Source of the DNA: Thermodesulfovibrio sp. 3907-1M
GTDB lineage: Bacteria; Nitrospirota; Thermodesulfovibrionia; Thermodesulfovibrionales; Thermodesulfovibrionaceae
Assembly (NCBI RefSeq): GCF_040450955.1
Contig: NZ_CP144373.1
Location: 562,001-626,000, forward strand
DNA length: 64,000 nucleotides
Reading direction: 5' to 3'
In this document: in pieces, positions 1-64,000 of the stretch
How the letters are laid out: each line of letters begins with the position of its first letter
How positions within the stretch are numbered: position 1 is the stretch's first letter
Translations under genes and position numbers: made by a program
Notes under the pieces: generated by a model
What the model was told of the DNA's origin: nothing
The model's input: only the letters and a program-made list of their open reading frames with translations
Database searches by the model: none

Positions 1-460
1 CAATCCATTGAGCTGTAAGTTCTCCTTTTGTATGCGGGCTTGTGGAAATTATTACTTCCTGAATTTGTCCTGTTTTAACTCTATCTTCAAGCTCTTTTAT
101 TTTCAATTTATCTGGAGTTAATCCATCAACAGGAGATATGTTTCCTCCAAGAACATGATATGTCCCCTTATATCCAGTTTTTTCAAATAAAATTATGTTG
201 CTTGGTTCTTCCACTACACAGATTATTGAATGGTCTCTTTCAGGATTACTACATATGTTGCACTTTTCATTTTCTGTTATGTTAAAGCAGATTGGGCAGT
301 ATTTAGCATTTTTTTTCAGATTTATAATTGCCTGTGCAATCTCAGTAGCTTCGTTTTCCTGCATACTCATTATAAAAAAAGCAAGTCTCTGAGCAGTCTT
401 TCTACCAATTCCTGGAAGTTTGCAGAGATTATCAATGAGTTTTTCTATGGGATTGCTCAT
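1..460 (-). CDS. recR: Recombination protein RecR (3' end outside window)
   Basis: RecR works with RecO and RecF to load RecA on gapped DNA. The visible 153 residues show a helix-hairpin-helix (LCKLPGIGRKTAQRL, about 12-26), a Cys4 zinc site (C55, C58, C67, C70) and the start of the Toprim domain (CVVEEP from about 81). The family is about 200 residues long, so roughly 45 C-terminal residues lie beyond base 1. The ATG overlaps the ybaB stop as ATGA, which implies translational coupling. The order SRP RNA-dnaX-ybaB-recR is the one found in Bacillus and many other bacteria. Confidence 0.95.
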   Translation of the reverse strand, partial: MSNPIEKLIDNLCKLPGIGRKTAQRLAFFIMSMQENEATEIAQAIINLKKNAKYCPICFNITENEKCNICSNPERDHSIICVVEEPSNIILFEKTGYKGTYHVLGGNISPVDGLTPDKLKIKELEDRVKTGQIQEVIISTSPHTKGELTAQWI

Positions 461-801
461 AATTTACCAAAAAGACTGGTTAAATCAGGCATTCCTGGAA
501 GATTAAAAGGCATGGAAACTTTAGCCATCTCAGCCTGTGCAAGCTCATGGGCTCTTTTTAATGCTTCATTCACAGCAGCAAGGATTAAATCTTCAAGCAT
601 TTCTACATCATCAGGATTTACAACCTCTTTATCAATTTTTATTGAAATAATCTCTCCTGCTCCATTTGCTTGAGCAGTAACCATTCCTCCACCTGCTGTT
701 GCTTCAACTGTCATTCTTTTTATTTCTTCTTGTTTTTTCTGAATCTGTTCCTGAATTTTTTGTGCCTGTCTCATTATCTCACCAAACATTTTCTTAGACA
801 T
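457..801 (-). CDS. ybaB: YbaB/EbfC nucleoid-associated protein
   Basis: Small dimeric DNA-binding protein of 114 residues, the normal family length. An N-terminal charged helix (about 5-35, rich in K, Q and E) is followed by a sheet region containing GGGMVTAQANGAGEI and the conserved stretch VVNPDDVEMLEDLILAAVNE. It overlaps the dnaX stop by 8 bp and the recR start by 3 bp, so the three genes are read as one unit. The role is structural DNA binding near the replication and repair genes; its exact function is not settled for the family. Confidence 0.93.
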   Translation of the reverse strand: MSKKMFGEIMRQAQKIQEQIQKKQEEIKRMTVEATAGGGMVTAQANGAGEIISIKIDKEVVNPDDVEMLEDLILAAVNEALKRAHELAQAEMAKVSMPFNLPGMPDLTSLFGKL

Positions 802-2377
802 CTTCTCCTCCTTTTTTGGGTATTATATTAAAAATTCTTCCATCAAAAAGTTGTAGAGTCTTTTTAACAAGAGGATGATTAATTATTTCATCCGTTAAAT
901 TTTCTCTTGACTTCTGCGTACTTAAATCTTTCAGAGTCTTTATAGTTATCTTACCATCAAATCCTGATTCTTTCAACAAATTTTGAATTTCTGTAAGATT
1001 TTCCTTCACAGAGTCAGCATACAGAGAAGCACCACCGTTGTAAATCAACTGGATTTCATCATTTTCAAAATTAACTTTAGCATGCCTAATTTTCATGGCG
1101 AGTAAATGATTCTGAGTTTCAAGTTTTTCAAGAAATTTTTGCCAGATTGCTTCCTTGCTCTGAGATGTTATTTTATGAGAAGTTTCTGCTTCCTCGGGTG
1201 AATGCTTGATAGGTTGAATTAAAGATGTTTGAAGCTTTGTATTTCCCTGAGAAGTGTAAAATTTTTTCACCTCTTTTATGGCTTCATCAATATTTTTGAA
1301 GTGAGACAGAAAGCTGAGCTTAAGGAGGGTTATTTCAAAAATAATTCTCGGAAAAAAGGAGTTTTTTATTGCAAATTCAGAATTAATTAATTCCTTAAGC
1401 AGAAGCACCAGATGTTCTTCAGATGTTTTTTTACTCAGATTTTCAATTAATTCGGACTCTGATTCAGTTATGTATAGTTTGAAATTTTTTGTAATTTTAC
1501 TGATAAGGGTGTTTCTTAAAAATTGGATTAAATCATTAGTCAGCCGCTTGAAATCAGTGCCAGTGCTGTTGAGTTCTTCTACTTTTAAGACAATTTTTTC
1601 TTTATCACCATCAATTAAGGATTCAGTTAGCTCATAAAGTATTTTTATATCAGTTCCACCAATTAATAAATTTACATCCTCCTGCGTTACTTTATCTGTG
1701 AATGAGGTTACCTGGTCAAGCATTGTTAAAGCATCTCTCATACTTCCTTCAGCATTTACGCTTAGTGTGTAGAGTGCTTCTTCTGTGATATCTATGTTTT
1801 CCTTCCTGCAAATAAAATGGAGTCTCTGTTTTATTAAATTAACCGGAATTCTTCTGAATTGAAGATGCTGACATCTGCTTAGAACAGTTAAAGGAATTTT
1901 TCTTGGCTCAGTTGTTGCCAGAACAAATACCACATGTGGAGGTGGTTCTTCCAATGTTTTAAGAAAGGCATTAAAAGCTGATTGGCTGAGCATATGAGCT
2001 TCGTCGATTATGTAAACCTTATAAAATCCTTCTGCTGAAGCATACCTGATATTTTCTCTTAAATCTCTGATATTTTCCACTGAAGTATGAGATGCAGCAT
2101 CTATTTCTATCACACTCATTGCCCTGCCTTCTTTTATAGCAGTGCAGGAGGGACATTCGTCACAGGGTTTGTTTTGAGAATCTGTGCAGTTTAGCGCTTT
2201 AGCAAGAATTCTTGCTGTTGATGTTTTACCAACTCCTTTAGGACCTGAAAAAATATAGGCATGAGAAATTTTGCCTGTTTTTAATGAATTTTCAAGTATC
2301 TTTACAACCACTTCTTGCCCTGTAAGATCAGAGAATTTTTGAGGTCTATATTTCCTTGCCAGTCCAAGATATGCCAT
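794..2377 (-). CDS. dnaX: DNA polymerase III subunit gamma/tau
   Basis: AAA+ clamp-loader ATPase. It shows the RPQKFSDLTGQ N-terminus, Walker A GPKGVGKTST (45-54), a zinc module of C64, C72, C75 and C78, Walker B IIDEAH (123-128), and the sensor stretch LSRCQ. The 527-residue length is intermediate, so a short tau-like C-terminal part is present after about residue 370. The start codon lies 16 bp downstream of the SRP RNA 3' end, and an AAGG just before it may serve as the ribosome site. It is followed by an 8-bp overlap with ybaB. Confidence 0.96.
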   Translation of the reverse strand: MAYLGLARKYRPQKFSDLTGQEVVVKILENSLKTGKISHAYIFSGPKGVGKTSTARILAKALNCTDSQNKPCDECPSCTAIKEGRAMSVIEIDAASHTSVENIRDLRENIRYASAEGFYKVYIIDEAHMLSQSAFNAFLKTLEEPPPHVVFVLATTEPRKIPLTVLSRCQHLQFRRIPVNLIKQRLHFICRKENIDITEEALYTLSVNAEGSMRDALTMLDQVTSFTDKVTQEDVNLLIGGTDIKILYELTESLIDGDKEKIVLKVEELNSTGTDFKRLTNDLIQFLRNTLISKITKNFKLYITESESELIENLSKKTSEEHLVLLLKELINSEFAIKNSFFPRIIFEITLLKLSFLSHFKNIDEAIKEVKKFYTSQGNTKLQTSLIQPIKHSPEEAETSHKITSQSKEAIWQKFLEKLETQNHLLAMKIRHAKVNFENDEIQLIYNGGASLYADSVKENLTEIQNLLKESGFDGKITIKTLKDLSTQKSRENLTDEIINHPLVKKTLQLFDGRIFNIIPKKGGEDV

Positions 2378-2393
2378 TTTTAATCCTTAAAAA

Positions 2394-2491
2394 GGGACCG
2401 ACTTCCTGCGGCACACAGAAAAGAATGTTTACCGTTGCTTCCTTCCGGACCTGGCGGGGTTCACATCTTTCTGTTGCGCAGGGTCGGTCCC
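2394..2491 (-). ncRNA. ffs: Small signal recognition particle RNA (4.5S type)
   Basis: The minus strand carries the diagnostic SRP core CCAGGTCCGGAAGGAAGCA within a long hairpin. Its outer arms are GGGACCGAC and GTCGGTCCC (bases 2491-2483 and 2402-2394), giving a molecule of about 98 nt. A T5 run follows the closing stem and can act as a terminator. The gene sits directly upstream of dnaX, the arrangement seen for scr-dnaX in Bacillus. Unusually, the upstream topA reading frame does not stop before this RNA and ends inside it, at 2429. Confidence 0.93.
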
Positions 2492-4798
2492 AGCCGAGTT
2501 TTCATTTATTTTTATTTTACATTTACAGGCTTTGTTATGGCAAATTAAAAATTCTTCACCCTTTTTGTCTTTCTTTTTCAACATATACGGAAACTTACAT
2601 TCTGGACATTCCACTGCAACTGGTTCAGTGGGAAGTGTGAATTTACATTCTGGATAATTGGAACAAGCCCAAAAACTTGTCCCTTTTTTAGTTTGTTTTT
2701 TTAAAATGTCTCCACCACATTCAGGGCATTTTATCTCAGCAGTGATTGGTTGAGTATATTTACATTGTGGATATCTTGAGCAAGCAATAAATTCTCCTCT
2801 TTTACCATTTCTAATGACAAGTAGAGCTCCGCATTCTGGACAGACTTTGTCTGTAGCTTTGATTTCATTGGCATTGTTATTATTGTTCAATGATTTGGTG
2901 TTTCTACATGCAGGATAACCAGAACATGCTAAAAATGGTAAGCCTTTGCTCCATCTTATAACCATGTCTTTACCACATTTTTCACATTTTACTTCTGTCT
3001 TAATGTCTTTTGGTTTTGTTCTTTTGCCAATTTTTAAAGCTTCTTCAAGGTCTTTTTCAAACTCTCTATAAAATTCTTCAACGACTTTATCCCATTTCAC
3101 TTCATTTAGAGAAATTTTATCAAGATGTTCCTCCATTTTTGCAGTAAAATTATAATCCATAAGATCAGGAAACTTTTCTTCAAGCAGGTCATTTACAACA
3201 AAACCAAGATATGTAGGATAAAGCCTTGTCTTGATTTTTTTTACATAACCTCTTTCCTGAATTGTACTTAGTATTGTGGCATAAGTAGAGGGTCTGCCAA
3301 TGCCTTTTTCTTCAAGAGCTTTAACAAGGGTTGCTTCTGTATATCTTGGTGGAGGCTCTGTCGTATGTTGTTCTGATTCAATTTCAATAAGTTTTAACGG
3401 GGTTTTTTCTTCCAGCAAAGGTAATAAACTGTCCTGTTGAGTTTCTTCATCTTTATAGAGAATGAGAAATCCTGGGAAAACAACAACTGAACCACTTGCT
3501 CTGAAATGTGCAATATTCATTGAAGTTTGAACATTAAACTTTGAATCATCCGAAGACTGTATGGTGTCTTCAATTATGTATGTGGTTTGCTCAATCACTG
3601 CTTCTGCCATCTGACTTGCGAGAAATCTATCCCAGATGAGTTTATACAGGGCATACTGCTCCTTTGTGAGATATTTTTTAACCACTTCAGGTGCTTTATC
3701 AGGATAAGTAGGTCTTATGCATTCATGGGCATCCTGTATTGGAGTAGCTGTTTTTTTTGTTTTTTTGCTTTTATCTGTGCCAACGAATTCTTTACCGAAG
3801 TTTTTTTCAATAATTTTTTTTGCCCATTGTTTTGCTTCCTCGGCAATTCTTACGGAATCAGTTCTCATATATGTAATAAGTCCAACTCTGCTACCTTCTA
3901 TATCAATTCCTTCATATAACTGTTGAGCAATCATCATTGTTTTCTTGGGAGAAAAACCCAGCACTGAAGAAGCCTCAGACTGAAGCGTTGCTGTTCTGAA
4001 AGGTTCAGGCGGATTTTTCTTTTTTCTTTTCTTTTCAACTTTGGTAAGTGTATAGTTTAATTGTTTAAGTTCCTGAAGAATTCTCTTGGCATCCTCTTCT
4101 GCAGTGATCAAAAATTTAGCTTTTTCATCTGTTCTGTCGACAACAAGTTTGCCTTTATATTTATATAAATTTGCCTTCAGTTGTTTTCCGCCATCTTCAA
4201 ATTTACCATGTATGGTCCAGTAATCCTCAGGTTGAAATCTAAGAATCTCCTTTTCTCTCTCAACAACCATTCGTAAAGCAACGGATTGCACTCTTCCAGC
4301 ACTTAATCCTTTCTTAACTTTTTTCCAAAGCATTGGACTCAGATTGTAACCCACAAGTCTGTCAAGAATTCTTCTTGCCTGTTGAGAATATACCTTATTT
4401 AAATCTATCTTTGATGGATTTTCAATTGCTGCTTTTACTGCATTCGGTGTAATTTCATGAAATATGGCTCTATAAACTTTTTCATCAGGTGCTTTTATTT
4501 CTTCTGCAATGTGATAGGCTATGGCTTCTCCTTCTCTATCAGGGTCTGTAGCTATGAAAATTTTTTGAGCTTTTTTCGCAGACTCTCTGAGCTCTTTAAT
4601 CAGCTTTTCTTTACCTGGAATTATAATGTATTCAGGTTGAAATCCTCTTTCAATGTCAATGCCAAGCCTGTCCTCTGGAAGATCTTTAATGTGCCCAATA
4701 GATGCTTTTACCTCAAAGTCTTTTCCAACAATTTTATTAATTGTTTTTGCTTTTGCAGGTGATTCAACAATTATAAGGTTTTTTCCTTTCAGTTCCAT
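2429..4798 (-). CDS. topA: DNA topoisomerase I (type IA)
   Basis: Relaxes negative supercoils through a 5'-phosphotyrosine link. Toprim motifs are VESPAKAKTI (11-20) and DPDREGEAIAYH (85-96), and the catalytic tyrosine is Y310 in GLITYMRTDS. Four C-terminal zinc-ribbon modules of the form CxxC...C(x4-5)C lie between about 635 and 765. The 789-residue length is normal. The last 21 or so residues (from about AGTDPAQQKD) are encoded by the 5' half of the SRP RNA gene and do not resemble a topoisomerase domain. The start overlaps the small gene upstream by 10 bp. Confidence 0.95.
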   Translation of the reverse strand: MELKGKNLIIVESPAKAKTINKIVGKDFEVKASIGHIKDLPEDRLGIDIERGFQPEYIIIPGKEKLIKELRESAKKAQKIFIATDPDREGEAIAYHIAEEIKAPDEKVYRAIFHEITPNAVKAAIENPSKIDLNKVYSQQARRILDRLVGYNLSPMLWKKVKKGLSAGRVQSVALRMVVEREKEILRFQPEDYWTIHGKFEDGGKQLKANLYKYKGKLVVDRTDEKAKFLITAEEDAKRILQELKQLNYTLTKVEKKRKKKNPPEPFRTATLQSEASSVLGFSPKKTMMIAQQLYEGIDIEGSRVGLITYMRTDSVRIAEEAKQWAKKIIEKNFGKEFVGTDKSKKTKKTATPIQDAHECIRPTYPDKAPEVVKKYLTKEQYALYKLIWDRFLASQMAEAVIEQTTYIIEDTIQSSDDSKFNVQTSMNIAHFRASGSVVVFPGFLILYKDEETQQDSLLPLLEEKTPLKLIEIESEQHTTEPPPRYTEATLVKALEEKGIGRPSTYATILSTIQERGYVKKIKTRLYPTYLGFVVNDLLEEKFPDLMDYNFTAKMEEHLDKISLNEVKWDKVVEEFYREFEKDLEEALKIGKRTKPKDIKTEVKCEKCGKDMVIRWSKGLPFLACSGYPACRNTKSLNNNNNANEIKATDKVCPECGALLVIRNGKRGEFIACSRYPQCKYTQPITAEIKCPECGGDILKKQTKKGTSFWACSNYPECKFTLPTEPVAVECPECKFPYMLKKKDKKGEEFLICHNKACKCKIKINENSAGTDPAQQKDVNPARSGRKQR
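2514..2543 (-). promoter_or_regulatory. Candidate promoter of the SRP RNA gene, inside topA
   Basis: On the minus strand TTGCCA (2543-2538) is followed after 18 nt by TAAAAT (2519-2514). Transcription would begin about 15-20 nt before the SRP RNA stem. The site lies in the last part of the topA coding sequence, so the RNA need not depend on read-through from topA. Sequence match only. Confidence 0.45.
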
Positions 4799-5064
4799 AC
4801 TATCTGTTTTCCTTTGCTGAAAATAAAGCTGTATATATCATCTTCATGAAGGTCTGTTTCTTTCATTAATAAATAAGCAAGCAAAGCTCTAATCATGTCA
4901 ATTTCTTCACGATCAAGAAGTTCGCTTCCTTCAATAAAATTAAGCTCTTCTTTAATTTGATGTAAATCAATGTCCATAAGAGATAAGTCCTTTAAACTAT
5001 CCTCATTGTAATCATTATCAATAAGCTGTCTTGCAAGAACTCTAAGAAAATCAAGAAGCTTCAT
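4789..5064 (-). CDS. Small acidic protein of unknown function between dprA and topA
   Basis: A 91-residue, helix-rich protein with many Glu, Asp and Leu (for example LSLMDIDLHQIKEELNF). No signal peptide or membrane segment is visible. It starts 1 nt below the dprA stop and overlaps topA by 10 bp, so it is clearly a member of this operon. In proteobacteria the place between dprA and topA is held by smg (DUF494, about 155 residues); this protein is shorter and I cannot show that it is homologous. Real gene by position; function not recognised. Confidence 0.75.
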   Translation of the reverse strand: MKLLDFLRVLARQLIDNDYNEDSLKDLSLMDIDLHQIKEELNFIEGSELLDREEIDMIRALLAYLLMKETDLHEDDIYSFIFSKGKQIVWN

Positions 5065-6153
5065 CTAAATCCTCCTGATATATTTACCTTCTGTTTTGTT
5101 TATTAATCCATTTATTTCAAATTTGAGAAGTATTTCAAGAACTTTTGATACATTTATACCTGTTCTTAAAACAATCTCATCAGCTGTCAATGGTTCATCC
5201 AATATATCAAATATAGCTCTTTCTTCATTGTCTAATTCAACTGTTTCAGTTTTATTTTGCTTTTTTAATGATGGAATAAATTGCATGATTTCTTCAAGTA
5301 TGTCTTCAATTTTTGTAACAAGTTTTGCGCCTTTTTGTATTAAATAATTTGTGCCTTCGGAATTTTTTGATGTAATGTTTCCCGGAACAGCAAAAACCTC
5401 TCTTCCTTGTTCCAAAGCGAAAGATGCAGTTATCAAAGCACCAGAGTTTATTGTAGCTTCTGTAACAACTGTGCCAATGGATATTCCACTTATTATTCTG
5501 TTTCTTTTTGGAAAGTTCTCCTTTTTCGGTCCTTCCTCTGGATAAAATTCACTCAAAATCGCACCATTTTGCATAATTTTCTCTGCCAGTGTTCTATTCT
5601 CCGGTGGATAGATATATAAAACTCCGCTTCCCAGAACAGCAATGGTTCTACCACCCTGAGAAAGAGCTGATTTGTGAGCAACTGAATCAATTCCTCTTGC
5701 AAGTCCGCTTACAATGGTGATGCCATATAAGGCAGCCTCAGATGATAATTGTTCTGTTACTCTCCTGCCATATTCACTCAATTTTCTTGAACCCACAATT
5801 GCCAATCCAGTTTGATCTTCAGGTTTTATCTCTCCTTTGCAGAATAAAACCACAGGTGGATCATAGATTTCCTTTAAAAGTCCTGGATATTGGGCATCAT
5901 TAAATGAGTAAACTTTTATTTCTCTTTTTTCGCAGAGTTTCATTATTCTGTCTATCTCATTCCAGTTGTTAAATTCTTTTATTCTTTTAGCTCTTTCTAT
6001 ACCTATTCCTTCAACTTCTGCAAGTTCTTCAATGCTTGAACTAAAAATCTTTTTTGCAGAGTTAAATTTTATAAGAAGCCTTTTTACAAGAACAGGTCCC
6101 AAATCTTTTATTTCATTTAAAGCAAGACAGAATCTTGTTTCTTCACTAAACAT
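5065..6153 (-). CDS. dprA: DNA processing protein DprA (Smf)
   Basis: Loads RecA on incoming single-stranded DNA in transformation. An N-terminal helix-hairpin-helix/SAM-like region (about 1-65) precedes the Rossmann core with [27 protein letters not shown] and AVLGSGV. The C-terminal winged-helix domain (about 305-362) is present, giving a full-length protein of 362 residues. It overlaps argG upstream by 8 bp. Presence of DprA alone does not prove that the organism is competent; no com genes lie in this window. Confidence 0.95.
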
Positions 6154-7327
6154 TTTTTAACATTCTTAATCTCAGTGCATTAATTTTTATAAATCCTTCA
6201 GCATCTTTTTGGTTGTAGACCTGGTCTTTTTCAAAAGTTGCCAGTTCCTTGCTATAAAGACAGTAGGGTGATTTTCTTCCAGCAACAATACAATTACCTT
6301 TGTAGAGCTTGAGTCTCACTGTACCTGCGACATTTTTCTGTGTTTCATCAATCAATTTTTGCAAAGCCAATCTTTCAGGTGAAAACCAGTATCCGTAATA
6401 GATAAGCTCTGCATATCTTGGAATGAGACTATCCCTCAGATGCATCAATTCTCTGTCCATTGTTATTGATTCAATTGCTTTATGGGCAATGTGCAAAACT
6501 GTTCCAGCAGGAGTTTCATAGACTCCTCTTGACTTGATTCCCACATAGCGGTTTTCAACAATATCCACTCTTCCAATTCCATTTTCTCCAGCAATTTTAT
6601 TGAGTTTCTGAAATAGCTCTGCACCTGACAGTCTTTCACCATTTAATGCAACAGGATTGCCTTCTTCATAGTCTATTTCAATGTAAACTGGTTTATCAGG
6701 AGCTTTTTCAGGTGGGACTACCATGGAATACATATCTTCTGGCGGCTCTCTCCAGGGATCTTCAAGTATTCCTCCCTCATAACTGATGTGAAAAAGATTT
6801 TTATCAATACTGTAAGGTTTCTCCTTTGTAGCCTGAACAGGAATGTTGTGCTCTTTGGCATATTCAATAAGACAACTACGGGAGTCAAACTTCCATTCAC
6901 GCCATGGCGCAATTACTTTTATGTCAGGTTTGAGAGCATAATATGTTAATTCAAATCTTACCTGATCATTTCCCTTACCTGTAGCTCCGTGGGCTACTGC
7001 TTCTGCCTTTTCTTTTATAGCAATTTCAATCTGTTTTTTTGCTATAAGAGGTCTTGCAATAGATGTTCCCATAAGATAACCTGTTTCATATACTGCATTT
7101 GCTCTTAACATGGGAAATATGTATTCTTTTACGAATTCTTCTTTTAAATCTTCAATGTAAACATTTGATGCACCTGTTTTTAATGCTTTTTCAGCAATTT
7201 CATCAAAGTTTTCTTCCTGTCCAATGTCAGCGCAAAAAGCAACAACTTGAGCATTGTAATTTTCTTTTAACCACTTAATAGCAACTGAAGTGTCGAGTCC
7301 TCCTGAATATGCAAGAATAATTTTCAT
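6146..7327 (-). CDS. argG: Argininosuccinate synthase
   Basis: Joins citrulline and aspartate with ATP in arginine synthesis. The PP-loop AYSGGLDTS (6-14) and the stretch [13 protein letters not shown] are characteristic, and the length of 393 residues is typical. The start is well placed behind an AAGGAGGA ribosome site. It lies between tsaD and dprA in the long minus-strand run with no other arginine gene close by, though a short ArgA-like acetyltransferase is encoded at 24.1 kb. Confidence 0.97.
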
Positions 7328-7349
7328 TATTTGTCCTCCTTCTTAATTA

Positions 7350-8342
7350 TTATAATGGTAAATAAGCTCTTGCATTAAGATAAAGATCAGATTTTTCACC
7401 CCTGAGAAATCTATGGTATCCTGAAACAGCTATCATTGCAGCATTATCTGTGCAAAGGGATTTTGAAGGAAGATAAATCTCCAGTTCTCCTATCATCTCG
7501 GCTCTCTTTCTTAATTCACTGTTTGCAGCCACTCCGCCTGTTATAACAACCCTTTTTAATTTTTCCATAGATGCTGCCCATTTTATTTTCTCAATCAAAA
7601 CATCAACCACTGAGCACTGAAAGGCTGCTGAGATATCCTTCTTTATTTCATCGGGAATGTCTTCTTCATATCCAAGATTTTTTAAAAGAACCTTAACTGC
7701 AGTTTTTAATCCACTGAAGCTAAAATCCAGACTTCCATGTAAATAAGGTCTTGGAAGATTGAATTTTTCAGCATTTCCTTGCTTTGCCAGTGAATCAATT
7801 ACGGGACCGCCCGGATATCCAAGTCCAAGCATTTTTGCTACTTTGTCATATGCTTCTCCAGCAGCATCATCTCTGGTTCTTCCAAGTTCTTTATATTTTC
7901 CAAAATCCTCCACTCTGTAAAGACTTGTATGTCCTCCTGAAACTATAAGAGTAAGGAAAGGGAATTCTGGAAACTCCTCTTCCAGAAAAATTGCCTGAAT
8001 ATGTCCTTCAAGATGATTTACTCCAATAATAGGTTTTCCTGAAGAATAACTTAAGGCTTTTGCAAAACAAAGCCCAACTAAGAGTGAGCCAATTAAGCCT
8101 GGACCATTACAAACGCTTATTAGTTCAATATCCTTTAATGTTACTCCAGCTTCATTAATAGCCTTTTCACCAACTTCCCATATCCATTCAATGTGTTTAC
8201 GAGAAGCTATTTCAGGCACAATACCACCGTATTTGCTGTGAAACTTAATCTGAGATGACACAATATTGCTTAAAATTTTTCTGTTCTCTAAAATCGCCAC
8301 TGATGTGTCATCGCATGATGTATCAATTCCAAGTACAATCAT
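7350..8342 (-). CDS. tsaD: tRNA N6-threonylcarbamoyladenosine synthase subunit TsaD
   Basis: Transfers the threonylcarbamoyl group to A37 of ANN-decoding tRNAs, working with TsaB and TsaE (neither in the window). Diagnostic motifs are GIDTSCDDTSVA at the N-terminus, the metal-binding NHLEGHI, SGGHTSLY, and GGVAANSELR near the C-terminus. At 330 residues it is full length. It begins 3 nt after the ccsA stop, so it is co-transcribed with the cytochrome c assembly genes. The MtaB enzyme at 18.7 kb would further modify the t6A that it makes. Confidence 0.96.
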   Translation of the reverse strand: MIVLGIDTSCDDTSVAILENRKILSNIVSSQIKFHSKYGGIVPEIASRKHIEWIWEVGEKAINEAGVTLKDIELISVCNGPGLIGSLLVGLCFAKALSYSSGKPIIGVNHLEGHIQAIFLEEEFPEFPFLTLIVSGGHTSLYRVEDFGKYKELGRTRDDAAGEAYDKVAKMLGLGYPGGPVIDSLAKQGNAEKFNLPRPYLHGSLDFSFSGLKTAVKVLLKNLGYEEDIPDEIKKDISAAFQCSVVDVLIEKIKWAASMEKLKRVVITGGVAANSELRKRAEMIGELEIYLPSKSLCTDNAAMIAVSGYHRFLRGEKSDLYLNARAYLPL

Positions 8343-8345
8343 GAA

Positions 8346-9404
8346 TTACATACTTCCGTATGAGTGTAGTCCGCTTAAGAATAAATTTACTCCAAGATAT
8401 GTAAAAATTGTTATAAGAAAGCCAATTACAGCTATCATTGAAGTTTTTGTGCCTTTCCATCCTCTGATAAACTTTGCATGAAGATAAAAAGCATAAACAA
8501 ACCATGTTATCAATGACCATGTTTCCTTTGGATCCCATCCCCAGTACCTTCCCCATGCCTGATCAGCCCATATGGCACCAAAAACCAAGCCTCCAATAGT
8601 AAATATGGGGAAACCAAAAGCTATTCCCTTATATGTCATATCTTCAAGAAATCCTGAAGTAATTTTTAAACTTTGAACTATTTTTTTCATGTGGTCACCA
8701 AATCTCCAGAAAAGAAAAATAATTGTTATTAATGCTATCCAACAAAAAATAGATATTATAATCGAAGAATTTCCCAGGGTTGAATGAAAGATTTTTATTG
8801 ATTTTGGGTTTGATGCCGAGAAAGCATCAAATATTAATGATATAAACATAAAAACCATAAAGCCCAAAATTGATGTAGAAAAGATGTATTTGAAAGATTT
8901 TTTACTTTCTGTCTCCACTATAACATGAAGAAGCGCAGTTATAAAGCTTATTCCAAAAGCAGCATAGGCAATAAAACTTAGCGTAACGTGTGCCAGCAAC
9001 CAGTTGCTTTTCAGAGCTGGAACAAGAGGCTGAACTTCTTTAGTTATTCCAAGAACATCAGTAAGTCCAATTGTTATACCTGCAATAACGGAAACAAAAA
9101 CTCCAAAGCTTTTATTTTTATATTTCCATTCAATAAAAAGATAACCTGATACTATACACAAAACAAAAAAAACCAGACTTTCGTATAAATTAGTAATTGG
9201 AATACTTCTCATAACTGAATGATTTATCGCATACATTTCTTTAAATCTCTGGATAAATCCATAAATGTGAATCAGTGCACCTGTAGAAAGTATTCCTGTT
9301 GCAGCAAACCCGATTTTTTTATTTTTTGTGAGTATGTAAACAATATAAACTGGCATTACAAGAATGTAAAGAATTCCTGCAATAGATATAATCTGATAGC
9401 TCAT
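8346..9404 (-). CDS. ccsA: Cytochrome c biogenesis protein CcsA (ResC type)
   Basis: Membrane haem handler of System II cytochrome c maturation. The protein has about eight hydrophobic segments and the tryptophan-rich WWD signature WGRYWGWDPKETW (about 292-304). Flanking histidines that could ligate haem occur in HVTLSFIAY and HSTLGN. The ATG overlaps the resB stop as ATGA, so the two subunits are coupled. This machinery is needed for the haem proteins encoded divergently at 11.3-14.4 kb. Confidence 0.92.
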   Translation of the reverse strand: MSYQIISIAGILYILVMPVYIVYILTKNKKIGFAATGILSTGALIHIYGFIQRFKEMYAINHSVMRSIPITNLYESLVFFVLCIVSGYLFIEWKYKNKSFGVFVSVIAGITIGLTDVLGITKEVQPLVPALKSNWLLAHVTLSFIAYAAFGISFITALLHVIVETESKKSFKYIFSTSILGFMVFMFISLIFDAFSASNPKSIKIFHSTLGNSSIIISIFCWIALITIIFLFWRFGDHMKKIVQSLKITSGFLEDMTYKGIAFGFPIFTIGGLVFGAIWADQAWGRYWGWDPKETWSLITWFVYAFYLHAKFIRGWKGTKTSMIAVIGFLITIFTYLGVNLFLSGLHSYGSM

Positions 9405-10783
9405 GCTTCATCTCCTTTCAGTTTTTTTATTATCTCATCAATTTGTCTTTCAACCATTCCCTTTGATGTTGGACAGTAAAAGACTACCTGATTTTTGTTT
9501 ATTACAGCAAAGTAATTGACAGGTCTTAAGAAAAGGCAGATAAAAAGACCCAAGCACATTAAAATTGAACCTGTGTATATAAGAGGAACTCCAGGGTCCC
9601 GTCTTACCTGTAGTCCTGTAAATTGAGCACCCCATAGTTCATTGAATCTGAGTTTACCATAAGGAGTTTGCCATGATTCAGGAATTTTTTTAAGTATCCA
9701 TTGTTGTGTTTTTTTTCCATTGTTTTCAAACTCTACAAGCACAGCAGGATTAATCATATCAGAACTCATGTTAAAAAGCCTACCTTCCTCATCTATTCCT
9801 AAAGCAGGGGAGAAATCTACAACAGAAGCAGTTACTGAAGTCCCTGGAATTTTAAAATTTTCCTCAAAATGAACATTGATGTTGTGTTCCTTTCCTGTTT
9901 TATCAAAATAAGTAAATTTAAACTCAGCATGCTCTGTTGGTTGAAATCCATAGCTTGCCTGATAAAAAGTAATTCCTCTGTATGTAAAAGGGTGATTTAC
10001 TTCAATGACAATGTTTTCCCGCACAGGTTTACCGCTTTCAATAATTTTGAGATAGCTTCTATAAGCCTTTGGTATGGCAGAGTTTTCATAGTATTCTGCC
10101 TCAAATCTCTCACATCTAATCTCAAAACCAAGTGGAATAGCTTTTCCTTCATCTGAAATAGCAAAGTTTAGTCCTGTTCCTTCAACTATGTTCATAGAAC
10201 CTCTAAATCCAAAGAAAGTTCCTATTAAAGCTCCAGCAAGAATTATAAGAATGCTTAAATGAGTTAAGTATACTGCCAATCTTGTTTTATTCCATTTTTT
10301 TGCCTGAATTTGAAATCCTTCTTGAGTTTCAAAAACATGTGTGGAAAATCCTTTATTCTGAAAGAGTTCTTTAATTTTCTCCAGTATTCTGTCGTTATTT
10401 ATTTTTACTGTTTTTTTTATTGGCATTTTATCAAGCACTGATAAAGGATAGGGCTGAGGGGGGGCTTTAAAAGATTTTAGAAGAGTAGGTAGTCTGTCAA
10501 TTGAACAGACAATCAAGTTTAATGCAAACATAAATAGTAAAAAGGTAAACCACCAGCTGTGATAAACATTATTAAGGTCAAAAAGGTTAATTATTTCGTA
10601 AGTTTTATGTGCAGATGAAATTGACATAAATTTTGAAAAAAATTTAATAACAGGCTCAGGCTCAATGCTTTGAGGAATAACTGTCCCAATTGCAGCTCCA
10701 GTTGAAATAGTAATAAATAAAGCTACTGCAAGCTCTGTAGAAGCAAAAAAATTCCAAACTTTTTCGTTTACTCTGTTAAGCAT
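9401..10783 (-). CDS. resB: Cytochrome c biogenesis protein ResB
   Basis: Partner of CcsA in System II haem delivery. It has N-terminal membrane segments (about 17-35 and 75-95), a third near 170-190, a large periplasmic domain with the conserved NHPFTYRGITFYQASYG, and a final membrane segment near 415-435. The 460-residue length is normal. The ATG follows a GGAGGG ribosome site. It heads the minus-strand run and is divergent from the thioredoxin-like gene, 56 bp away, which may supply reducing power to the same pathway. Confidence 0.92.
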   Translation of the reverse strand: MLNRVNEKVWNFFASTELAVALFITISTGAAIGTVIPQSIEPEPVIKFFSKFMSISSAHKTYEIINLFDLNNVYHSWWFTFLLFMFALNLIVCSIDRLPTLLKSFKAPPQPYPLSVLDKMPIKKTVKINNDRILEKIKELFQNKGFSTHVFETQEGFQIQAKKWNKTRLAVYLTHLSILIILAGALIGTFFGFRGSMNIVEGTGLNFAISDEGKAIPLGFEIRCERFEAEYYENSAIPKAYRSYLKIIESGKPVRENIVIEVNHPFTYRGITFYQASYGFQPTEHAEFKFTYFDKTGKEHNINVHFEENFKIPGTSVTASVVDFSPALGIDEEGRLFNMSSDMINPAVLVEFENNGKKTQQWILKKIPESWQTPYGKLRFNELWGAQFTGLQVRRDPGVPLIYTGSILMCLGLFICLFLRPVNYFAVINKNQVVFYCPTSKGMVERQIDEIIKKLKGDEA

Positions 10784-10804
10784 AATCCCTCCAATTTATC
10801 CTAA

Positions 10805-10834
10805 TTGATTAATTTATCATACCTGTGATATATT
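10805..10834 (+). promoter_or_regulatory. Promoter of the thioredoxin-like gene, predicted leaderless
   Basis: TTGATT (10805-10810), an 18-nt spacer and TATATT (10829-10834) with an extended TGA before it. The ATG at 10840 is only 5 nt after the -10 box, so transcription should begin at or next to the start codon. No Shine-Dalgarno is visible. Confidence 0.5.
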
Positions 10835-10839
10835 TTTCT

Positions 10840-11232
10840 ATGAACTATCTTAAAAAATTAGTTATTTTTACATCCATTTTGTTACTTTTATTTGTTTCTT
10901 CTGGGTATTGTAAAAATAAAAAAACTGTTATTCTTTATCTTTTCTGGGCAGAAGGATGTCCACATTGTGCTAAGGAAAAAATTTTTTTGTCTGATTTAAA
11001 GAAAAAATATCCTCCACTGCAGATTAAGGATTATGAAGTATCAATGCCTGCATCAATAGAGCTTCTTAAAACAATGTCAAAGGCTTACAATATAACTCCA
11101 ACAGGTGTTCCTGTTACATTTGTAGGCAATAAAGCATTAATTGGTTTCTCAGAAAAAATAGCCTCCCAGATTGAAGAAACCATAAAATACTGTCTTAAAA
11201 ATACCTGCGAAGACCCTCTCTATAAAAAATAA
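10840..11232 (+). CDS. Periplasmic thioredoxin-like protein
   Basis: A 130-residue protein with an N-terminal hydrophobic signal or anchor (about 4-24, ending SSGYC) and a thioredoxin-type active site WAEGCPHC. The cis-proline region TPTGVPVTFVG supports the fold. It probably reduces protein thiols outside the membrane, for instance the CxxCH motifs of apocytochromes, as CcsX/ResA proteins do in System II; that role is inferred from the neighbouring resB-ccsA and cytochrome genes. A GTG at 10825 is in frame, but the ATG at 10840 fits the promoter better. The cysteine in GYC could also be a lipidation site. Confidence 0.85.
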   Translation: MNYLKKLVIFTSILLLLFVSSGYCKNKKTVILYLFWAEGCPHCAKEKIFLSDLKKKYPPLQIKDYEVSMPASIELLKTMSKAYNITPTGVPVTFVGNKALIGFSEKIASQIEETIKYCLKNTCEDPLYKK

Positions 11233-11278
11233 TTATTAATTATTTTAAAAATTTTTATAAATTCTTCAATATAAAACA

Positions 11279-11307
11279 TTGATATTCTCTTAATGTTGTG
11301 GTATAAT
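11279..11307 (+). promoter_or_regulatory. Strong sigma-70 type promoter of the cytochrome operon
   Basis: TTGATA (11279-11284), 17-nt spacer, TATAAT (11302-11307) with an extended TGG. It gives a leader of about 35 nt before the ATG at 11349, which has an AAAGGAG ribosome site. One of the best promoter matches in the window. Confidence 0.7.
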
Positions 11308-11348
11308 GTTCCCAACGTGTGAACAAAAATCCTTGAAAGGAGTAAGGG

Positions 11349-13349
11349 ATGAGAGGAATATTAATCGGGAGTGTTATTATTCTGTGTTTTTTGATTTCCT
11401 ATTTTATTCCAGTAAAAGATGCGGTTTCTGATGATGTAAAATCCTGTTTGCGTTGTCATGGAATGAAATCCTTACAGAAAAAATTGGAAAATGGAGAATC
11501 CCTTTCTCTTTATATTGATGGTACTAAATTTGAAAAGTCTGTCCATGGAGCTATGGATTGCTCTTCCTGTCATCCAGATATTACACTAAAAAATCATCCA
11601 AGACCAAAAAAAGTAGCAGACAAAAAAGTTTATACAAAGGAATTTTCAAAAAATTGCCTTGTCTGTCATCCTCAGGATTCATTAATGAAACCTAAAATGC
11701 ACGGAGAAGTTGTGAAAAAGGGCGAGATTTTATGTGCAGAATGTCATGGTTCTCACTATATTAACTCCATAAAAGAATGGAAAAATAAAGTATCTTTTAA
11801 TGAATACTGTTTAACCTGCCATCAGTTTAATATGACTAAGACTTTGCCAAGTAAAGAAAAAATTTCTCTTAAAGTAAATGAACAGGAGATTAAAAACTCT
11901 GTTCATGGTAAATTTCAGTGTCTCGTCTGTCATGATGATTTTTCAAAAGTAAACCATCCTGTTTACAATTATAAAAATAAATCAGAATACAGAATAAAAA
12001 TGACTGCTATTTGCACAAAATGCCATACTGATAAAGAACTTCAGAAAAATCCTGCCCATTACGCTCTTACAAAAACAGCTTCCTGCATTGAATGTCACGG
12101 CTATCATGGAGTAAAACCAGTTAAGGTTGTCAAATCACTACCTGAAAATGAGTACTGTTTAAAATGTCACAGTAGTAGTATTGTTAAGAATATGAAAAAT
12201 AGAGAAACCCTATCAGTTCAGGTAAAGGAAAGTGATATTTTAAGTTCTGTCCATAAAAAACTAAAATGCACAGATTGCCATAAAGAATTTTCCACAACTC
12301 AGCATCCTGTAAGAAACTTTGAGTCTGTAAAAGATTACAGGGCAAAGGCAAAAGATGTTTGTAACAACTGCCATCAGGAGGCAGTTAAAAAATATGATAT
12401 AAGCATTCACGCAGAAGCTCTTAAAAAAGGTAATCAACAATCTCCTGATTGTCTTAAATGCCATGATTATCATAAAGTAACATTAATAACAAAAGATAAA
12501 AATGCAAGTTCTGAACTCTGTATAAAGTGCCATTCAGAATCAGGTCAGGCTTTTAAAGCAAGTGTTCATCAGAAAGCTATTAATGATGGTAAACATAATG
12601 CTCCAAACTGTGCATCCTGTCACAATTCCCATGATGTTTTACCAACGAATATAGCAAAACTTGGAGATTCCTGTGTAAAATGCCATAAGGATGTTAAAAC
12701 AGCTCATAATAAATGGCTCTGGAATCCTCCTCTAAGACTCACCACATTTGTAGATGCGCATCTTAATTACGCATCCTGTGCTGCCTGTCATACAAATGTT
12801 AACAAAGCAGTTTATCTTACACTTTTTGATAGAGCTAAGAGCAAGCCATTAACAGAAGCTGAAGTTGCCAAGCTCTTCGGAGTTGATGTAAAAGAGGTTA
12901 AAGGCAAATTGGATTACAACAATGATGGAAAAATTCAACAGGAAGAACTCTGGCAATTTATGTCCACAGTAAAAACAAAGTCTAAGGCAAATCTTTCTGG
13001 TAGAATTGATGTTTTAAATCCAAATGATGCCCATAAGATAGAACCAAAATCAAAAGCTATAAAAGACTGTGCATCATGTCATAATCAAGCAGTTCAGTTT
13101 GCTGCAAAGGTTGAGATTAACAGGGAAGGTGAAAAACCTATTAAATTTGATCTTGACAGTAAAGCATTAAACTCAGCCTATGCAATACCTAATATTAGAG
13201 ATTTTTATGTACTGGCATTAACGAAAATAAAAATCCTTGATATATTATTCTTTATTGCTTTATTGGGTGGAATAGCGGTTCCTGTAGGGCATATAACTCT
13301 TAGAATATTAACAGCGCCAATTAGAAGAAAAAGAAGGGAGGGAAAATAA
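11349..13349 (+). CDS. Membrane-anchored 17-haem cytochrome c with an EF-hand-like loop
   Basis: A 666-residue protein with an N-terminal signal or anchor (about 3-21) and 17 CxxCH haem-binding motifs by my count, spread from about residue 33 to 590. Repeated units contain SVHG or SVHK histidines that can be distal ligands. Between motifs 16 and 17 is DYNNDGKIQQEEL (about 515-527), which fits a calcium-binding EF-hand loop. A C-terminal membrane segment (about 635-655) is followed by a basic tail RRKRREGK, so the haems face outward. The stop overlaps the cytochrome b start by 1 nt. It probably passes electrons from a membrane quinol or periplasmic donor; the exact partner is not known. Confidence 0.88.
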   Translation: MRGILIGSVIILCFLISYFIPVKDAVSDDVKSCLRCHGMKSLQKKLENGESLSLYIDGTKFEKSVHGAMDCSSCHPDITLKNHPRPKKVADKKVYTKEFSKNCLVCHPQDSLMKPKMHGEVVKKGEILCAECHGSHYINSIKEWKNKVSFNEYCLTCHQFNMTKTLPSKEKISLKVNEQEIKNSVHGKFQCLVCHDDFSKVNHPVYNYKNKSEYRIKMTAICTKCHTDKELQKNPAHYALTKTASCIECHGYHGVKPVKVVKSLPENEYCLKCHSSSIVKNMKNRETLSVQVKESDILSSVHKKLKCTDCHKEFSTTQHPVRNFESVKDYRAKAKDVCNNCHQEAVKKYDISIHAEALKKGNQQSPDCLKCHDYHKVTLITKDKNASSELCIKCHSESGQAFKASVHQKAINDGKHNAPNCASCHNSHDVLPTNIAKLGDSCVKCHKDVKTAHNKWLWNPPLRLTTFVDAHLNYASCAACHTNVNKAVYLTLFDRAKSKPLTEAEVAKLFGVDVKEVKGKLDYNNDGKIQQEELWQFMSTVKTKSKANLSGRIDVLNPNDAHKIEPKSKAIKDCASCHNQAVQFAAKVEINREGEKPIKFDLDSKALNSAYAIPNIRDFYVLALTKIKILDILFFIALLGGIAVPVGHITLRILTAPIRRKRREGK

Positions 13350-13981
13350 TGAAAAAGATATATCTTCATCCATTACCTGTAAGAATCTGGCATTGGATAA
13401 ATGCAATAGGTTTTATTATTCTAATACTAACCGGAGCCCAAATAAGATTTGTGGATTCAATGGGATTGATGAGCTTTGAAACAGCTGTTCAGATTCATAG
13501 CTGGCTTGGTTTTATACTGCTTGCAAACTATTTTATCTGGCTTCTTTACTATCTCTTTTCAGGTAAACTGTTCAAAATATACATTCCACCATTCTGGAAA
13601 CCACTGGAGTTTATAAAAAATTCAATAAGACAGGCAAAATATTATGGATATGGTATTATGGTGGGAGATAAAAATCCCCATCATCCTACACCGGAAAATA
13701 AATTCAATCCAATGCAACAGATTTCTTATTTAATGATTATGGTTGTATTAATTCCTGTTCAGATTCTAACAGGATTGATTTTGTGGGATCCTCAACTATT
13801 TGGTTTTTTAGCTGGAATAATAGGAGGAATTCAGATTGCCACTCTCATTCACACTGGATTATGGATTTTCTTCAGCGCCTTTATAATTGTTCACTTCTAT
13901 CTTGCTACTCTTGGACATACTCCAATGGCGCATATTAAGGCAATGTTTACAGGTTATGAAGAAGAACATGAGGAGCACTAA
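13349..13981 (+). CDS. Di-haem cytochrome b561-like membrane subunit
   Basis: A 210-residue protein with four predicted membrane helices, of the cytochrome b561/formate dehydrogenase gamma type. Candidate haem-ligand histidines lie in RIWHWIN, IHSWLGF, LIHTGLW and IVHFYLA. The start overlaps the stop of the 17-haem cytochrome, so the two are made together. It should exchange electrons between the quinone pool and the periplasmic haems. The C-terminus is short and His/Glu rich. Confidence 0.88.
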   Translation: MKKIYLHPLPVRIWHWINAIGFIILILTGAQIRFVDSMGLMSFETAVQIHSWLGFILLANYFIWLLYYLFSGKLFKIYIPPFWKPLEFIKNSIRQAKYYGYGIMVGDKNPHHPTPENKFNPMQQISYLMIMVVLIPVQILTGLILWDPQLFGFLAGIIGGIQIATLIHTGLWIFFSAFIIVHFYLATLGHTPMAHIKAMFTGYEEEHEEH

Positions 13982-14016
13982 TAAAAAAGCTTGAAACTGA
14001 AAGGAGGTGATTAAGA

Positions 14017-14388
14017 TTGAAGTCTAAAAAAGGGTTAATGGTTCTAACTGCAGTTGTCTTTTTATTCGCAATCTCCTTTGTATATGCTCAGCCTCAAGAT
14101 GTCTACGATCTGAAAATTGAAGGTGGAAAATTTCCACCAGTAAATTTTTCCCATGCTAAACACTCTACAGATTACAAGGTAGACTGTAAAGTATGTCATC
14201 ACAAAGAAGCGGATCCAAAGGTAAAAGCTCAGAAATGCACAGATTGCCACGATCCAGCAGAAGTGAAAAATGGAGCTCCAAAAGCTATGGATGCCTATCA
14301 TAAGAACTGCATAGAGTGTCATAAAAAAGAAGTTGAAGCTGGTAAAACTGCTCCAACAAAATGTAATGAATGCCATAAGAGAGGATAA
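14017..14388 (+). CDS. Periplasmic tetrahaem cytochrome, c3 family
   Basis: A 123-residue protein with a cleavable signal peptide (to about VYAQP) and four CxxCH motifs (CKVCHH, CTDCH, CIECH, CNECH) plus an early FSHAKH, the pattern of class III cytochromes. The start is TTG, 6 nt behind the excellent ribosome site AAGGAGGTGA. It follows the cytochrome b gene by 35 nt and is closed by a strong terminator. It is a soluble electron shuttle, likely partner of the preceding membrane cytochromes; direction of electron flow cannot be read from sequence. Confidence 0.88.
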   Translation: MKSKKGLMVLTAVVFLFAISFVYAQPQDVYDLKIEGGKFPPVNFSHAKHSTDYKVDCKVCHHKEADPKVKAQKCTDCHDPAEVKNGAPKAMDAYHKNCIECHKKEVEAGKTAPTKCNECHKRG

Positions 14389-14404
14389 TTCTGTATTCAT
14401 TTTT

Positions 14405-14436
14405 AAGCCGGGGAATAATATATCTCCGGCTTTTTT
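14405..14436 (+). terminator. Rho-independent terminator of the cytochrome operon
   Basis: A GC-rich stem (AAGCCGGGGA paired with TCTCCGGCTT, one G-U) around an 8-nt AT-rich loop, followed by a T run. It ends the transcript that begins near 11314. Confidence 0.8.
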
Positions 14437-14448
14437 ATAAGAAAAGCC

Positions 14449-14766
14449 ATGGAAAAATTCAAAAAATTTATTGGAAAGACCTTTAAATTAGAAACAATTA
14501 AGAATCAAGAATTTTTAGAGAGTCTTTCAATTTGCTGTCAAAATCTTCCTGATAAAATAGAAGAATTTGAAGAGATTGAATTTTTAGTGGATGATATAGT
14601 TATGTGCATTGCTGTGCTTGAAGGAAAAATCAAAAGAATAATGCTCGTTAAGGTAAACAAAGAGTCTCCCGATGAATGTGCACCTCTTACAAAGGAAGAA
14701 CTTGAAGATTTCTTAAAAAAAAACGAAGAAAAGCTTCTAAAATTCTTTGAAAATATTACAGAATAA
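14449..14766 (+). CDS. Small acidic protein of unknown function
   Basis: A 105-residue, Glu/Lys-rich soluble protein with two cysteines in SICCQ and a third in VMCIA. Its centre (EEIEFLVDDIVMCIAVLEGKI in pieces) alternates strand and helix propensity; no family recognised. It lies between the cytochrome terminator and tRNA-Ser, with no clear Shine-Dalgarno; a TATAAG lies 7 nt before the ATG. The tRNA-Ser promoter overlaps its last codons. Confidence 0.65.
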   Translation: MEKFKKFIGKTFKLETIKNQEFLESLSICCQNLPDKIEEFEEIEFLVDDIVMCIAVLEGKIKRIMLVKVNKESPDECAPLTKEELEDFLKKNEEKLLKFFENITE

Positions 14767-14775
14767 TGCTAAAAT
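14747..14775 (+). promoter_or_regulatory. Promoter of tRNA-Ser
   Basis: TTGAAA (14747-14752), 17-nt spacer, TAAAAT (14770-14775) with extended TGC. Transcription would begin about 2 nt before the tRNA. The promoter overlaps the 3' end of the preceding coding sequence. Confidence 0.6.
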
Positions 14776-14783
14776 AAAGAATT

Positions 14784-14874
14784 GGAGAGGTGCCGGAGTG
14801 GCCGAACGGGCGCGACTGGAAATCGCGTGTGGGGTCTAAAAGCTCCACCGAGGGTTCAAATCCCTCCCTCTCCG
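14784..14874 (+). tRNA. tRNA-Ser (GGA anticodon)
   Basis: Acceptor arms GGAGAGG and CCTCTCC pair perfectly, with discriminator G. The anticodon stem CGCGA/TCGCG encloses the loop CTGGAAA, giving anticodon GGA for UCC/UCU codons. A long variable arm and the T-loop GGTTCAAATCC are present, as expected of a class II serine tRNA. No CCA is encoded. Confidence 0.95.
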
Positions 14875-14901
14875 TTTATTTTATTTCAGGAGGAAATGTA
14901 A

Positions 14902-15330
14902 ATGAAAGTTGTAGCCTTTAATGGAAGTCCGAGAAAAAATGGAAATACTTATCATGCCATTAAAATGGTATCAGAAGAGCTTAAAAAAGAAAAAATAAAA
15001 GTGGAAATAATTCATGTTGATAATAAAAATATAAGAGGTTGCATTGCCTGTTATAAATGTGCACAAAATAAGAATGAAAAATGTGCTATTGATGATGAGG
15101 TTAATGAATGGATCCAGAAAATAGAAGGAATCCGATATCTAATTACTGGAATGTAATCTTTGGAATGAATCCTGGAGAAGTTTTAAAGGATGAGGAAGGA
15201 ATGCAGATAATGAGAATACTCGGTAAAAATATGGCTTGGACATTAAAACTAATTGAAAATGGAAAGGATAAAATTATTAAGCCTGAGAGAGAAGCAAAAA
15301 TATACACTAATTTTATAAGAGATAACTTTT
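14902..15330 (+). pseudogene. NADPH-dependent FMN reductase-like flavoprotein, internally deleted and frameshifted
   Basis: The 5' part encodes the start of an iron-sulfur flavoprotein/FMN reductase: a flavodoxin-fold loop AFNGSPRKNGNT followed by GCIACYKCAQ. The frame stops at 15156. In another frame from about 15138 the C-terminal part of the same family resumes ([29 protein letters not shown]). About 80 residues of the middle, with the NADPH/FMN-binding stretch GSPVYF, are absent. A good AGGAGGA ribosome site remains before the ATG. The gene is almost certainly dead; the second half runs up to the antiporter stop on the other strand. Confidence 0.8.
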
Positions 15331-17315
15331 TAATCTCTTTTTTGAAAAAAATTCAATGCATCAACTAATTGTTTTTTATTGCCAATGTAAATTATTATAT
15401 CACCTTCCTTTAAAATAAAATCCGCAGAAGGGTTTAGAATTGTTTCTTCTCCTCTTTGAATAGCGATTACTGTAACTTTTGCCCTGTGTCTTATATTAAG
15501 AGATTTTAAGGAATGTCCTACCAACCATGAATCTTTTTCTATCAAAAAACTATCCATATCAAGTCCTTCAAAAATAACACATTCAATTGCTGCACGGGTT
15601 TTGGGTATGTCATTGAGACGTAAAATTTCATATCCTTCGGCTCGTATTTTTTCTATCATCTGTAATATTTGATTTCTCGGCACACCGAAGCGATGAAGCA
15701 CTCTTGCAAAAATTTCCAGAGATGTCTCAAACTCTTCAGGAATAACTTCATCTGCCCCAAGTTTTTTTAGTTCTTCAATTTCAGTTATGAATCTTGTTCT
15801 TACTATTATATGAATTTTCTGATTTAATGTTTTTGCAATTTGGACTATTTTTCTTGTTGCCAATGGATCAGATATGGCAATCACAAGAATTTTTGCTCTG
15901 TGAATTCCCAATTTATGCAAAATTTCTGGAGTTGTTCCATCACCATAATAAATAGGCTCTCCCTTCTTTTTCATTTTTCTTACGGTATCAGGATTAAGTT
16001 CTAAAATAACATAAGGTATATTGCTTTCTTTTAGAACTCTTGCAAGATTCCTTCCATTTAAACCAAAACCTATAATTATCACATGATTTGATTTTTTTAC
16101 AACAATTTCTGTTTCTTTTATTTTTCTTGTCTTTTCAAGTGTTTTGAATGGTTCTTTATGTATTAAATAACTGATCACAGATGGAGAATATCTTATTATC
16201 AGAGGAGTAAGTAACATTGTTATTACAGAGGCAGCAATAAAACTTTGATAATCATTTTCATTTAATAATCCCATTGTCTTTCCTGTAAATGCAAGGATAA
16301 AGGAGAATTCTCCAATTTGAGAAAGTGTTAAAGCAGAAGTTAAGCATATCTTAAGAGAATTGAGGAAAAAGTAAATGATAAGAGCAATGATTAAAGCTTT
16401 AGAAAACAAAATCCCTCCAACGAGAAACTCTACATTTGCAATATTATTTGTAATATAATTGATATTTAAAAGCATTCCAACAGAGATAAAGAATATACCT
16501 GAAAAAGTTTCCTTAAAAGGTAAAATGTCAGAGACAGCCTGAGCTGAATATTCAGACTCTGAAATAACCACACCTGCTAAAAAAGCTCCAAGTGCAAGTG
16601 AAACTCCTAATTTTGATGTAAAGAAAGCTGTTCCAAGACAGATTGAAATAATCACAATTATAAAAAGTTCTCTGATTCTTGTTTTTACAACTTCATGAAG
16701 AATAAAGGGAACAGCTATTCTTGAAAAAAGGAAAATAACAGCGAGTATAATAAAAGCCTTTAAGATAACCCAGAGAAACATATAAAAACTTCCACCTTCA
16801 GCGGAAAGCATCTGCGTAAAGAGCATAAGAGGAACTACACAAAGATCCTGAAAAAGAAGAATTCCAAGAGATATTTTTCCATGTGGGGAATTCAGTTCTC
16901 CCCTATCAGAAAGAAGTTTCATAACAATAGCAGTGCTGCTTAAAGCGACAATAAAACCATAAAAAATGGATAAATTTAATGCTGTATTCAAAGCAATTTG
17001 ACTTATAAGACTTATAACAATTATTGTAAGCAAAACTTGAAGACTTCCATATAAAAAGACCTCTTTTTTTAACGAAAATAATCTTGGAATAGAAAACTCC
17101 ACACCAATGGTAAACATCAAAAGAATCACACCAATTTCAGCAATTAACTCAACCTGTTGTGGCTCTTTTATAAGCGCCATTCCATGTGGACCTATTATTG
17201 TGCCTGCAATAAGAAAACCTACAATTGCCGGAATTTTAAATTTTCCAAGAACATAAATAATTAAACCAGAGATGCCAAAAATGATAAGTATTGCCTGTAA
17301 AAATTCATAAATCAT
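15330..17315 (-). CDS. Kef-type cation:proton antiporter with RCK domains
   Basis: A 661-residue CPA2-family transporter: about twelve membrane helices (1-380), then a TrkA-N/RCK NAD-binding domain (about 410-530, with [15 protein letters not shown]) and a TrkA-C domain (about 575-655). It should move K+ or Na+ against protons under control of nucleotide binding. YbaL/KefB-type proteins share this layout; the ion cannot be told from sequence. It is a single gene, divergent from miaB, with the two promoters back to back. Confidence 0.9.
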
Positions 17316-17321
17316 TTTTAT

Positions 17322-17350
17322 ATTATGCTCAATTTTTTAAAGACTTTCAA
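17322..17350 (-). promoter_or_regulatory. Promoter of the Kef-type antiporter gene, predicted leaderless
   Basis: On the minus strand TTGAAA (17350-17345), 17-nt spacer, CATAAT (17327-17322), then 6 nt to the ATG at 17315. No ribosome site is present (the six bases are ATAAAA). Confidence 0.55.
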
Positions 17351-17360
17351 ATTGTTAAGT

Positions 17361-17391
17361 TTGAAAATTACACATTCTTGCCTGTTATAAT
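17361..17391 (+). promoter_or_regulatory. Promoter of miaB-mtaB, predicted leaderless
   Basis: TTGAAA (17361-17366) and an extended -10 TGTTATAAT (17383-17391), spacer 19 nt. The miaB ATG at 17398 is 6 nt after the -10 box, which places the start point at the start codon. No Shine-Dalgarno is present. Confidence 0.55.
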
Positions 17392-17397
17392 AAAAAC

Positions 17398-18690
17398 ATG
17401 AAGGGTAGGGCAGTTTATATTAAAACATTTGGATGTCAGATGAATGAACATGATACTGAAAGAATGCTTGGAATTCTGGAGACAAAAGGATTCATTGAAG
17501 TGGAAGAACCCAGAAAAGCAGATATTATTATTTTTAATACCTGTGCAATAAGACATAAAGCTGAGCAAAAATTTTTAAGCAGCCTTGGAAGAGTTAAATA
17601 TCTTAAAAAGAGAAATTCTCAATTAAAAATTGTTGTAGCAGGATGTGTAGCTCAACTTCAGGGTGAAAATCTCTTGAATAAAGCTCCATATATTGATTAT
17701 ATCATTGGCACAGATAACATCCATATGCTTGACAGTATTATTGAGAATCAAACTCCTCATAGAGTATTTACTTATGAAAACCCTGATGTTACTAACATCA
17801 AAATTCCTACAAAAAGAATGCACAATGTAAAAGCATGGGTAAATATAATTTATGGATGCAACAATTATTGTGCTTACTGTGTTGTTCCTTATTCACGGGG
17901 TAAGGAAAGAAGTAGACCCGTAGAAAGCATTCTTGAGGAAGTTAAATTGCTTGGAGAGCTTGGTTTTAAAGAGGTCACACTTCTTGGACAGAATGTAAAT
18001 TCCTACAGAGATGGCAGTGTTGATTTTCCTGCATTACTTGAAAAAGTTAATGAAGTTAAAGGAATTGAAAGAATTCGTTTCGTTACTTCTCATCCCAAGG
18101 ATTTGTCAAAGAGGCTTATTCAAACAATGAAAGATTGTGAGAAAGTATGTGAACACATTCATCTTCCTCTTCAAGCAGGCTCAAATAAAATTCTCAAACT
18201 TATGAATAGAAAATACAGTTATGAAGAATATTTTGAAAAAATATGCTGGCTCCGTGAAGCAATTCGGAATATTTCTATTACTTCAGACATTATTGTTGGA
18301 TTTCCTCAAGAACAAGATGAAGATTTTGAAAAAACCTTAGATGCTTTAAGAGAAATCCAGTTTGACGGTATATTTGCTTTTAAGTTTTCTCCAAGGGCTC
18401 AAACTCCTGCAGCAAAACTTGATGGAGCTATTCCAGAGAATGTTAAATCCCGTAGACTCACAGAAGTTTTAAAGCTTCAGGATGAAATAACAGAGAGAAA
18501 AAACAAATTATTGGAAGGCACAATTCAAGAAGTTCTTATTGAAGATAGAGAAGGTGAATATTCAACAGGAAGAACAAGAACAAATAAAATAGTAAAAGTT
18601 ACTTCTAATATTGCTTTAGGTAGTATGGTTGATATAAAAATTGTAAAGGCGCACAGACACTCCTTAGAAGGGGAAATTCTCCAAAAATGA
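17398..18690 (+). CDS. miaB: tRNA-2-methylthio-N6-isopentenyladenosine synthase MiaB
   Basis: Radical SAM methylthiotransferase acting on i6A37 of tRNAs that read UNN codons. The N-terminal MTTase domain holds C13 (TFGCQMNEHD), NTCAI and VAGCV for the auxiliary cluster; the radical SAM motif CNNYCAYC is at about 153-160; a TRAM domain ends the protein. Motifs GQNVNSY and LQAGSN are MiaB-like rather than RimO-like. At 430 residues it is full length. It overlaps mtaB by 4 bp. Confidence 0.94.
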   Translation: MKGRAVYIKTFGCQMNEHDTERMLGILETKGFIEVEEPRKADIIIFNTCAIRHKAEQKFLSSLGRVKYLKKRNSQLKIVVAGCVAQLQGENLLNKAPYIDYIIGTDNIHMLDSIIENQTPHRVFTYENPDVTNIKIPTKRMHNVKAWVNIIYGCNNYCAYCVVPYSRGKERSRPVESILEEVKLLGELGFKEVTLLGQNVNSYRDGSVDFPALLEKVNEVKGIERIRFVTSHPKDLSKRLIQTMKDCEKVCEHIHLPLQAGSNKILKLMNRKYSYEEYFEKICWLREAIRNISITSDIIVGFPQEQDEDFEKTLDALREIQFDGIFAFKFSPRAQTPAAKLDGAIPENVKSRRLTEVLKLQDEITERKNKLLEGTIQEVLIEDREGEYSTGRTRTNKIVKVTSNIALGSMVDIKIVKAHRHSLEGEILQK

Positions 18691-19910
18691 AGGTATGTTT
18701 TATTACATATGGATGCAAGATTAATCAAGCAGAATCACAGAGATGGGAAAAACTTTTAAGGCTTAAAGGATATTCTGTTACAACTAATCCAGAAGAAGCA
18801 GAGATCTGGATCATAAACACCTGTGCAGTAACTCATAAAGCTGAGGTTCAATCAAGACAGATAATAGATAAAGCTAAAAGAACGGGTAAAAAAGCTTATG
18901 TAACAGGTTGTTACGTGGAACTCTGTAAAATCAACGGAAACGAAGATCTGAAAGTATTTTCAAATTTTGAAAAAAACAATATAATCAATATGTTTGAAGT
19001 ATTAAATGAAAGTGATAAATTAAATATTTCAAGGCATAGAGCTATTGTTAAAATTCAGGATGGCTGTAATCACTATTGCAGTTATTGTATTGTGCCATAT
19101 TTAAGAGGGAAACCAAGAAGTTATAAGTTTGAAGAAATTTTGAGAGAAATTAATGATTATACTGCAATGGGAATTAAAGAAATTGTTCTAAGTGGAGTAA
19201 ATATTGGGCTTTACGGAATAGATTTTGAAAATAAAATAAAACTGAACAAACTTCTTAAAGCATTACTTAAAGAAACTTCTGGATTTAGAATAAGATTGAG
19301 TTCTATTGAAGTAAATCATATTGATGATGAGTTTCTTGAAATAATCTCTGATCGTAGAATTTGCAAACATCTTCATATTCCTGTTCAGCATGGAAGCGAT
19401 AAAATTCTTAATTTGATGAATAGACCATATAATTCTATTCAATTTCTGCGTGTAATAGAAAAAATTTTGAAATTATATCCTGATATTGCAATTGGCACTG
19501 ATGTAATAGTGGGTTTTCCAGCAGAGACTGAAGAAGATTTTAAGAAAACTTTACAATTAATAGAAAAAATTAGATTTTCCTATCTCCATGTTTTCCCATA
19601 CTCAAAGAGACCTTTTACCAAAGCATCTCAGATGTCTGAACATATTCCTGAAAGCCTTAAAAAGGAGAGAGTAAACTACTTAATAAAAATTGGCAAAAAG
19701 AAAAAATCAGAATATATAAAAAAATTTTTGGGTTCTGAACTTGAAGTAATCGTTGAAAGCAAAAAAAATGGTTTTTTTTCAGGAACTTCTGACAATTATA
19801 TTAAATGTTTTATTGACAGTAAAGAGTCTATCACAGGAAATATTTTAAGAGTCATTGTAAATAATGTTGACGAAGAACATGCTTTTGCAACTCTAATTAA
19901 CGATAGATAA
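18687..19910 (+). CDS. mtaB: tRNA t6A37 methylthiotransferase MtaB
   Basis: Sister enzyme of MiaB that adds methylthio to t6A37. It shows YGCKINQAES at the N-terminus (the MtaB signature, against GCQMN in MiaB), NTCAVTHKAE, and the radical SAM site CNHYCSYC (about 127-134), with PVQHGSDKIL later. The 407-residue length is typical. The ATGA overlap with miaB makes a compact two-gene unit for tRNA position 37, whose t6A substrate is made by TsaD at 7.4 kb. Confidence 0.9.
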   Translation: MKVCFITYGCKINQAESQRWEKLLRLKGYSVTTNPEEAEIWIINTCAVTHKAEVQSRQIIDKAKRTGKKAYVTGCYVELCKINGNEDLKVFSNFEKNNIINMFEVLNESDKLNISRHRAIVKIQDGCNHYCSYCIVPYLRGKPRSYKFEEILREINDYTAMGIKEIVLSGVNIGLYGIDFENKIKLNKLLKALLKETSGFRIRLSSIEVNHIDDEFLEIISDRRICKHLHIPVQHGSDKILNLMNRPYNSIQFLRVIEKILKLYPDIAIGTDVIVGFPAETEEDFKKTLQLIEKIRFSYLHVFPYSKRPFTKASQMSEHIPESLKKERVNYLIKIGKKKKSEYIKKFLGSELEVIVESKKNGFFSGTSDNYIKCFIDSKESITGNILRVIVNNVDEEHAFATLINDR

Positions 19911-20130
19911 TAACTCAAAAATCAGCTTGCTCGATTAATACTCAATTCAAGATTTTTCTATAAGATTTATAATATTTTGCGATTTTCTCACAAAAATTTT
20001 AACAGGTTTTAAACAATTTTTATCATTAAAATTTTGTCCGATAATGTATATTATGTTAAATTTTTACATAAAGAATTGTGATTAGATAATCGCTTTATAT
20101 TCTTCAGAAGCTTTGCGAAGCAGTCAATCT

Positions 20131-20154
20131 CTTGAATTTTTCTAAAAATTCAAG
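20131..20154. repeat. Inverted repeat in the proS promoter region
   Basis: CTTGAATTTTT and AAAAATTCAAG form perfect 11-bp arms separated by CT. It lies just upstream of an extended -10 box and covers the -35 position, so it may be an operator. It lacks a following T run, which argues against a terminator for mtaB. Confidence 0.5.
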
Positions 20155-20157
20155 AAG

Positions 20158-20166
20158 TGCTATAAT
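20158..20166 (+). promoter_or_regulatory. Extended -10 promoter of proS
   Basis: TGCTATAAT, a perfect extended -10. The -35 region (about 20138) is poor. The predicted start at about 20173 leaves a leader of some 58 nt ending in an AGGAGG ribosome site. Confidence 0.5.
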
Positions 20167-20230
20167 TATATGAAAATGTGATATACTTAATTTACTAACA
20201 AGCAAGTTTTAATTTTATAGGAGGAAATTG

Positions 20231-21943
20231 ATGAGATACTCTAAATTATTTATTCCCACTATGAGAGAAATTCCATCTGGAATTAATGCTATATCTCATA
20301 TTTTAATGCTTAAAGCAGGATATGTAAGACAACTTGCAGCTGGATTGTTCATTTTTTTGCCTCTTGGATGGCGAGTTTTAAATAAAATTAACACAATTCT
20401 TAAAGAAGAAATGGAAAAAATTGGTGCTCAAGAGATTTCAATGCCTATTCTTCACCCAGCTGAAATATGGCAACAGACAGGCAGATGGTATTCCATAAAA
20501 GAAGAAATGTTCAGACTTAAAGATAGAACTGGTAGAGATATGTGTCTTGGTATGACTCATGAAGAGATTATGGCGTGGATAGCTTCAAAGGAAATAAAAT
20601 CTTACAGACAGTTACCACAAATATGGTATCAGATTCAAACGAAATTAAGGGATGAAGCAAGACCTCGTGGGGGCGTTTTAAGAACAAGAGAATTCATCAT
20701 GAAAGACAGTTATAGTTTTGATATTGACTGGGAGGGACTGGATAGAAATTATAAACTTCATGCAGAAGCTTATCACAGAATTTTTACAAGATGTGGTTTA
20801 AAATACTTTCAAGTTGAATCAGACCCTGGAATAATGGGAGATATGGAATCCCATGAGTTTATGGCTCCAACGCCTGCTGGCGAGGATGATATTGTTTTAT
20901 GTGACCACTGTGGTTATGCAGCTAATATTGAAATTGCCAAGTCTCAGTTATCTACCCTATCACATTTAAATATGGAGTATAAAGAAGTTCATACTCCTCA
21001 AAAAAAATCAGTAAAAGAGGTAGCGGAATTCTTAGGTTTAGATGAAAGATATTTTATCAAAACTCTTCTTGTTATATCTGAAAAAAATGAGCCTGTAATT
21101 GTTATGCTGAGAGGAGACCAGGAACTTAATGAAAAAAAGCTTTCAAGAATTATCGGAGAATTCAGCTTTGCCACACCTGAACAGGCATTGGAGATTCTTG
21201 GAGTAGAACCTGGATTTATTGGACCAACAGGGCATAAAATTAAAAAAATTGCTGATATCTCAATTCAAAAAGGTCTTGCGTATGTTTCAGGTGCAAATAA
21301 AAAAGATTACCATCTTCAAGGAATTGTTCCCGGAGAACACTTTGATGCCCAATGGATGGATATAAGAAAAGTTAAAGATAAAGATAATTGTCCAAAGTGT
21401 GGAAGCTCTTTAAGAATTGAAAAAGCAATTGAAGTAGGAAATATATTTAAACTCGGCACAAAATACTCTGAACCACTGAATGCTTATTTCCTGGATAAAG
21501 ATGGCAAAGAAAAGCCAATTATTATGGGAAGTTATGGTATAGGACCTGCAAGAGTTGCTGCTGCAGCAATAGAACAGAATCATGATGCCGATGGAATAAT
21601 ATGGCCTAAGAGCATAGCTCCTTTTGATATAGAAATTATTCCTCTTAACATGAATTCTGGAACAATTCAAATTGCAGAGGAATTATATGAAAAAATTACT
21701 GAAATTTATAATAGCTTCGCAGACAGACATATGGAAGTTTTAATTGATGACAGGGACGAACGTCCAGGGGTTAAGTTTAAAGATGCTGACCTCATCGGAA
21801 TACCTATTCAGGTTATAGTTGGAGAAAAGGGACTTAAGGAAAATAAGATTGAAATTAAGAAAAGAAGAACTAAAGAAACTAAAAAAGTTCCCGTAAATAA
21901 AGCTGTTGTTGAGATTGTTAATACTTATTATGAAACATACTGA
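20231..21943 (+). CDS. proS: Prolyl-tRNA synthetase, bacterial type with editing domain
   Basis: Charges tRNA-Pro. Class II motifs are visible: motif 1 around GLFIFLPLGWRVL, motif 2 LRDEARPRGGVLRTREF, motif 3 GSYGIGPARV. The INS editing domain (about 225-385) is present, which marks the bacterial ProS type, and the anticodon-binding domain closes the protein at 570 residues. A TTG one codon earlier is in frame, but the ATG at 20231 is 6 nt behind AGGAGG. Its end overlaps the Ppx/GppA gene. Confidence 0.96.
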   Translation: MRYSKLFIPTMREIPSGINAISHILMLKAGYVRQLAAGLFIFLPLGWRVLNKINTILKEEMEKIGAQEISMPILHPAEIWQQTGRWYSIKEEMFRLKDRTGRDMCLGMTHEEIMAWIASKEIKSYRQLPQIWYQIQTKLRDEARPRGGVLRTREFIMKDSYSFDIDWEGLDRNYKLHAEAYHRIFTRCGLKYFQVESDPGIMGDMESHEFMAPTPAGEDDIVLCDHCGYAANIEIAKSQLSTLSHLNMEYKEVHTPQKKSVKEVAEFLGLDERYFIKTLLVISEKNEPVIVMLRGDQELNEKKLSRIIGEFSFATPEQALEILGVEPGFIGPTGHKIKKIADISIQKGLAYVSGANKKDYHLQGIVPGEHFDAQWMDIRKVKDKDNCPKCGSSLRIEKAIEVGNIFKLGTKYSEPLNAYFLDKDGKEKPIIMGSYGIGPARVAAAAIEQNHDADGIIWPKSIAPFDIEIIPLNMNSGTIQIAEELYEKITEIYNSFADRHMEVLIDDRDERPGVKFKDADLIGIPIQVIVGEKGLKENKIEIKKRRTKETKKVPVNKAVVEIVNTYYETY

Positions 21944-22865
21944 GAATATAGCAGTCATAGACATTGGAAGTAACACTTTAAGAATATTAATAGGAAATAT
22001 AAAGGCAAATAAAATTAATAAACTTTATACTGATAGAGTTGTAACAAGGCTTGGTAAAAATCTTATTGAAAATGGAGTTATTTCAGAAAAGGCAATAGAT
22101 AGTTCAATTATAGTTTTAAAAAAGTTTAAAAAACTATTTGAAAAATTTAATGTTTCATGCATTATTGCTGTAGGAACAAGTGTTTTAAGAGAGGCTAAAA
22201 ATAGTGTGTATTTTTGTGAAAAAGTAAAGGAATCTACAGGGCTACATGTTCATATAATTTCTGGAGAAGAAGAAGCTTATTATACATTGCATGGAGTTAT
22301 AGATGAGGAATTAAAAGAAGAGGATTCTGTTTTTATAACAGATGTTGGAGGAGGAAGCACAGAATGGATACACTACAGCAGAAAAAATTTTAAGATGGGC
22401 TCTATGCCTATAGGTGCTTTGAAAATTAAAGAAAGATTTTTAAATACAGTGTCCTACTCGGAAGAAGAAATATACAGTGCTAAAAATTTTATAAAAGAGG
22501 AAATAAAAACCTCTTTGCCGCAGGTAAAGATTAACAAATTTATTGCAACTGGCGGGACGGCATCTACCCTCGGCATGATTAATCTTGGATTACTTAAATA
22601 TCTACCGGAAAAAATACATATGTCTGAAATTCATGTGATAGAAGTTAAACAAATACTTAAAAAATTATTATCTATTTCATTAGAAGAAAGAAAAAAAATC
22701 AAAGGAATGCCTTCTAACAGAGCAGACATTATATGTCCTGGATTGCTTATTTTAAAAGAAATTGCTGATTATTTAAATGTTGAAAAGCTGACTATAAGTG
22801 AAAATGGAATTATGGAAGGGATAATGAAAAATTATAAAAAATTCTGTTATAATAGCAAATTATGA
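21930..22865 (+). CDS. Ppx/GppA family phosphatase
   Basis: A 311-residue member of the exopolyphosphatase/guanosine pentaphosphatase family, with the ASKHA phosphate loops VIDIGSNTLRILIG and DVGGGSTEW and the stretch GEEEAYYTLHG. It is the short form that lacks the C-terminal HD-like domain of E. coli Ppx. It removes terminal phosphate from polyphosphate or pppGpp; which one cannot be told here. It overlaps proS by 14 bp and the next gene by 4 bp. An upstream in-frame TTG was rejected because the ATG fits the N-terminus of the family. Confidence 0.88.
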   Translation: MKHTENIAVIDIGSNTLRILIGNIKANKINKLYTDRVVTRLGKNLIENGVISEKAIDSSIIVLKKFKKLFEKFNVSCIIAVGTSVLREAKNSVYFCEKVKESTGLHVHIISGEEEAYYTLHGVIDEELKEEDSVFITDVGGGSTEWIHYSRKNFKMGSMPIGALKIKERFLNTVSYSEEEIYSAKNFIKEEIKTSLPQVKINKFIATGGTASTLGMINLGLLKYLPEKIHMSEIHVIEVKQILKKLLSISLEERKKIKGMPSNRADIICPGLLILKEIADYLNVEKLTISENGIMEGIMKNYKKFCYNSKL

Positions 22866-23608
22866 AAAAGAAGTTCTCCAGACCTAAATTATTAAAAAAT
22901 GTCCCTTTTAGATACTGTCCTGGCTGTGGACACAGTATTGCTCACAGACTAATTGCAGAAGTAATAGACGAACTTAAAATAAAAGAAATAACTATTGGAA
23001 TAGCACCTGTTGGATGCGCTGTATTTGCCTATGATTATTTTGACATAGATATGCTTGAAATCCCTCATGGAAGACCACCAGCAGCAGCAACAGGAATGAA
23101 GAGAGTATGTCCTGACAAAGTAATATTTGCCTATCAGGGAGATGGAGATCTTGCAGCAATTGGAACTGCTGAAATAATTCATGCTGCAAATCGTGGTGAA
23201 AACATAACAATATTTTTTATCAATAATGCAAATTATGGAATGACAGGTGGACAGATGGCTCCAACTACTCTGATTGGACAGAGAACAACTACAACTCCAT
23301 CAGGTAGAAAATCAGAATTAGCAGGATATCCAGTTCATGTATCAGAACTTCTTGCTGTTCTTGAAGGCTCGGCTTTTATTGCAAGGGGGGCTCTTGATAG
23401 TTATAAAAATATTGTTATAACTAAAAAATATATTGAAAAAGCTTTCAAATATCAGCTTGAAGGAAAAGGGTTTAGTCTTGTTGAAATGCTTTCACCCTGC
23501 CCTACTGACTGGGGAATGACTCCTCAAGAGGCTTTAAAGTGGCTCAGAGAAAACATGATGAAAGAATTTAAATTAGGAGTAATTAAGGATAAATGGAACA
23601 ACGCATAA
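22862..23608 (+). CDS. 2-oxoacid:ferredoxin oxidoreductase, beta (TPP-binding) subunit
   Basis: Binds thiamine pyrophosphate in the CoA-dependent oxidative decarboxylation, or reductive carboxylation, of 2-oxoacids with ferredoxin. Motifs are YCPGCGHSI near the N-terminus, GDGDLAAIGTAE (about 95-106) and the TPP/Mg stretch NNANYGMTGGQ. The family is KorB/VorA; at 248 residues it is the short form without an iron-sulfur cluster domain. It overlaps the gamma gene by 16 bp. The alpha subunit, which is normally adjacent, is not found here or anywhere in the window. Confidence 0.9.
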   Translation: MKKKFSRPKLLKNVPFRYCPGCGHSIAHRLIAEVIDELKIKEITIGIAPVGCAVFAYDYFDIDMLEIPHGRPPAAATGMKRVCPDKVIFAYQGDGDLAAIGTAEIIHAANRGENITIFFINNANYGMTGGQMAPTTLIGQRTTTTPSGRKSELAGYPVHVSELLAVLEGSAFIARGALDSYKNIVITKKYIEKAFKYQLEGKGFSLVEMLSPCPTDWGMTPQEALKWLRENMMKEFKLGVIKDKWNNA

Positions 23609-24132
23609 TAGTAGCAGGTTCTGGTGGACAGGGAATTCTTTTTCTTGGTAAAGTTATTGCTCATGCTGCTATGAAAGAAAATAAAGAGGTAACGTGGTTT
23701 CCCTCTTATGGCGCTGAAATGCGAGGAGGAACAGCTAATTGTATGGTTGTTATATCTGACGAGCTTATAGGTTCACCAATAGTGAAAAATGCAGATTATC
23801 TCATCGTTTTAAATGAAGCCTCTTTTAATAAATTTACTGATAGAATAATCCAAGGAGGTTGTCTTATTTATGATTCTTCAATAATAAAAAATTCAAAATG
23901 TCGGCATGATATTAATATTTATCCTGTGGAAGCTTCTCGGGAAGCATCTTTGATAGCCAATCCCAAACTTGCAAATATGGTTCTTCTCGGAGCTTTTGTG
24001 AAAATATCTGGAATACTTAATATAGAAAAAGTTCTTGAAACCATTGAAGAAATTATCCCTCCTAAAAGAAAAGAAATGATTGAGGTTAATAAAAATCTTA
24101 TACTAAGAGGTTTTTCTATTATTGAAAGTTAG
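23593..24132 (+). CDS. 2-oxoacid:ferredoxin oxidoreductase, gamma subunit
   Basis: A 179-residue KorC/VorC-type subunit with the signature GSGGQGILFLGKVIAHAA and the CoA-related stretch SYGAEMRGGTANC. It follows the beta gene with overlapping frames, so both are translated together. Substrate (2-oxoglutarate, 2-oxoisovalerate or other) cannot be fixed without the alpha subunit. Confidence 0.9.
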   Translation: MEQRIIVAGSGGQGILFLGKVIAHAAMKENKEVTWFPSYGAEMRGGTANCMVVISDELIGSPIVKNADYLIVLNEASFNKFTDRIIQGGCLIYDSSIIKNSKCRHDINIYPVEASREASLIANPKLANMVLLGAFVKISGILNIEKVLETIEEIIPPKRKEMIEVNKNLILRGFSIIES

Positions 24133-24580
24133 AAAAGCATTAGTCTCAGATATTAAATCAATTCATAGATTAATCAATGAGTTTGCAAAAAAAGGTGAAA
24201 TGCTTCCTCGTTCTTTGAATGAATTATATGAAAATATTAGGGACTTTTTTATTGCTGAAGAAAATAATGAAATTAAAGGAGTTTGTGCATTGCATATATT
24301 ATGGGAAGATCTTGCTGAAATAAGGTCTTTGGCAGTGAAAAAGGATTCACAAAAAAAAGGAATTGGAAGCCTTCTTGTAAAAAAAAGCCTTAATGAAGCT
24401 AAAAAGTTCGGAATTAAAAGAGTTTTTGTTTTAACATATATTCCTGATTTTTTTAAAAAAATTGGATTTAAAGAACTTGACAAATCAAAACTTCCTCAAA
24501 AAATTTGGGGTGACTGTATTAGATGTCCAAAATTTCCTGAATGTGATGAAGTAGCTCTTATTTATGAGTTTATGGAATAA
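24122..24580 (+). CDS. GNAT acetyltransferase, short ArgA-like
   Basis: A 152-residue single-domain GNAT protein with the acetyl-CoA loop QKKGIGSLLV and the end sequence WGDCIRCPKFPECDE, a C-terminal cysteine pattern common in short N-acetylglutamate synthase-like proteins. It may make N-acetylglutamate for arginine synthesis (argG is at 6.1 kb), but this is inferred. The start is a TTG inside the gamma-subunit gene. The 3' end overlaps the SurA-like gene of the opposite strand by 11 bp. Confidence 0.8.
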   Translation: MKVRKALVSDIKSIHRLINEFAKKGEMLPRSLNELYENIRDFFIAEENNEIKGVCALHILWEDLAEIRSLAVKKDSQKKGIGSLLVKKSLNEAKKFGIKRVFVLTYIPDFFKKIGFKELDKSKLPQKIWGDCIRCPKFPECDEVALIYEFME

Positions 24581-25058
24581 AAATTATTTTAATTTCTGAT
24601 GTTTCTTTTAATTCTTCAATATGTTCTTTAAGTTTTTTATTTAACTCTTTTTCAAATAAATATTTTTCAATTTCATTTCTCACAGAAGCATATGGAATGT
24701 TTTTAAATTTAGTTTTGTTCCGCTCATAGTATTCTCTTATTTCATTTTCTGGAATTATTATGGTTGATTTTATTTTTAAATCAATGTAATTATTAATCAA
24801 TTCCTCATCTTTGCCCTCAATAAAAAGCTCTTTTGCTTTTTTTAGAAGAAGAACTCTATTAATCATGGTATTTAAAATTTCTTCATTCTTAATCTGAGGA
24901 ATTTTTTCTTTCATTTTAAGAGCTACACTTTCAAAATCTCTCAATGTTATTGCATAACTGTCTACATAAGCAATTACTCTATCTATAACCTCTGGAAAGG
25001 CTATAGAAGTAAATATTAAATTAAAAAGCATGACCAATGCTAAAATGAATTTCCCCAT
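24570..25058 (-). CDS. SurA-like periplasmic chaperone without a PPIase domain
   Basis: A 162-residue protein with a signal peptide (about 1-22, MGKFILALVMLFNLIF...) and a SurA N-terminal type domain: VIDRVIAYVDSYAITLRDFE, then helices with NTMINRVLLLKKAKE. The parvulin domain of SurA is missing. The ATG at 25058 follows an AGGCAGGTG ribosome site and lies inside the end of the Omp85 gene. It probably escorts outer-membrane proteins for the two genes upstream in the operon. Confidence 0.8.
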   Translation of the reverse strand: MGKFILALVMLFNLIFTSIAFPEVIDRVIAYVDSYAITLRDFESVALKMKEKIPQIKNEEILNTMINRVLLLKKAKELFIEGKDEELINNYIDLKIKSTIIIPENEIREYYERNKTKFKNIPYASVRNEIEKYLFEKELNKKLKEHIEELKETSEIKIIFIP

Positions 25059-27657
25059 GTGATTCACCTGCCTTTCTATTGAGTTTATATCCATAATCTA
25101 TTCTTAAAGGACCAACAGGAGTTTTATATCTTAGTCCAGCCCCTGTAGTATATTTGAGATTTGAAACATCCACATCCCCTACCCTCTTCCATACATTACC
25201 AAAATCGAGGAAGTTAACTATAGAGAAGTTTTTACCGAGATAGGTTCTAAATTCAATGTTCCCCATCAAAAAAGCATTTCCACCTGTTGGTTGATTATCC
25301 TGTTTAGGACCAAGTGTATTCTGCGCATAACCCCTTACAGTGTCTCTTCCTCCAAGAAAATATCTTTCTGAAATAGGTAAATTATCCGTACCTCTGTAAA
25401 GCCATGCCCAGCCACCACGTAAAGAAGTTGCAAGAACAAACCCTTTCGTTAATTCTGTATATTTATTAATATAAAATGATGACTTCATAAAATTTATTTC
25501 AGAACCCAAAAACTCACTGCTAAGCTTGGAAGTAACACCTGCAAGCCACCCTTTTGTGGGATCAAAAGGATTATCCCTGCTGTCATATATTAATGAAGCT
25601 TTTATTCCACTGATAAATAATTCTCCAATATCCTGATCAGAGATAACCACTTCAGGCATAACATCCCATGTCTTTGAATATGTTGCCTCATAAAGAAGTT
25701 CTGCCTTGAAGGACTCAAAAAACTTCTTTTCAAAACCAGCAGATACACCATATCTTTTTAATTTATAGATAATATCTTTTGTATCAATATTTTTAAAATC
25801 CATTCTTTCAAAAAGTAATGAGGATTTAAAGGTAAGATCCTTCAATATCCACGGGTCAATATAGGTTATATAGCTTCGCCTTTCTAAACTGCTTATTTCA
25901 ACTCTTGAAAATATCTGTTTATTCATACCAAATAAATTTATATAAGAAAGCTCTGCAAAACCTTTTGCTTTTTCATATTCTCCATATCCAAAGCCAAATT
26001 CAAAAGCTCCTGCTGGAGCTTCTTCAAAATTATAAATTAAATCTAGAGAGCTATCCATGGATTGAGGTTTTATATCTATCCGTGAAAAAAGTCCTGTTTT
26101 ATAAAGAATCTGCCTTTCTTCTTCCAGGGTGTAAGGATTATATGGTTGACCTTCTTTTGGTAAAAGTCTTTGATAAATAAATTTAGTTTTTGTTTTCTCA
26201 TTACCTAAAATAATTGATTTGCCAAAATACTTTTTACTGCCCGGTTCAATTTTTAAGCTTACATATGCATCAGAGTTTTTTATTTCATAATTTCCCTCAA
26301 TCCTGGCTTCTGAGTACCCATTTTTTAAATAAATTTCCCTGATTTTTCTTTTCATTTCAAGAAAAGTTGTTTCATTAAACGGAGAATTTATATAAGTTTT
26401 AGCTACTTCCTCAGCTTCTGCTTTTAATAAATTATCTTTTACTTTTATTTCAATATTCTTTATTTTAACCTGTTCGCCTTCCTGAACTTTAAACAAAATA
26501 CTTACACTATTGTCTTCCTCTTGTAATTGAGGAGGAAAAACTTTGCAATTAAAATATCCTTTTATTTTAAAGTATTCTTCAATTCTTTGCCTGTCATTCT
26601 CTAATTCTTCAGGATTAAAAGGAGAACCTTCTTTATTTGCAAGAAGTTTTTCTATTTCCTCTCTGGGAAGCTTCGTCTGGATTTCAATTTTCTTTACAAA
26701 TTTTCTATCTCCTTCATTTATAAAATATGTTATTTTCCATTCATCTTTTGATTGTTCCAATAAAGAAACAACCTTTACCTCAAGAAATCCGTTAGCCCTA
26801 TAAAAGGTTATTAAGCTATTTATGCTGTCTTTTATAATGTTTTCATTAACCTGATCCTGAAAGTGCGCCATTACTATGTTTTTCAAATCCCTTTCACTTA
26901 AAGAATTAACTCCTTTGAATGCTAATTGTAGTTTCCTCCCTTCTTTAATTGTTAATGTAAGCTCTCCATTTTTGAAGGAATATGAAATTTCAGAACCGAT
27001 TAATCCATGTTTTATAAAATACTTCTTTGCTTTATTGATAAACTCTTCAAGCATTACTTTATCAAAAGGCTCTCCCGCATTCAAAGAAAGGAAATTTTTG
27101 ATATATTCATCAAAAATCCCTTCCCATTTTATATTTTTTATTTTCAATGGCTCGCCTTCATTTATATAAATTGTTATATCAGCGAAGTTTTCAGAAACTT
27201 TTTTTTCTATATTAACCTTACAGTTTATAAATCCCCGTTTATTAAGTTCATTTTCAATGTTATGTTGGGTTTTTTTGAGTTCTATTTCTTTCAATCTATC
27301 GCCCTTTTTAAAACTGAGCAATTTTTTAAAAAATTTTTCCGTAAAATATTCATTTCCTTTTATCTCTATTTTATTTATTAAAGGCTTTTCTTTAACTGAA
27401 ATTTTCATTATACCCTCTTTATACTCAACCACTATATCATCAAATGAATTTTTTAAAAATGCTCTTTTTATTCCCTCGGTTATTTCCTGAGGGATAAACG
27501 CTTGGTTTTCTCGGACTCCTATCAGATAAATAAATTCCTTTTCTGGAAAATATTTTAATCCTTCTATTTCTATTTTTTTGATATATTCCTCTGCATAGGC
27601 AAAATTAAATAAAGTTATAAAAATACTAACGAAACTCAAAGCGAAACTTAATCGCAC
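25021..27657 (-). CDS. bamA: Omp85-family outer membrane assembly protein (BamA-like)
   Basis: An 878-residue protein with a signal peptide ending FNFAYA, about five or six POTRA domains (to about 480; repeated features such as YIKKIEIEGL and IKNIKWEG), and a C-terminal 16-strand barrel ending in IGHAF with terminal Phe. Motifs GGRDTVRGY and DYGYKLN are typical of the barrel. I chose the GTG at 27657, 7 nt behind GGAGGG, over the ATG 21 bp upstream. It follows a TamB-like gene, so a TamA role is possible, but TamA usually has only three POTRA domains. Confidence 0.88.
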   Translation of the reverse strand: MRLSFALSFVSIFITLFNFAYAEEYIKKIEIEGLKYFPEKEFIYLIGVRENQAFIPQEITEGIKRAFLKNSFDDIVVEYKEGIMKISVKEKPLINKIEIKGNEYFTEKFFKKLLSFKKGDRLKEIELKKTQHNIENELNKRGFINCKVNIEKKVSENFADITIYINEGEPLKIKNIKWEGIFDEYIKNFLSLNAGEPFDKVMLEEFINKAKKYFIKHGLIGSEISYSFKNGELTLTIKEGRKLQLAFKGVNSLSERDLKNIVMAHFQDQVNENIIKDSINSLITFYRANGFLEVKVVSLLEQSKDEWKITYFINEGDRKFVKKIEIQTKLPREEIEKLLANKEGSPFNPEELENDRQRIEEYFKIKGYFNCKVFPPQLQEEDNSVSILFKVQEGEQVKIKNIEIKVKDNLLKAEAEEVAKTYINSPFNETTFLEMKRKIREIYLKNGYSEARIEGNYEIKNSDAYVSLKIEPGSKKYFGKSIILGNEKTKTKFIYQRLLPKEGQPYNPYTLEEERQILYKTGLFSRIDIKPQSMDSSLDLIYNFEEAPAGAFEFGFGYGEYEKAKGFAELSYINLFGMNKQIFSRVEISSLERRSYITYIDPWILKDLTFKSSLLFERMDFKNIDTKDIIYKLKRYGVSAGFEKKFFESFKAELLYEATYSKTWDVMPEVVISDQDIGELFISGIKASLIYDSRDNPFDPTKGWLAGVTSKLSSEFLGSEINFMKSSFYINKYTELTKGFVLATSLRGGWAWLYRGTDNLPISERYFLGGRDTVRGYAQNTLGPKQDNQPTGGNAFLMGNIEFRTYLGKNFSIVNFLDFGNVWKRVGDVDVSNLKYTTGAGLRYKTPVGPLRIDYGYKLNRKAGESHGEIHFSIGHAF

Positions 27658-30600
27658 CTGAAATCCCTCCAATTTCATCCTTTGTACCTACCAGAGATAC
27701 ACCTTTTCTAACCAGATACTCCACTTTTATTATTTGTTCAGCAGTTGCTCCAGCTTGAGTAGAATAAGTTACGGTGAGTCTACCATCCATGAGTTTTTTA
27801 CCAACTGTGATTCTTGGAGCTATAGAGCCTGTTGTTTTTGATACTCCTGGTTCAACTGTCATTACATCAAGCCCTGTAAGCCCTCTCACTCTTTCTTCAA
27901 GCAGTTCATGCATTTGTCCTGTGATAAATGAAGCAGCTTCAGAAGCTCCTGGAATTCCTTTTCCTCCTCCATTCTGTCCCAATACTAATAAATTAAGTAA
28001 TTCTGACTCTGAAAGAGGAGGATTTGAACTGAGTATGAGATTAAACTGATCAATATAACCATTTAGATTAAGATTTATATTATATTGAGATACATTTGTT
28101 CTTGCTGAAACATTAAGATAAGGCCTTATTGAATTCGGGTCATTAAATTGAATAAGTGCTTGCATAATTTCAAATTTGCTGCCTCTAAAATAAATCCATC
28201 CTTCTTTTGCATTTATCCATCCTATTAATGATGGTTCCTGTAAAGAACCTCTTAAAAGAAGATCGCTATTTAAGTTTACTGTAGCAAGATTGTTATTGAC
28301 AAAGAAGTTACTGGTCTTGGCTCGTAAATTAAATCTCAAATTATTAAACCAGCTGTCTTTTGCGACTGTAAGTTTTGAGGAACTTGATTTAAGAGCCAAA
28401 CGAGTCCAGTCAATTCTTTCAGTATATACTCCCTTTTGAATATTAATCTGTCCTGAAAGCAGAGGCTGAGAATATGCTCCTGTAAGGTAAACCTGTCCAT
28501 CAAGATATGCCCAGCATTTTGGTGCAAATATCCATCTGACTGATGAGAATTTTCCAGAAACTGCAAGTTGTTTTATTCCAAATTTTTCAAGATATACGGT
28601 TCCTTCCATCTCAATACTACCTTCAGAAAATGTACCATAAGCTTTTTCTATAATCACTCTGTCTTCATTAAACGATAAAGTAGCATTTATATTGGATAAT
28701 GAAGGGATATCTTTTCTTAAAGTAATTGATGCATTGTTTATATCAACTTCTCCAACTATTTCAGGATTTTGCCTACTTTCGTAAATGTAAACCTGCATAG
28801 ATGCTCTTCCTCTTATGTCATCCACTTTAAATAAAGCTTTGAAAGGCTTTAAATCAGAGGAACCTTCAATGAGAATATCAAAGTAATCAACTATCTTGCC
28901 CTTTATTGTTAATTCTGTAGATTGTCCTAAAAAAGTTAATGGAGTAAAATAAACATTACCCTTTTGTATTCTAATACTTACAGGATTTTTATTGTTAAGT
29001 CCTATTCCATAAAGCCTTGTAAATACCCTGTTTAAATCAATCTGGGCATCAAAATTTTTATCCACTAAGGAACCTTTAAGCTTTCCATTTACTAAGATTA
29101 CTAAATCCTCTGGTAGATTATTAACAAAAGCTGCTGCTACAGGATCAATTCTTGCTGAAACAAAATTTCCTGTAATATTCCATTGTTTTTTATCAGGCAA
29201 GCCTTCAATTGAAAAGAAGATATTTTTCATAAGTTCGGCTTTCATTATAAGATAATTTTGTTTATAATTAAGACTGATTATGCCATCCATATTTTTACCA
29301 TTTTTTAGCTTTGTTGTGACAGTTGTATTTGCATCAATTACTGGATTTCTTATTGAGCCAGAAATCTGAAAACTTAATTTATTCAGATTAATTTTTTCTA
29401 TATATTTCATGCCGATTTTTTTTGCATAATTCTGAGCAATATCAGTTATGTCAAAAGTCTTTGATATGGCTGAAATACTAATTTCTCCATTAAGGTTTAA
29501 ATAACCTGAAGCAGTTAATACATTTCCATTATTAAAAATATTCAAATTTTTTATAAAGACAACCTCTTTTTCAAAAGAGATTAATCCTGCGATTTTGTTA
29601 ATAATTTTATGGTTTCCAAGAAACAGAGGGCTGCAAATTAAATTAGCTGTAATTTTCCCTCTGTCTTTTATAGAGCCTTCTAAATTTAGAAAGGTCTGAA
29701 TTTCTTTATTTAAAGCTTTTACATAAAGATTTTTTATATACAGGTTTTTTATTGAAAAGAAAAGATCATATACAGGATTTTTTAATTCAAAAAGATTTTT
29801 TGCCTGAGGAAATAAAATCTTTCCTTTAAATAAAATATCTTTTCCTGTAAGTTCATTGATTAACAGTAGATTTTTCCCATAAACAATATTTCCTTTTAAA
29901 TTATCAAATGTAAATGTTTGCTCTGGAAGGGAGTTTTCTATTTCTTTTGTAAGAATACTGATTTTTTTTGAGATAAAGTTAATAGATATTTCAGGATTTT
30001 CGGCGGTTCCAGAGAGTTTTCCTATGAAGTTTAAATTTCCATATATACCCTTCTGATATGGAATTAAAAGTTCATTTATATCTTCACTACTGCCTGTAAA
30101 AGCAAAGTTAAGGTTGTTGTTTTTTGTATCTATATAACCATTTGCTTTAACCTGACTCTTAGATAAAGCAATTTCCAGTGAGGTAAATTTATAAACATCC
30201 CGTGCAGATTTAAAGACACCTTTTATCCATTCAATTTTTCCTCTTAAATCATCTGGTTTGTGACCTTTTCTTAAATAAACAAATGAGCCTTGTGGAGAAA
30301 ACTTCTCTCCTTCTGAAATTAACCATCCTTTTACCGTTCCTTCTGCAATTCCGGGATTCCAGTGAAGAAGTTCAAAAATCCCGCTACTTGATACATTGTT
30401 TAATTCAATAAAGACATAATGTTTTATAACTTTTGGAAGAGTTATCCAGACATGAGCCTGAGCAGAACCACCGTAAAGTTTTACTTTTCCATTTTTAAAC
30501 TCCAGTATTCCGTTTTTATATACGGCTTCAGCCTCTACAGTATCTACTTTAACACCAAGAATATTTCCTTTTTTCAAGCTCACTCTGGCATTAACTTGAG

Positions 30601-31543
30601 GGTCTGAAAGACAACCTTCCACCTCTCCTTTAGCTTCTGTAACTCCTGTTAGCGTTTCAGAGACTTTTAGAATCTTCATTAACTCTTCAAGAAGGAAAGA
30701 GGCATCAAATTTTAAATTCATTTTAATTTTATCCTGCCATTTTTGAGCTTCTACTAAACTTACTTTACCATCAATATTAATTTCGCCATAACCATCTTTC
30801 AGGCCAAAAATTTTCATAAGAGATTTTAAAAAGATCTTTCCAGAAACAATGAATTCCCCTAAGAAATTAGTATGAGTTATTCTACCTGAACTTTTTAAAA
30901 GGGAATTTATATCAAAGAGTTTTAATTCCTCAAGAATTATTTCTCTCTCTGTGATTTTAAAAGAAGCCTTTAGTTGGGTATCAATATTTGGATACTTAGG
31001 TAAAGAAAGTTTTACATTAGAAAATATTGAAATTTTAGGTTCTGCTCGTAAGACAACTCTTCCATAAAGCTCTTTTAAGTTCAATTTCAAATCTTTATCA
31101 TAGACTGAACCATTAAATTTTTCTATTTCAAAGGAATTGAACTTTAATTTTAAAGGAAATTTTGTGGGCTTTTTCAAATAAACTGAGACACTTTCTATGC
31201 ATTTGTTCAAGGTTTCACGTGTCAAAGATAAATTACCTGAATACAGAGCAACTCTTCTTATTTCTATCTCTTTATTTAAAATCCTGGTTAGTCCTACGTA
31301 AAGCTTTGCTTTAGTAAACATTAGAGTATTTTTTTCTGGATTAGATATGACAATATTTTTAAATTCAATATAAAGTGGAATTAAATGTAGATAAGCTTTA
31401 TCAATGGATACCTCCATTCCGAGCATTTCTTGAAGTTCATTAAGAGCAGGTTTAAGAATAATTGATGAGATATCAATTTTACCTATCAGGAGGAACAATG
31501 CAAAAAATAAAGTTATCAGCGCTATCAAAATCTTTTTTTTCAA
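27626..31543 (-). CDS. tamB: TamB-like envelope protein (DUF490)
   Basis: A protein of about 1305 residues with an N-terminal membrane anchor (IALITLFFALFLLIG) and a very long repetitive beta-rich body, the AsmA/TamB taco-like fold thought to bridge inner and outer membranes for lipid transport. The C-terminal DUF490 part includes the LNLLVLGQNGG region and ends with GAIKFRFEFR. The start is TTG at 31543 behind AAAGGAGG; the ATG nine codons earlier lies upstream of the predicted transcription start. It overlaps the Omp85 gene by 32 bp, matching the common tamA-tamB pairing. Confidence 0.88.
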   Translation of the reverse strand: MKKKILIALITLFFALFLLIGKIDISSIILKPALNELQEMLGMEVSIDKAYLHLIPLYIEFKNIVISNPEKNTLMFTKAKLYVGLTRILNKEIEIRRVALYSGNLSLTRETLNKCIESVSVYLKKPTKFPLKLKFNSFEIEKFNGSVYDKDLKLNLKELYGRVVLRAEPKISIFSNVKLSLPKYPNIDTQLKASFKITEREIILEELKLFDINSLLKSSGRITHTNFLGEFIVSGKIFLKSLMKIFGLKDGYGEINIDGKVSLVEAQKWQDKIKMNLKFDASFLLEELMKILKVSETLTGVTEAKGEVEGCLSDPQVNARVSLKKGNILGVKVDTVEAEAVYKNGILEFKNGKVKLYGGSAQAHVWITLPKVIKHYVFIELNNVSSSGIFELLHWNPGIAEGTVKGWLISEGEKFSPQGSFVYLRKGHKPDDLRGKIEWIKGVFKSARDVYKFTSLEIALSKSQVKANGYIDTKNNNLNFAFTGSSEDINELLIPYQKGIYGNLNFIGKLSGTAENPEISINFISKKISILTKEIENSLPEQTFTFDNLKGNIVYGKNLLLINELTGKDILFKGKILFPQAKNLFELKNPVYDLFFSIKNLYIKNLYVKALNKEIQTFLNLEGSIKDRGKITANLICSPLFLGNHKIINKIAGLISFEKEVVFIKNLNIFNNGNVLTASGYLNLNGEISISAISKTFDITDIAQNYAKKIGMKYIEKINLNKLSFQISGSIRNPVIDANTTVTTKLKNGKNMDGIISLNYKQNYLIMKAELMKNIFFSIEGLPDKKQWNITGNFVSARIDPVAAAFVNNLPEDLVILVNGKLKGSLVDKNFDAQIDLNRVFTRLYGIGLNNKNPVSIRIQKGNVYFTPLTFLGQSTELTIKGKIVDYFDILIEGSSDLKPFKALFKVDDIRGRASMQVYIYESRQNPEIVGEVDINNASITLRKDIPSLSNINATLSFNEDRVIIEKAYGTFSEGSIEMEGTVYLEKFGIKQLAVSGKFSSVRWIFAPKCWAYLDGQVYLTGAYSQPLLSGQINIQKGVYTERIDWTRLALKSSSSKLTVAKDSWFNNLRFNLRAKTSNFFVNNNLATVNLNSDLLLRGSLQEPSLIGWINAKEGWIYFRGSKFEIMQALIQFNDPNSIRPYLNVSARTNVSQYNINLNLNGYIDQFNLILSSNPPLSESELLNLLVLGQNGGGKGIPGASEAASFITGQMHELLEERVRGLTGLDVMTVEPGVSKTTGSIAPRITVGKKLMDGRLTVTYSTQAGATAEQIIKVEYLVRKGVSLVGTKDEIGGISGAIKFRFEFR

Positions 31544-31570
31544 ACCGTAACCTCCTTTATAATCTTTCAT

Positions 31571-31598
31571 TCTATATTTGTTTTAAACTATTAGTCAA
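31571..31598 (-). promoter_or_regulatory. Promoter of the tamB-bamA-surA-like operon
   Basis: On the minus strand TTGACT (31598-31593), 16-nt spacer, TATAGA (31576-31571). Transcription would start near 31564, downstream of the ATG at 31570, which supports use of the TTG start at 31543. Confidence 0.55.
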
Positions 31599-31603
31599 CT
31601 AAG

Positions 31604-31612
31604 TGTTATACT
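31604..31612 (+). promoter_or_regulatory. Extended -10 of the DUF3108 gene, predicted leaderless
   Basis: TGTTATACT ends 6 nt before the ATG at 31619. No Shine-Dalgarno sequence is visible. It is interleaved with the divergent tamB promoter. Confidence 0.5.
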
Positions 31613-31618
31613 ATTTTT

Positions 31619-32584
31619 ATGAAACTAAGATGGATCATAGTAGCTTTGTTAATTTCCGTGGCTGCTCATGTAAGCATAATGATGAGCCTTGGTAAGATTC
31701 AATTGAACTTGCCTTCCTTCGATTTTATAGAAACCTTTATTTTTCAAACTAAAAAAGAACATCCGAAACCAAAGATTATTGAAAAACCTGAACAGCAACA
31801 ACAGGAAACACCTCAATCTAATAAAAATACAAACTCAGAAAATTTGGCAGAAAACAATCAAAAACCTGAGGAGAACATGGTTCAAAATAATGAAAAAACC
31901 CGATCTCCTCAGTCGCCAAATAATCCTTTTATAAAATTTATTAACGAAACAATGAAGTTTGACATTTACTGGATGGGCATTTATGTCGGCTCAGCAACAG
32001 TTTCTGTTAGAGGGGATGAAAATACAATTACAATAACTTCAATGGTTAAATCCGCTAGCTTTATTTCAAATTTTTATTATGTGAATGACCATGCAGAAAG
32101 TAAGATAGAGATGGGTAAACCCAAACACTTTACACTGATTCAAACAGAAGGCAAATACAGAGGTAATAAAGAAACTATTTTTGATTATGAAAACAGCGAG
32201 ATTGTTTTTATTAATCATCTTAAAAATAGTACAGTTTATCATAAAGGCATAGATAAGGTATTTATGGATGTTCTATCTGGATTTTTCTATCTTAGAACAC
32301 TGCCAATAAACATAAATGAACCCGTATCAATAGACATTTTTGACAGCAATAAGTTTGCAACTGTTGTGGTGCAACCAATAAAGGAAGAAAAATTAGAGCT
32401 ATCAAATAAACAGGTTGACACAATTGTTGTAAAGCCTCAGCTTGACACAGAAGGACTCTTTAAAAGAAAAGGAGATATTATTATCTGGTTAAGTAAAGAC
32501 AATGGCAAAATTCCACTGAAGATTGAAACAAAAGTTCCTGTAGGACGAGTGGTAGCAGAGTTAAAGGAATACAAAAAAGATTAA
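31619..32584 (+). CDS. DUF3108 domain protein, membrane anchored
   Basis: A 321-residue protein: N-terminal membrane segment (about 4-22), a Pro/Glu/Asn/Gln-rich linker (about 45-105) that could span the periplasm in the manner of TonB, and a DUF3108 domain from about 112 (MKFDIYWMGIYVGSATVSV) to the end. The molecular role of DUF3108 is not established; the domain is thought to act in the periplasm. It lies 2 nt before uvrA and is divergent from the tamB operon, so an envelope role fits. Confidence 0.82.
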   Translation: MKLRWIIVALLISVAAHVSIMMSLGKIQLNLPSFDFIETFIFQTKKEHPKPKIIEKPEQQQQETPQSNKNTNSENLAENNQKPEENMVQNNEKTRSPQSPNNPFIKFINETMKFDIYWMGIYVGSATVSVRGDENTITITSMVKSASFISNFYYVNDHAESKIEMGKPKHFTLIQTEGKYRGNKETIFDYENSEIVFINHLKNSTVYHKGIDKVFMDVLSGFFYLRTLPININEPVSIDIFDSNKFATVVVQPIKEEKLELSNKQVDTIVVKPQLDTEGLFKRKGDIIIWLSKDNGKIPLKIETKVPVGRVVAELKEYKKD

Positions 32585-32586
32585 AG

Positions 32587-35088
32587 ATGCAGCAAAATAT
32601 ATTAATAAAAGGAGCGAGACAGCACAATCTTAAAAACATTGATTTAATCCTTCCAAGAAATAAAATTATAGTGATTACAGGTCCGTCCGGCTCAGGAAAA
32701 TCATCACTTGCAATGGATACAATTTTTGCTGAAGCTCATAGAAGATATCTTCAAAGTCTTCCAGTAGAATTAAGAACCATTTTTGCTGAACTACAAAAGC
32801 CTGATGTTGACTTTATTGAAGGACTTTCTCCAGCAGTATCTGTTGAGCAGAAAACAATATCAAAAAGTCCTCGTTCAACAGTTGGAACCATAACTGAAAT
32901 TTATGATTATTTGAGACTACTTTATGCAAAAATTGGAACTCCATATTGTCCAAAATGTGGAAGAGAATTAATTTCTCAAGATATAAATAAAATGACTGCC
33001 TCTGTCCTGAGCCTTCCAGAAGGAACAAAGATTCAGATTTTAGCTCCAGTTGTCATTGAAAAAAAAGGAGAACATAAAGAAATCATTGAAAGAGCAAGAG
33101 CTGAGGGATTTATAAGAGCAAGAATAGATGGAAAACTCATTGATTTAACACAGGAGATTTCCTTAAAGAAACATGTGAGACATACAATTGAGCTTGTTGT
33201 AGACAGAATCATTGTTAAAGAAAAATACAAAAATCAAATAAAAAGAGCATTGGAACTAGCAATGAAATATAATCAAACCGTTGTAGTAAACATTGTTGAT
33301 GAAAACAAAGATGTTATATTTAGCAGCACTCTTGCCTGTCCAACCTGTGGCGTGAGTCTACCGGAAATTGACCCAAGACTTTTTTCTTTTAACAGTAAGT
33401 ACGGTGCATGTCAAAGATGTAGAGGACTGGGCTATGAAAATATTGAAGATGAAGAAGAAGTAGATGTTTTAACTTTAATCCCCTGTAAACTTTGTGGAGG
33501 AACAAGACTCAGAGAGGAAGCCTTAGCAATAAAAATTAATGGAAAGAATATAGCAGAATTATTAGGAATTTCACTTGATGAATTAAAAAATTTTTTATCT
33601 GAATTGAAAGTATCTTCTAATGAAACTTTGATTGCGGAAAGAATACTTAAAGAAATTTTTATAAAACTTGAATTTCTTCAAAGAATCGGGGTTGCTTATT
33701 TAAGCCTGAATAGACCTGCTTTCAGTCTTTCAGGAGGAGAAGCTCAGAGAATAAGGCTTGCCACTCAGCTTGGTTCACATTTGAGTGGAGTTCTTTATAT
33801 ACTTGACGAACCGAGTATTGGGCTACATCCAAGAGATTGTTTAAAACTTATTGAATCTATGAAAGAGCTTTCATCAAGAGGAAATACCCTTATTGTTGTG
33901 GAGCATGATGAAAAAACAATAATGAATGCTGATTTAGTAGTAGAACTTGGACCTGGGGGTGGCAGGAATGGTGGTTATCTGATAGAGATATCATCTCCAA
34001 AAAAACTTATAGAAAGTAAAAATTCAATCACTGCTCAGTATTTAAGCGGTTCAAATAAAATTGCAGTTCCAGAACGAAGAAGAAAAGCGAATGAATTTAT
34101 AAAAATTATAGGAGCAGAAGCCTATAATCTTAAAAATATTAATGTTAAAATTCCCCTTGGTGTATTTGTATGTGTTACAGGGGTTGCTGGTTCAGGCAAA
34201 AGCACATTAATATTTGAGATTTTATATAAAGCTCTGGCAAAAAAACTTTACAATGCTAATGTTTTACCTGGCAAATATAAAACAATTGAAGGTATTGAAA
34301 AGATAGACAAAGTTGTCTGTATTGATCAGTCTCCTATTGGAAGAACTTCTCGTTCCACACCAGCGACATATACTCAGGTTATGAATGAAATAAGAGAACT
34401 CTTTGCAATGTTACCTGATGCAAAAGTTAGGGGATATACAAAATCAAGATTCAGTTTTAATCTTTCAGGAGGCAGATGTGAAGCCTGTCAGGGAGATGGA
34501 GTAAAAAAGATAAAGATGCATCTACTTCCAGATGTATATGTTGTTTGTGACAGTTGTAAAGGGAAAAGATACAACGAGGAAACTCTTCAGATTAAATATA
34601 AAGGTAAAAGCATCAGCGACATTCTTGAAATGACAGTAAGCGAAGCACTTGAGTTTTTCTATCCTGTGCCAAAACTCAGACATAAGCTTCAGATAATGCA
34701 AGACATAGGACTTGGATATATAACTCTTGGACAGTCTGCTACAACTCTCTCAGGAGGAGAGGCTCAAAGAGTTAAACTTGCTAAGGAACTAAGCAAAAAA
34801 CCAACAGGAAAAACTCTTTATATACTTGACGAACCCACAACAGGATTACATATGGTTGATATAGAAAGACTACTTAATATACTTCAGAGACTCGTTGAAA
34901 ATGGAAATACTGTTATAGTGATAGAACACGATTTGGACATTATAAAATGTGCTGACTACATAATAGATCTTGGACCTGAAGGAGGTGCTCTTGGAGGCTA
35001 TCTTGTAGCAGAAGGAACTCCTGAGGAGGTTGCTATGAATCCTGTATCCTACACTGGAAGATTTTTGAAAGAGAAATTATGGCTATGA
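32587..35088 (+). CDS. uvrA: UvrA-family excinuclease subunit, shortened form
   Basis: DNA-damage recognition ATPase with two ABC modules. Walker A motifs are GPSGSGKSS (about 33-41) and GVAGSGKST; Walker B regions are ILDEPSIGLHPRD and ILDEPTTGLHMVD; signature motifs are LSGGEAQR in each half. Zinc-type cysteine pairs are seen in CPKCG, CQRCRGLG, CKLCGGTRLR, CEACQGDG and CDSCKG. At 833 residues it is about 100 shorter than usual: most of the helical insert normally found between CxxCxGLG and CxxCxGTRLR is missing. The UvrB-binding region appears present. It may be the housekeeping UvrA of this lineage or a paralogue. Confidence 0.88.
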   Translation: MQQNILIKGARQHNLKNIDLILPRNKIIVITGPSGSGKSSLAMDTIFAEAHRRYLQSLPVELRTIFAELQKPDVDFIEGLSPAVSVEQKTISKSPRSTVGTITEIYDYLRLLYAKIGTPYCPKCGRELISQDINKMTASVLSLPEGTKIQILAPVVIEKKGEHKEIIERARAEGFIRARIDGKLIDLTQEISLKKHVRHTIELVVDRIIVKEKYKNQIKRALELAMKYNQTVVVNIVDENKDVIFSSTLACPTCGVSLPEIDPRLFSFNSKYGACQRCRGLGYENIEDEEEVDVLTLIPCKLCGGTRLREEALAIKINGKNIAELLGISLDELKNFLSELKVSSNETLIAERILKEIFIKLEFLQRIGVAYLSLNRPAFSLSGGEAQRIRLATQLGSHLSGVLYILDEPSIGLHPRDCLKLIESMKELSSRGNTLIVVEHDEKTIMNADLVVELGPGGGRNGGYLIEISSPKKLIESKNSITAQYLSGSNKIAVPERRRKANEFIKIIGAEAYNLKNINVKIPLGVFVCVTGVAGSGKSTLIFEILYKALAKKLYNANVLPGKYKTIEGIEKIDKVVCIDQSPIGRTSRSTPATYTQVMNEIRELFAMLPDAKVRGYTKSRFSFNLSGGRCEACQGDGVKKIKMHLLPDVYVVCDSCKGKRYNEETLQIKYKGKSISDILEMTVSEALEFFYPVPKLRHKLQIMQDIGLGYITLGQSATTLSGGEAQRVKLAKELSKKPTGKTLYILDEPTTGLHMVDIERLLNILQRLVENGNTVIVIEHDLDIIKCADYIIDLGPEGGALGGYLVAEGTPEEVAMNPVSYTGRFLKEKLWL

Positions 35089-36020
35089 ATCTTACCTTTC
35101 AAATTGATAATATCAGTGAAGGTAAAAGACTTGATGTATTTGTCTCTGAAAAATTAAATCTCAGCAGAACAAAAGCTCAGGAAGCAATTGAAAAAGGATT
35201 TGTTAAAGTAAATAATTTTTTAAAATCAAAAAGTTATAAACTGAGACTTAATGATTTAGTGGAAGTTTGTAGCGAAATTTTCGCTGAAACACAAGAAAAT
35301 AAAGAATTAATCCCGCAAAATATTCCAATTGATGTAATTTACAAAGATAATTATTTAATTGTGCTTTCAAAACCTGCTAATATGGTCGTTTATCCTTGTA
35401 CAGGACATAAGGATGGAACTCTTTTGAATGCTTTGGCCTATCATGTAAAAAAACTTGCCAGTGCTGGTGCACCTTTAAGACCCGGAGTAGTTCACAGACT
35501 TGACAAAGATACTTCCGGAGTAATTGTCATTGCCCTTGATGATAAAGCCTATTATGGATTGGTAGAAGCTTTTAAAAGAAGGCAAGTCAATAAAGAATAC
35601 ATTGCTCTTGTAAGTGGAGAATTAAAGGGAAGTGGAAAGATCACTCTTCCAATCGGAAGAGCAGTTTATGACAGAAAAAAAATGTCAACAAGAACAAAAA
35701 AAGCAAAAGAAGCAATTACAGAGTGGGAAGTTCTTAGAAATTTTAAAAACTATACTCTTGTAAAAGTGAGAATAATTACTGGCAGAACTCATCAGATAAG
35801 AGTTCATTTTTCAGCAATTGGACATCCTGTTTTGGGTGATAGAGCATATGGAAGAAAAACATACATAGAGCTTGGCAAGAAAAAATTACCTATAACGAGG
35901 CAGATGCTTCATGCATGGAAAATTAAATTCACTCATCCAATAACAGGTGAGACTCTTCAATTTGAATCCCCTCTACCCAATGATATGATGGAAATTATTG
36001 ACCTGATGGAGAGCAGTTAA
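35079..36020 (+). CDS. rluD: RluA/RluD-family 23S rRNA pseudouridine synthase
   Basis: A 313-residue enzyme with an N-terminal S4 RNA-binding domain (about 14-75) and the catalytic motif HRLDKDTSG, in which the Asp is the nucleophile, followed by GRTHQIRVHF. The layout matches RluD, which modifies helix 69 of 23S rRNA; the precise target is inferred. It overlaps the uvrA stop by 10 bp. A second ATG at 35085 is also possible. Its 3' end overlaps the convergent coiled-coil gene by 4 bp. Confidence 0.9.
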   Translation: MAMNLTFQIDNISEGKRLDVFVSEKLNLSRTKAQEAIEKGFVKVNNFLKSKSYKLRLNDLVEVCSEIFAETQENKELIPQNIPIDVIYKDNYLIVLSKPANMVVYPCTGHKDGTLLNALAYHVKKLASAGAPLRPGVVHRLDKDTSGVIVIALDDKAYYGLVEAFKRRQVNKEYIALVSGELKGSGKITLPIGRAVYDRKKMSTRTKKAKEAITEWEVLRNFKNYTLVKVRIITGRTHQIRVHFSAIGHPVLGDRAYGRKTYIELGKKKLPITRQMLHAWKIKFTHPITGETLQFESPLPNDMMEIIDLMESS

Positions 36021-36775
36021 TAATCTGCTTTTATAATAAAAACTCCTTTTTCATCAGCTAATTTCTCTAAATCTTCTTTCGCTTCAGCAGTAACAACAGT
36101 AGGAATTACCTCTTCATGGAGAACCTGAGCTAATATTTGAGCTCTCTCAATTGCTCTTTGAATGTCATCTTCATGTAAACTATAAGAGACTTCTACTGCT
36201 AAAATTACTGATTTATGAGTGGATTTAATCTGTCCTTTTACAAGAAGGTCAAGATTTAATACACTATCTCTTTGCTCCTCAGTAATTAAACCTCTTTCTT
36301 CAGCATCATCAAGGATTGGGACAACTTCTTCAAATTGAACAAGCTTGGATTTTCTCAAAATTCTTCCAAAGAAAGAAAAATATCGTTCTTTAATTGTTCT
36401 TTCAAAATCCTTGCCCTTAAATCTTCCAAACTCTCCTTTCAAATAAGCCATGTCTTTTTTGAGCACAGCTACATCCTGTTTGAGCACAGCTACATCCTGT
36501 TTAAGCACAGCTACATCCTGTTTGAGCACAGCTACATCCTGTTTGAGCACAGCTACATCCTGTTTAAGAATTTCCACATCTTTTTCGATTTTATCCACTC
36601 TTTTGAGAAGGTCATCAAATTTTTTAGGAAGTTCAAGAAGTTCTGTGGTCAAAATAATCTTTCTCAACTCCTCCAGCCACTCAGGGTGACTTTTCAATGC
36701 CTGCAGAATATCTGCAAAAGTAAGTATTGGATATTCCCTCATTTCTTTTTCTATGTCTTTTTCAATGGCTTGCAT
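36017..36775 (-). CDS. Coiled-coil protein with heptad repeats and a nuclease-like C-terminal domain
   Basis: A 252-residue protein of the DUF3782-like kind. The N-terminal part (1-60) is helical, residues about 64-110 are a coiled coil with KQDVAVL heptads repeated exactly five times, and the C-terminal part (about 115-252) contains DLLVKG followed by VILAVEVSY, which fits a PD-(D/E)xK-type core. Substrate is unknown. The exact repeats are encoded by 21-bp DNA repeats. A TATAAT lies 6 nt before the ATG. Possible selfish or defence-related origin is speculation. Confidence 0.78.
   Translation of the reverse strand: MQAIEKDIEKEMREYPILTFADILQALKSHPEWLEELRKIILTTELLELPKKFDDLLKRVDKIEKDVEILKQDVAVLKQDVAVLKQDVAVLKQDVAVLKQDVAVLKKDMAYLKGEFGRFKGKDFERTIKERYFSFFGRILRKSKLVQFEEVVPILDDAEERGLITEEQRDSVLNLDLLVKGQIKSTHKSVILAVEVSYSLHEDDIQRAIERAQILAQVLHEEVIPTVVTAEAKEDLEKLADEKGVFIIKADY
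36461..36565 (-). repeat. Five tandem 21-bp repeats within the coiled-coil gene
   Basis: Units begin at 36461, 36482, 36503, 36524 and 36545 (plus-strand unit GAGCACAGCTACATCCTGTT plus T; one unit begins AA rather than GA). Each encodes one heptad KQDVAVL. Flanking units on both sides have diverged. Unit gain or loss would keep the reading frame. Confidence 0.95.
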
Positions 36776-36781
36776 ATTAAA

Positions 36782-36787
36782 ATTATA
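36782..36787 (-). promoter_or_regulatory. -10 box of the coiled-coil gene, predicted leaderless
   Basis: TATAAT preceded by TGC (extended -10) on the minus strand, 6 nt upstream of the ATG at 36775. No Shine-Dalgarno and only a weak -35 are seen. It lies 57 bp after the end of the Calvin-cycle operon, so the gene need not depend on it. Confidence 0.5.
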
Positions 36788-36844
36788 GCAAATTTTTAAG
36801 ATAATTTTAATATGAAATGTGCAAACTGCGATTGTTTAAATAAA

Positions 36845-37501
36845 TTAAGTTTTTAATTTTTCCTTAAGTTTTTCCATAAATTTTTTATAATCTTTTTCAC
36901 TAAAGAAAGCTGAACCCATAACAAGAATGTCAGCTCCTGCTTTAACAATTTCTTTTGCGTTTTCAAGTTTTACCCCACCATCAACTTCTACTAACACTTG
37001 ATATCCTTTTTTTAGAATCATTGATTTGGCTATTTTTATTTTATCTATAGAAGAAGGAATAAAATTTTGCCCTCCAAATCCTGGATTAACTGACATTATT
37101 AACAAAAGATCAATATCGTGAATTATCTCTTCTACTGTATTTAAAGGTGTTGCAGGATTTAATGAAACCCCTGCTTTAATACCCTGTTCTTTTATTTGCC
37201 AAACTGTTCTGTGCAAATGGATACAAGTCTCAACATGAACCGTAAGATAGTCAGCACCAGCCTTTACAAAATCCGAAATGTATTGTTCAGGATTTGTTAT
37301 CATTAAATGGACATCAAGGGGAAGATGAGTCGTTTTTCTTACAGCCTCTACTATTAATGGTCCAATTGTTATATTTGGAACAAAATGACCATCCATTACA
37401 TCAATATGAATCATATCTACTCCAGCTTTCTCAGCAAGCTTAATCTCTTCAGAAAGTCTTCCAAAATCAGCTGAAAGGATTGATGGTGCTATCATTACCA
37501 C
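36845..37501 (-). CDS. rpe: Ribulose-phosphate 3-epimerase
   Basis: Interconverts xylulose 5-phosphate and ribulose 5-phosphate. TIM-barrel metal and acid motifs are MIHIDVMDGHFVPN, LDVHLM, SVNPGFGGQ and VEVDGGV. The 218-residue length is normal. A GTG at 37501 lies 6 nt after GGAGG; an ATG two codons later is the alternative. It is the last gene of the carbon-fixation operon and overlaps the flavoprotein gene by 35 bp. In the cycle it recycles the xylulose 5-phosphate made by transketolase. Confidence 0.96.
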   Translation of the reverse strand: MVMIAPSILSADFGRLSEEIKLAEKAGVDMIHIDVMDGHFVPNITIGPLIVEAVRKTTHLPLDVHLMITNPEQYISDFVKAGADYLTVHVETCIHLHRTVWQIKEQGIKAGVSLNPATPLNTVEEIIHDIDLLLIMSVNPGFGGQNFIPSSIDKIKIAKSMILKKGYQVLVEVDGGVKLENAKEIVKAGADILVMGSAFFSEKDYKKFMEKLKEKLKT

Positions 37502-38459
37502 AGGATTCCTCCTTATCTAAGTATTTTTCAATAATTCTTTTAGTTGCCTTAAAAGCTGAATTAAAAGCATACATAATACTTCCACGACCTTTAGATATAT
37601 CTCCAACTAAAAAAATTCTCTGAAGGTTGCTTTCTCCAAATTCATCAATTTTAGGTTTTCCATCAATAAGTTCTATTCCTATTTTTTGTAAAAACTCCTC
37701 AGGAGTGCTACCGCCAAGGCAATAAAAGATTTTTGAAAAAGTTTCTTCAGAACCGTCTTTAAATACTACTTTAATTTGGTCATCTGCAGGTTCCAGTCTT
37801 TCTATATCAGTTCCTAAAAGAAATCGTATTCTGTTTTTTCTTTTTTCAAGCTCTTTCAGGTTTTCTTCGTTTACTCTAAAAAGTTTTTCTCTTCTGTAAG
37901 AAAGAAAAACAAAGCAATTTTTAGAAAGAACACATGCAGTTTCAACTGCAGAATTTCCTCCTCCTACAACAAGTATTTTTTCATCTTTAGGAAGCTCTTT
38001 AGGGATCTTGAAAAATACTTTATTTTTGGCTTCTTCAGGAATTGGATAAGAAGGTTTACGCGGAGTATCAAATACTCCTATAGCCAATATTACTATGTAA
38101 CTTTTAGCCACTATTAAGTCATTATGTTTTATCACATAAAAATCACTCAGTCTTTCTACTCCGTCAATTCTTTTATTAAACTTGATGGTGATTTCATAAT
38201 CTTTTACATATTTACGCATTCTTTCAAGAAAAGCCTCTTTTGGTTCTGTTTGAAAGTCGCATATACCCTGGGCATCCAAGTCAATTCCTTTAAAAACTTT
38301 ATCAACTCTTTTATGTGGAGGATAAAGGTTTCTTATTGTTGAGCAGATATCTTCACCTTTTTCAAAAATAATTAAATCATTAACTCCTTTTGCCTTTAAT
38401 TCTACCGCTGCTGCCAGTCCTGCTGGACCAGCTCCTATTATACTTATAAATGTTTTCAT
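37467..38459 (-). CDS. Thioredoxin-reductase-like FAD/NAD(P) oxidoreductase without redox cysteines
   Basis: A 330-residue flavoprotein with the FAD loop IGAGPAGLAAAVEL (8-21), the NAD(P) loop VVGGGNSAVETA (about 162-173) and a second FAD motif IFLVGDISKGRGS near the end. The CxxC disulfide of thioredoxin reductase is absent, which points to the ferredoxin/flavodoxin-NAD(P)+ reductase or YpdA-like branches. It lies inside the Calvin-cycle operon between pyk and rpe. It could supply NADPH for GAPDH from reduced ferredoxin; that is inference. The substrate is not proven. Confidence 0.82.
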   Translation of the reverse strand: MKTFISIIGAGPAGLAAAVELKAKGVNDLIIFEKGEDICSTIRNLYPPHKRVDKVFKGIDLDAQGICDFQTEPKEAFLERMRKYVKDYEITIKFNKRIDGVERLSDFYVIKHNDLIVAKSYIVILAIGVFDTPRKPSYPIPEEAKNKVFFKIPKELPKDEKILVVGGGNSAVETACVLSKNCFVFLSYRREKLFRVNEENLKELEKRKNRIRFLLGTDIERLEPADDQIKVVFKDGSEETFSKIFYCLGGSTPEEFLQKIGIELIDGKPKIDEFGESNLQRIFLVGDISKGRGSIMYAFNSAFKATKRIIEKYLDKEESCGNDSTINPFS

Positions 38460-38464
38460 AGATT

Positions 38465-39835
38465 TTATCCCATTTTGTGTAATTTAATAGTATTTGACTG
38501 ACCGGATACAATTACTATCTTATCTGAAGCATTCGCAATCCCTGAATTTTTAAGATTATCTTCAATTTCTTTTAGAGAAAAATTTTTATTCCACATAGGA
38601 ATTATTCCCCAGAAGAGAGAGAGTTTTCTGTAAGTTTTTTCTTTAATACTAAAAGCAATTACTGGCATTTGTGGCCTTAGTTTTGACAATACTCTTGTTG
38701 TTGATGCAAATTCGGTAAAAACAACAATTGCTTTTGCATTAATGTCCTGGGCAACTTTAACTGCACCAGAGGCTATAGCCTCAGCAAAAGAACTGCCAAC
38801 TTTATAAAGAACAGGGATTCTGTGGGATAAATTTTTTTCTGTAAATTTTATAATTGCACTCATTGTTTTAACTGCTTCCACTGGATACCTTCCTGTGGCT
38901 GTTTCTGCAGAAAGCATTAATGCATCTGTTCCATCAAGAACAGCATTTGCAACATCAGTTGCCTCTGCACGGGTGGGTCTTGAGTGTTGCCTCATTGATT
39001 CCAGCATCTGCGTTGCGGTGATAACAATTTTACATTTCTGATTTGCAAGTTCTATTAATTTTTTCTGATAAACAGGAACTTCATGAATTGGGAGAGAAAT
39101 GCCCAAATCTCCTCTTGCAACCATTATTCCATCAACAACATCAAGAATTTCTTCAATATTTTCAATCGCTTCTTTTCTTTCTATCTTTGCTATAATAGGA
39201 GGAAGGATTAAACCCTGGTCACTTGCCCATTGTTTTATTGATAGTAAATCGTTTTTATTTTTTACAAAAGAAATGGCAATATAATCCACATCAAAGTTAA
39301 TGCCGAATAAGAGATCTGTTTTATCTTTATCGGTGAAACTTAAGCGGGCATTTAAATTGGGGAAATTAATTCCTTTTTTAGGTTTGAGAATTCCGCCTTC
39401 TTTCACCCCTGCTATAATTTTGTCATTAAGTTTTTTGATTATCTCAAGCCTTATCAATCCATCATCAATTAAAATTTCCTCACCTTCTTTGACTTCATGA
39501 ATTAAATTTTTATAAGGCACAAAAAGAGTTTTTGAAGTAGATATCCCATGACCGGACAAAATTTCCACTGTTTCACCTTCAGTAAGTTCAATTTCTCCTC
39601 CATTTATATTATTTATTCTTAACTTACTGCCCTGAAGATCTTGAAGTATTGCAACAGGTTTACCGAGCTTGAATGATTCTTCTCTTATTGCAGTTATAAT
39701 CTCAGAATAGTAAAAATGATCTCCATGAGAGAAATTAAGTCTCGCAACATCCATTCCTGCTTGAATCATTTGAGAAATTATCTCTCTTTTATCTGATGAA
39801 GGACCTATCGTGGCTACAATCTTTGTCTTCCTCAT
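38465..39835 (-). CDS. pyk: Pyruvate kinase
   Basis: Converts phosphoenolpyruvate and ADP to pyruvate and ATP. The N-terminus TKIVATIGPSS, the active-site region MVARGDLGISLP and the motif TATQMLESM are all present; the C-terminal allosteric domain is complete at 456 residues in total. It starts 1 nt after the fbp stop. In a carbon-fixation operon it would draw 3-phosphoglycerate-derived carbon toward pyruvate and biosynthesis; phosphoglycerate mutase and enolase are not in the window. Confidence 0.96.
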   Translation of the reverse strand: MRKTKIVATIGPSSDKREIISQMIQAGMDVARLNFSHGDHFYYSEIITAIREESFKLGKPVAILQDLQGSKLRINNINGGEIELTEGETVEILSGHGISTSKTLFVPYKNLIHEVKEGEEILIDDGLIRLEIIKKLNDKIIAGVKEGGILKPKKGINFPNLNARLSFTDKDKTDLLFGINFDVDYIAISFVKNKNDLLSIKQWASDQGLILPPIIAKIERKEAIENIEEILDVVDGIMVARGDLGISLPIHEVPVYQKKLIELANQKCKIVITATQMLESMRQHSRPTRAEATDVANAVLDGTDALMLSAETATGRYPVEAVKTMSAIIKFTEKNLSHRIPVLYKVGSSFAEAIASGAVKVAQDINAKAIVVFTEFASTTRVLSKLRPQMPVIAFSIKEKTYRKLSLFWGIIPMWNKNFSLKEIEDNLKNSGIANASDKIVIVSGQSNTIKLHKMG

Positions 39836-39836
39836 C

Positions 39837-40799
39837 TTAGCTATTTATAATCTCCATGCATTTTTTAACATCTTCTGAACTGCCCATAAATACAGGCACT
39901 CTTTGATGGAGAGCCTGTGGTTTAATATTCAAAATATCTTCTGTTCCATTAGTTGCTAATCCACCTGCTTGTTTCACTAAGAAAGCCATGGGAGCTGCTT
40001 CATAAAGAAGTCTTATTTTTGCCTTTGAACCAACTAATGGATAAGCAAATATCCCGCCTTTCATAATTGTTCTATGGATGTCTGTAACCATTGCTCCAGC
40101 CCATCTAAGAGTATATCCTTCTGTTTTAAAGAAATCTACACATTTTCTAATTCTTTCGTCCCATTTATTGTAATAAGATTCGTTAAATCCATAAATTTTG
40201 CCTTTCTCAGGAATTTTTATATCCGGATGAGAAAGTAAATAAGTCCCGACCATTGGATCAAGGGTGAAGCCATAAACACCGTTTCCAGTTGAATAAACAA
40301 GCATGGTTGATGTTCCATAAATAACATATCCAGCAGCAACTATTTTTTTACCTTCCTGTAAAAATGTTGATTCATCTGAAGAAGTCTTTCTCCATATTGA
40401 AAAAATTGTGCCCACTGATGTATTTGCATCAATTACAGAGGAACCATCAAGAGGGTCTATTGCTATAATATATTTCCCATCTTTGCCTTCTTCAGGAAAC
40501 AGAGCATGTTCCATTTCTTCACTTGCGACGGCGTAAAAATCACCGCTTCCACTTAAGTGCTCTATAAGAACTCTGTTTGAAAGAGTATCTAATTTTTGAA
40601 CTTCTTCTCCCTGCACATTTATTCTTCCTGTTTTTCCAATTACATCAACAAGTCCAGCCATTCTGATATAAGAGGAAATAATTTTTGTTGCATTTTCTAT
40701 TGCCATCAAAGCATGGGAAAGCGTACCTGTAGCTTCAGGATGTTTTCTTTCTTCTTCAAGAATAAATCTGTTTAAATCTATTCCTTTTTTTATCTCCAT
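39837..40799 (-). CDS. fbp: Fructose-1,6-bisphosphatase, class I
   Basis: Removes the C1 phosphate of fructose bisphosphate, an irreversible step of the cycle. The class I metal site DPLDGSSVIDANTSVG (about 116-131) is clear, together with EEMEHA upstream and GGIFAYP in the C-terminal half. At 320 residues it is of normal length. A plant-like redox insert with regulatory cysteines is not seen. In many autotrophs one FBPase also hydrolyses sedoheptulose bisphosphate; with transaldolase in the operon this is not required. Confidence 0.96.
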   Translation of the reverse strand: MEIKKGIDLNRFILEEERKHPEATGTLSHALMAIENATKIISSYIRMAGLVDVIGKTGRINVQGEEVQKLDTLSNRVLIEHLSGSGDFYAVASEEMEHALFPEEGKDGKYIIAIDPLDGSSVIDANTSVGTIFSIWRKTSSDESTFLQEGKKIVAAGYVIYGTSTMLVYSTGNGVYGFTLDPMVGTYLLSHPDIKIPEKGKIYGFNESYYNKWDERIRKCVDFFKTEGYTLRWAGAMVTDIHRTIMKGGIFAYPLVGSKAKIRLLYEAAPMAFLVKQAGGLATNGTEDILNIKPQALHQRVPVFMGSSEDVKKCMEIINS

Positions 40800-40810
40800 T
40801 TTGACTCCTC

Positions 40811-42109
40811 CTAAAATTTTAAATTTACATTTACAGGATTTATGTATTCAGTGACGAGCTGTATTGAATTCTTCACTCTGAGTTTTTCAAATATCATGTC
40901 AAAAGTTTTTGAAAGCTCATCCATTATGGCGCTTTTAATATCATCTGAAAGGCTCCACCACTGTTTTTTGAAAGGACCAAATCCTTTTTTCCTTGTTTTA
41001 TATATAAATTGCTCATATGTCATATCCTGTTTCCATTCTTCTTTACATTTTTCTTGAAGGTAGTTATAAATCTCATTTTTTAACCAATCTGGTGCCAGTT
41101 CATACATTAAATTTTGAAATCCTGTGGCAAGATGGATTTCAGATGTATAAGATTCAGGAAATTTATCAAATAACTCCATTGGCAAAGTGGATGCTCCATG
41201 CTGAACAGCACCGCTCAATCCATATTTTTTTTGAGCTACACTTCCAATTGACTTTAAAACATTAAAATCTAACTTGACCTGAGCCAGTGTTCCATCTTTT
41301 AAAGGAATTCCGCCATGAGCTGTTCCTGTTTGAACACTAATTTTTGAAATACCTTTCTTGGAATTTAGATTTTTTAAATAACCTTCCATAAAGGCTTCAA
41401 ACTCTTCAACTGTGGAGTTCTTGCCACCAATGTGACCTATTTCTCCTCCTACGCTAATCATTATTTCGTCCGGTTGTAACTGTCTTATGTAATCTGTAAG
41501 CATAGCTGTAATAGTAAAGTTTTTCTTCTGTTGCTCCTGCAGACTTTTCTTTGAGTAATCAACCATTGTAGAAGCATCTATATCTATATTGAAAAAACCA
41601 GCATCTATTGATTCTTTTATTAAATCTTTAACAGCATTAATTTCGTTTTCAGGATTTTTCTCAAAATTTTTCTTGTTAATCTGAAAATGATCTCCCTGCA
41701 GAAATACTGGATAGTGAAATCCTTCCTGTAAAGCTGCAGCAATTATGTTTACAGTATACTCTGAAGGTCTTTGATAAGTATATCCAATTTCTGAACGGGC
41801 AATTTCAAATATAATTAATCCAGTATTATTTTTCTTTGCCGACCTAAAAATAGCTCTTGCTGCATAATATGTAAGCCCTCTTATGTTTATAGCAGGAACT
41901 GTAATACTGCCTATATCTCCTCTTCCCATTGCTTCATAAATGTTCTGAATTGATGAAGGAATTACGCCATGCTGAAGTCCCTTTAAATATATTAATTCTT
42001 TTGCTTTTTTTCTAACTTCCTCATGGGATGAAAAGACAGCACTCCAGATTAAATTGTCTACATCATTAAAGTCAAGTTCTTCAATGGTTTGCGCAATTTT
42101 GTTTCTCAT
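40811..42109 (-). CDS. fba: Class II fructose-bisphosphate aldolase, long form
   Basis: A 432-residue zinc-dependent aldolase-family protein, about 100 residues longer than the E. coli type. Putative zinc ligands and phosphate loops are QGDHFQ, GGEIGHIGG, TGTAHGG and VQHGAST. An N-terminal extension (about 1-55) and a long helical C-terminus (about 335-432) are extra. It condenses triose phosphates to fructose 1,6-bisphosphate; class II enzymes may also make sedoheptulose bisphosphate. It overlaps rpiB by 4 bp. Substrate is inferred from family and operon. Confidence 0.85.
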   Translation of the reverse strand: MRNKIAQTIEELDFNDVDNLIWSAVFSSHEEVRKKAKELIYLKGLQHGVIPSSIQNIYEAMGRGDIGSITVPAINIRGLTYYAARAIFRSAKKNNTGLIIFEIARSEIGYTYQRPSEYTVNIIAAALQEGFHYPVFLQGDHFQINKKNFEKNPENEINAVKDLIKESIDAGFFNIDIDASTMVDYSKKSLQEQQKKNFTITAMLTDYIRQLQPDEIMISVGGEIGHIGGKNSTVEEFEAFMEGYLKNLNSKKGISKISVQTGTAHGGIPLKDGTLAQVKLDFNVLKSIGSVAQKKYGLSGAVQHGASTLPMELFDKFPESYTSEIHLATGFQNLMYELAPDWLKNEIYNYLQEKCKEEWKQDMTYEQFIYKTRKKGFGPFKKQWWSLSDDIKSAIMDELSKTFDMIFEKLRVKNSIQLVTEYINPVNVNLKF

Positions 42110-42552
42110 ATTTTACCCTCCTCAATTTCTAATATTTGATTAACTCTTCTATGATGCCTTCCACCTTCAAATTGAGTTAAAAGAAAGACATCAACAATTC
42201 TTTTTGCCGTATCTTTTTCTGTAAATCTTCCTGCAAGAGCAATCATATTTGCATCATTGTGTTGTCTTGCGAGTCTACAAAGTTCAGGAGTATAAACAAG
42301 AGCACATCTTATTCCTTTTATTTTGTTTGCTACAATTGAAGCTCCAATTCCTGAACCGCACATTACAATCCCTCTTTCACATTCTCCATTAGCTACTGCC
42401 CGAGCAGCCTTTAAAATAAACAAAGGATAATCAACAGAGTCCTCACTATAACATCCAAAATCAGTTACGTTATACCCTGATTGGAGGAGATAGCTTTTAA
42501 TCTCTTCTTTTAAAGAAAATGCTGCGTGATCTGTTGCCATTGCTATTTTCAC
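42106..42552 (-). CDS. rpiB: Ribose-5-phosphate isomerase B
   Basis: Interconverts ribose 5-phosphate and ribulose 5-phosphate. The N-terminus IAMATDHAAFSLKEEIK and the active-site MCGSGIGASIVANKIKG are diagnostic of RpiB/LacAB. The start is GTG at 42552 behind TAAGGAGGTAGCT, a ribosome site that overlaps the pgk stop; it gives 148 residues. A start 36 bp earlier would lie upstream of that site. The gene feeds ribose 5-phosphate from the rearrangement steps to phosphoribulokinase. Confidence 0.94.
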   Translation of the reverse strand: MKIAMATDHAAFSLKEEIKSYLLQSGYNVTDFGCYSEDSVDYPLFILKAARAVANGECERGIVMCGSGIGASIVANKIKGIRCALVYTPELCRLARQHNDANMIALAGRFTEKDTAKRIVDVFLLTQFEGGRHHRRVNQILEIEEGKI

Positions 42553-42562
42553 AGCTACCTCC

Positions 42563-43756
42563 TTACTCAATATCAGAAATTGCTTCAAGTGCGGGTAACT
42601 GACAACCTTCTAAAAATTTCAAAAAAGCTCCACCACCAGTTGAAACATGGTCAAAATGGGAGATTAAATTTGAAGAATTTAAAACCTCAGCAGTATCTCC
42701 TCCTCCGCATATTTTTATTCCCTTAGACATAGCAATTGCCATGGCTATACTTTTTGAACCCCATGAGAATTTGGGAATTTCATATATTCCCATAGGTCCA
42801 TTCCATAAAATTGTATTTGCAGAATTTATTTCTTTTTTGTAAGTCTCAAATGTTTTCGGTCCTATATCCACAACATGCATGTCCGGAGGAATATCTTTTC
42901 TGGAAACATATCTCGTTTCTGTATTTTCACTAATTGTTTTTGCTACCATAACATCCTCTGGAAGAAAAATTTTACATCCGTTCTGCTCTGCTTTTTTCAT
43001 TATTGCGTTTGCTGTTGTAATAGCATCTTTTTCATAAAAAGATTGTCCTACCTCATATCCCATTGCTTTAAAAAAAGTACAGGCCATTGCTCCACCAATA
43101 CAAATTGTTTGTGCCTTTTCAAGAAGCCTTTCAAAAAGTTTTATTTTGTCAGAAACCTTTTTACCCCCGAGAATAAATAAAAATGGCTTTTTTGCCTGTT
43201 CTATTAATCTGTTTATAGTATTTATTTCCTTTTCAGTTAAAAATCCAAGCATTGAAGGTAAAAATTTAGGTACAGAAACTATACTGGCATGCTTTCTGTG
43301 AGCAGCACCGAAGGCTTCAAAAATGTAGATATCTGCAAGTGAAGCTAAAAATTTTGCAAACTCCTCATCATTACTCATTTCTCCTGGATGAAATCTTAAG
43401 TTTTGCAAAAGTAAAACCTCTCCATCTCTTAATAATTTAAGGATATCTTTAACTTCATCACCCCATGAAGGAACAAAGTGAACTCTGAAAGGCGAATTTT
43501 TTGATAAATATTTTTTAACATTGCATAAAGAGTATTTAGTTTCCTTATTCTTAGGTCTTCCCATATGAGAGGCAACAATTACCTTTGCACCTGCACCAAC
43601 AAGATAACCAATTGTTGGTAAAGTGGCTCTTATCCGCATATCTCCAATTAACTCTCCCTTTTCATTGATAGGATCGTTTAAGTCTGCCCGCACAAAAACC
43701 TTTTTTCCTTTTAATTTGTAAACGGAATAATTTGAAAGACAGGGTTTTTTACACAT
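42563..43756 (-). CDS. pgk: Phosphoglycerate kinase
   Basis: Phosphorylates 3-phosphoglycerate in the reductive direction of the cycle. Motifs are VFVRADLNDP near residue 20, SHMGRPK, the hinge region LWNGPMGIYE and the nucleotide loop GGGDTAEVL plus STGGGAFLKFLEG. The 397-residue length is normal. It starts 2 nt after gap. The two genes act in sequence on the RubisCO product. Confidence 0.97.
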   Translation of the reverse strand: MCKKPCLSNYSVYKLKGKKVFVRADLNDPINEKGELIGDMRIRATLPTIGYLVGAGAKVIVASHMGRPKNKETKYSLCNVKKYLSKNSPFRVHFVPSWGDEVKDILKLLRDGEVLLLQNLRFHPGEMSNDEEFAKFLASLADIYIFEAFGAAHRKHASIVSVPKFLPSMLGFLTEKEINTINRLIEQAKKPFLFILGGKKVSDKIKLFERLLEKAQTICIGGAMACTFFKAMGYEVGQSFYEKDAITTANAIMKKAEQNGCKIFLPEDVMVAKTISENTETRYVSRKDIPPDMHVVDIGPKTFETYKKEINSANTILWNGPMGIYEIPKFSWGSKSIAMAIAMSKGIKICGGGDTAEVLNSSNLISHFDHVSTGGGAFLKFLEGCQLPALEAISDIE

Positions 43757-43758
43757 TT

Positions 43759-44760
43759 TTAACCCCCTTTTGCTAAAAATTTTATTAAATCTACAATTCT
43801 AAAAGAATAACCATATTCATTGTCATACCATGAAAATATTTTGTAAATATCACCGGTTTTGGAACTCAAAAGTCCATCAACAATTGAAGAATATTTCATT
43901 CCAATTATATCTGTAGAAACTACAGGTTCCTCAGTATACTTAAGCACATTTTTCAAAGAATTGTTCTCATAATAAATGAATTTTTCTTTTATTTCCTCTA
44001 AAGAAGGATTTTTCTGGAGTCTTACAGAGAAATCAACAATTGAACCAGTTGGAACGGGAACTCTTATTGATGTTGCTGATATTTTTCCTTCCAGATGAGG
44101 GAATATGTAACTTAATGCTTTACCTACTCCAGTAGATGTAGGTACAATATTCAAAGCTGCGGCTCTTGCCCTGCGCATGTCTTTCTTATGAGTTCCATCT
44201 AAAAGTCTTTGATCCGATGTATATGCATGAACAGTTGTGATGAAACCGTCTAAAATTTCAAATTCTTCCAGCACCTTACAGACAGGAGCAACACAATTTG
44301 TAGTACATGACGCTGCTGATATAATCCTGTGTTCTGGCTTAATTATATCGTGATTTATTCCATAGACAACCATTATATCAGCTTCAGTGCTTGGAGCTGT
44401 AATAATAACTCTTTTAGCACCTGCTTCAATGTGTTTGTAAGCATCCTCTTTTTTCTTAAATTTCCCTGTAGCTTCAACGACAAGGTCAATTTCAAGTTCT
44501 TTCCACGGAAGCTTTGTTAAATCTTGCCTTTCCTCAATGATTTTAATTTTTTTGCCACTTACCATTATAAAGTCAGAGTCATATGAAACCTCTTTATTAA
44601 ATTCTCCATATACTGAATCATGTTTAAGAAGATAAGCGAGCATTTCAGTGTTTTTTGAACTATTAACAGCCACTAAATCAATATTTCCAGGGTTTTCATC
44701 AAAAAAAATTCTTGTTACCAATCTTCCTATCCTTCCAAACCCATTAATAGCAACCCTCAT
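43759..44760 (-). CDS. gap: Glyceraldehyde-3-phosphate dehydrogenase, NADP(H)-type residues
   Basis: Reduces 1,3-bisphosphoglycerate. The NAD(P) loop INGFGRIGR and catalytic Cys in SAASCTTNC are present; 333 residues. The acidic residue that selects NAD at the end of the second strand (usually VNDL) is replaced by Ser in VAVNSSKNTE. The loop usually reading DLPHxDLRR reads DGTHKKDMRR. Both changes resemble NADPH-using forms such as plastid GapA/B and Bacillus GapB. It overlaps the transketolase C-terminal gene by 4 bp. Cofactor choice is an inference. Confidence 0.95.
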   Translation of the reverse strand: MRVAINGFGRIGRLVTRIFFDENPGNIDLVAVNSSKNTEMLAYLLKHDSVYGEFNKEVSYDSDFIMVSGKKIKIIEERQDLTKLPWKELEIDLVVEATGKFKKKEDAYKHIEAGAKRVIITAPSTEADIMVVYGINHDIIKPEHRIISAASCTTNCVAPVCKVLEEFEILDGFITTVHAYTSDQRLLDGTHKKDMRRARAAALNIVPTSTGVGKALSYIFPHLEGKISATSIRVPVPTGSIVDFSVRLQKNPSLEEIKEKFIYYENNSLKNVLKYTEEPVVSTDIIGMKYSSIVDGLLSSKTGDIYKIFSWYDNEYGYSFRIVDLIKFLAKGG

Positions 44761-45698
44761 ACTCTGCCTCCTTTCAAATTTAATACGATTTGAACAATAT
44801 CATCAGATGTAAGTCCATAAACTTTAAGAAGTTCTTCAGGCTTTCCCGATTGACCAAATTGATCTTTAACCCCAATTTTTCTTACAGGACATGGATACTC
44901 TTCGGAAATAACAGCACATACTGCATCACCAAGACCTCCTATCACGCTATGTTCTTCTGCAGTTACAACGCATCCTGTCTTCATTACAGAATTCAGTAAT
45001 GTTTCCCTGTCAATTGGCTTTACTGTGCTCATGTTAATTATTTCAGCACTTATACCATGAGAAAGGAGTTTTTCTGCAGCTGCCATAGCTTCATATACCA
45101 TCGTTCCACAGGCTACTATGGTAACATCTGAACCTTCTCTCAATACACAGGCTTTACCGATTTTAAATGTATAATCCTCAGGCAAAACTTGAGGAGTTGG
45201 AGCTCTGCTGAGTCTCAGATACACAGGACCAAAGTGTCTTGCTGCTGCAATCGTTGCCTGATAAGCTTCTGTACTGTCTGCAGGAACAATTACAGTCATG
45301 CCTGGAATTGCTTTCATTATTGATATGTCATCAATAGATTGATGGCTTGCTCCGTCTTCACCGACTGTTATTCCAGCATGACTTGCAGCAATTTTCACAT
45401 TCAGTTCAGGATAAGCAATGCTCTGAAAAATTTGATTTAAAGCCCTTTGAGTGGCGAATATGGCAAAGGTAGAGGCAAACACAATAAATCCGCATGTAGC
45501 AAGACCTGCTGCCATGCCAATCATGTTTGCTTCAGCAACTCCTGCATTGAAAAATCTTTCAGGAAACTCTTTTGCAAATTTTACAGTATACGTTGATTTG
45601 GATAAATCAGCATCCAGGACAACAACATTCGGATTATTTTTTCCCAAGTCTACAAGAGCTAAACCATAAGCCTGTCTTGTAGCTATTCTATTTTGCAT
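44757..45698 (-). CDS. tktB: Transketolase, C-terminal subunit
   Basis: Carries the pyrimidine-binding and C-terminal domains of a split transketolase (313 residues). The motif GEDGASHQSIDDIS and the activating glutamate region VAEANMIGMAAGLA are seen. It pairs with the N-terminal subunit encoded just upstream, 14 nt away. Split transketolases are usual in archaea and several thermophilic bacteria. Together they move two-carbon units from fructose 6-phosphate and sedoheptulose 7-phosphate to glyceraldehyde 3-phosphate. Confidence 0.93.
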   Translation of the reverse strand: MQNRIATRQAYGLALVDLGKNNPNVVVLDADLSKSTYTVKFAKEFPERFFNAGVAEANMIGMAAGLATCGFIVFASTFAIFATQRALNQIFQSIAYPELNVKIAASHAGITVGEDGASHQSIDDISIMKAIPGMTVIVPADSTEAYQATIAAARHFGPVYLRLSRAPTPQVLPEDYTFKIGKACVLREGSDVTIVACGTMVYEAMAAAEKLLSHGISAEIINMSTVKPIDRETLLNSVMKTGCVVTAEEHSVIGGLGDAVCAVISEEYPCPVRKIGVKDQFGQSGKPEELLKVYGLTSDDIVQIVLNLKGGRV

Positions 45699-45712
45699 TA
45701 TTAAACCTCCTT

Positions 45713-46564
45713 TTAAACTAACTCACAAACTTTTTCTTCAAGTTCTTCCAGAGCCTTCTCAGCTTCTTCATGTTTTGGAGCTTTACCATGCCAGTCAACA
45801 TTGTTTTCCATGAAGGAAACGCCTTTACCTTTGACAGTATTAGCAATAATTGCAAGAGGTTTTGATATGTATGGAATTATCTGAAATGCTGGAATTATTT
45901 CACCAAAATCATGTCCATTCACCTCAACAGTCATCCAGCCAAAAGCTTTCCATTTTTCAACAAATGGTTCAAGAGACATAACATCTTCTGTATTTCCATC
46001 AATTTGAAGTCTATTTCTATCAACAATTGCAATTAAGTTATTAAGCTTATAATGTGATGCAGCCATTGCAGCTTCCCATACCTGTCCTTCCTGACATTCT
46101 CCATCTCCTAACAGGACAAAAACACGATATCCAAGCTTTTGAATTTTTGCACCTAACGCCATTCCCACTCCTACTGAAAGACCCTGTCCAAGAGAGCCTG
46201 TTGATATTTCAATCCCGGGAACTTTTTTCATATCAGGATGTCCCTGAAGTGGAGAGCCAAATTTTCTTAAACTATTAAGCCATTCCTTCGGAATAAATCC
46301 GAATTCAGCTAAAGTAGCATAAAGTGCCGGAGCAGCATGCCCTTTTGAAAGAATAAATCTGTCTCTATCCATATCTTCTGGATAATCTGGATTAAGTCTT
46401 AAAACTTTAAAGTAAAGAGCTGTTAAAATCTCAACACAGGAAAGACTTCCTCCAGGATGTCCACTACCTGCCTGAGAAATCATTTTAATGATGCTTTTTC
46501 TTATTCTTAAAGCTATTGATTGCAGCTCTGTGTAATTTGAAACTAACTCAAATGTTTCAAACAT
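45713..46564 (-). CDS. tktA: Transketolase, N-terminal subunit
   Basis: The thiamine pyrophosphate-binding half of the split transketolase (283 residues). It shows SGHPGGSLS (about 34-42), [11 protein letters not shown] and the TPP motif [15 protein letters not shown]. It lies 2 nt after the phosphoribulokinase stop and 14 nt before the C-terminal subunit, so equal expression is expected. Confidence 0.93.
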
Positions 46565-46566
46565 TT

Positions 46567-47409
46567 TTACACCTCCTTTTGATCTTTTAAGTTTCTTATT
46601 TGTTTAAGAATGGTTGCAATTAAAACAGCTGCGAGCATATATGGTTCAAGCTGTTTTTCTTTTATTTTGAAGGAACTATCAATCTTAAATGTTTTCTTTG
46701 CTTCCTCAATTGTAAATGCATGAGTTATTTCATAAACATTCCACTTCTTGCCTCCATACCACTCTGTTACAGCATTCCAAGACTCTGGTTCATTTAAAAG
46801 ATTTTTAAACCATTGAGTATTTGTAGAATCGTTCCACTGAACAGCTATACAGTTATCAGAATGCAGTTTTAATTTTAGTAAAATATCAGCATACTGAGAT
46901 TGGGGTTCAACAAAGTTTCTTATATCCTTCTGCCTTTCTCTTATTTCTTCAATTACCTTTTCAGCAAAATATCCTCTTTCTACAACATCTCTCTGAATCT
47001 TCCATATTATTTTTAGTTCAAGATCGGTATCATAGTAAATCTTTAAATCATACATAGCAGCAAGCACACTAAAATAAAAAGTGTGCAATCCTTCACATAT
47101 AATATAGGATACAGGAAATACCCATTCAGGCTCACCGAATTTACCAGTTGAGTGATCATAAACAGGTTTTAAAATTTTTTTACCCTGTTTAAGATGCCAC
47201 ATGTGTTCTATAGCCAGCCCAAGATTGTTTGCACGAGGATGAAGCGGCGTTATTTTTACAGCTTTTCTTTCTTGCCTGTCTAAGGAGTGATAATCATCAA
47301 AACATATTTCTTTTACATCTTTTTCTCCCAGTAAATTAGCCAGAGTCTTAACAAATGTGCTTTTTCCGCTTCCGCTGTCTCCTGCAATTCCTACTAAAAC
47401 AGGCTTCAT
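46567..47409 (-). CDS. prk: Phosphoribulokinase
   Basis: Makes ribulose 1,5-bisphosphate, the RubisCO substrate. A 280-residue protein with Walker [30 protein letters not shown] and [11 protein letters not shown], followed by [11 protein letters not shown]; this pattern follows the class II (plant, cyanobacterial, archaeal) kinases. The P-loop cysteine used for thioredoxin control in plants is Ser here, so that disulfide switch is absent; the second cysteine (in ICFDD) is kept. The ATG at 47409 overlaps the RubisCO stop as ATGA. Confidence 0.93.
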
Positions 47410-48689
47410 TTTATCACCACTCCCTTCCATTTTTCTAAGGCTCTTGCCAGCTCTTTACTTTTCTTTGCTGCTTCTTCCAGAGTTTTACCCTTAACTGCTG
47501 CTTCCACAGCATCTCTTACAGCTTTTGCTCCTGCCCGAGTTCCGTCAGGATGTCCATGGACTCCTCCACCAAACTGAAGCACAGCATCAATTCCAAATAT
47601 GCTGACAAGGTCAGGAATGTGTCCTGGATGAAGTCCTCCGGAAGCAACTGAAAAAACAGGTTTTATATTTCCCCAGCTCTGTGGAGGTAAAGGAGCATTA
47701 AGAGTATGCTTAGAATTGCCAAGAGCTTCATGACAAATCATTACATCAGCTCTGTCGCCTTCCATTTTCCCGACCACTGTGCCTATATGAAGCTGGTCAA
47801 CTCCTGCAAGCCTTGAAAGCTTTGCTAAAACAAGCATATGAATTCCATGATTTTTAGGACGCGCAAAACTTGCATACATTGCTCTGTGAGCATGAATTAT
47901 TAATCCTGTGTTTCTGTTTCTAACGGATTGCAATCCTGAAAATCCTGCTGTTACAATGTCAATCATCGCATAAGTTCCACCATTTTTCTTCACAAACTCA
48001 GCCCTTCTCAGCATTTCTTCAGTAGGAGCAGTTATATTGGGTAAATAAGCTTTCTTTTCTCCTGTTTCCTTTTCTGCTTTTTGGACTGCTTCCAAACACC
48101 TTAATACTCTTTCTTCAAAGTTTGAGAAAACCTGATGTGTAAGATTTTCATCATCCTTTACAAGATCAAGTCCTCCAGCAAGAGAGTTGTAAACAACTTC
48201 TGCCTGTTCTCTTGGTGAAAGCCCGAGCTTTGGTTTCACAATTGTTCCGATGAGAGGTCTATGTTTTATATTTAAAATTTCTCTTACTCCCTTAACTCCA
48301 AAAGCAGGACCTGGAAGCTGCGTTGTAAAATTAGATGTTACTCTTATATCAAGTAATCTTAAAGCTTTAACCGCTTTCATACCAAAAACATTTCCTGCAA
48401 CACTACTTAAAAATTGAGGAATGTTATTTGGCTCAAAAAGTGCTTCAGGATATGCTATATAAACAACATTGTCTTCTATTGCATAAACCTTTGCTCTTAA
48501 TTCATCCCATATGCTTTGTCTCATTGTGGCAAGGTCAGTCCATGTGCCAATTGAACTTTCTGAAGCAACAGCTCCTGCTGCTTCTTCTACAGTTACGTTT
48601 TCTGCTGGTTCAACGTAGAATGCAGCCAAAACATCATTTTCTCTTGGAATATATCCAATTTCTAAGAAATCAACATACTTCATTTTCAT
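47406..48689 (-). CDS. rbcL: RubisCO large subunit, form III type
   Basis: Carboxylates ribulose bisphosphate. All catalytic positions are kept: K152 (IVKPKLGLS), the carbamylated K178 with D180 and E181 in GGLDLVKDDENLT, H268 and R269 (HAHRAMYA), H301 and K308 (HIGTVVGKMEG), S350 (SVASGGLHPG). GLDLVKDDEN and the N-terminal AVASESSIGTWT are form III-like, unlike GGDFIKNDE of form I. At 427 residues it is short, and no small-subunit gene is present. The neighbours prk and transaldolase point to a role in CO2 fixation, not the AMP pathway. The ATG follows AAGGAGGG. Confidence 0.95.
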   Translation of the reverse strand: MKMKYVDFLEIGYIPRENDVLAAFYVEPAENVTVEEAAGAVASESSIGTWTDLATMRQSIWDELRAKVYAIEDNVVYIAYPEALFEPNNIPQFLSSVAGNVFGMKAVKALRLLDIRVTSNFTTQLPGPAFGVKGVREILNIKHRPLIGTIVKPKLGLSPREQAEVVYNSLAGGLDLVKDDENLTHQVFSNFEERVLRCLEAVQKAEKETGEKKAYLPNITAPTEEMLRRAEFVKKNGGTYAMIDIVTAGFSGLQSVRNRNTGLIIHAHRAMYASFARPKNHGIHMLVLAKLSRLAGVDQLHIGTVVGKMEGDRADVMICHEALGNSKHTLNAPLPPQSWGNIKPVFSVASGGLHPGHIPDLVSIFGIDAVLQFGGGVHGHPDGTRAGAKAVRDAVEAAVKGKTLEEAAKKSKELARALEKWKGVVIK

Positions 48690-48703
48690 CGCTCTTTCCC
48701 TCC

Positions 48704-49354
48704 TTAGTTTTTATGAAGACTTTCCCAGTCTTTTAAAAATCTTTCAATACCAATATCTGTAAGAGGATGTTTAAACATACTTTCAAGAACCTTTGGCGGC
48801 ACTGTTGCAATATGAGCACCAGCAAGTGCGCTTTCCACAACATGAAGTGGATGACGGATACTTGCAGCAATTATTTTAGTTGTAAAGCCATAAATTCTGA
48901 ATATTTCTGCCAACTCCCTTACAATGCTTAATCCGTCATGAGAAATATCATCAAGTCGTCCTATAAAAGGACTTACGTAAGTTGCACCAGCTTTCGCTGC
49001 AATAATTCCCTGATTTGTTGAAAACACAAGAGTTACATTTGTTTTAATTCCTTCCTTTGAAAGCACATTTACAGCTTTCATTCCTTCCTCTGTCATAGGA
49101 ATCTTAACAGCAATATTAAATCCCCATGAAGCATACTCACGAGCTTCCTTTATCATTCTCTGAGCATCAGTTGATATTACTTCAACACTTACAGGCTCGC
49201 GAACCAGACTGCAAATTTCTCTTATAACGCTCTTTACATCTTTAGCTCCTGCCTTTGCCAGAAGAGTAGGATTTGTCGTAACTCCATCAACTACTCCTGT
49301 GGCTGCCCATTTTCTTATTGCTTCAATCTCTGCTGTGTCTAAAAATATTTGCAT
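48704..49354 (-). CDS. tal: Transaldolase (MipB/TalC type)
   Basis: Transfers dihydroxyacetone between sugar phosphates. A 216-residue short transaldolase with [33 protein letters not shown] (Schiff-base lysine) and SPFIGRLDD. It is the first gene of the carbon-fixation operon, with a strong GGAGGA ribosome site and promoter. In the cycle it can make sedoheptulose 7-phosphate from erythrose 4-phosphate and fructose 6-phosphate, thus replacing sedoheptulose bisphosphatase. Fructose 6-phosphate aldolase activity is known in this family and cannot be excluded. Confidence 0.93.
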
Positions 49355-49381
49355 TTTATCCTCCTCCCTGATTTTTTGATT

Positions 49382-49409
49382 TTTAGAATGACTGCAATTT
49401 TTATGCCAA
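49382..49409 (-). promoter_or_regulatory. Candidate promoter of the carbon-fixation operon
   Basis: On the minus strand TTGGCA (49409-49404), 16-nt spacer, TCTAAA (49387-49382). It gives a leader of about 20 nt containing the GGAGGAGG ribosome site of tal. It is the only plausible pair near the operon head. Confidence 0.45.
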
Positions 49410-49449
49410 TTAAAAATCCAAGAAAATTTAAGACTTCTAAAAATTTTTT

Positions 49450-49490
49450 GTTACGAAAAGTAACATATTGAGGTAACAGACGAAGGTAAC
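49450..49490. promoter_or_regulatory. Array of GTAAC motifs between the divergent tal and ykgJ-type genes
   Basis: GTAAC occurs at 49460, 49473 and 49486, each exactly 13 bp apart, and its complement GTTAC at 49450 makes a 15-bp inverted repeat with the first copy (GTTAC-GAAAA-GTAAC). The array lies 40-80 bp upstream of the tal -35 and just upstream of the ykgJ-type -35. It looks like a multi-site operator. Confidence 0.5.
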
Positions 49491-49495
49491 AAAGA

Positions 49496-49524
49496 TTGTT
49501 TAAAATTTTTATAAATGTTAAAAT
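49496..49524 (+). promoter_or_regulatory. Promoter of the cysteine-cluster gene and thiE, predicted leaderless
   Basis: TTGTTT (49496-49501), 17-nt spacer, TAAAAT (49519-49524) with extended TGT. The ATG at 49530 is 5 nt after the -10 box and no Shine-Dalgarno is seen. Confidence 0.55.
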
Positions 49525-49529
49525 TTTTT

Positions 49530-49892
49530 ATGAGCTTAAATAGTAAACTGCTTAATGAAATACTTGATACTGCAGAAAAAAATTTTGTATGTCTCAGATG
49601 TTCAGAATGCTGTTTTCGCTGGGCAGTGCCATTACCTGAAGGAACAAAAAAGCCTGAAAATCAAAAATGTCCCCATTTAATTGACATCTCAATAAATAAA
49701 AATCAATGGACTGAGGCGTACTGCGAAATTTATAAAAATCGTCCAGAGGTTTGCAAAAACTTCAAGATAAGCTTTGCTACAGTTTGTCCGATAGGGCTTT
49801 GGAAATGGTTGAGATTAAAAGAAACCAGACCAGAGATATCTCTTCCTGAAAGAGTCAGGAAAATTATGCAAATTTTAAAAGAATTCAGGTAA
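49530..49892 (+). CDS. YkgJ-family cysteine-cluster protein
   Basis: A 120-residue protein with the family pattern CLRCSECCFRW, then KCPHL, YCEIYKNRPEVCKNF and VCPIG, which probably binds zinc or an iron-sulfur cluster. Its biochemical role is not known. I chose the ATG at 49530 because an earlier in-frame ATG (49515) overlaps the -10 box. It is 2 nt before thiE and divergent from the Calvin-cycle operon. Confidence 0.85.
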   Translation: MSLNSKLLNEILDTAEKNFVCLRCSECCFRWAVPLPEGTKKPENQKCPHLIDISINKNQWTEAYCEIYKNRPEVCKNFKISFATVCPIGLWKWLRLKETRPEISLPERVRKIMQILKEFR

Positions 49893-49894
49893 AT

Positions 49895-50512
49895 ATGCTG
49901 AAATTAAAAGGACTTTATGTAATAACAGATGAAAAACTGACCCCCTATGATAAAATTCTTGAAATGGTTGAGGAAGCCTTAAAAGGTGGTGCAAAAATTG
50001 TTCAACTCAGGGATAAAACAAATTCAGATAATTTTTTAATGTCCTATGGATTTTTATTAAAAGAGCTTTGTGAAAAATACAATGCTTATTTTATTGTAAA
50101 TGACAGAGTTGATTTAGCCATGAAACTGAATGCTCACGGAGTTCATATTGGCAAAGAAGATACTGATATTTCCGAAGTAAAACAAAACTTAAAAAATAAA
50201 ATCATAGGCGTTTCCTGTTATAATGAGCTTGAAAGAGCGAAAATTATGGAAAGCTTGGGTGCTTCCTATGTTGCATTTGGAAGTTTTTATCCTTCTTCAA
50301 CTAAACCAGAGGCTAAAGTAGTTGAAAAATCAATAATTCAAGAGGCAAAAAAAGTACTCTCAATTCCTATTTGCGTCATAGGAGGATTAAATGTGCAAAG
50401 GGCTAAAGAACTGATTCGTCTTGGTGCTGACATTGTTGCAGTTGTGAGTGATATCTGGACTGCTCCTTCAATACAAAAACGAGCTGAGGAATATAAAAAT
50501 TTATTTATTTAG
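49895..50512 (+). CDS. thiE: Thiamine-phosphate synthase
   Basis: Joins hydroxymethylpyrimidine diphosphate and thiazole phosphate. The TIM-barrel shows VQLRDKTNS, NDRVDLAMKLNAHGVHIG, and GSFYPSSTKP; 205 residues, full length. No TPP riboswitch is visible upstream. Thiamine pyrophosphate made from its product is needed by transketolase and the 2-oxoacid oxidoreductase encoded nearby. The stop overlaps the convergent suhB gene by 4 bp. Confidence 0.95.
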   Translation: MLKLKGLYVITDEKLTPYDKILEMVEEALKGGAKIVQLRDKTNSDNFLMSYGFLLKELCEKYNAYFIVNDRVDLAMKLNAHGVHIGKEDTDISEVKQNLKNKIIGVSCYNELERAKIMESLGASYVAFGSFYPSSTKPEAKVVEKSIIQEAKKVLSIPICVIGGLNVQRAKELIRLGADIVAVVSDIWTAPSIQKRAEEYKNLFI

Positions 50513-51297
50513 CTTTTTAAAACTTCTTTAATCTTGTTCACCAAGAAAGAATGGATTACAGAGTTACCTGCAATTATATGGCCTGTTTTTAGATATTGAT
50601 CTCCTCCATCAAAGTCTGATACCACACCTCCTGCTTCCTTTATTAAGGCCACACCTGCTGCAATATCCCATGCACTCAGAGCAAATTCAAAAAATCCATC
50701 CACCCTTCCGCATGCTACATAGGCAAGATCAATTGCTGCAGCACCAGCTCTTCTAAGATCACTCACAGAGTAAAGGAGTGATTGAAATATTTTTATGTAA
50801 TCTGTAATATACTGTTTGTTTCTGAAAGGAAAACCAGTTGCAATAAGGCTTAGTTCTGGTAAAGTCAGTGTGGATACTCTTATTTTTTTTCCGTCTAAAA
50901 ACGCTCCACTACCCAGCTCAGCATAAAAGGTCTCATTTCTCGTGGGATCATGAATAACTCCTAAAACCAACTCGCCTTTATACATTAAAGCAATAGAGAT
51001 GGCAACAACAGGAAAGCCATGTATAAAATTGGTTGTTCCGTCAAGAGGATCAACTATCCATAAATATTCTGCTTTTTTATAGTTATTTGATGATTCCTCT
51101 GCCATTATCTGATGAGTGGGAAACTGCTTTTTTATGTGATTAATTATTGTTTTTTCAGAATAAATATCTACTTCTGTTACATAGTCTGAGATACTTTTTT
51201 GTGTAATTTCTTCAGTGGTAATTGTGCCGATTCTTTCTTTTATAATTTTTCCTGCACTCTGAGCAGCTTCTATTGCAACAATTAGATAGTCTCTCAT
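50509..51297 (-). CDS. suhB: Inositol monophosphatase family protein
   Basis: A 262-residue Mg-dependent sugar phosphatase with the lithium-sensitive signatures EESS (about 68), WIVDPLDGTTNFIHG and SAWDIAAGVALIKEAGG. The family includes SuhB, inositol monophosphatase and some fructose-bisphosphatases; substrate cannot be told. It overlaps the nitroreductase gene by 4 bp and is the last gene of the long macromolecular-synthesis run. Confidence 0.92.
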   Translation of the reverse strand: MRDYLIVAIEAAQSAGKIIKERIGTITTEEITQKSISDYVTEVDIYSEKTIINHIKKQFPTHQIMAEESSNNYKKAEYLWIVDPLDGTTNFIHGFPVVAISIALMYKGELVLGVIHDPTRNETFYAELGSGAFLDGKKIRVSTLTLPELSLIATGFPFRNKQYITDYIKIFQSLLYSVSDLRRAGAAAIDLAYVACGRVDGFFEFALSAWDIAAGVALIKEAGGVVSDFDGGDQYLKTGHIIAGNSVIHSFLVNKIKEVLKS

Positions 51298-51815
51298 TCA
51301 ACAAACTCCAATGCTTCGTGGATTGAAACTCTTGGCGGTGCTGATGGAGCATAAGCTGGATATCCCAGAGGTAAAATAACAACAGGTCTTAAGTATCTGG
51401 GTAAATTAAGAATTCTTGAGACTTCCTCTTCTCTGAACGCTCCAACCCAGCAACTGCCAACTCCATTTTCATGGGCAACAAGCATCGCATTTGTAATGCT
51501 GCATGCCACATCCTGTATGGCATAGAGTTCAACTCCTCTTTCACCGTATCTTGGATAAATTTTATTCTTATCAATGCATCCAACAATAACCAGCGGGGCA
51601 TCAGCTATAAATGTTTGATACAAAGCTGCTTGAGCAAGTTTTGTTTTTATCTCTTTATTTTTTACAAAATAAAATTTTCTTGCCTGAAGATTTCCTGCAG
51701 ATGGAGCCCATATTAAGGCTTCAATAACCTTTTTAATAATATCATCAGGTATTTCTTTTTTTAAAAAAGACCTTATACTTCTTCTTTCTTTAACTGCCTT
51801 TAAAACCTCATCCAT
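51294..51815 (-). CDS. Nitroreductase-family FMN oxidoreductase
   Basis: A 173-residue FMN protein with RRSIRSFLKKEI at the N-terminus, APSAGNLQARKFYFV, and GSCWVGAF and LPLGYPA in the second half. Such enzymes reduce quinones, nitro compounds or flavins using NAD(P)H; substrate unknown. It overlaps ttuA by 8 bp and suhB by 4 bp. Confidence 0.9.
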   Translation of the reverse strand: MDEVLKAVKERRSIRSFLKKEIPDDIIKKVIEALIWAPSAGNLQARKFYFVKNKEIKTKLAQAALYQTFIADAPLVIVGCIDKNKIYPRYGERGVELYAIQDVACSITNAMLVAHENGVGSCWVGAFREEEVSRILNLPRYLRPVVILPLGYPAYAPSAPPRVSIHEALEFVE

Positions 51816-52722
51816 GCTTATATTGTAACAACTTTTCTTTAAGTCTGCAAATACTGCAAAGTTGAGTAGTTGTGGGATATCCGCATTTTATGCATCTCTG
51901 GACTGAAATATCCTTTAATGGTTGAGAATAAAAAATTTTTACTCTTTTTAAATAGCCTTTGTAAAATCCTGTAATTGAGCCCGGAAATTCTTTATTTATT
52001 TCATAAACGAGATTTTTAAATATTTCATAAACTTCGGATTTATAGGGACATTGTTCATCAACATAGGTTATATTTGAAAGTTTGCAGAAAAGTAAGGTCT
52101 CTTCCTCTGTAATAAGGCAAAGAGGTTTAACCTTTCTCGTTAATCCCTCTTTTTCGTCAAGAAATGGTGATACTCTTGCCAGAAGTTCATCATTCCAGAA
52201 AATCATGTTTTTCAAAATAAAAGAAACTTCATCATTGAGAGTGTGTCCTGTGACAATTGTTTGTCCTTCTGCCTGTCTGTTTAAAATATATCTTCTTAGC
52301 ATTCCACATACTGCACACACAGGTTTTTTTAGTATTTTTGAGATTTTTTCAAGTGAAAGTTCAACTTCTTCTTTTAAGTCCACAATTTTTAGAGGAATTT
52401 TTTCTCTTACACAAAAATTCTGCACAATTTCAATGGATTTTCTTGAAACTTCTCCTAAGTCTGCATTTATATGGAGAGCTTTTATGCTGTATCCTAAGTC
52501 TTTTAATGCTTTTGCGATACTCATGCTGTCTTTTCCACCTGAAAGAGCCACTACGAGACTGTCTTTTGCTGCAAACATTTTAAATTTTTCTATTGTTTCC
52601 TGGACTCTTTTCTTAAAAAACTGGGGAAAACAATCAAGACAGACTCTTAGATTGTAATGCCTGATAATTACACCTTCTTTTAAGTTGTTACAGATTTTGC
52701 ATCTTACTTTTTTTGTTTCCAT
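51808..52722 (-). CDS. ttuA: tRNA thiolation protein, TtuA/TtcA family
   Basis: A 304-residue PP-loop enzyme (ALSGGKDSMS, about 59-68) with N-terminal (CKIC...CLDC) and C-terminal (CIKCG...CSIC) zinc fingers and two catalytic or cluster-binding cysteines in PVCAVCGM and DEQCPYK. TtuA makes 2-thioribothymidine at position 54, which stabilises tRNA in thermophiles. The double zinc-finger layout fits TtuA/Ncs6 better than E. coli TtcA. Neighbours: rnhA upstream (19 bp overlap) and nitroreductase downstream. Confidence 0.85.
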   Translation of the reverse strand: METKKVRCKICNNLKEGVIIRHYNLRVCLDCFPQFFKKRVQETIEKFKMFAAKDSLVVALSGGKDSMSIAKALKDLGYSIKALHINADLGEVSRKSIEIVQNFCVREKIPLKIVDLKEEVELSLEKISKILKKPVCAVCGMLRRYILNRQAEGQTIVTGHTLNDEVSFILKNMIFWNDELLARVSPFLDEKEGLTRKVKPLCLITEEETLLFCKLSNITYVDEQCPYKSEVYEIFKNLVYEINKEFPGSITGFYKGYLKRVKIFYSQPLKDISVQRCIKCGYPTTTQLCSICRLKEKLLQYKHG

Positions 52723-53102
52723 GATGCTTCTTTGGCGAGTCTGTCTGCTATGAAGTTTTCTTCCCTGTAAACATGGAATATTTGATATTTTTTAAACTTA
52801 GTCAAAAGTTCTTTAACTTTTTCATATAGCGGAATTAATTTTTTATTTCTTACTTTATAAACTCCATTAATTTGACGAACAAGGAGTTCACTGTCTGAAA
52901 AAATTTCTATCTCCTGTACTTTTTGTTTTAATGTCTCTTCCAATCCTCTGATCAATGCTGTGTATTCGGCTACATTATTTGTTGTTTTTCCAATGTACTC
53001 TGATATCTCTATTTTTTTGTTATCTAAAATAATCAAACATCCAATCCCTGCATCTCCAGGATTCCCTCTTGATGCACCATCACAATAAAGCTGGGCTTTC
53101 AC
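52704..53102 (-). CDS. rnhA: RNase HI-like protein
   Basis: A 132-residue RNase H fold with all four acidic active-site residues visible: YCDGASRGNPG, NNVAEYTALI, FSDSELLVRQ and NFIADRLAKEA. It lacks the basic handle loop of E. coli RNase HI, as in archaeal and YpdQ-like forms. It should cut the RNA of RNA-DNA hybrids. It overlaps the zinc-ribbon gene by 4 bp, close to the primase gene. Confidence 0.9.
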   Translation of the reverse strand: MKAQLYCDGASRGNPGDAGIGCLIILDNKKIEISEYIGKTTNNVAEYTALIRGLEETLKQKVQEIEIFSDSELLVRQINGVYKVRNKKLIPLYEKVKELLTKFKKYQIFHVYREENFIADRLAKEASWKQKK

Positions 53103-53839
53103 TGAGTCTGAACCTGTGCCTGCTCTAATTTTTTATCAGGCTTATAGTATAGAAATCTACCGCATTGAGGGCAGTGATAAATTGATTGATTTAATTTTAT
53201 CTCTACATAAAGCTGAGGCGGGATGTGAAGAAAACAACCCTGACATACTGAATTTTTTACCTGAGCAACCGCTAATCCTTTATGTTTTTTCATCAGCTCC
53301 ATATATTCTGCATAGATTTCTGAAGGTAATTTATTTATTAACTGTTTCCTTTCTTTTTTGAGTTCATCAATCTTCTGAGTTGTGATATCAATTTCTTTTT
53401 CCAGTTCCTTTTTATTCGCTTCAATCTCTTTTTTTCTTGTGTCAATGTCTGCCTTTATTTCTTTAAGAACCTTTTTTGCTTCATCAAGATCATATAAAAT
53501 CAATAAAAGATTTTCTTCTTCTTTTTTTAAATTTTCCTGAACTGATTCAATCTCTTTTAACAATGCCTGATACTCTTTATTCGTTTTTACTTGAGATGTT
53601 TTCTCTTTGAGTTTTTTTATTTTTTCATTAATGTCTTCAATCTCAATTTCTTTTTCTTTTCGCTTTTTTTCCAGATTTATAACTTTTTTGTTTTCGTTTT
53701 CAAACTGTCTGTCAATTTCCTGCATTTTTTTCTCAAAATTTTTTATTTCCACAGGAATTATTTCAAGTTTTTGTTTCAAAGAAAGAATTGAGGAGTCAAT
53801 TTCCTGGAGTTTTATAAGAGTATCCAATTCCTCATTCAC
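53099..53839 (-). CDS. Coiled-coil zinc-ribbon protein (CdsZ-like)
   Basis: A 246-residue protein: long coiled coil (about 1-180, rich in K and E) followed by a C4 zinc ribbon with CQGCFLHIP and YHCPQCGRFLY. Proteins of this kind next to RNase H and Nif3 genes are widespread; the role is uncertain. The start is GTG at 53839 behind AAGGAG; longer starts would run into the tRNA-Ile2 gene immediately upstream. Confidence 0.85.
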   Translation of the reverse strand: MNEELDTLIKLQEIDSSILSLKQKLEIIPVEIKNFEKKMQEIDRQFENENKKVINLEKKRKEKEIEIEDINEKIKKLKEKTSQVKTNKEYQALLKEIESVQENLKKEEENLLLILYDLDEAKKVLKEIKADIDTRKKEIEANKKELEKEIDITTQKIDELKKERKQLINKLPSEIYAEYMELMKKHKGLAVAQVKNSVCQGCFLHIPPQLYVEIKLNQSIYHCPQCGRFLYYKPDKKLEQAQVQTQ

Positions 53840-53862
53840 TTTTCCTGTCTCCTTACAAGAAA

Positions 53863-53935
53863 TGGGCCCACCAGGATTCGAACCTGGGACCAACCGGTTA
53901 TGAGCCGGTAGCTCTGGCCGCTGAGCTATGGGCCC
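53863..53935 (-). tRNA. tRNA-Ile2 (CAU anticodon, lysidine type)
   Basis: A 73-nt cloverleaf: acceptor GGGCCCA/TGGGCCC with discriminator A, D-stem region TAGCTCAG, anticodon loop CTCATAA in stem CCGG/CCGG, and T-loop GGTTCGAATCC. The anticodon CAT is shared by Met and Ile2 tRNAs. The C4-G69 and C5-G68 pairs are the features that TilS recognises, and the variable loop resembles E. coli Ile2, so Ile2 is preferred. No CCA is encoded. Confidence 0.85.
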
Positions 53936-53958
53936 TGAATAAATACGCTACAAAATTT

Positions 53959-53988
53959 ACTATAACTTTACTGAGGTAGATTAGTCAA
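53959..53988 (-). promoter_or_regulatory. Promoter of tRNA-Ile2, overlapping the rpoD stop codon
   Basis: On the minus strand TTGACT (53988-53983), 18-nt spacer, TATAGT (53964-53959). Its -35 includes the rpoD TGA stop. It would start about 17 nt before the tRNA and could also drive the downstream zinc-ribbon gene set. Confidence 0.55.
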
Positions 53989-55268
53989 CTGTCTCTGATA
54001 AACTCTCTAAGCCATTTAAGCCTGCAAAGTTTTTTTAATTTTCTCATAGCTCTCAATTCAATCTGTCTTACTCTTTCTCTTGAAACAGAAAATTCTTTAC
54101 CAACTTCCTCAAGACTTCTTGGCTTTTCTTCATTTATTCCATATCGTTTAATTAATATCTCTTTTTCTCTTTCTGTCAAAATAGAAAAAACCTTTTCAAT
54201 CAAGTATTTTAAATCATCATGTAATGCTTCTTCGTAGGGATTTGGAGAGTTTATATCTTCTATGAAATCTTTTAATTGAGAATCATCATCTCTAAATGAG
54301 ATATCTATTGATATAGGTTCTTTAGTCATTGCAAGAAAATCAGCAATTTTATCACCAGGAATATTTAAATTTGAAGAAATTTCATCAAAATCAGGTTCAT
54401 CCTCTGAATTTTGATATAATTCACGATAAAGCTTATTTATTTTACATATACTATCAATAATATGAACGGGAATACGAATTGTTTTTGAGTGATCTGCAAG
54501 AGCTCTATTAATTGATTGTCTTATCCACCATGTGGCATATGTACTGAATTTGAATCCCTTTTTATATTCAAATTTATCAATGGCTTTCATAAGTCCTATG
54601 TTACCTTCCTGAATTAAATCCTCAAGAGTCAGTCCTCTACCAATGTATTTTTTAGCAATACTAACAACAAGTTTTAGATTTGACTCTATCATTTTATTTT
54701 TGGCTTCCGTGAATTCATTAAATATCTGTTTTATGACTTTGAAATGATTTATAAATTCGTCGTTTGACATTCCTGTAATAGACTTTAAATCCCTCCCTTT
54801 TATGATTTCTTTTCTAAAATTATCAAGTTCTTCAACAAACATATTTGTTAATTCATCTCTTAATGGAATATTAAATATTTTTTTCAAAAATTCCTTTGTA
54901 GTTTTTTTTCTTCTCATGATTTTCTTTATGTTTTCAGAAGCTTTGAGAAATATCTCTTTAATTTGCTCAAGATCAAAGTTTTCTTCGTCATCCAATATTT
55001 CTTTGGCTCTTTCAGGTTCTTTTAAAAAAATATTACTCAATTCGTAGATTTTTTTCTGGACAAATGGAATGTGAAGCAATTCTTTTATTAACTCCATCTT
55101 TTTATCGTTTATGGTCTTTGCAAGATTTTTTTCTTCTTGTTTGGATAAAACAGGAAAGGCACTAATACACTTAAAGTAAAGTCTCAGAGAATCATAAACT
55201 TGTGCTGATCTGTCAGCATCTTCATCTTTTTCAATAAATTCATTTAAAAAATCTTTTTGTTCATCCAT
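53985..55268 (-). CDS. rpoD: RNA polymerase primary sigma factor RpoD
   Basis: A 427-residue sigma-70 protein. Region 1.2 (about 24-55), region 2 with [19 protein letters not shown] and [19 protein letters not shown], region 3 ([17 protein letters not shown] onward), and region 4 with [12 protein letters not shown] and [20 protein letters not shown] are all present. The N-terminal part is short, with little of region 1.1. It overlaps dnaG by 8 bp in the classic rpsU-dnaG-rpoD order, which favours the housekeeping sigma. Confidence 0.93.
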
Positions 55269-56961
55269 TGTAGTTTCGTATAATACTTTTCCTTATTTTA
55301 ATTAATTCATTAAGGTTTTTTTCATCACCTAATTTTGCAACTTCTTTAATTTTTTTATCAATAGATTTAAGTGCAAGGTTTTTGATGCAGTCTTTCATAT
55401 TCTGTATAACTGAGTCTTCATCAATCTCAGAGGTCATTATCAATTTAGAAATAAAAGCTTTTTCCTCTTCATCAAGCAGATTTAATAGTTTATCTAATGA
55501 GAACTCGCTATTTCTTTGTAACTCCTGTATTTTTAAAAAAATGTTTTTTATTGAATGGATTTCAAAATCTTCAATTTTAATTTTTTCCAGTATGTAATTG
55601 ATTTTTTCAGGATAGGAAAGCACTATACGAAGAAGAATTTCTTCTTCTTTAGAGCCTGAATATGCTTTGAAATCAATTCTTTCTTTTTTAGAAGTTTTAT
55701 TGGAAATAATTTGTTTAAGTTCCTCTCTTAAGGTTACTTCATTAATTCCTGTTTTTTCTGAGAGTTCTCTTAAAAGCTCATCCCGATATATCAGATCTTT
55801 AAGATAGCTGAGCATATTCAGAAAATTACGAATTCCTTCATTTAATTTTTTTGGGGGATAAGTCTTCATAATTAAATCAACAGGAGATAAAGCCTTAATG
55901 AGATAGTTTTTAAATGCCTTTTCTCCGTATTTTTGCAAAAAACTGGCAGGATCTTCTTTCTCAGGTAATAAAACTATTTTTACTATAAATCCTCCATTAA
56001 ACAAAGTCAACAATGACCTCTGAGCAGCTACGACACCCGCTTCATCTCCGTCAAATATTAACAATATCCTATTTGTAAATTTTTTTAGATTATTGAGAAT
56101 TCTTTTCGTTTTTTCTAACTGTTCTTGCGTAAGAGCAGTTCCTAAAGGCGCAACTGCATTTTTAAACCCGTGTTGATGACATAGAATTACATCCATATAA
56201 CCTTCCACAACCATTACATATCCCTTTTCTCTGATATACTGCTTTGCATGCCAGAATCCAAAAAGATTTTCTCCTTTTTTAAATATGGGAGTATCTGGCG
56301 AATTAATATACTTAGGAAGTTCAGTCTCAGAATCAATCAGTCTTCCACCAAATCCTATAACTTTACCTGTCAGATCATGAATAGGAATAACAATCCTGTT
56401 TCTAAAAAAATCGTAAGAATTGTTAACCAGACCTGAAGAATTAATCAAATTTTCATCAAAGCCTTTTTCTTTTAAAAAATTACATAAAGAATTTCTCTCT
56501 TGAGGTGCATAACCAATTTTGAATATTTTCACGGTTTCTTCATTAATACCTCTACTTTTAAGATAAAGTTTTGCTTTTTCAGAACTTTTTAACTGTTCCA
56601 TGTAGTAATGTGTTGCCTGCTCGTATATCTCATAAAGTTTTTCTTTATAAGCGTAGGAAATACCTCTTTTTAAAGGTTCAAATTCAACTCCTGCTTTTTT
56701 TGCAAGGATTGAAAGAGCTTCAATGAAGCTGATTTTTTCATATTCCATTATAAATGTAACAATGTCTCCACCTTTTCCGCATCCAAAGCAGTGAAAAATC
56801 TGTTTGGAAGGATTAACAAAAAATGAAGGAGTCTTTTCTGAATGAAAGGGACAAAGAGATTTGTAATTCTGTCCAGTTTTTTTTAAATCAATGTATTCAG
56901 AGATAACATCAACAATGTCTAATCTGTTTTTTATTTCCTCTAAAATTTTTTGATAATTCAT
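55261..56961 (-). CDS. dnaG: DNA primase
   Basis: Lays RNA primers for replication. The N-terminal zinc-binding motif has [11 protein letters not shown] and [10 protein letters not shown] (C38, H41, C62, C65 approximately); the Toprim region has VVEGYMDVI and FDGDEAG; a DnaB-binding C-terminal helical domain follows. At 566 residues it is full length. It lies 9 nt after the Nif3-like gene and overlaps rpoD. Confidence 0.96.
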
Positions 56962-56970
56962 TCCAGAGGC

Positions 56971-57927
56971 TTATTGCCTACTAAAACGCCTGAATCCTGA
57001 AGACTCCAAAATTTTAATTTCCTCTCCCTCTGTTATTCTATCAAGAAGCAAGTTTAGTCCAAGAGTATCACTTGCTATGTGCCCGGCAATTACTACATTT
57101 ATATGATTTTTTTCTGCTTCCTTGCGATGCTCTTCACTTAAATGCATTGCTACAACTGTATTTATCCCGCTTAAAGCCATGCTCTGAAAGATATCTTTTG
57201 AACCTTCAGTGCCTCCTGTCATATCAACAAAGATTTTTCCTGCTTTTCTTTCTTTGCTTCCAATTAGAATCTTAGGACCTGCATTATTTTTTTCAGCCTC
57301 TCTGTATTCAGGAATCTCCAGGAGTAAATCTATAACATCCTCCAGAGTATATGGTTTTTTTTCATCAAAAAGTTTTTGTAGATATGTGGCAACCATATTG
57401 TCTGCTGGCGTATGAAGGCAGATAAATGGTATATTAAGAAGTCTTGCAGCATCCACTGCCCTTGTATGATTTACAGGCATTAATTTTCTTTCCACTTCTT
57501 TTATTCGGCCTTCCAGAAGACTTTCAGCAATATTTATAGGAACACCAAATCTTCCAAGTATGTCAGCCTGCATGTGCATTACTGCAAAAAGCCTTGCGTA
57601 GGCTCCACCTTCAGGATGATGGGCAAGAATCAGGTCTACTGAATTACCATTTTCTCTTAGACAATGAGCTAAAACAACCTCACCTACTTCCATGTCTATA
57701 CCAGCAATAATTGTTTTGATCTCTTCATCTCCTGTCCCAAAAAGAATTCTTGAGTCACTGTAAGGATTTTCAAGAGACTCTATATCAAAAAATTCCTTCT
57801 TTTTATCAGAAAGGGCTTCATACTCTTTTTTTCTTTTTTCAAGTTCTTTTAAAACTTCATCTTTTCCTCTTGGATCATTTTCAATTCCAACCTGAATAGC
57901 TTTTTTATATAATTCCCGAAGTTTCAT
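56971..57927 (-). CDS. Nif3-like (DUF34) metal-binding protein
   Basis: A 318-residue protein annotated by resemblance to the Nif3/NGG1p-interacting family: conserved LAHHPEGG (about 105-112), HTPADNMVA, and the later pair MHLSEEHRK and IAGHIASDTLG, all rich in His and acidic residues that could bind two metals. The N-terminal helical part (1-60) is longer than in E. coli YbgI. Function of the family is unsettled. It lies between the rpsU attenuator hairpin and dnaG. Confidence in the exact family is moderate. Confidence 0.7.
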   Translation of the reverse strand: MKLRELYKKAIQVGIENDPRGKDEVLKELEKRKKEYEALSDKKKEFFDIESLENPYSDSRILFGTGDEEIKTIIAGIDMEVGEVVLAHCLRENGNSVDLILAHHPEGGAYARLFAVMHMQADILGRFGVPINIAESLLEGRIKEVERKLMPVNHTRAVDAARLLNIPFICLHTPADNMVATYLQKLFDEKKPYTLEDVIDLLLEIPEYREAEKNNAGPKILIGSKERKAGKIFVDMTGGTEGSKDIFQSMALSGINTVVAMHLSEEHRKEAEKNHINVVIAGHIASDTLGLNLLLDRITEGEEIKILESSGFRRFSRQ

Positions 57928-57954
57928 AACTCCTCCTAAGCTAAATAAAATGAA

Positions 57955-57980
57955 GGAGATTCTGTTTTTACAGAATCTCC
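57955..57980 (-). terminator. Hairpin between rpsU and the Nif3-dnaG-rpoD genes
   Basis: Perfect 11-bp stem GGAGATTCTGT/ACAGAATCTCC with a 4-nt loop, followed on the minus strand by TTCATTTTA. The weak T run suggests a partial terminator or processing site that lowers dnaG and rpoD relative to rpsU, as in the E. coli macromolecular synthesis operon. Confidence 0.6.
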
Positions 57981-58002
57981 CGAAATATTAACCATAGATA
58001 AA

Positions 58003-58200
58003 TTATTTTGCTAACATTTTCATTTTTTTTGCTAACTTTTTCTTGGCAGCAAGAATCTTCTTCTTTCTTTTAACACTTGGTTTTTCGTAATGCTCTCTTT
58101 TCTTGATTTCAGAAAGTATTCCCTCTCTTTCACACTGTTTTTTAAACATCTTCAATGCTGCCTCAAATGAATCCATTTCCCTGACATTTACAGAGGGCAT
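58003..58200 (-). CDS. rpsU: 30S ribosomal protein S21
   Basis: A 65-residue basic protein with the S21 core [19 protein letters not shown] and [14 protein letters not shown], ending in a lysine-rich tail. It has a GAGGAGGGGAG ribosome site, and it heads the macromolecular synthesis operon. Full length. Confidence 0.95.
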
Positions 58201-58239
58201 TCAGTTACTCCCCTCCTCTCTTTTTAGAATTTTATAAAT

Positions 58240-58269
58240 ACTTTACCAGCAAAGCATTATTTTAGTCAA
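58240..58269 (-). promoter_or_regulatory. Promoter of the rpsU operon
   Basis: On the minus strand TTGACT (58269-58264), 18-nt spacer, TAAAGT (58245-58240) with an extended TGG. It gives a leader of about 33 nt with a strong ribosome site. Confidence 0.5.
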
Positions 58270-58276
58270 CAAAAAG

Positions 58277-58285
58277 TGTTAAAAT
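58277..58285 (+). promoter_or_regulatory. Extended -10 of the radical SAM gene, predicted leaderless
   Basis: TGTTAAAAT ends 5 nt before the ATG at 58291; no Shine-Dalgarno is visible. The same nonamer lies at the same distance before the ykgJ-type ATG at 49530. Confidence 0.5.
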
Positions 58286-58290
58286 ATTTT

Positions 58291-59484
58291 ATGCTTATCA
58301 AGAAATCACCTGATATTTACGAAAAATTATCCATTCTTGCCAATGGCGCAAAATTTGATGTATCCTGCTCTCCTTCATTTGATAGAAAAAATTTTTCAAA
58401 AAAAGAAAGTTTTTCAAAATTTGGAATATACAATACATGGACTTCTCAGGGAAGATGCATTCGCCTTCTTAAAGTATTACTTACAAATTTTTGTATAAAT
58501 GATTGTGCTTATTGCATAAATAGAAAACGAAATGATATTCCAAGAACAGTTATAATGCCTGAAGAATTAGCAAGAGTTGCCTATGAGTTTTACAGGAACA
58601 GACAAATTGAAGGAGTTTTTTTAAGTTCTGGGATAATTGGCGGTCCTGACAAAACAATGCAGATGATGATTGATGCAGTAAAAATTTTAAGAATTAAATA
58701 TAAATTCAATGGATACATTCATTTAAAAATCATTCCTGATTCAGAAGAAACTGCTATTGCTGAAGCAGTTAAACTGGCAGACAGAGTAAGTATAAATCTG
58801 GAGCTACCAACAGAGCAGTCTCTTTCAGTGATTGCTCCTGATAAAAAATTGATTTCCATTCTTTGTGCAATTGAAAAAATAAACAAAATAATTGAAAATA
58901 CTGAAAAAGGAGCGAAAAGCCATACAACTCAGTTGATTGTCGGAGCGACTCCAGATACAGATTACCAGATTCTTAAACTCTGTGAAGATCTTTATAAAAA
59001 CAATCAGAGGCTTAAAAGGGTTTATTACTCTGCATATATTCCGGTAAATGATGATCCAAGACTTCCGCAGATTTCTAAACCGCCCATTCTTAAAGAGCAC
59101 AGACTTTATCAGGCAGACTGGCTCATAAGATATTACGGATTTCAGGTTAAAGAAATTCTTTCAGAGGAAAAACCTTTCTTAAATGAAAAAATAGATCCAA
59201 AACTTGATTGGGCATTAAGAAATATTTATCTATTTCCTGTTGAGATTAAAAATGCTCCACTTGAGACACTTCTTCGGGTGCCTGGAGTAGGACCTACTTC
59301 TGCAAGAAGAATTCTGAGATTAAGGAAAACCTCTTCCTTAACTCTTGAAGGATTAAAAAATCTCGGAGTTGTCGTAAAAAGAGCAAAACATTTTATAACA
59401 ATTGATGGAAAATACTATGGAAATAAAACTATAATCCATTCTTTCACCACAAACAATATTGAGCAATACAGCTTAGCTATCTAA
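58291..59484 (+). CDS. Putative DNA modification/repair radical SAM protein
   Basis: A 397-residue radical SAM protein with CINDCAYC (about 70-77) as the cluster site and a helix-hairpin-helix near the C-terminus (LLRVPGVGPTSARRILRLR). This combination matches the family that usually sits beside a uracil-DNA-glycosylase-like partner; no such partner is here. The N-terminal DVSCSPSFDRK is also typical. A GTG at 58276 is in frame, but the ATG fits the promoter spacing. The 3' end overlaps the alcohol dehydrogenase gene by 12 bp. Reaction unknown. Confidence 0.85.
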   Translation: MLIKKSPDIYEKLSILANGAKFDVSCSPSFDRKNFSKKESFSKFGIYNTWTSQGRCIRLLKVLLTNFCINDCAYCINRKRNDIPRTVIMPEELARVAYEFYRNRQIEGVFLSSGIIGGPDKTMQMMIDAVKILRIKYKFNGYIHLKIIPDSEETAIAEAVKLADRVSINLELPTEQSLSVIAPDKKLISILCAIEKINKIIENTEKGAKSHTTQLIVGATPDTDYQILKLCEDLYKNNQRLKRVYYSAYIPVNDDPRLPQISKPPILKEHRLYQADWLIRYYGFQVKEILSEEKPFLNEKIDPKLDWALRNIYLFPVEIKNAPLETLLRVPGVGPTSARRILRLRKTSSLTLEGLKNLGVVVKRAKHFITIDGKYYGNKTIIHSFTTNNIEQYSLAI

Positions 59485-60510
59485 TAATATCATGCATTTT
59501 AGCGAATCTTTTGCCATTGCTGTAATTTCATAAGCCTCTTTAACCTTTTCAAGGGGAAATCTGTGGGTAATGAGCAAGTCAGAATTTACTATTCCATTTT
59601 CTATAAACTGTAAAGCCTCTTTCATATCATCAGGTCCACAGGAATAACTCGGTGTAATGGTAATATCATTAAAATAAATCTCATTCACTGAAAAATGTAT
59701 CTTTTGCTCCGGTGGTGCTGGAGTAAATATTAAAATAGTTCCTCCTCGTGAGACAAGTTTCAGAGAATTTATTATCACATCAGTACTTCCAGGTCCAACT
59801 ATGACTGCCTGAGCCATTAATCCATCTGTCAAATCCTTCAGTTTTTCATAAATATCTTCCCTGGAAACATCAATTACATAATCTGCACCAGCTTGAATAG
59901 CTTTTTCAAGCCTGAAAGAAACCATGTCTGCACCTATAACTTTCTGGGCACCGAATTGCCTTGCAAGCATTATGTGAATCTGTCCCATCACGCCAAGTCC
60001 AATTACAAGCAGTGTATCAGCTTGTTTTATGTTTGCTCTTTTTAAAGATTTAACAACGCATGCAACTGGCTCAACCAGTGCTCCCTGTTCAAAAGATACA
60101 GAGTCTGGAAGTTTTAAAGTATCGTTTTTTAAATTAACCTCTGGAACAACTATGTATTCTGAAAGACCTCCTGGAACAATTTTTGATTTTTTCCATGTTT
60201 CGCATTGAACATAATCTCCTCTTCTACAGTAAAAACAGCTCATGCAGGGTGCATGATGATGAACTACCACCCTGTCTCCCTCTTTTAAAGATATTTCTGA
60301 TTTAATCTCATCTCCAATTTTTACAATTTCTCCTGAAATCTCGTGTCCTAAAATTAGAGGTGCTTTTTTCTCAATATACCATGGCATTACATCACCGGAG
60401 CATATTCCACAGGTTTTAACTTTAACCAGAGCATCTCTTAAGCCTATCTCAGGAACTGGTATTTCTTCTATTCTTATGTCACCAAATTTGTAAAGTTTTG
60501 CTACTTTCAT
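59473..60510 (-). CDS. Zinc-dependent alcohol/polyol dehydrogenase
   Basis: A 345-residue medium-chain dehydrogenase. Catalytic zinc ligands are in CGICSGD and GHEISGE; the structural zinc is held by CMSCFYCRRGDYVQC; the nucleotide-binding loop is GLGVMGQIHIML with an acidic residue (GADM), which favours NAD. It resembles threonine or sorbitol dehydrogenase types; substrate unknown. The ATG shares one base with the stop of the chemoreceptor gene upstream (TAATG). Confidence 0.9.
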   Translation of the reverse strand: MKVAKLYKFGDIRIEEIPVPEIGLRDALVKVKTCGICSGDVMPWYIEKKAPLILGHEISGEIVKIGDEIKSEISLKEGDRVVVHHHAPCMSCFYCRRGDYVQCETWKKSKIVPGGLSEYIVVPEVNLKNDTLKLPDSVSFEQGALVEPVACVVKSLKRANIKQADTLLVIGLGVMGQIHIMLARQFGAQKVIGADMVSFRLEKAIQAGADYVIDVSREDIYEKLKDLTDGLMAQAVIVGPGSTDVIINSLKLVSRGGTILIFTPAPPEQKIHFSVNEIYFNDITITPSYSCGPDDMKEALQFIENGIVNSDLLITHRFPLEKVKEAYEITAMAKDSLKCMILLDS

Positions 60511-62493
60511 TAAACTTTTACGCCTTTAACTGCCTCTGTAAGCTTTTTTATTACGTCATTTAAATTTTCCACTTCCTGTTTAACTGCATCAGTTGTATTT
60601 TTTACTTCCTGAGCAAGCATGCTTGAACGCTCTGCAGAACGAGCAACTTCATCTGAGGCTGAAGACTGTTCCTCTGTAGCAGTTGCAATCTGTGTTATCT
60701 GGTCCTTTACTTTTAAAGAATGCTCAGCAATCTTATTTAGAGATTTCTTTACTTCATTAAGTGCTTTCAATGCTTCAGCTACTTCACGGGCAGTAGCATC
60801 CATGTTTTTAATGCTCTCTTTTGATTCAGTCTGGACAGCAGTTATCTTCTGTGCTATCTCCTCAGTTGCTTTTATTGTTCTCTCTGCAAGTTTTCTTACT
60901 TCATCGGCAACAACTGCAAATCCTCTGCCCTGCTCACCTGCCCTTGCTGCCTCTATTGCTGCATTCAATGCAAGTAAATTTGTCTGGTCTGCAATGTCTT
61001 TAATTACAGTAACAATGTCTCCAATTTCTTCAACTCTGTTGTTTAATGCGTCTATTGTTTTCTTTAATTCAACTGTGGAACGATTTGCTGACTGAACTGT
61101 CTTCATTGAGCCTTCAGCAAGGCTCTGCCCTTCTTTTGCTACATTCATGCTTTCTGTTGCAAGCTCAGATGCCTGAGCAGCGTTCTTAGCAATGTCTGTT
61201 ATTGTCTGACTCATCTCTTCTGCTGCAGTCGCAATTTGATGAGCTTGAGAGGTTTGTTCATTTACTTTTGTCTTTACATTCTCTACATTTGCCTCTAATG
61301 CACCGATTACTGACTGAACCATTGATGAAGAGTTTTTAATGCCTTTTACAAGTTGCTGTACAAACTCTTCTACTTTTATAACGCTCCTTGCAATAAGTCC
61401 TATTTCGTCTTTTCTGTTTCTATAACCTTTACCAAAACCAACACGGCTGAAATCACCTTTTGCTACTTCTTCAAGTTTTTGTGCCATATCAGGTATTGGC
61501 TTTAATGACCTTTGCGTTACGAAAAGAATAAGTAATGAAACAACTATAGCACCTATTATGTTTACAGCCCACATTATGTTTCTTATTCTTACTACTTCAG
61601 AAGTGATATCTTCAACATAACTTCCTGATGCAATTATCCAGTCCCATGCTGGATAATAAGTGTAGGCAACAACCTTTTCCCGAGCAGAAGTCTCTCCTGG
61701 ATTTTTCCATGGATAATATATTAATCCTTCTTTTTTATTGACAATCTCTTTTATAAATTCTCTTCCTTTCGCATCCTTTGAATCTATAATGTTTTTACCT
61801 TCTAAGGCAGGATGCACTATCAGAGTTCCTTTTCCATCAATAACATACATGTAACCAGTCTTTCCAACTTTAACGGAACGAATAAAATCTTTAAGATGTT
61901 TCATTGTCTTTGTTATGTCAAAGCCTATAAACAAAACTCCTACAACATTTCCTGTGTTATCCTTAACAGGAACATACTTAGTCATATAGTCTTTTCCAAA
62001 AAGAGTTGCTTTACCAATATAGGTTTCACCTTTTAAAAGCAACTGATACGCTGGATGATTTCTATCAAGAGTTGTTCCAACCGCTCTTGTGCCATCTTCC
62101 TTTTTAAGAGACGTGGCAATTCTAAGAAAATCATTACCCTCTCTTTTAAATATTGTTGCCACTGAGCCACCTGTAAGGGCTGTAAACTTATCTGGAATTG
62201 AGTTGTCCGGTTTTATTGAAGCTGCCCCTTGTGGAAGCATAGTTTGAAAAATCTTCATGAATTTTTCTGCAGAATCTTTTGCAGCCTCATCAAAACATGC
62301 AATCTGTTTCTTTAATAAAATTTACTTCCTTTTTAAGGAATTCAACATTGTAATGCTCAATCTTTGACTTTGTCTGAAGATAAATAATCAAAGCCACTGC
62401 TGAATAGACGATAAGTATTGACACAATAGAAAGAATAAATACCTTCTTACTTAATGAAAAGGAATTAAATAAATTCTGAATCTTACCAAACAT
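60510..62493 (-). pseudogene. Methyl-accepting chemotaxis protein interrupted by a frameshift
   Basis: The 5' frame (ATG 62493, behind AAAGGGGG) encodes the first membrane helix (FILSIVSILIVYSAVALIIYL) and the start of a periplasmic Cache domain, then stops at 62290. The next frame carries [19 protein letters not shown] and continues to 60510 with the rest of the Cache domain, a second membrane helix (about 62258-based residues 230-250), HAMP and the signalling tip [19 protein letters not shown]. One extra base near 62304 would explain the break. Without it the receptor would be intact at about 660 residues. Mutation or sequencing error cannot be separated. Confidence 0.85.
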
Positions 62494-62547
62494 ACCCCAT
62501 CCCCCTTTTAAATTTTCCAATAAATTTACAAAGACCTGTCTTACTTT

Positions 62548-62577
62548 TTCACAGTTCTCAAAATTTTGGATTATAAT
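62548..62577 (+). promoter_or_regulatory. Promoter of the cupin gene, leaderless or nearly so
   Basis: TTCACA (62548-62553), 18-nt spacer, TATAAT (62572-62577), then 8 nt to the ATG at 62586. No Shine-Dalgarno is present. Confidence 0.55.
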
Positions 62578-62585
62578 TATATATC

Positions 62586-63035
62586 ATGTCAAAAGAAAAA
62601 AATCAACAAAAAAATTTTTTCTGTGAACTACCTTCAAGGCAGAAAATAACAAAAAGTAGGATAATCAGATTTAAAGATGGATTATGGCAGGGAATAAAAA
62701 GCATTCCCTATAAAGATGAAAAAGGAAGCTGGTTTTATATTGAAAGATTTCCTCTTGTAAAGTCTGATTCAATTAAATTTGAAGTAAGATACTTTGAAAT
62801 TGCACCTGGTGGTAGTTCCTCTCTTGAGTATCATCAGCATTCCCATGTTGTTATATGTTTAAAAGGAAAAGGAAAGGTATGTCTTGGAAAGAAAAGCCAC
62901 ATTTTAAAATATCTTGATATAGTCTACATAGCACCCAATGAGATACATCAGCTAATTAATCCTTTTAATGAGCCTTTCGGATTTCTATGTATTGTTGATT
63001 CTGAGAGAGACAAACCTGTTGAGATTAATGAGTAG
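62586..63035 (+). CDS. Cupin-domain protein
   Basis: A 149-residue single-cupin protein with metal-ligand motif EYHQHSHVVICLKGKGKV (about 80-97) and second motif VYIAPNEIHQLINP. The N-terminal 40 residues are basic and polar. Cupins of this size bind a metal and sense or bind small ligands; the function cannot be told. It stands alone, divergent from the chemoreceptor. Confidence 0.85.
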   Translation: MSKEKNQQKNFFCELPSRQKITKSRIIRFKDGLWQGIKSIPYKDEKGSWFYIERFPLVKSDSIKFEVRYFEIAPGGSSSLEYHQHSHVVICLKGKGKVCLGKKSHILKYLDIVYIAPNEIHQLINPFNEPFGFLCIVDSERDKPVEINE

Positions 63036-63106
63036 ATAGAGAGTTCTCTTAGCTTTGCCAGTGCCTTAAGGATAAAGCCAACTCTATCCTCAATCAGCTT
63101 TAATGT
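63036..63106 (-). pseudogene. Fragment of a HepT-like (DUF86) protein
   Basis: The minus-strand frame reads LKLIEDRVGFILKALAKLRE followed by LSIY, which resembles the first helix of HepT toxins (Leu-x-x-Arg followed by regular Leu/Lys and a LREL-S turn). It lacks a start codon and runs into the end of the cupin gene. Paired with the MntA fragment just upstream, it is best read as debris of a toxin-antitoxin pair. Confidence 0.45.
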
Positions 63107-63136
63107 TCAAACTGGAAATAACCATTTTCTATTGTC

Positions 63137-63214
63137 TCAAAATGCTTTGTCCTTTTGAGAACCAAAGAGGTAACAGATTAAAACTCCATGTTTTTTAAAG
63201 ATTTCATCAAGCAT
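63137..63214 (-). pseudogene. Fragment of a MntA-like nucleotidyltransferase
   Basis: A 25-codon frame beginning inside the secA stop (ATG at 63214) encodes MLDEIFKKHGVLICYLFGSQ then KDKAF and a stop. YLFGSQ is the start of the GSx10DxD nucleotidyltransferase signature; the catalytic aspartates that should follow are missing. HepT-type remains lie 31 bp further down. Confidence 0.55.
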
Positions 63215-64000
63215 TTTTACCGCAGCATTTTTTATATTTTTTCCCACTACCGCATGGACAGGGATCATTCCGTCCTATTTTTTTAGGTTTTTGGGCAGGC
63301 CTATTTGCACCATCTCCACCGCTTCTTTGAATCTTTTGTGTCTTTTGGAGTTTAACCTGAGATTCTTCCCTTACCTGAATTTTAAACAACCTTGTAAGTA
63401 TGTCTGATATGATATTTCTTGACATCTCTTCAAAAAGCTCAAAGGCTTCTTTTTTGTATTCTACGAGAGGGTCTTTCTGAGCATAACCTCTCAATCCAAT
63501 CCCTTCTTTAATATGGTCTATTGCAAGAAGATGGTCTTTCCATTTCGTATCAATTACATGAAGAAAAATCATCTTTTCCACATCACGCATCAGTTGAGAG
63601 CCAATTTTTGCTTCCTTTTGTTCATAGGCTTCCTTAAGTTTTTCAATTAGATGCTGTTTTATTTCATCCTTTGATTTATTGTTCAAATCAACATCAACAT
63701 CAAATCTCACATTTATCTGTTCCTTTAATTTTTCAATACCTCCGTCTTCATCGGATAGATAAAAATCAACCAGTTCATCAACTTCTGTCTCAAGAAACTC
63801 AAAAACTTTCTCTTTTAAAGAACTGCTCTCAAGCACTTCTTTACGGAAGGAGTAAATCTCCTTTCGCTGAGTATTCATAACATCATCGTATTTAAGCAAA
63901 TGTTTTCTTATATCAAAATTATGGGCTTCAACTCTTTTCTGGGCATTTTCAATTGCCTTTGAAACCATTTTGTTTTCAATTGGCATGTCATCTTCAATTT
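63207..64000 (-). CDS. secA: Preprotein translocase ATPase SecA (C-terminal part; 5' end outside window)
   Basis: The visible 263 residues are the helical wing/scaffold region of SecA (RKHLLKYDDVMNTQRKEIY, HVIDTKWKDHLLAIDHIKEG, LRGYAQKDPLVEYK) and the C-terminal SecB/zinc motif CPCGSGKKYKKCCG. The nucleotide-binding domains lie beyond base 64000. The linker before the zinc motif is Lys/Gln rich. A start codon within the window is not needed, since the frame is open to the edge. Confidence 0.96.
   Translation of the reverse strand, partial: IEDDMPIENKMVSKAIENAQKRVEAHNFDIRKHLLKYDDVMNTQRKEIYSFRKEVLESSSLKEKVFEFLETEVDELVDFYLSDEDGGIEKLKEQINVRFDVDVDLNNKSKDEIKQHLIEKLKEAYEQKEAKIGSQLMRDVEKMIFLHVIDTKWKDHLLAIDHIKEGIGLRGYAQKDPLVEYKKEAFELFEEMSRNIISDILTRLFKIQVREESQVKLQKTQKIQRSGGDGANRPAQKPKKIGRNDPCPCGSGKKYKKCCGKNA

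Follow-up and report, generated by a model that had tools for sequence, protein, structure and literature searches.

The topA gene of Thermodesulfovibrio runs into the SRP RNA gene which follows it in the same direction, and its stop codon lies inside the RNA. This overrun is real, conserved and unusual. It very probably goes back to an ancestral fusion of topA into the SRP RNA, with a promoter of its own for the RNA and a TopA tail which is tolerated. Most likely, the overlap is a by-product of compact gene packing.

Gene layout

The window is the whole stretch of DNA analyzed, 64,000 nucleotides from Thermodesulfovibrio sp. 3907-1M. The features around the overlap, with their positions in the window, are the following:

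4798-2429, minus strand: topA, DNA topoisomerase I, 789 amino acids (open reading frame, Pfam and 14 of 14 genomes of the genus)
2538..2543, minus strand: predicted -35 element TTGCCA, inside the topA codons I-C-H
2514..2519, minus strand: predicted -10 element TAAAAT, inside topA; TACAAT in three relatives
2392..2491, minus strand: SRP RNA gene, bacterial small type (RF00169, 84.5 bits, E 1.4e-17, compensatory pairs)
2491-2483 paired with 2402-2394, minus strand: basal helix of the SRP RNA (genus alignment, compensatory pairs)
2429..2491, minus strand: overlap of topA and SRP RNA, 63 nt, the TopA tail GTDPAQQKDVNPARSGRKQR-stop and the 5' half of the SRP RNA
2429..2431, minus strand: UAA in the RNA core, the stop of topA
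794..2377, minus strand: dnaX, 17 nt past the last GGUCC of the SRP RNA
457-801, minus strand: ybaB/ebfC-like gene, downstream of dnaX (name by sequence inspection)
2-460, minus strand: recR (name by sequence inspection)

The gene order on this strand is dprA-like (a name taken from reading the sequence), a short open reading frame, topA, SRP RNA, dnaX, ybaB-like and recR. The SRP RNA was detected with cmscan at 2490-2392. It matches the full Rfam model RF00169 (positions 1-97) with 84.5 bits, against a cut-off of 40, and has the conserved apical loop and helix. TopA contains the Toprim and Topoisom_bac domains and three topoisomerase zinc ribbons found in Pfam, as corresponds to a type I DNA topoisomerase.

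The topA frame has no stop ahead of the SRP RNA. It enters the RNA at GGGACC (2491) and finds a UAA 63 nt into the core helix, so 20 TopA residues (GTDPAQQKDVNPARSGRKQR) are templated by the SRP RNA. Read-in would give peptides from GTDPAQQKDVNPAR at the TopA C-terminus. The initial annotation had already described a same-strand overlap with the topA stop inside the RNA; the open reading frame, the Rfam match and the 14 genomes of the genus all agree with it. It had also given about 21 residues for the templated tail: the tail stands, but its size does not, since the overlap (2491-2429) has 20 codons plus the UAA. Ribosomes translating a full-length topA mRNA, if there is one, would pass through SRP RNA sequence.

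Conservation in Thermodesulfovibrio

The genus sample has 16 genomes. The SRP RNA was matched in 14 of them; the two without a match are 56% and 63% complete. The topA frame and the UAA stop are identical in all 14. The closest topA matches outside the source genome, both in Thermodesulfovibrio, have 79% and 77% identity. We looked across the genus for a topA stop upstream of the SRP RNA and found none, which answers the comparison with relatives suggested in the initial annotation. A sequencing error or a missed frameshift is excluded because the same frame and stop are found in 14 genomes. Two species have lost 6 and 9 nt immediately ahead of the SRP RNA, and both keep the frame. We consider an artefact of this kind extremely improbable.

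Two genomes have features of their own. In L092 the SRP RNA has a GGGA apical loop where GGAA is usual, and the topA frame is unchanged. In L090, which is 72% complete, the last zinc ribbon of TopA is deleted or degenerate, yet neither the overlap nor the predicted promoter inside topA is affected.

A predicted promoter inside topA

A consensus scan detects TTGCCA and TAAAAT with a spacing of 18 bp (2543-2514), and transcription is predicted to start near 2507, about 16 nt ahead of GGGACC. The pattern TTGnnn-N16-18-TAnAAT is present at this site in 14 of 14 species and nowhere else in the aligned part of topA, its final 1.5 kb. By this comparative evidence from the 14 species, the SRP RNA would have an ORF-embedded promoter, placed within the upstream coding sequence.

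Synonymous differences were compared with the number expected for each amino acid from its rate in the topA body, counting species as independent. The body has a ratio of 1.0. The ratio falls to 0.10 in codons -41 to -36, which contain the -35 box, and to 0.32 in codons -32 to -28, which contain the -10 box. It is 1.19 in the spacer, 0.98 upstream of the promoter and 0.83 between the -10 box and the SRP RNA. For the whole stretch from -41 to -28 it is 0.36; none of 443 windows in the body is that low, the minimum being 0.70. Codon -30 may encode V, G, C, Y or F, and its third base, with which the -10 box begins, is always T. The codon after it encodes T in place of K in three species, where the -10 box is still present as TACAAT.

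This comparison shows selection on the putative promoter. There is strong comparative evidence that it is used, and we infer that it is active. The conservation of synonymous sites around the -35 box could be due in part to the conserved codons of the zinc ribbon. A general effect is disfavoured, because the spacer varies freely. The promoter-like pair pointed out in the initial annotation is thus upheld: all 14 species have the motif, which occurs only once in the topA alignment, and synonymous changes are locally lost there.

Which gene sets the sequence of the overlap

In the topA body, pi at the first, second and third codon positions is 0.19, 0.14 and 0.46. In the overlap the values are 0.03, 0.06 and 0.06. 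The excess at third positions is gone, and protein-level constraint on the TopA tail was rejected. In the genus alignment, four RNA pairs have changes on both sides (columns 15-96, 19-90, 29-78 and 35-70). RNA changes which preserve pairing show up in TopA as amino-acid substitutions: D to E, A to T, K to R, and V/A. Judged from these substitution patterns, the sequence of the overlap is shown to be set by the SRP RNA and not by the TopA protein. The TopA tail of 20 residues is probably inert.

Proposed explanation and alternatives

We propose that in the ancestor of the genus topA would have arrived directly upstream of an SRP RNA-dnaX unit. It would have lost its own stop, read 63 nt into the RNA and ended at a UAA which was present there beforehand. 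Most SRP RNA would be made from a sigma-70-type promoter of its own, which lies within the final 40 codons of topA, and the stem-loop of the RNA would fold independently of topA translation. Full-length topA mRNA would also hold the RNA sequence, and ribosomes on it would translate the 5' half of the RNA. The basic tail of 20 residues would be a tolerated extension of TopA, with a sequence dictated by the RNA.

The genes are co-oriented and tightly packed, with the start of dnaX 10-25 nt past the SRP RNA. This would also suit an SRP RNA which is mainly excised from a topA-SRP-dnaX transcript; each excision would remove the topA stop and leave a non-stop mRNA, linking the outputs of TopA and SRP RNA. 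We find this quite unlikely: A conserved promoter just ahead of the RNA would be unnecessary, and a short 5' leader has to be trimmed under either model. It also seems unlikely to us that a transcript on which the topA tail is translated cannot at the same time have its SRP RNA folded or excised, and vice versa, so that the output of TopA and that of SRP RNA (or dnaX) are physically coupled.

The overlap might instead be a regulatory device, in which ribosomes stopping in the middle of the SRP RNA would block its folding and alter downstream termination or the translation of dnaX. The retention of the overlap in 14 of 14 genomes would be in line with this, as would the U-rich sequence after the 3' end of the RNA. 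This end is also partly complementary to the Shine-Dalgarno region of dnaX in most species of the genus (CCUU..AAGG type; 2396-2383, minus strand, for the two together). On the other hand, short and variable U tracts speak against it, as do alternative hairpins near the dnaX Shine-Dalgarno which have only -1.3 to -7.6 kcal/mol and are not uniform; retention may only mean that the overlap is hard to reverse, because the promoter sits in topA. A regulatory hairpin at this site was rejected as weak and uneven, and we regard a regulatory device as very unlikely. Packing rather than regulation is what presumably keeps the overlap.

Other genera

The SRP RNA is present in 162 of the 176 genomes of the order. 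In the sister-genus loci we have read, dnaX follows the SRP RNA and topA is never upstream. Upstream of the RNA there is either a tRNA (often the 3' end of tRNA-Ser) or non-coding DNA, unlike in Thermodesulfovibrio, where topA is upstream and overlaps. In the window, tRNA-Ser(GGA) is found at 14783-14875 on the plus strand, at a distance of 12 kb from the SRP RNA; several sister genera have a tRNA-Ser 3' end immediately ahead of the RNA, in the place taken here by topA. TopA of other Nitrospirota ends at about residue 770 of the protein in the window, ahead of the RNA-templated tail. The strict SRP core was absent from the DNA fetched for the other 78 topA loci.

A stop triplet is found at the position of the topA stop in 82 of 84 distinct SRP RNAs from outside the genus, and 75 of the 84 are open in the topA frame over the 19 codons before it. 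Any gene in this frame whose stop was lost a short way ahead of the RNA would therefore be ended by it. Comparison of these sequences indicates that the SRP RNA was pre-adapted to end an incoming frame.

We have also scanned 123 SRP loci of uniform length from outside the genus, mainly Nitrospirota, Desulfobacterota, Bacillota and Campylobacterota (the best 30 loci of each phylum), for same-strand open reading frames which have 60 codons or more and end in the SRP RNA, with the strand set by the conserved core. There were 16 candidates, of which ten cross a tRNA-like stretch; the remaining six are open frames of other kinds. They were rejected as tRNA read-through or unsupported frames; five frames from these scans were compared with Pfam and no family matched. 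No credible coding gene running into the SRP RNA was found among the 123 loci, so the rarity claimed in the initial annotation holds in the sample tested. Within the loci surveyed, the overlap appears confined to the genus. Such overlaps may exist elsewhere at a few percent, because the strand was set by the core and only the best 30 loci per phylum were used. In the literature we searched, mostly open-access papers, no SRP RNA is described as overlapping a coding gene.

Relation to known systems

MicX, DapZ and MicL are small RNAs from the 3' ends of genes with ORF-embedded promoters (PMC9438474). The SRP RNA is similar in being a same-strand RNA at the 3' end of a gene, with a predicted start from a promoter within the coding sequence. 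Unlike these regulatory RNAs, it is an essential structural RNA, and the coding sequence runs into its conserved core. Base-pairing regulation of mRNA targets is not expected of SRP RNA. Borrelia has the order two tRNAs-srp-dnaX-ebfC (PMC9879097), and shares with the window an SRP RNA placed immediately ahead of the dnaX operon. The compact genome of Pelagibacter has a bacterial SRP RNA as well; there the RNA is reported to lie wholly inside its intergenic region (PMC2704228), to which the RNA described here is not confined.

In summary, a conserved protein gene shares one stretch of DNA with a universal structural RNA, both read in the same direction, and this arrangement is fixed across the genus. 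Annotation of this locus should neither trim topA nor drop the SRP RNA. The two genes are a testable pair for how ribosomes and RNA folding share one transcript, and they show a way in which a structural RNA may lend a gene its stop codon.
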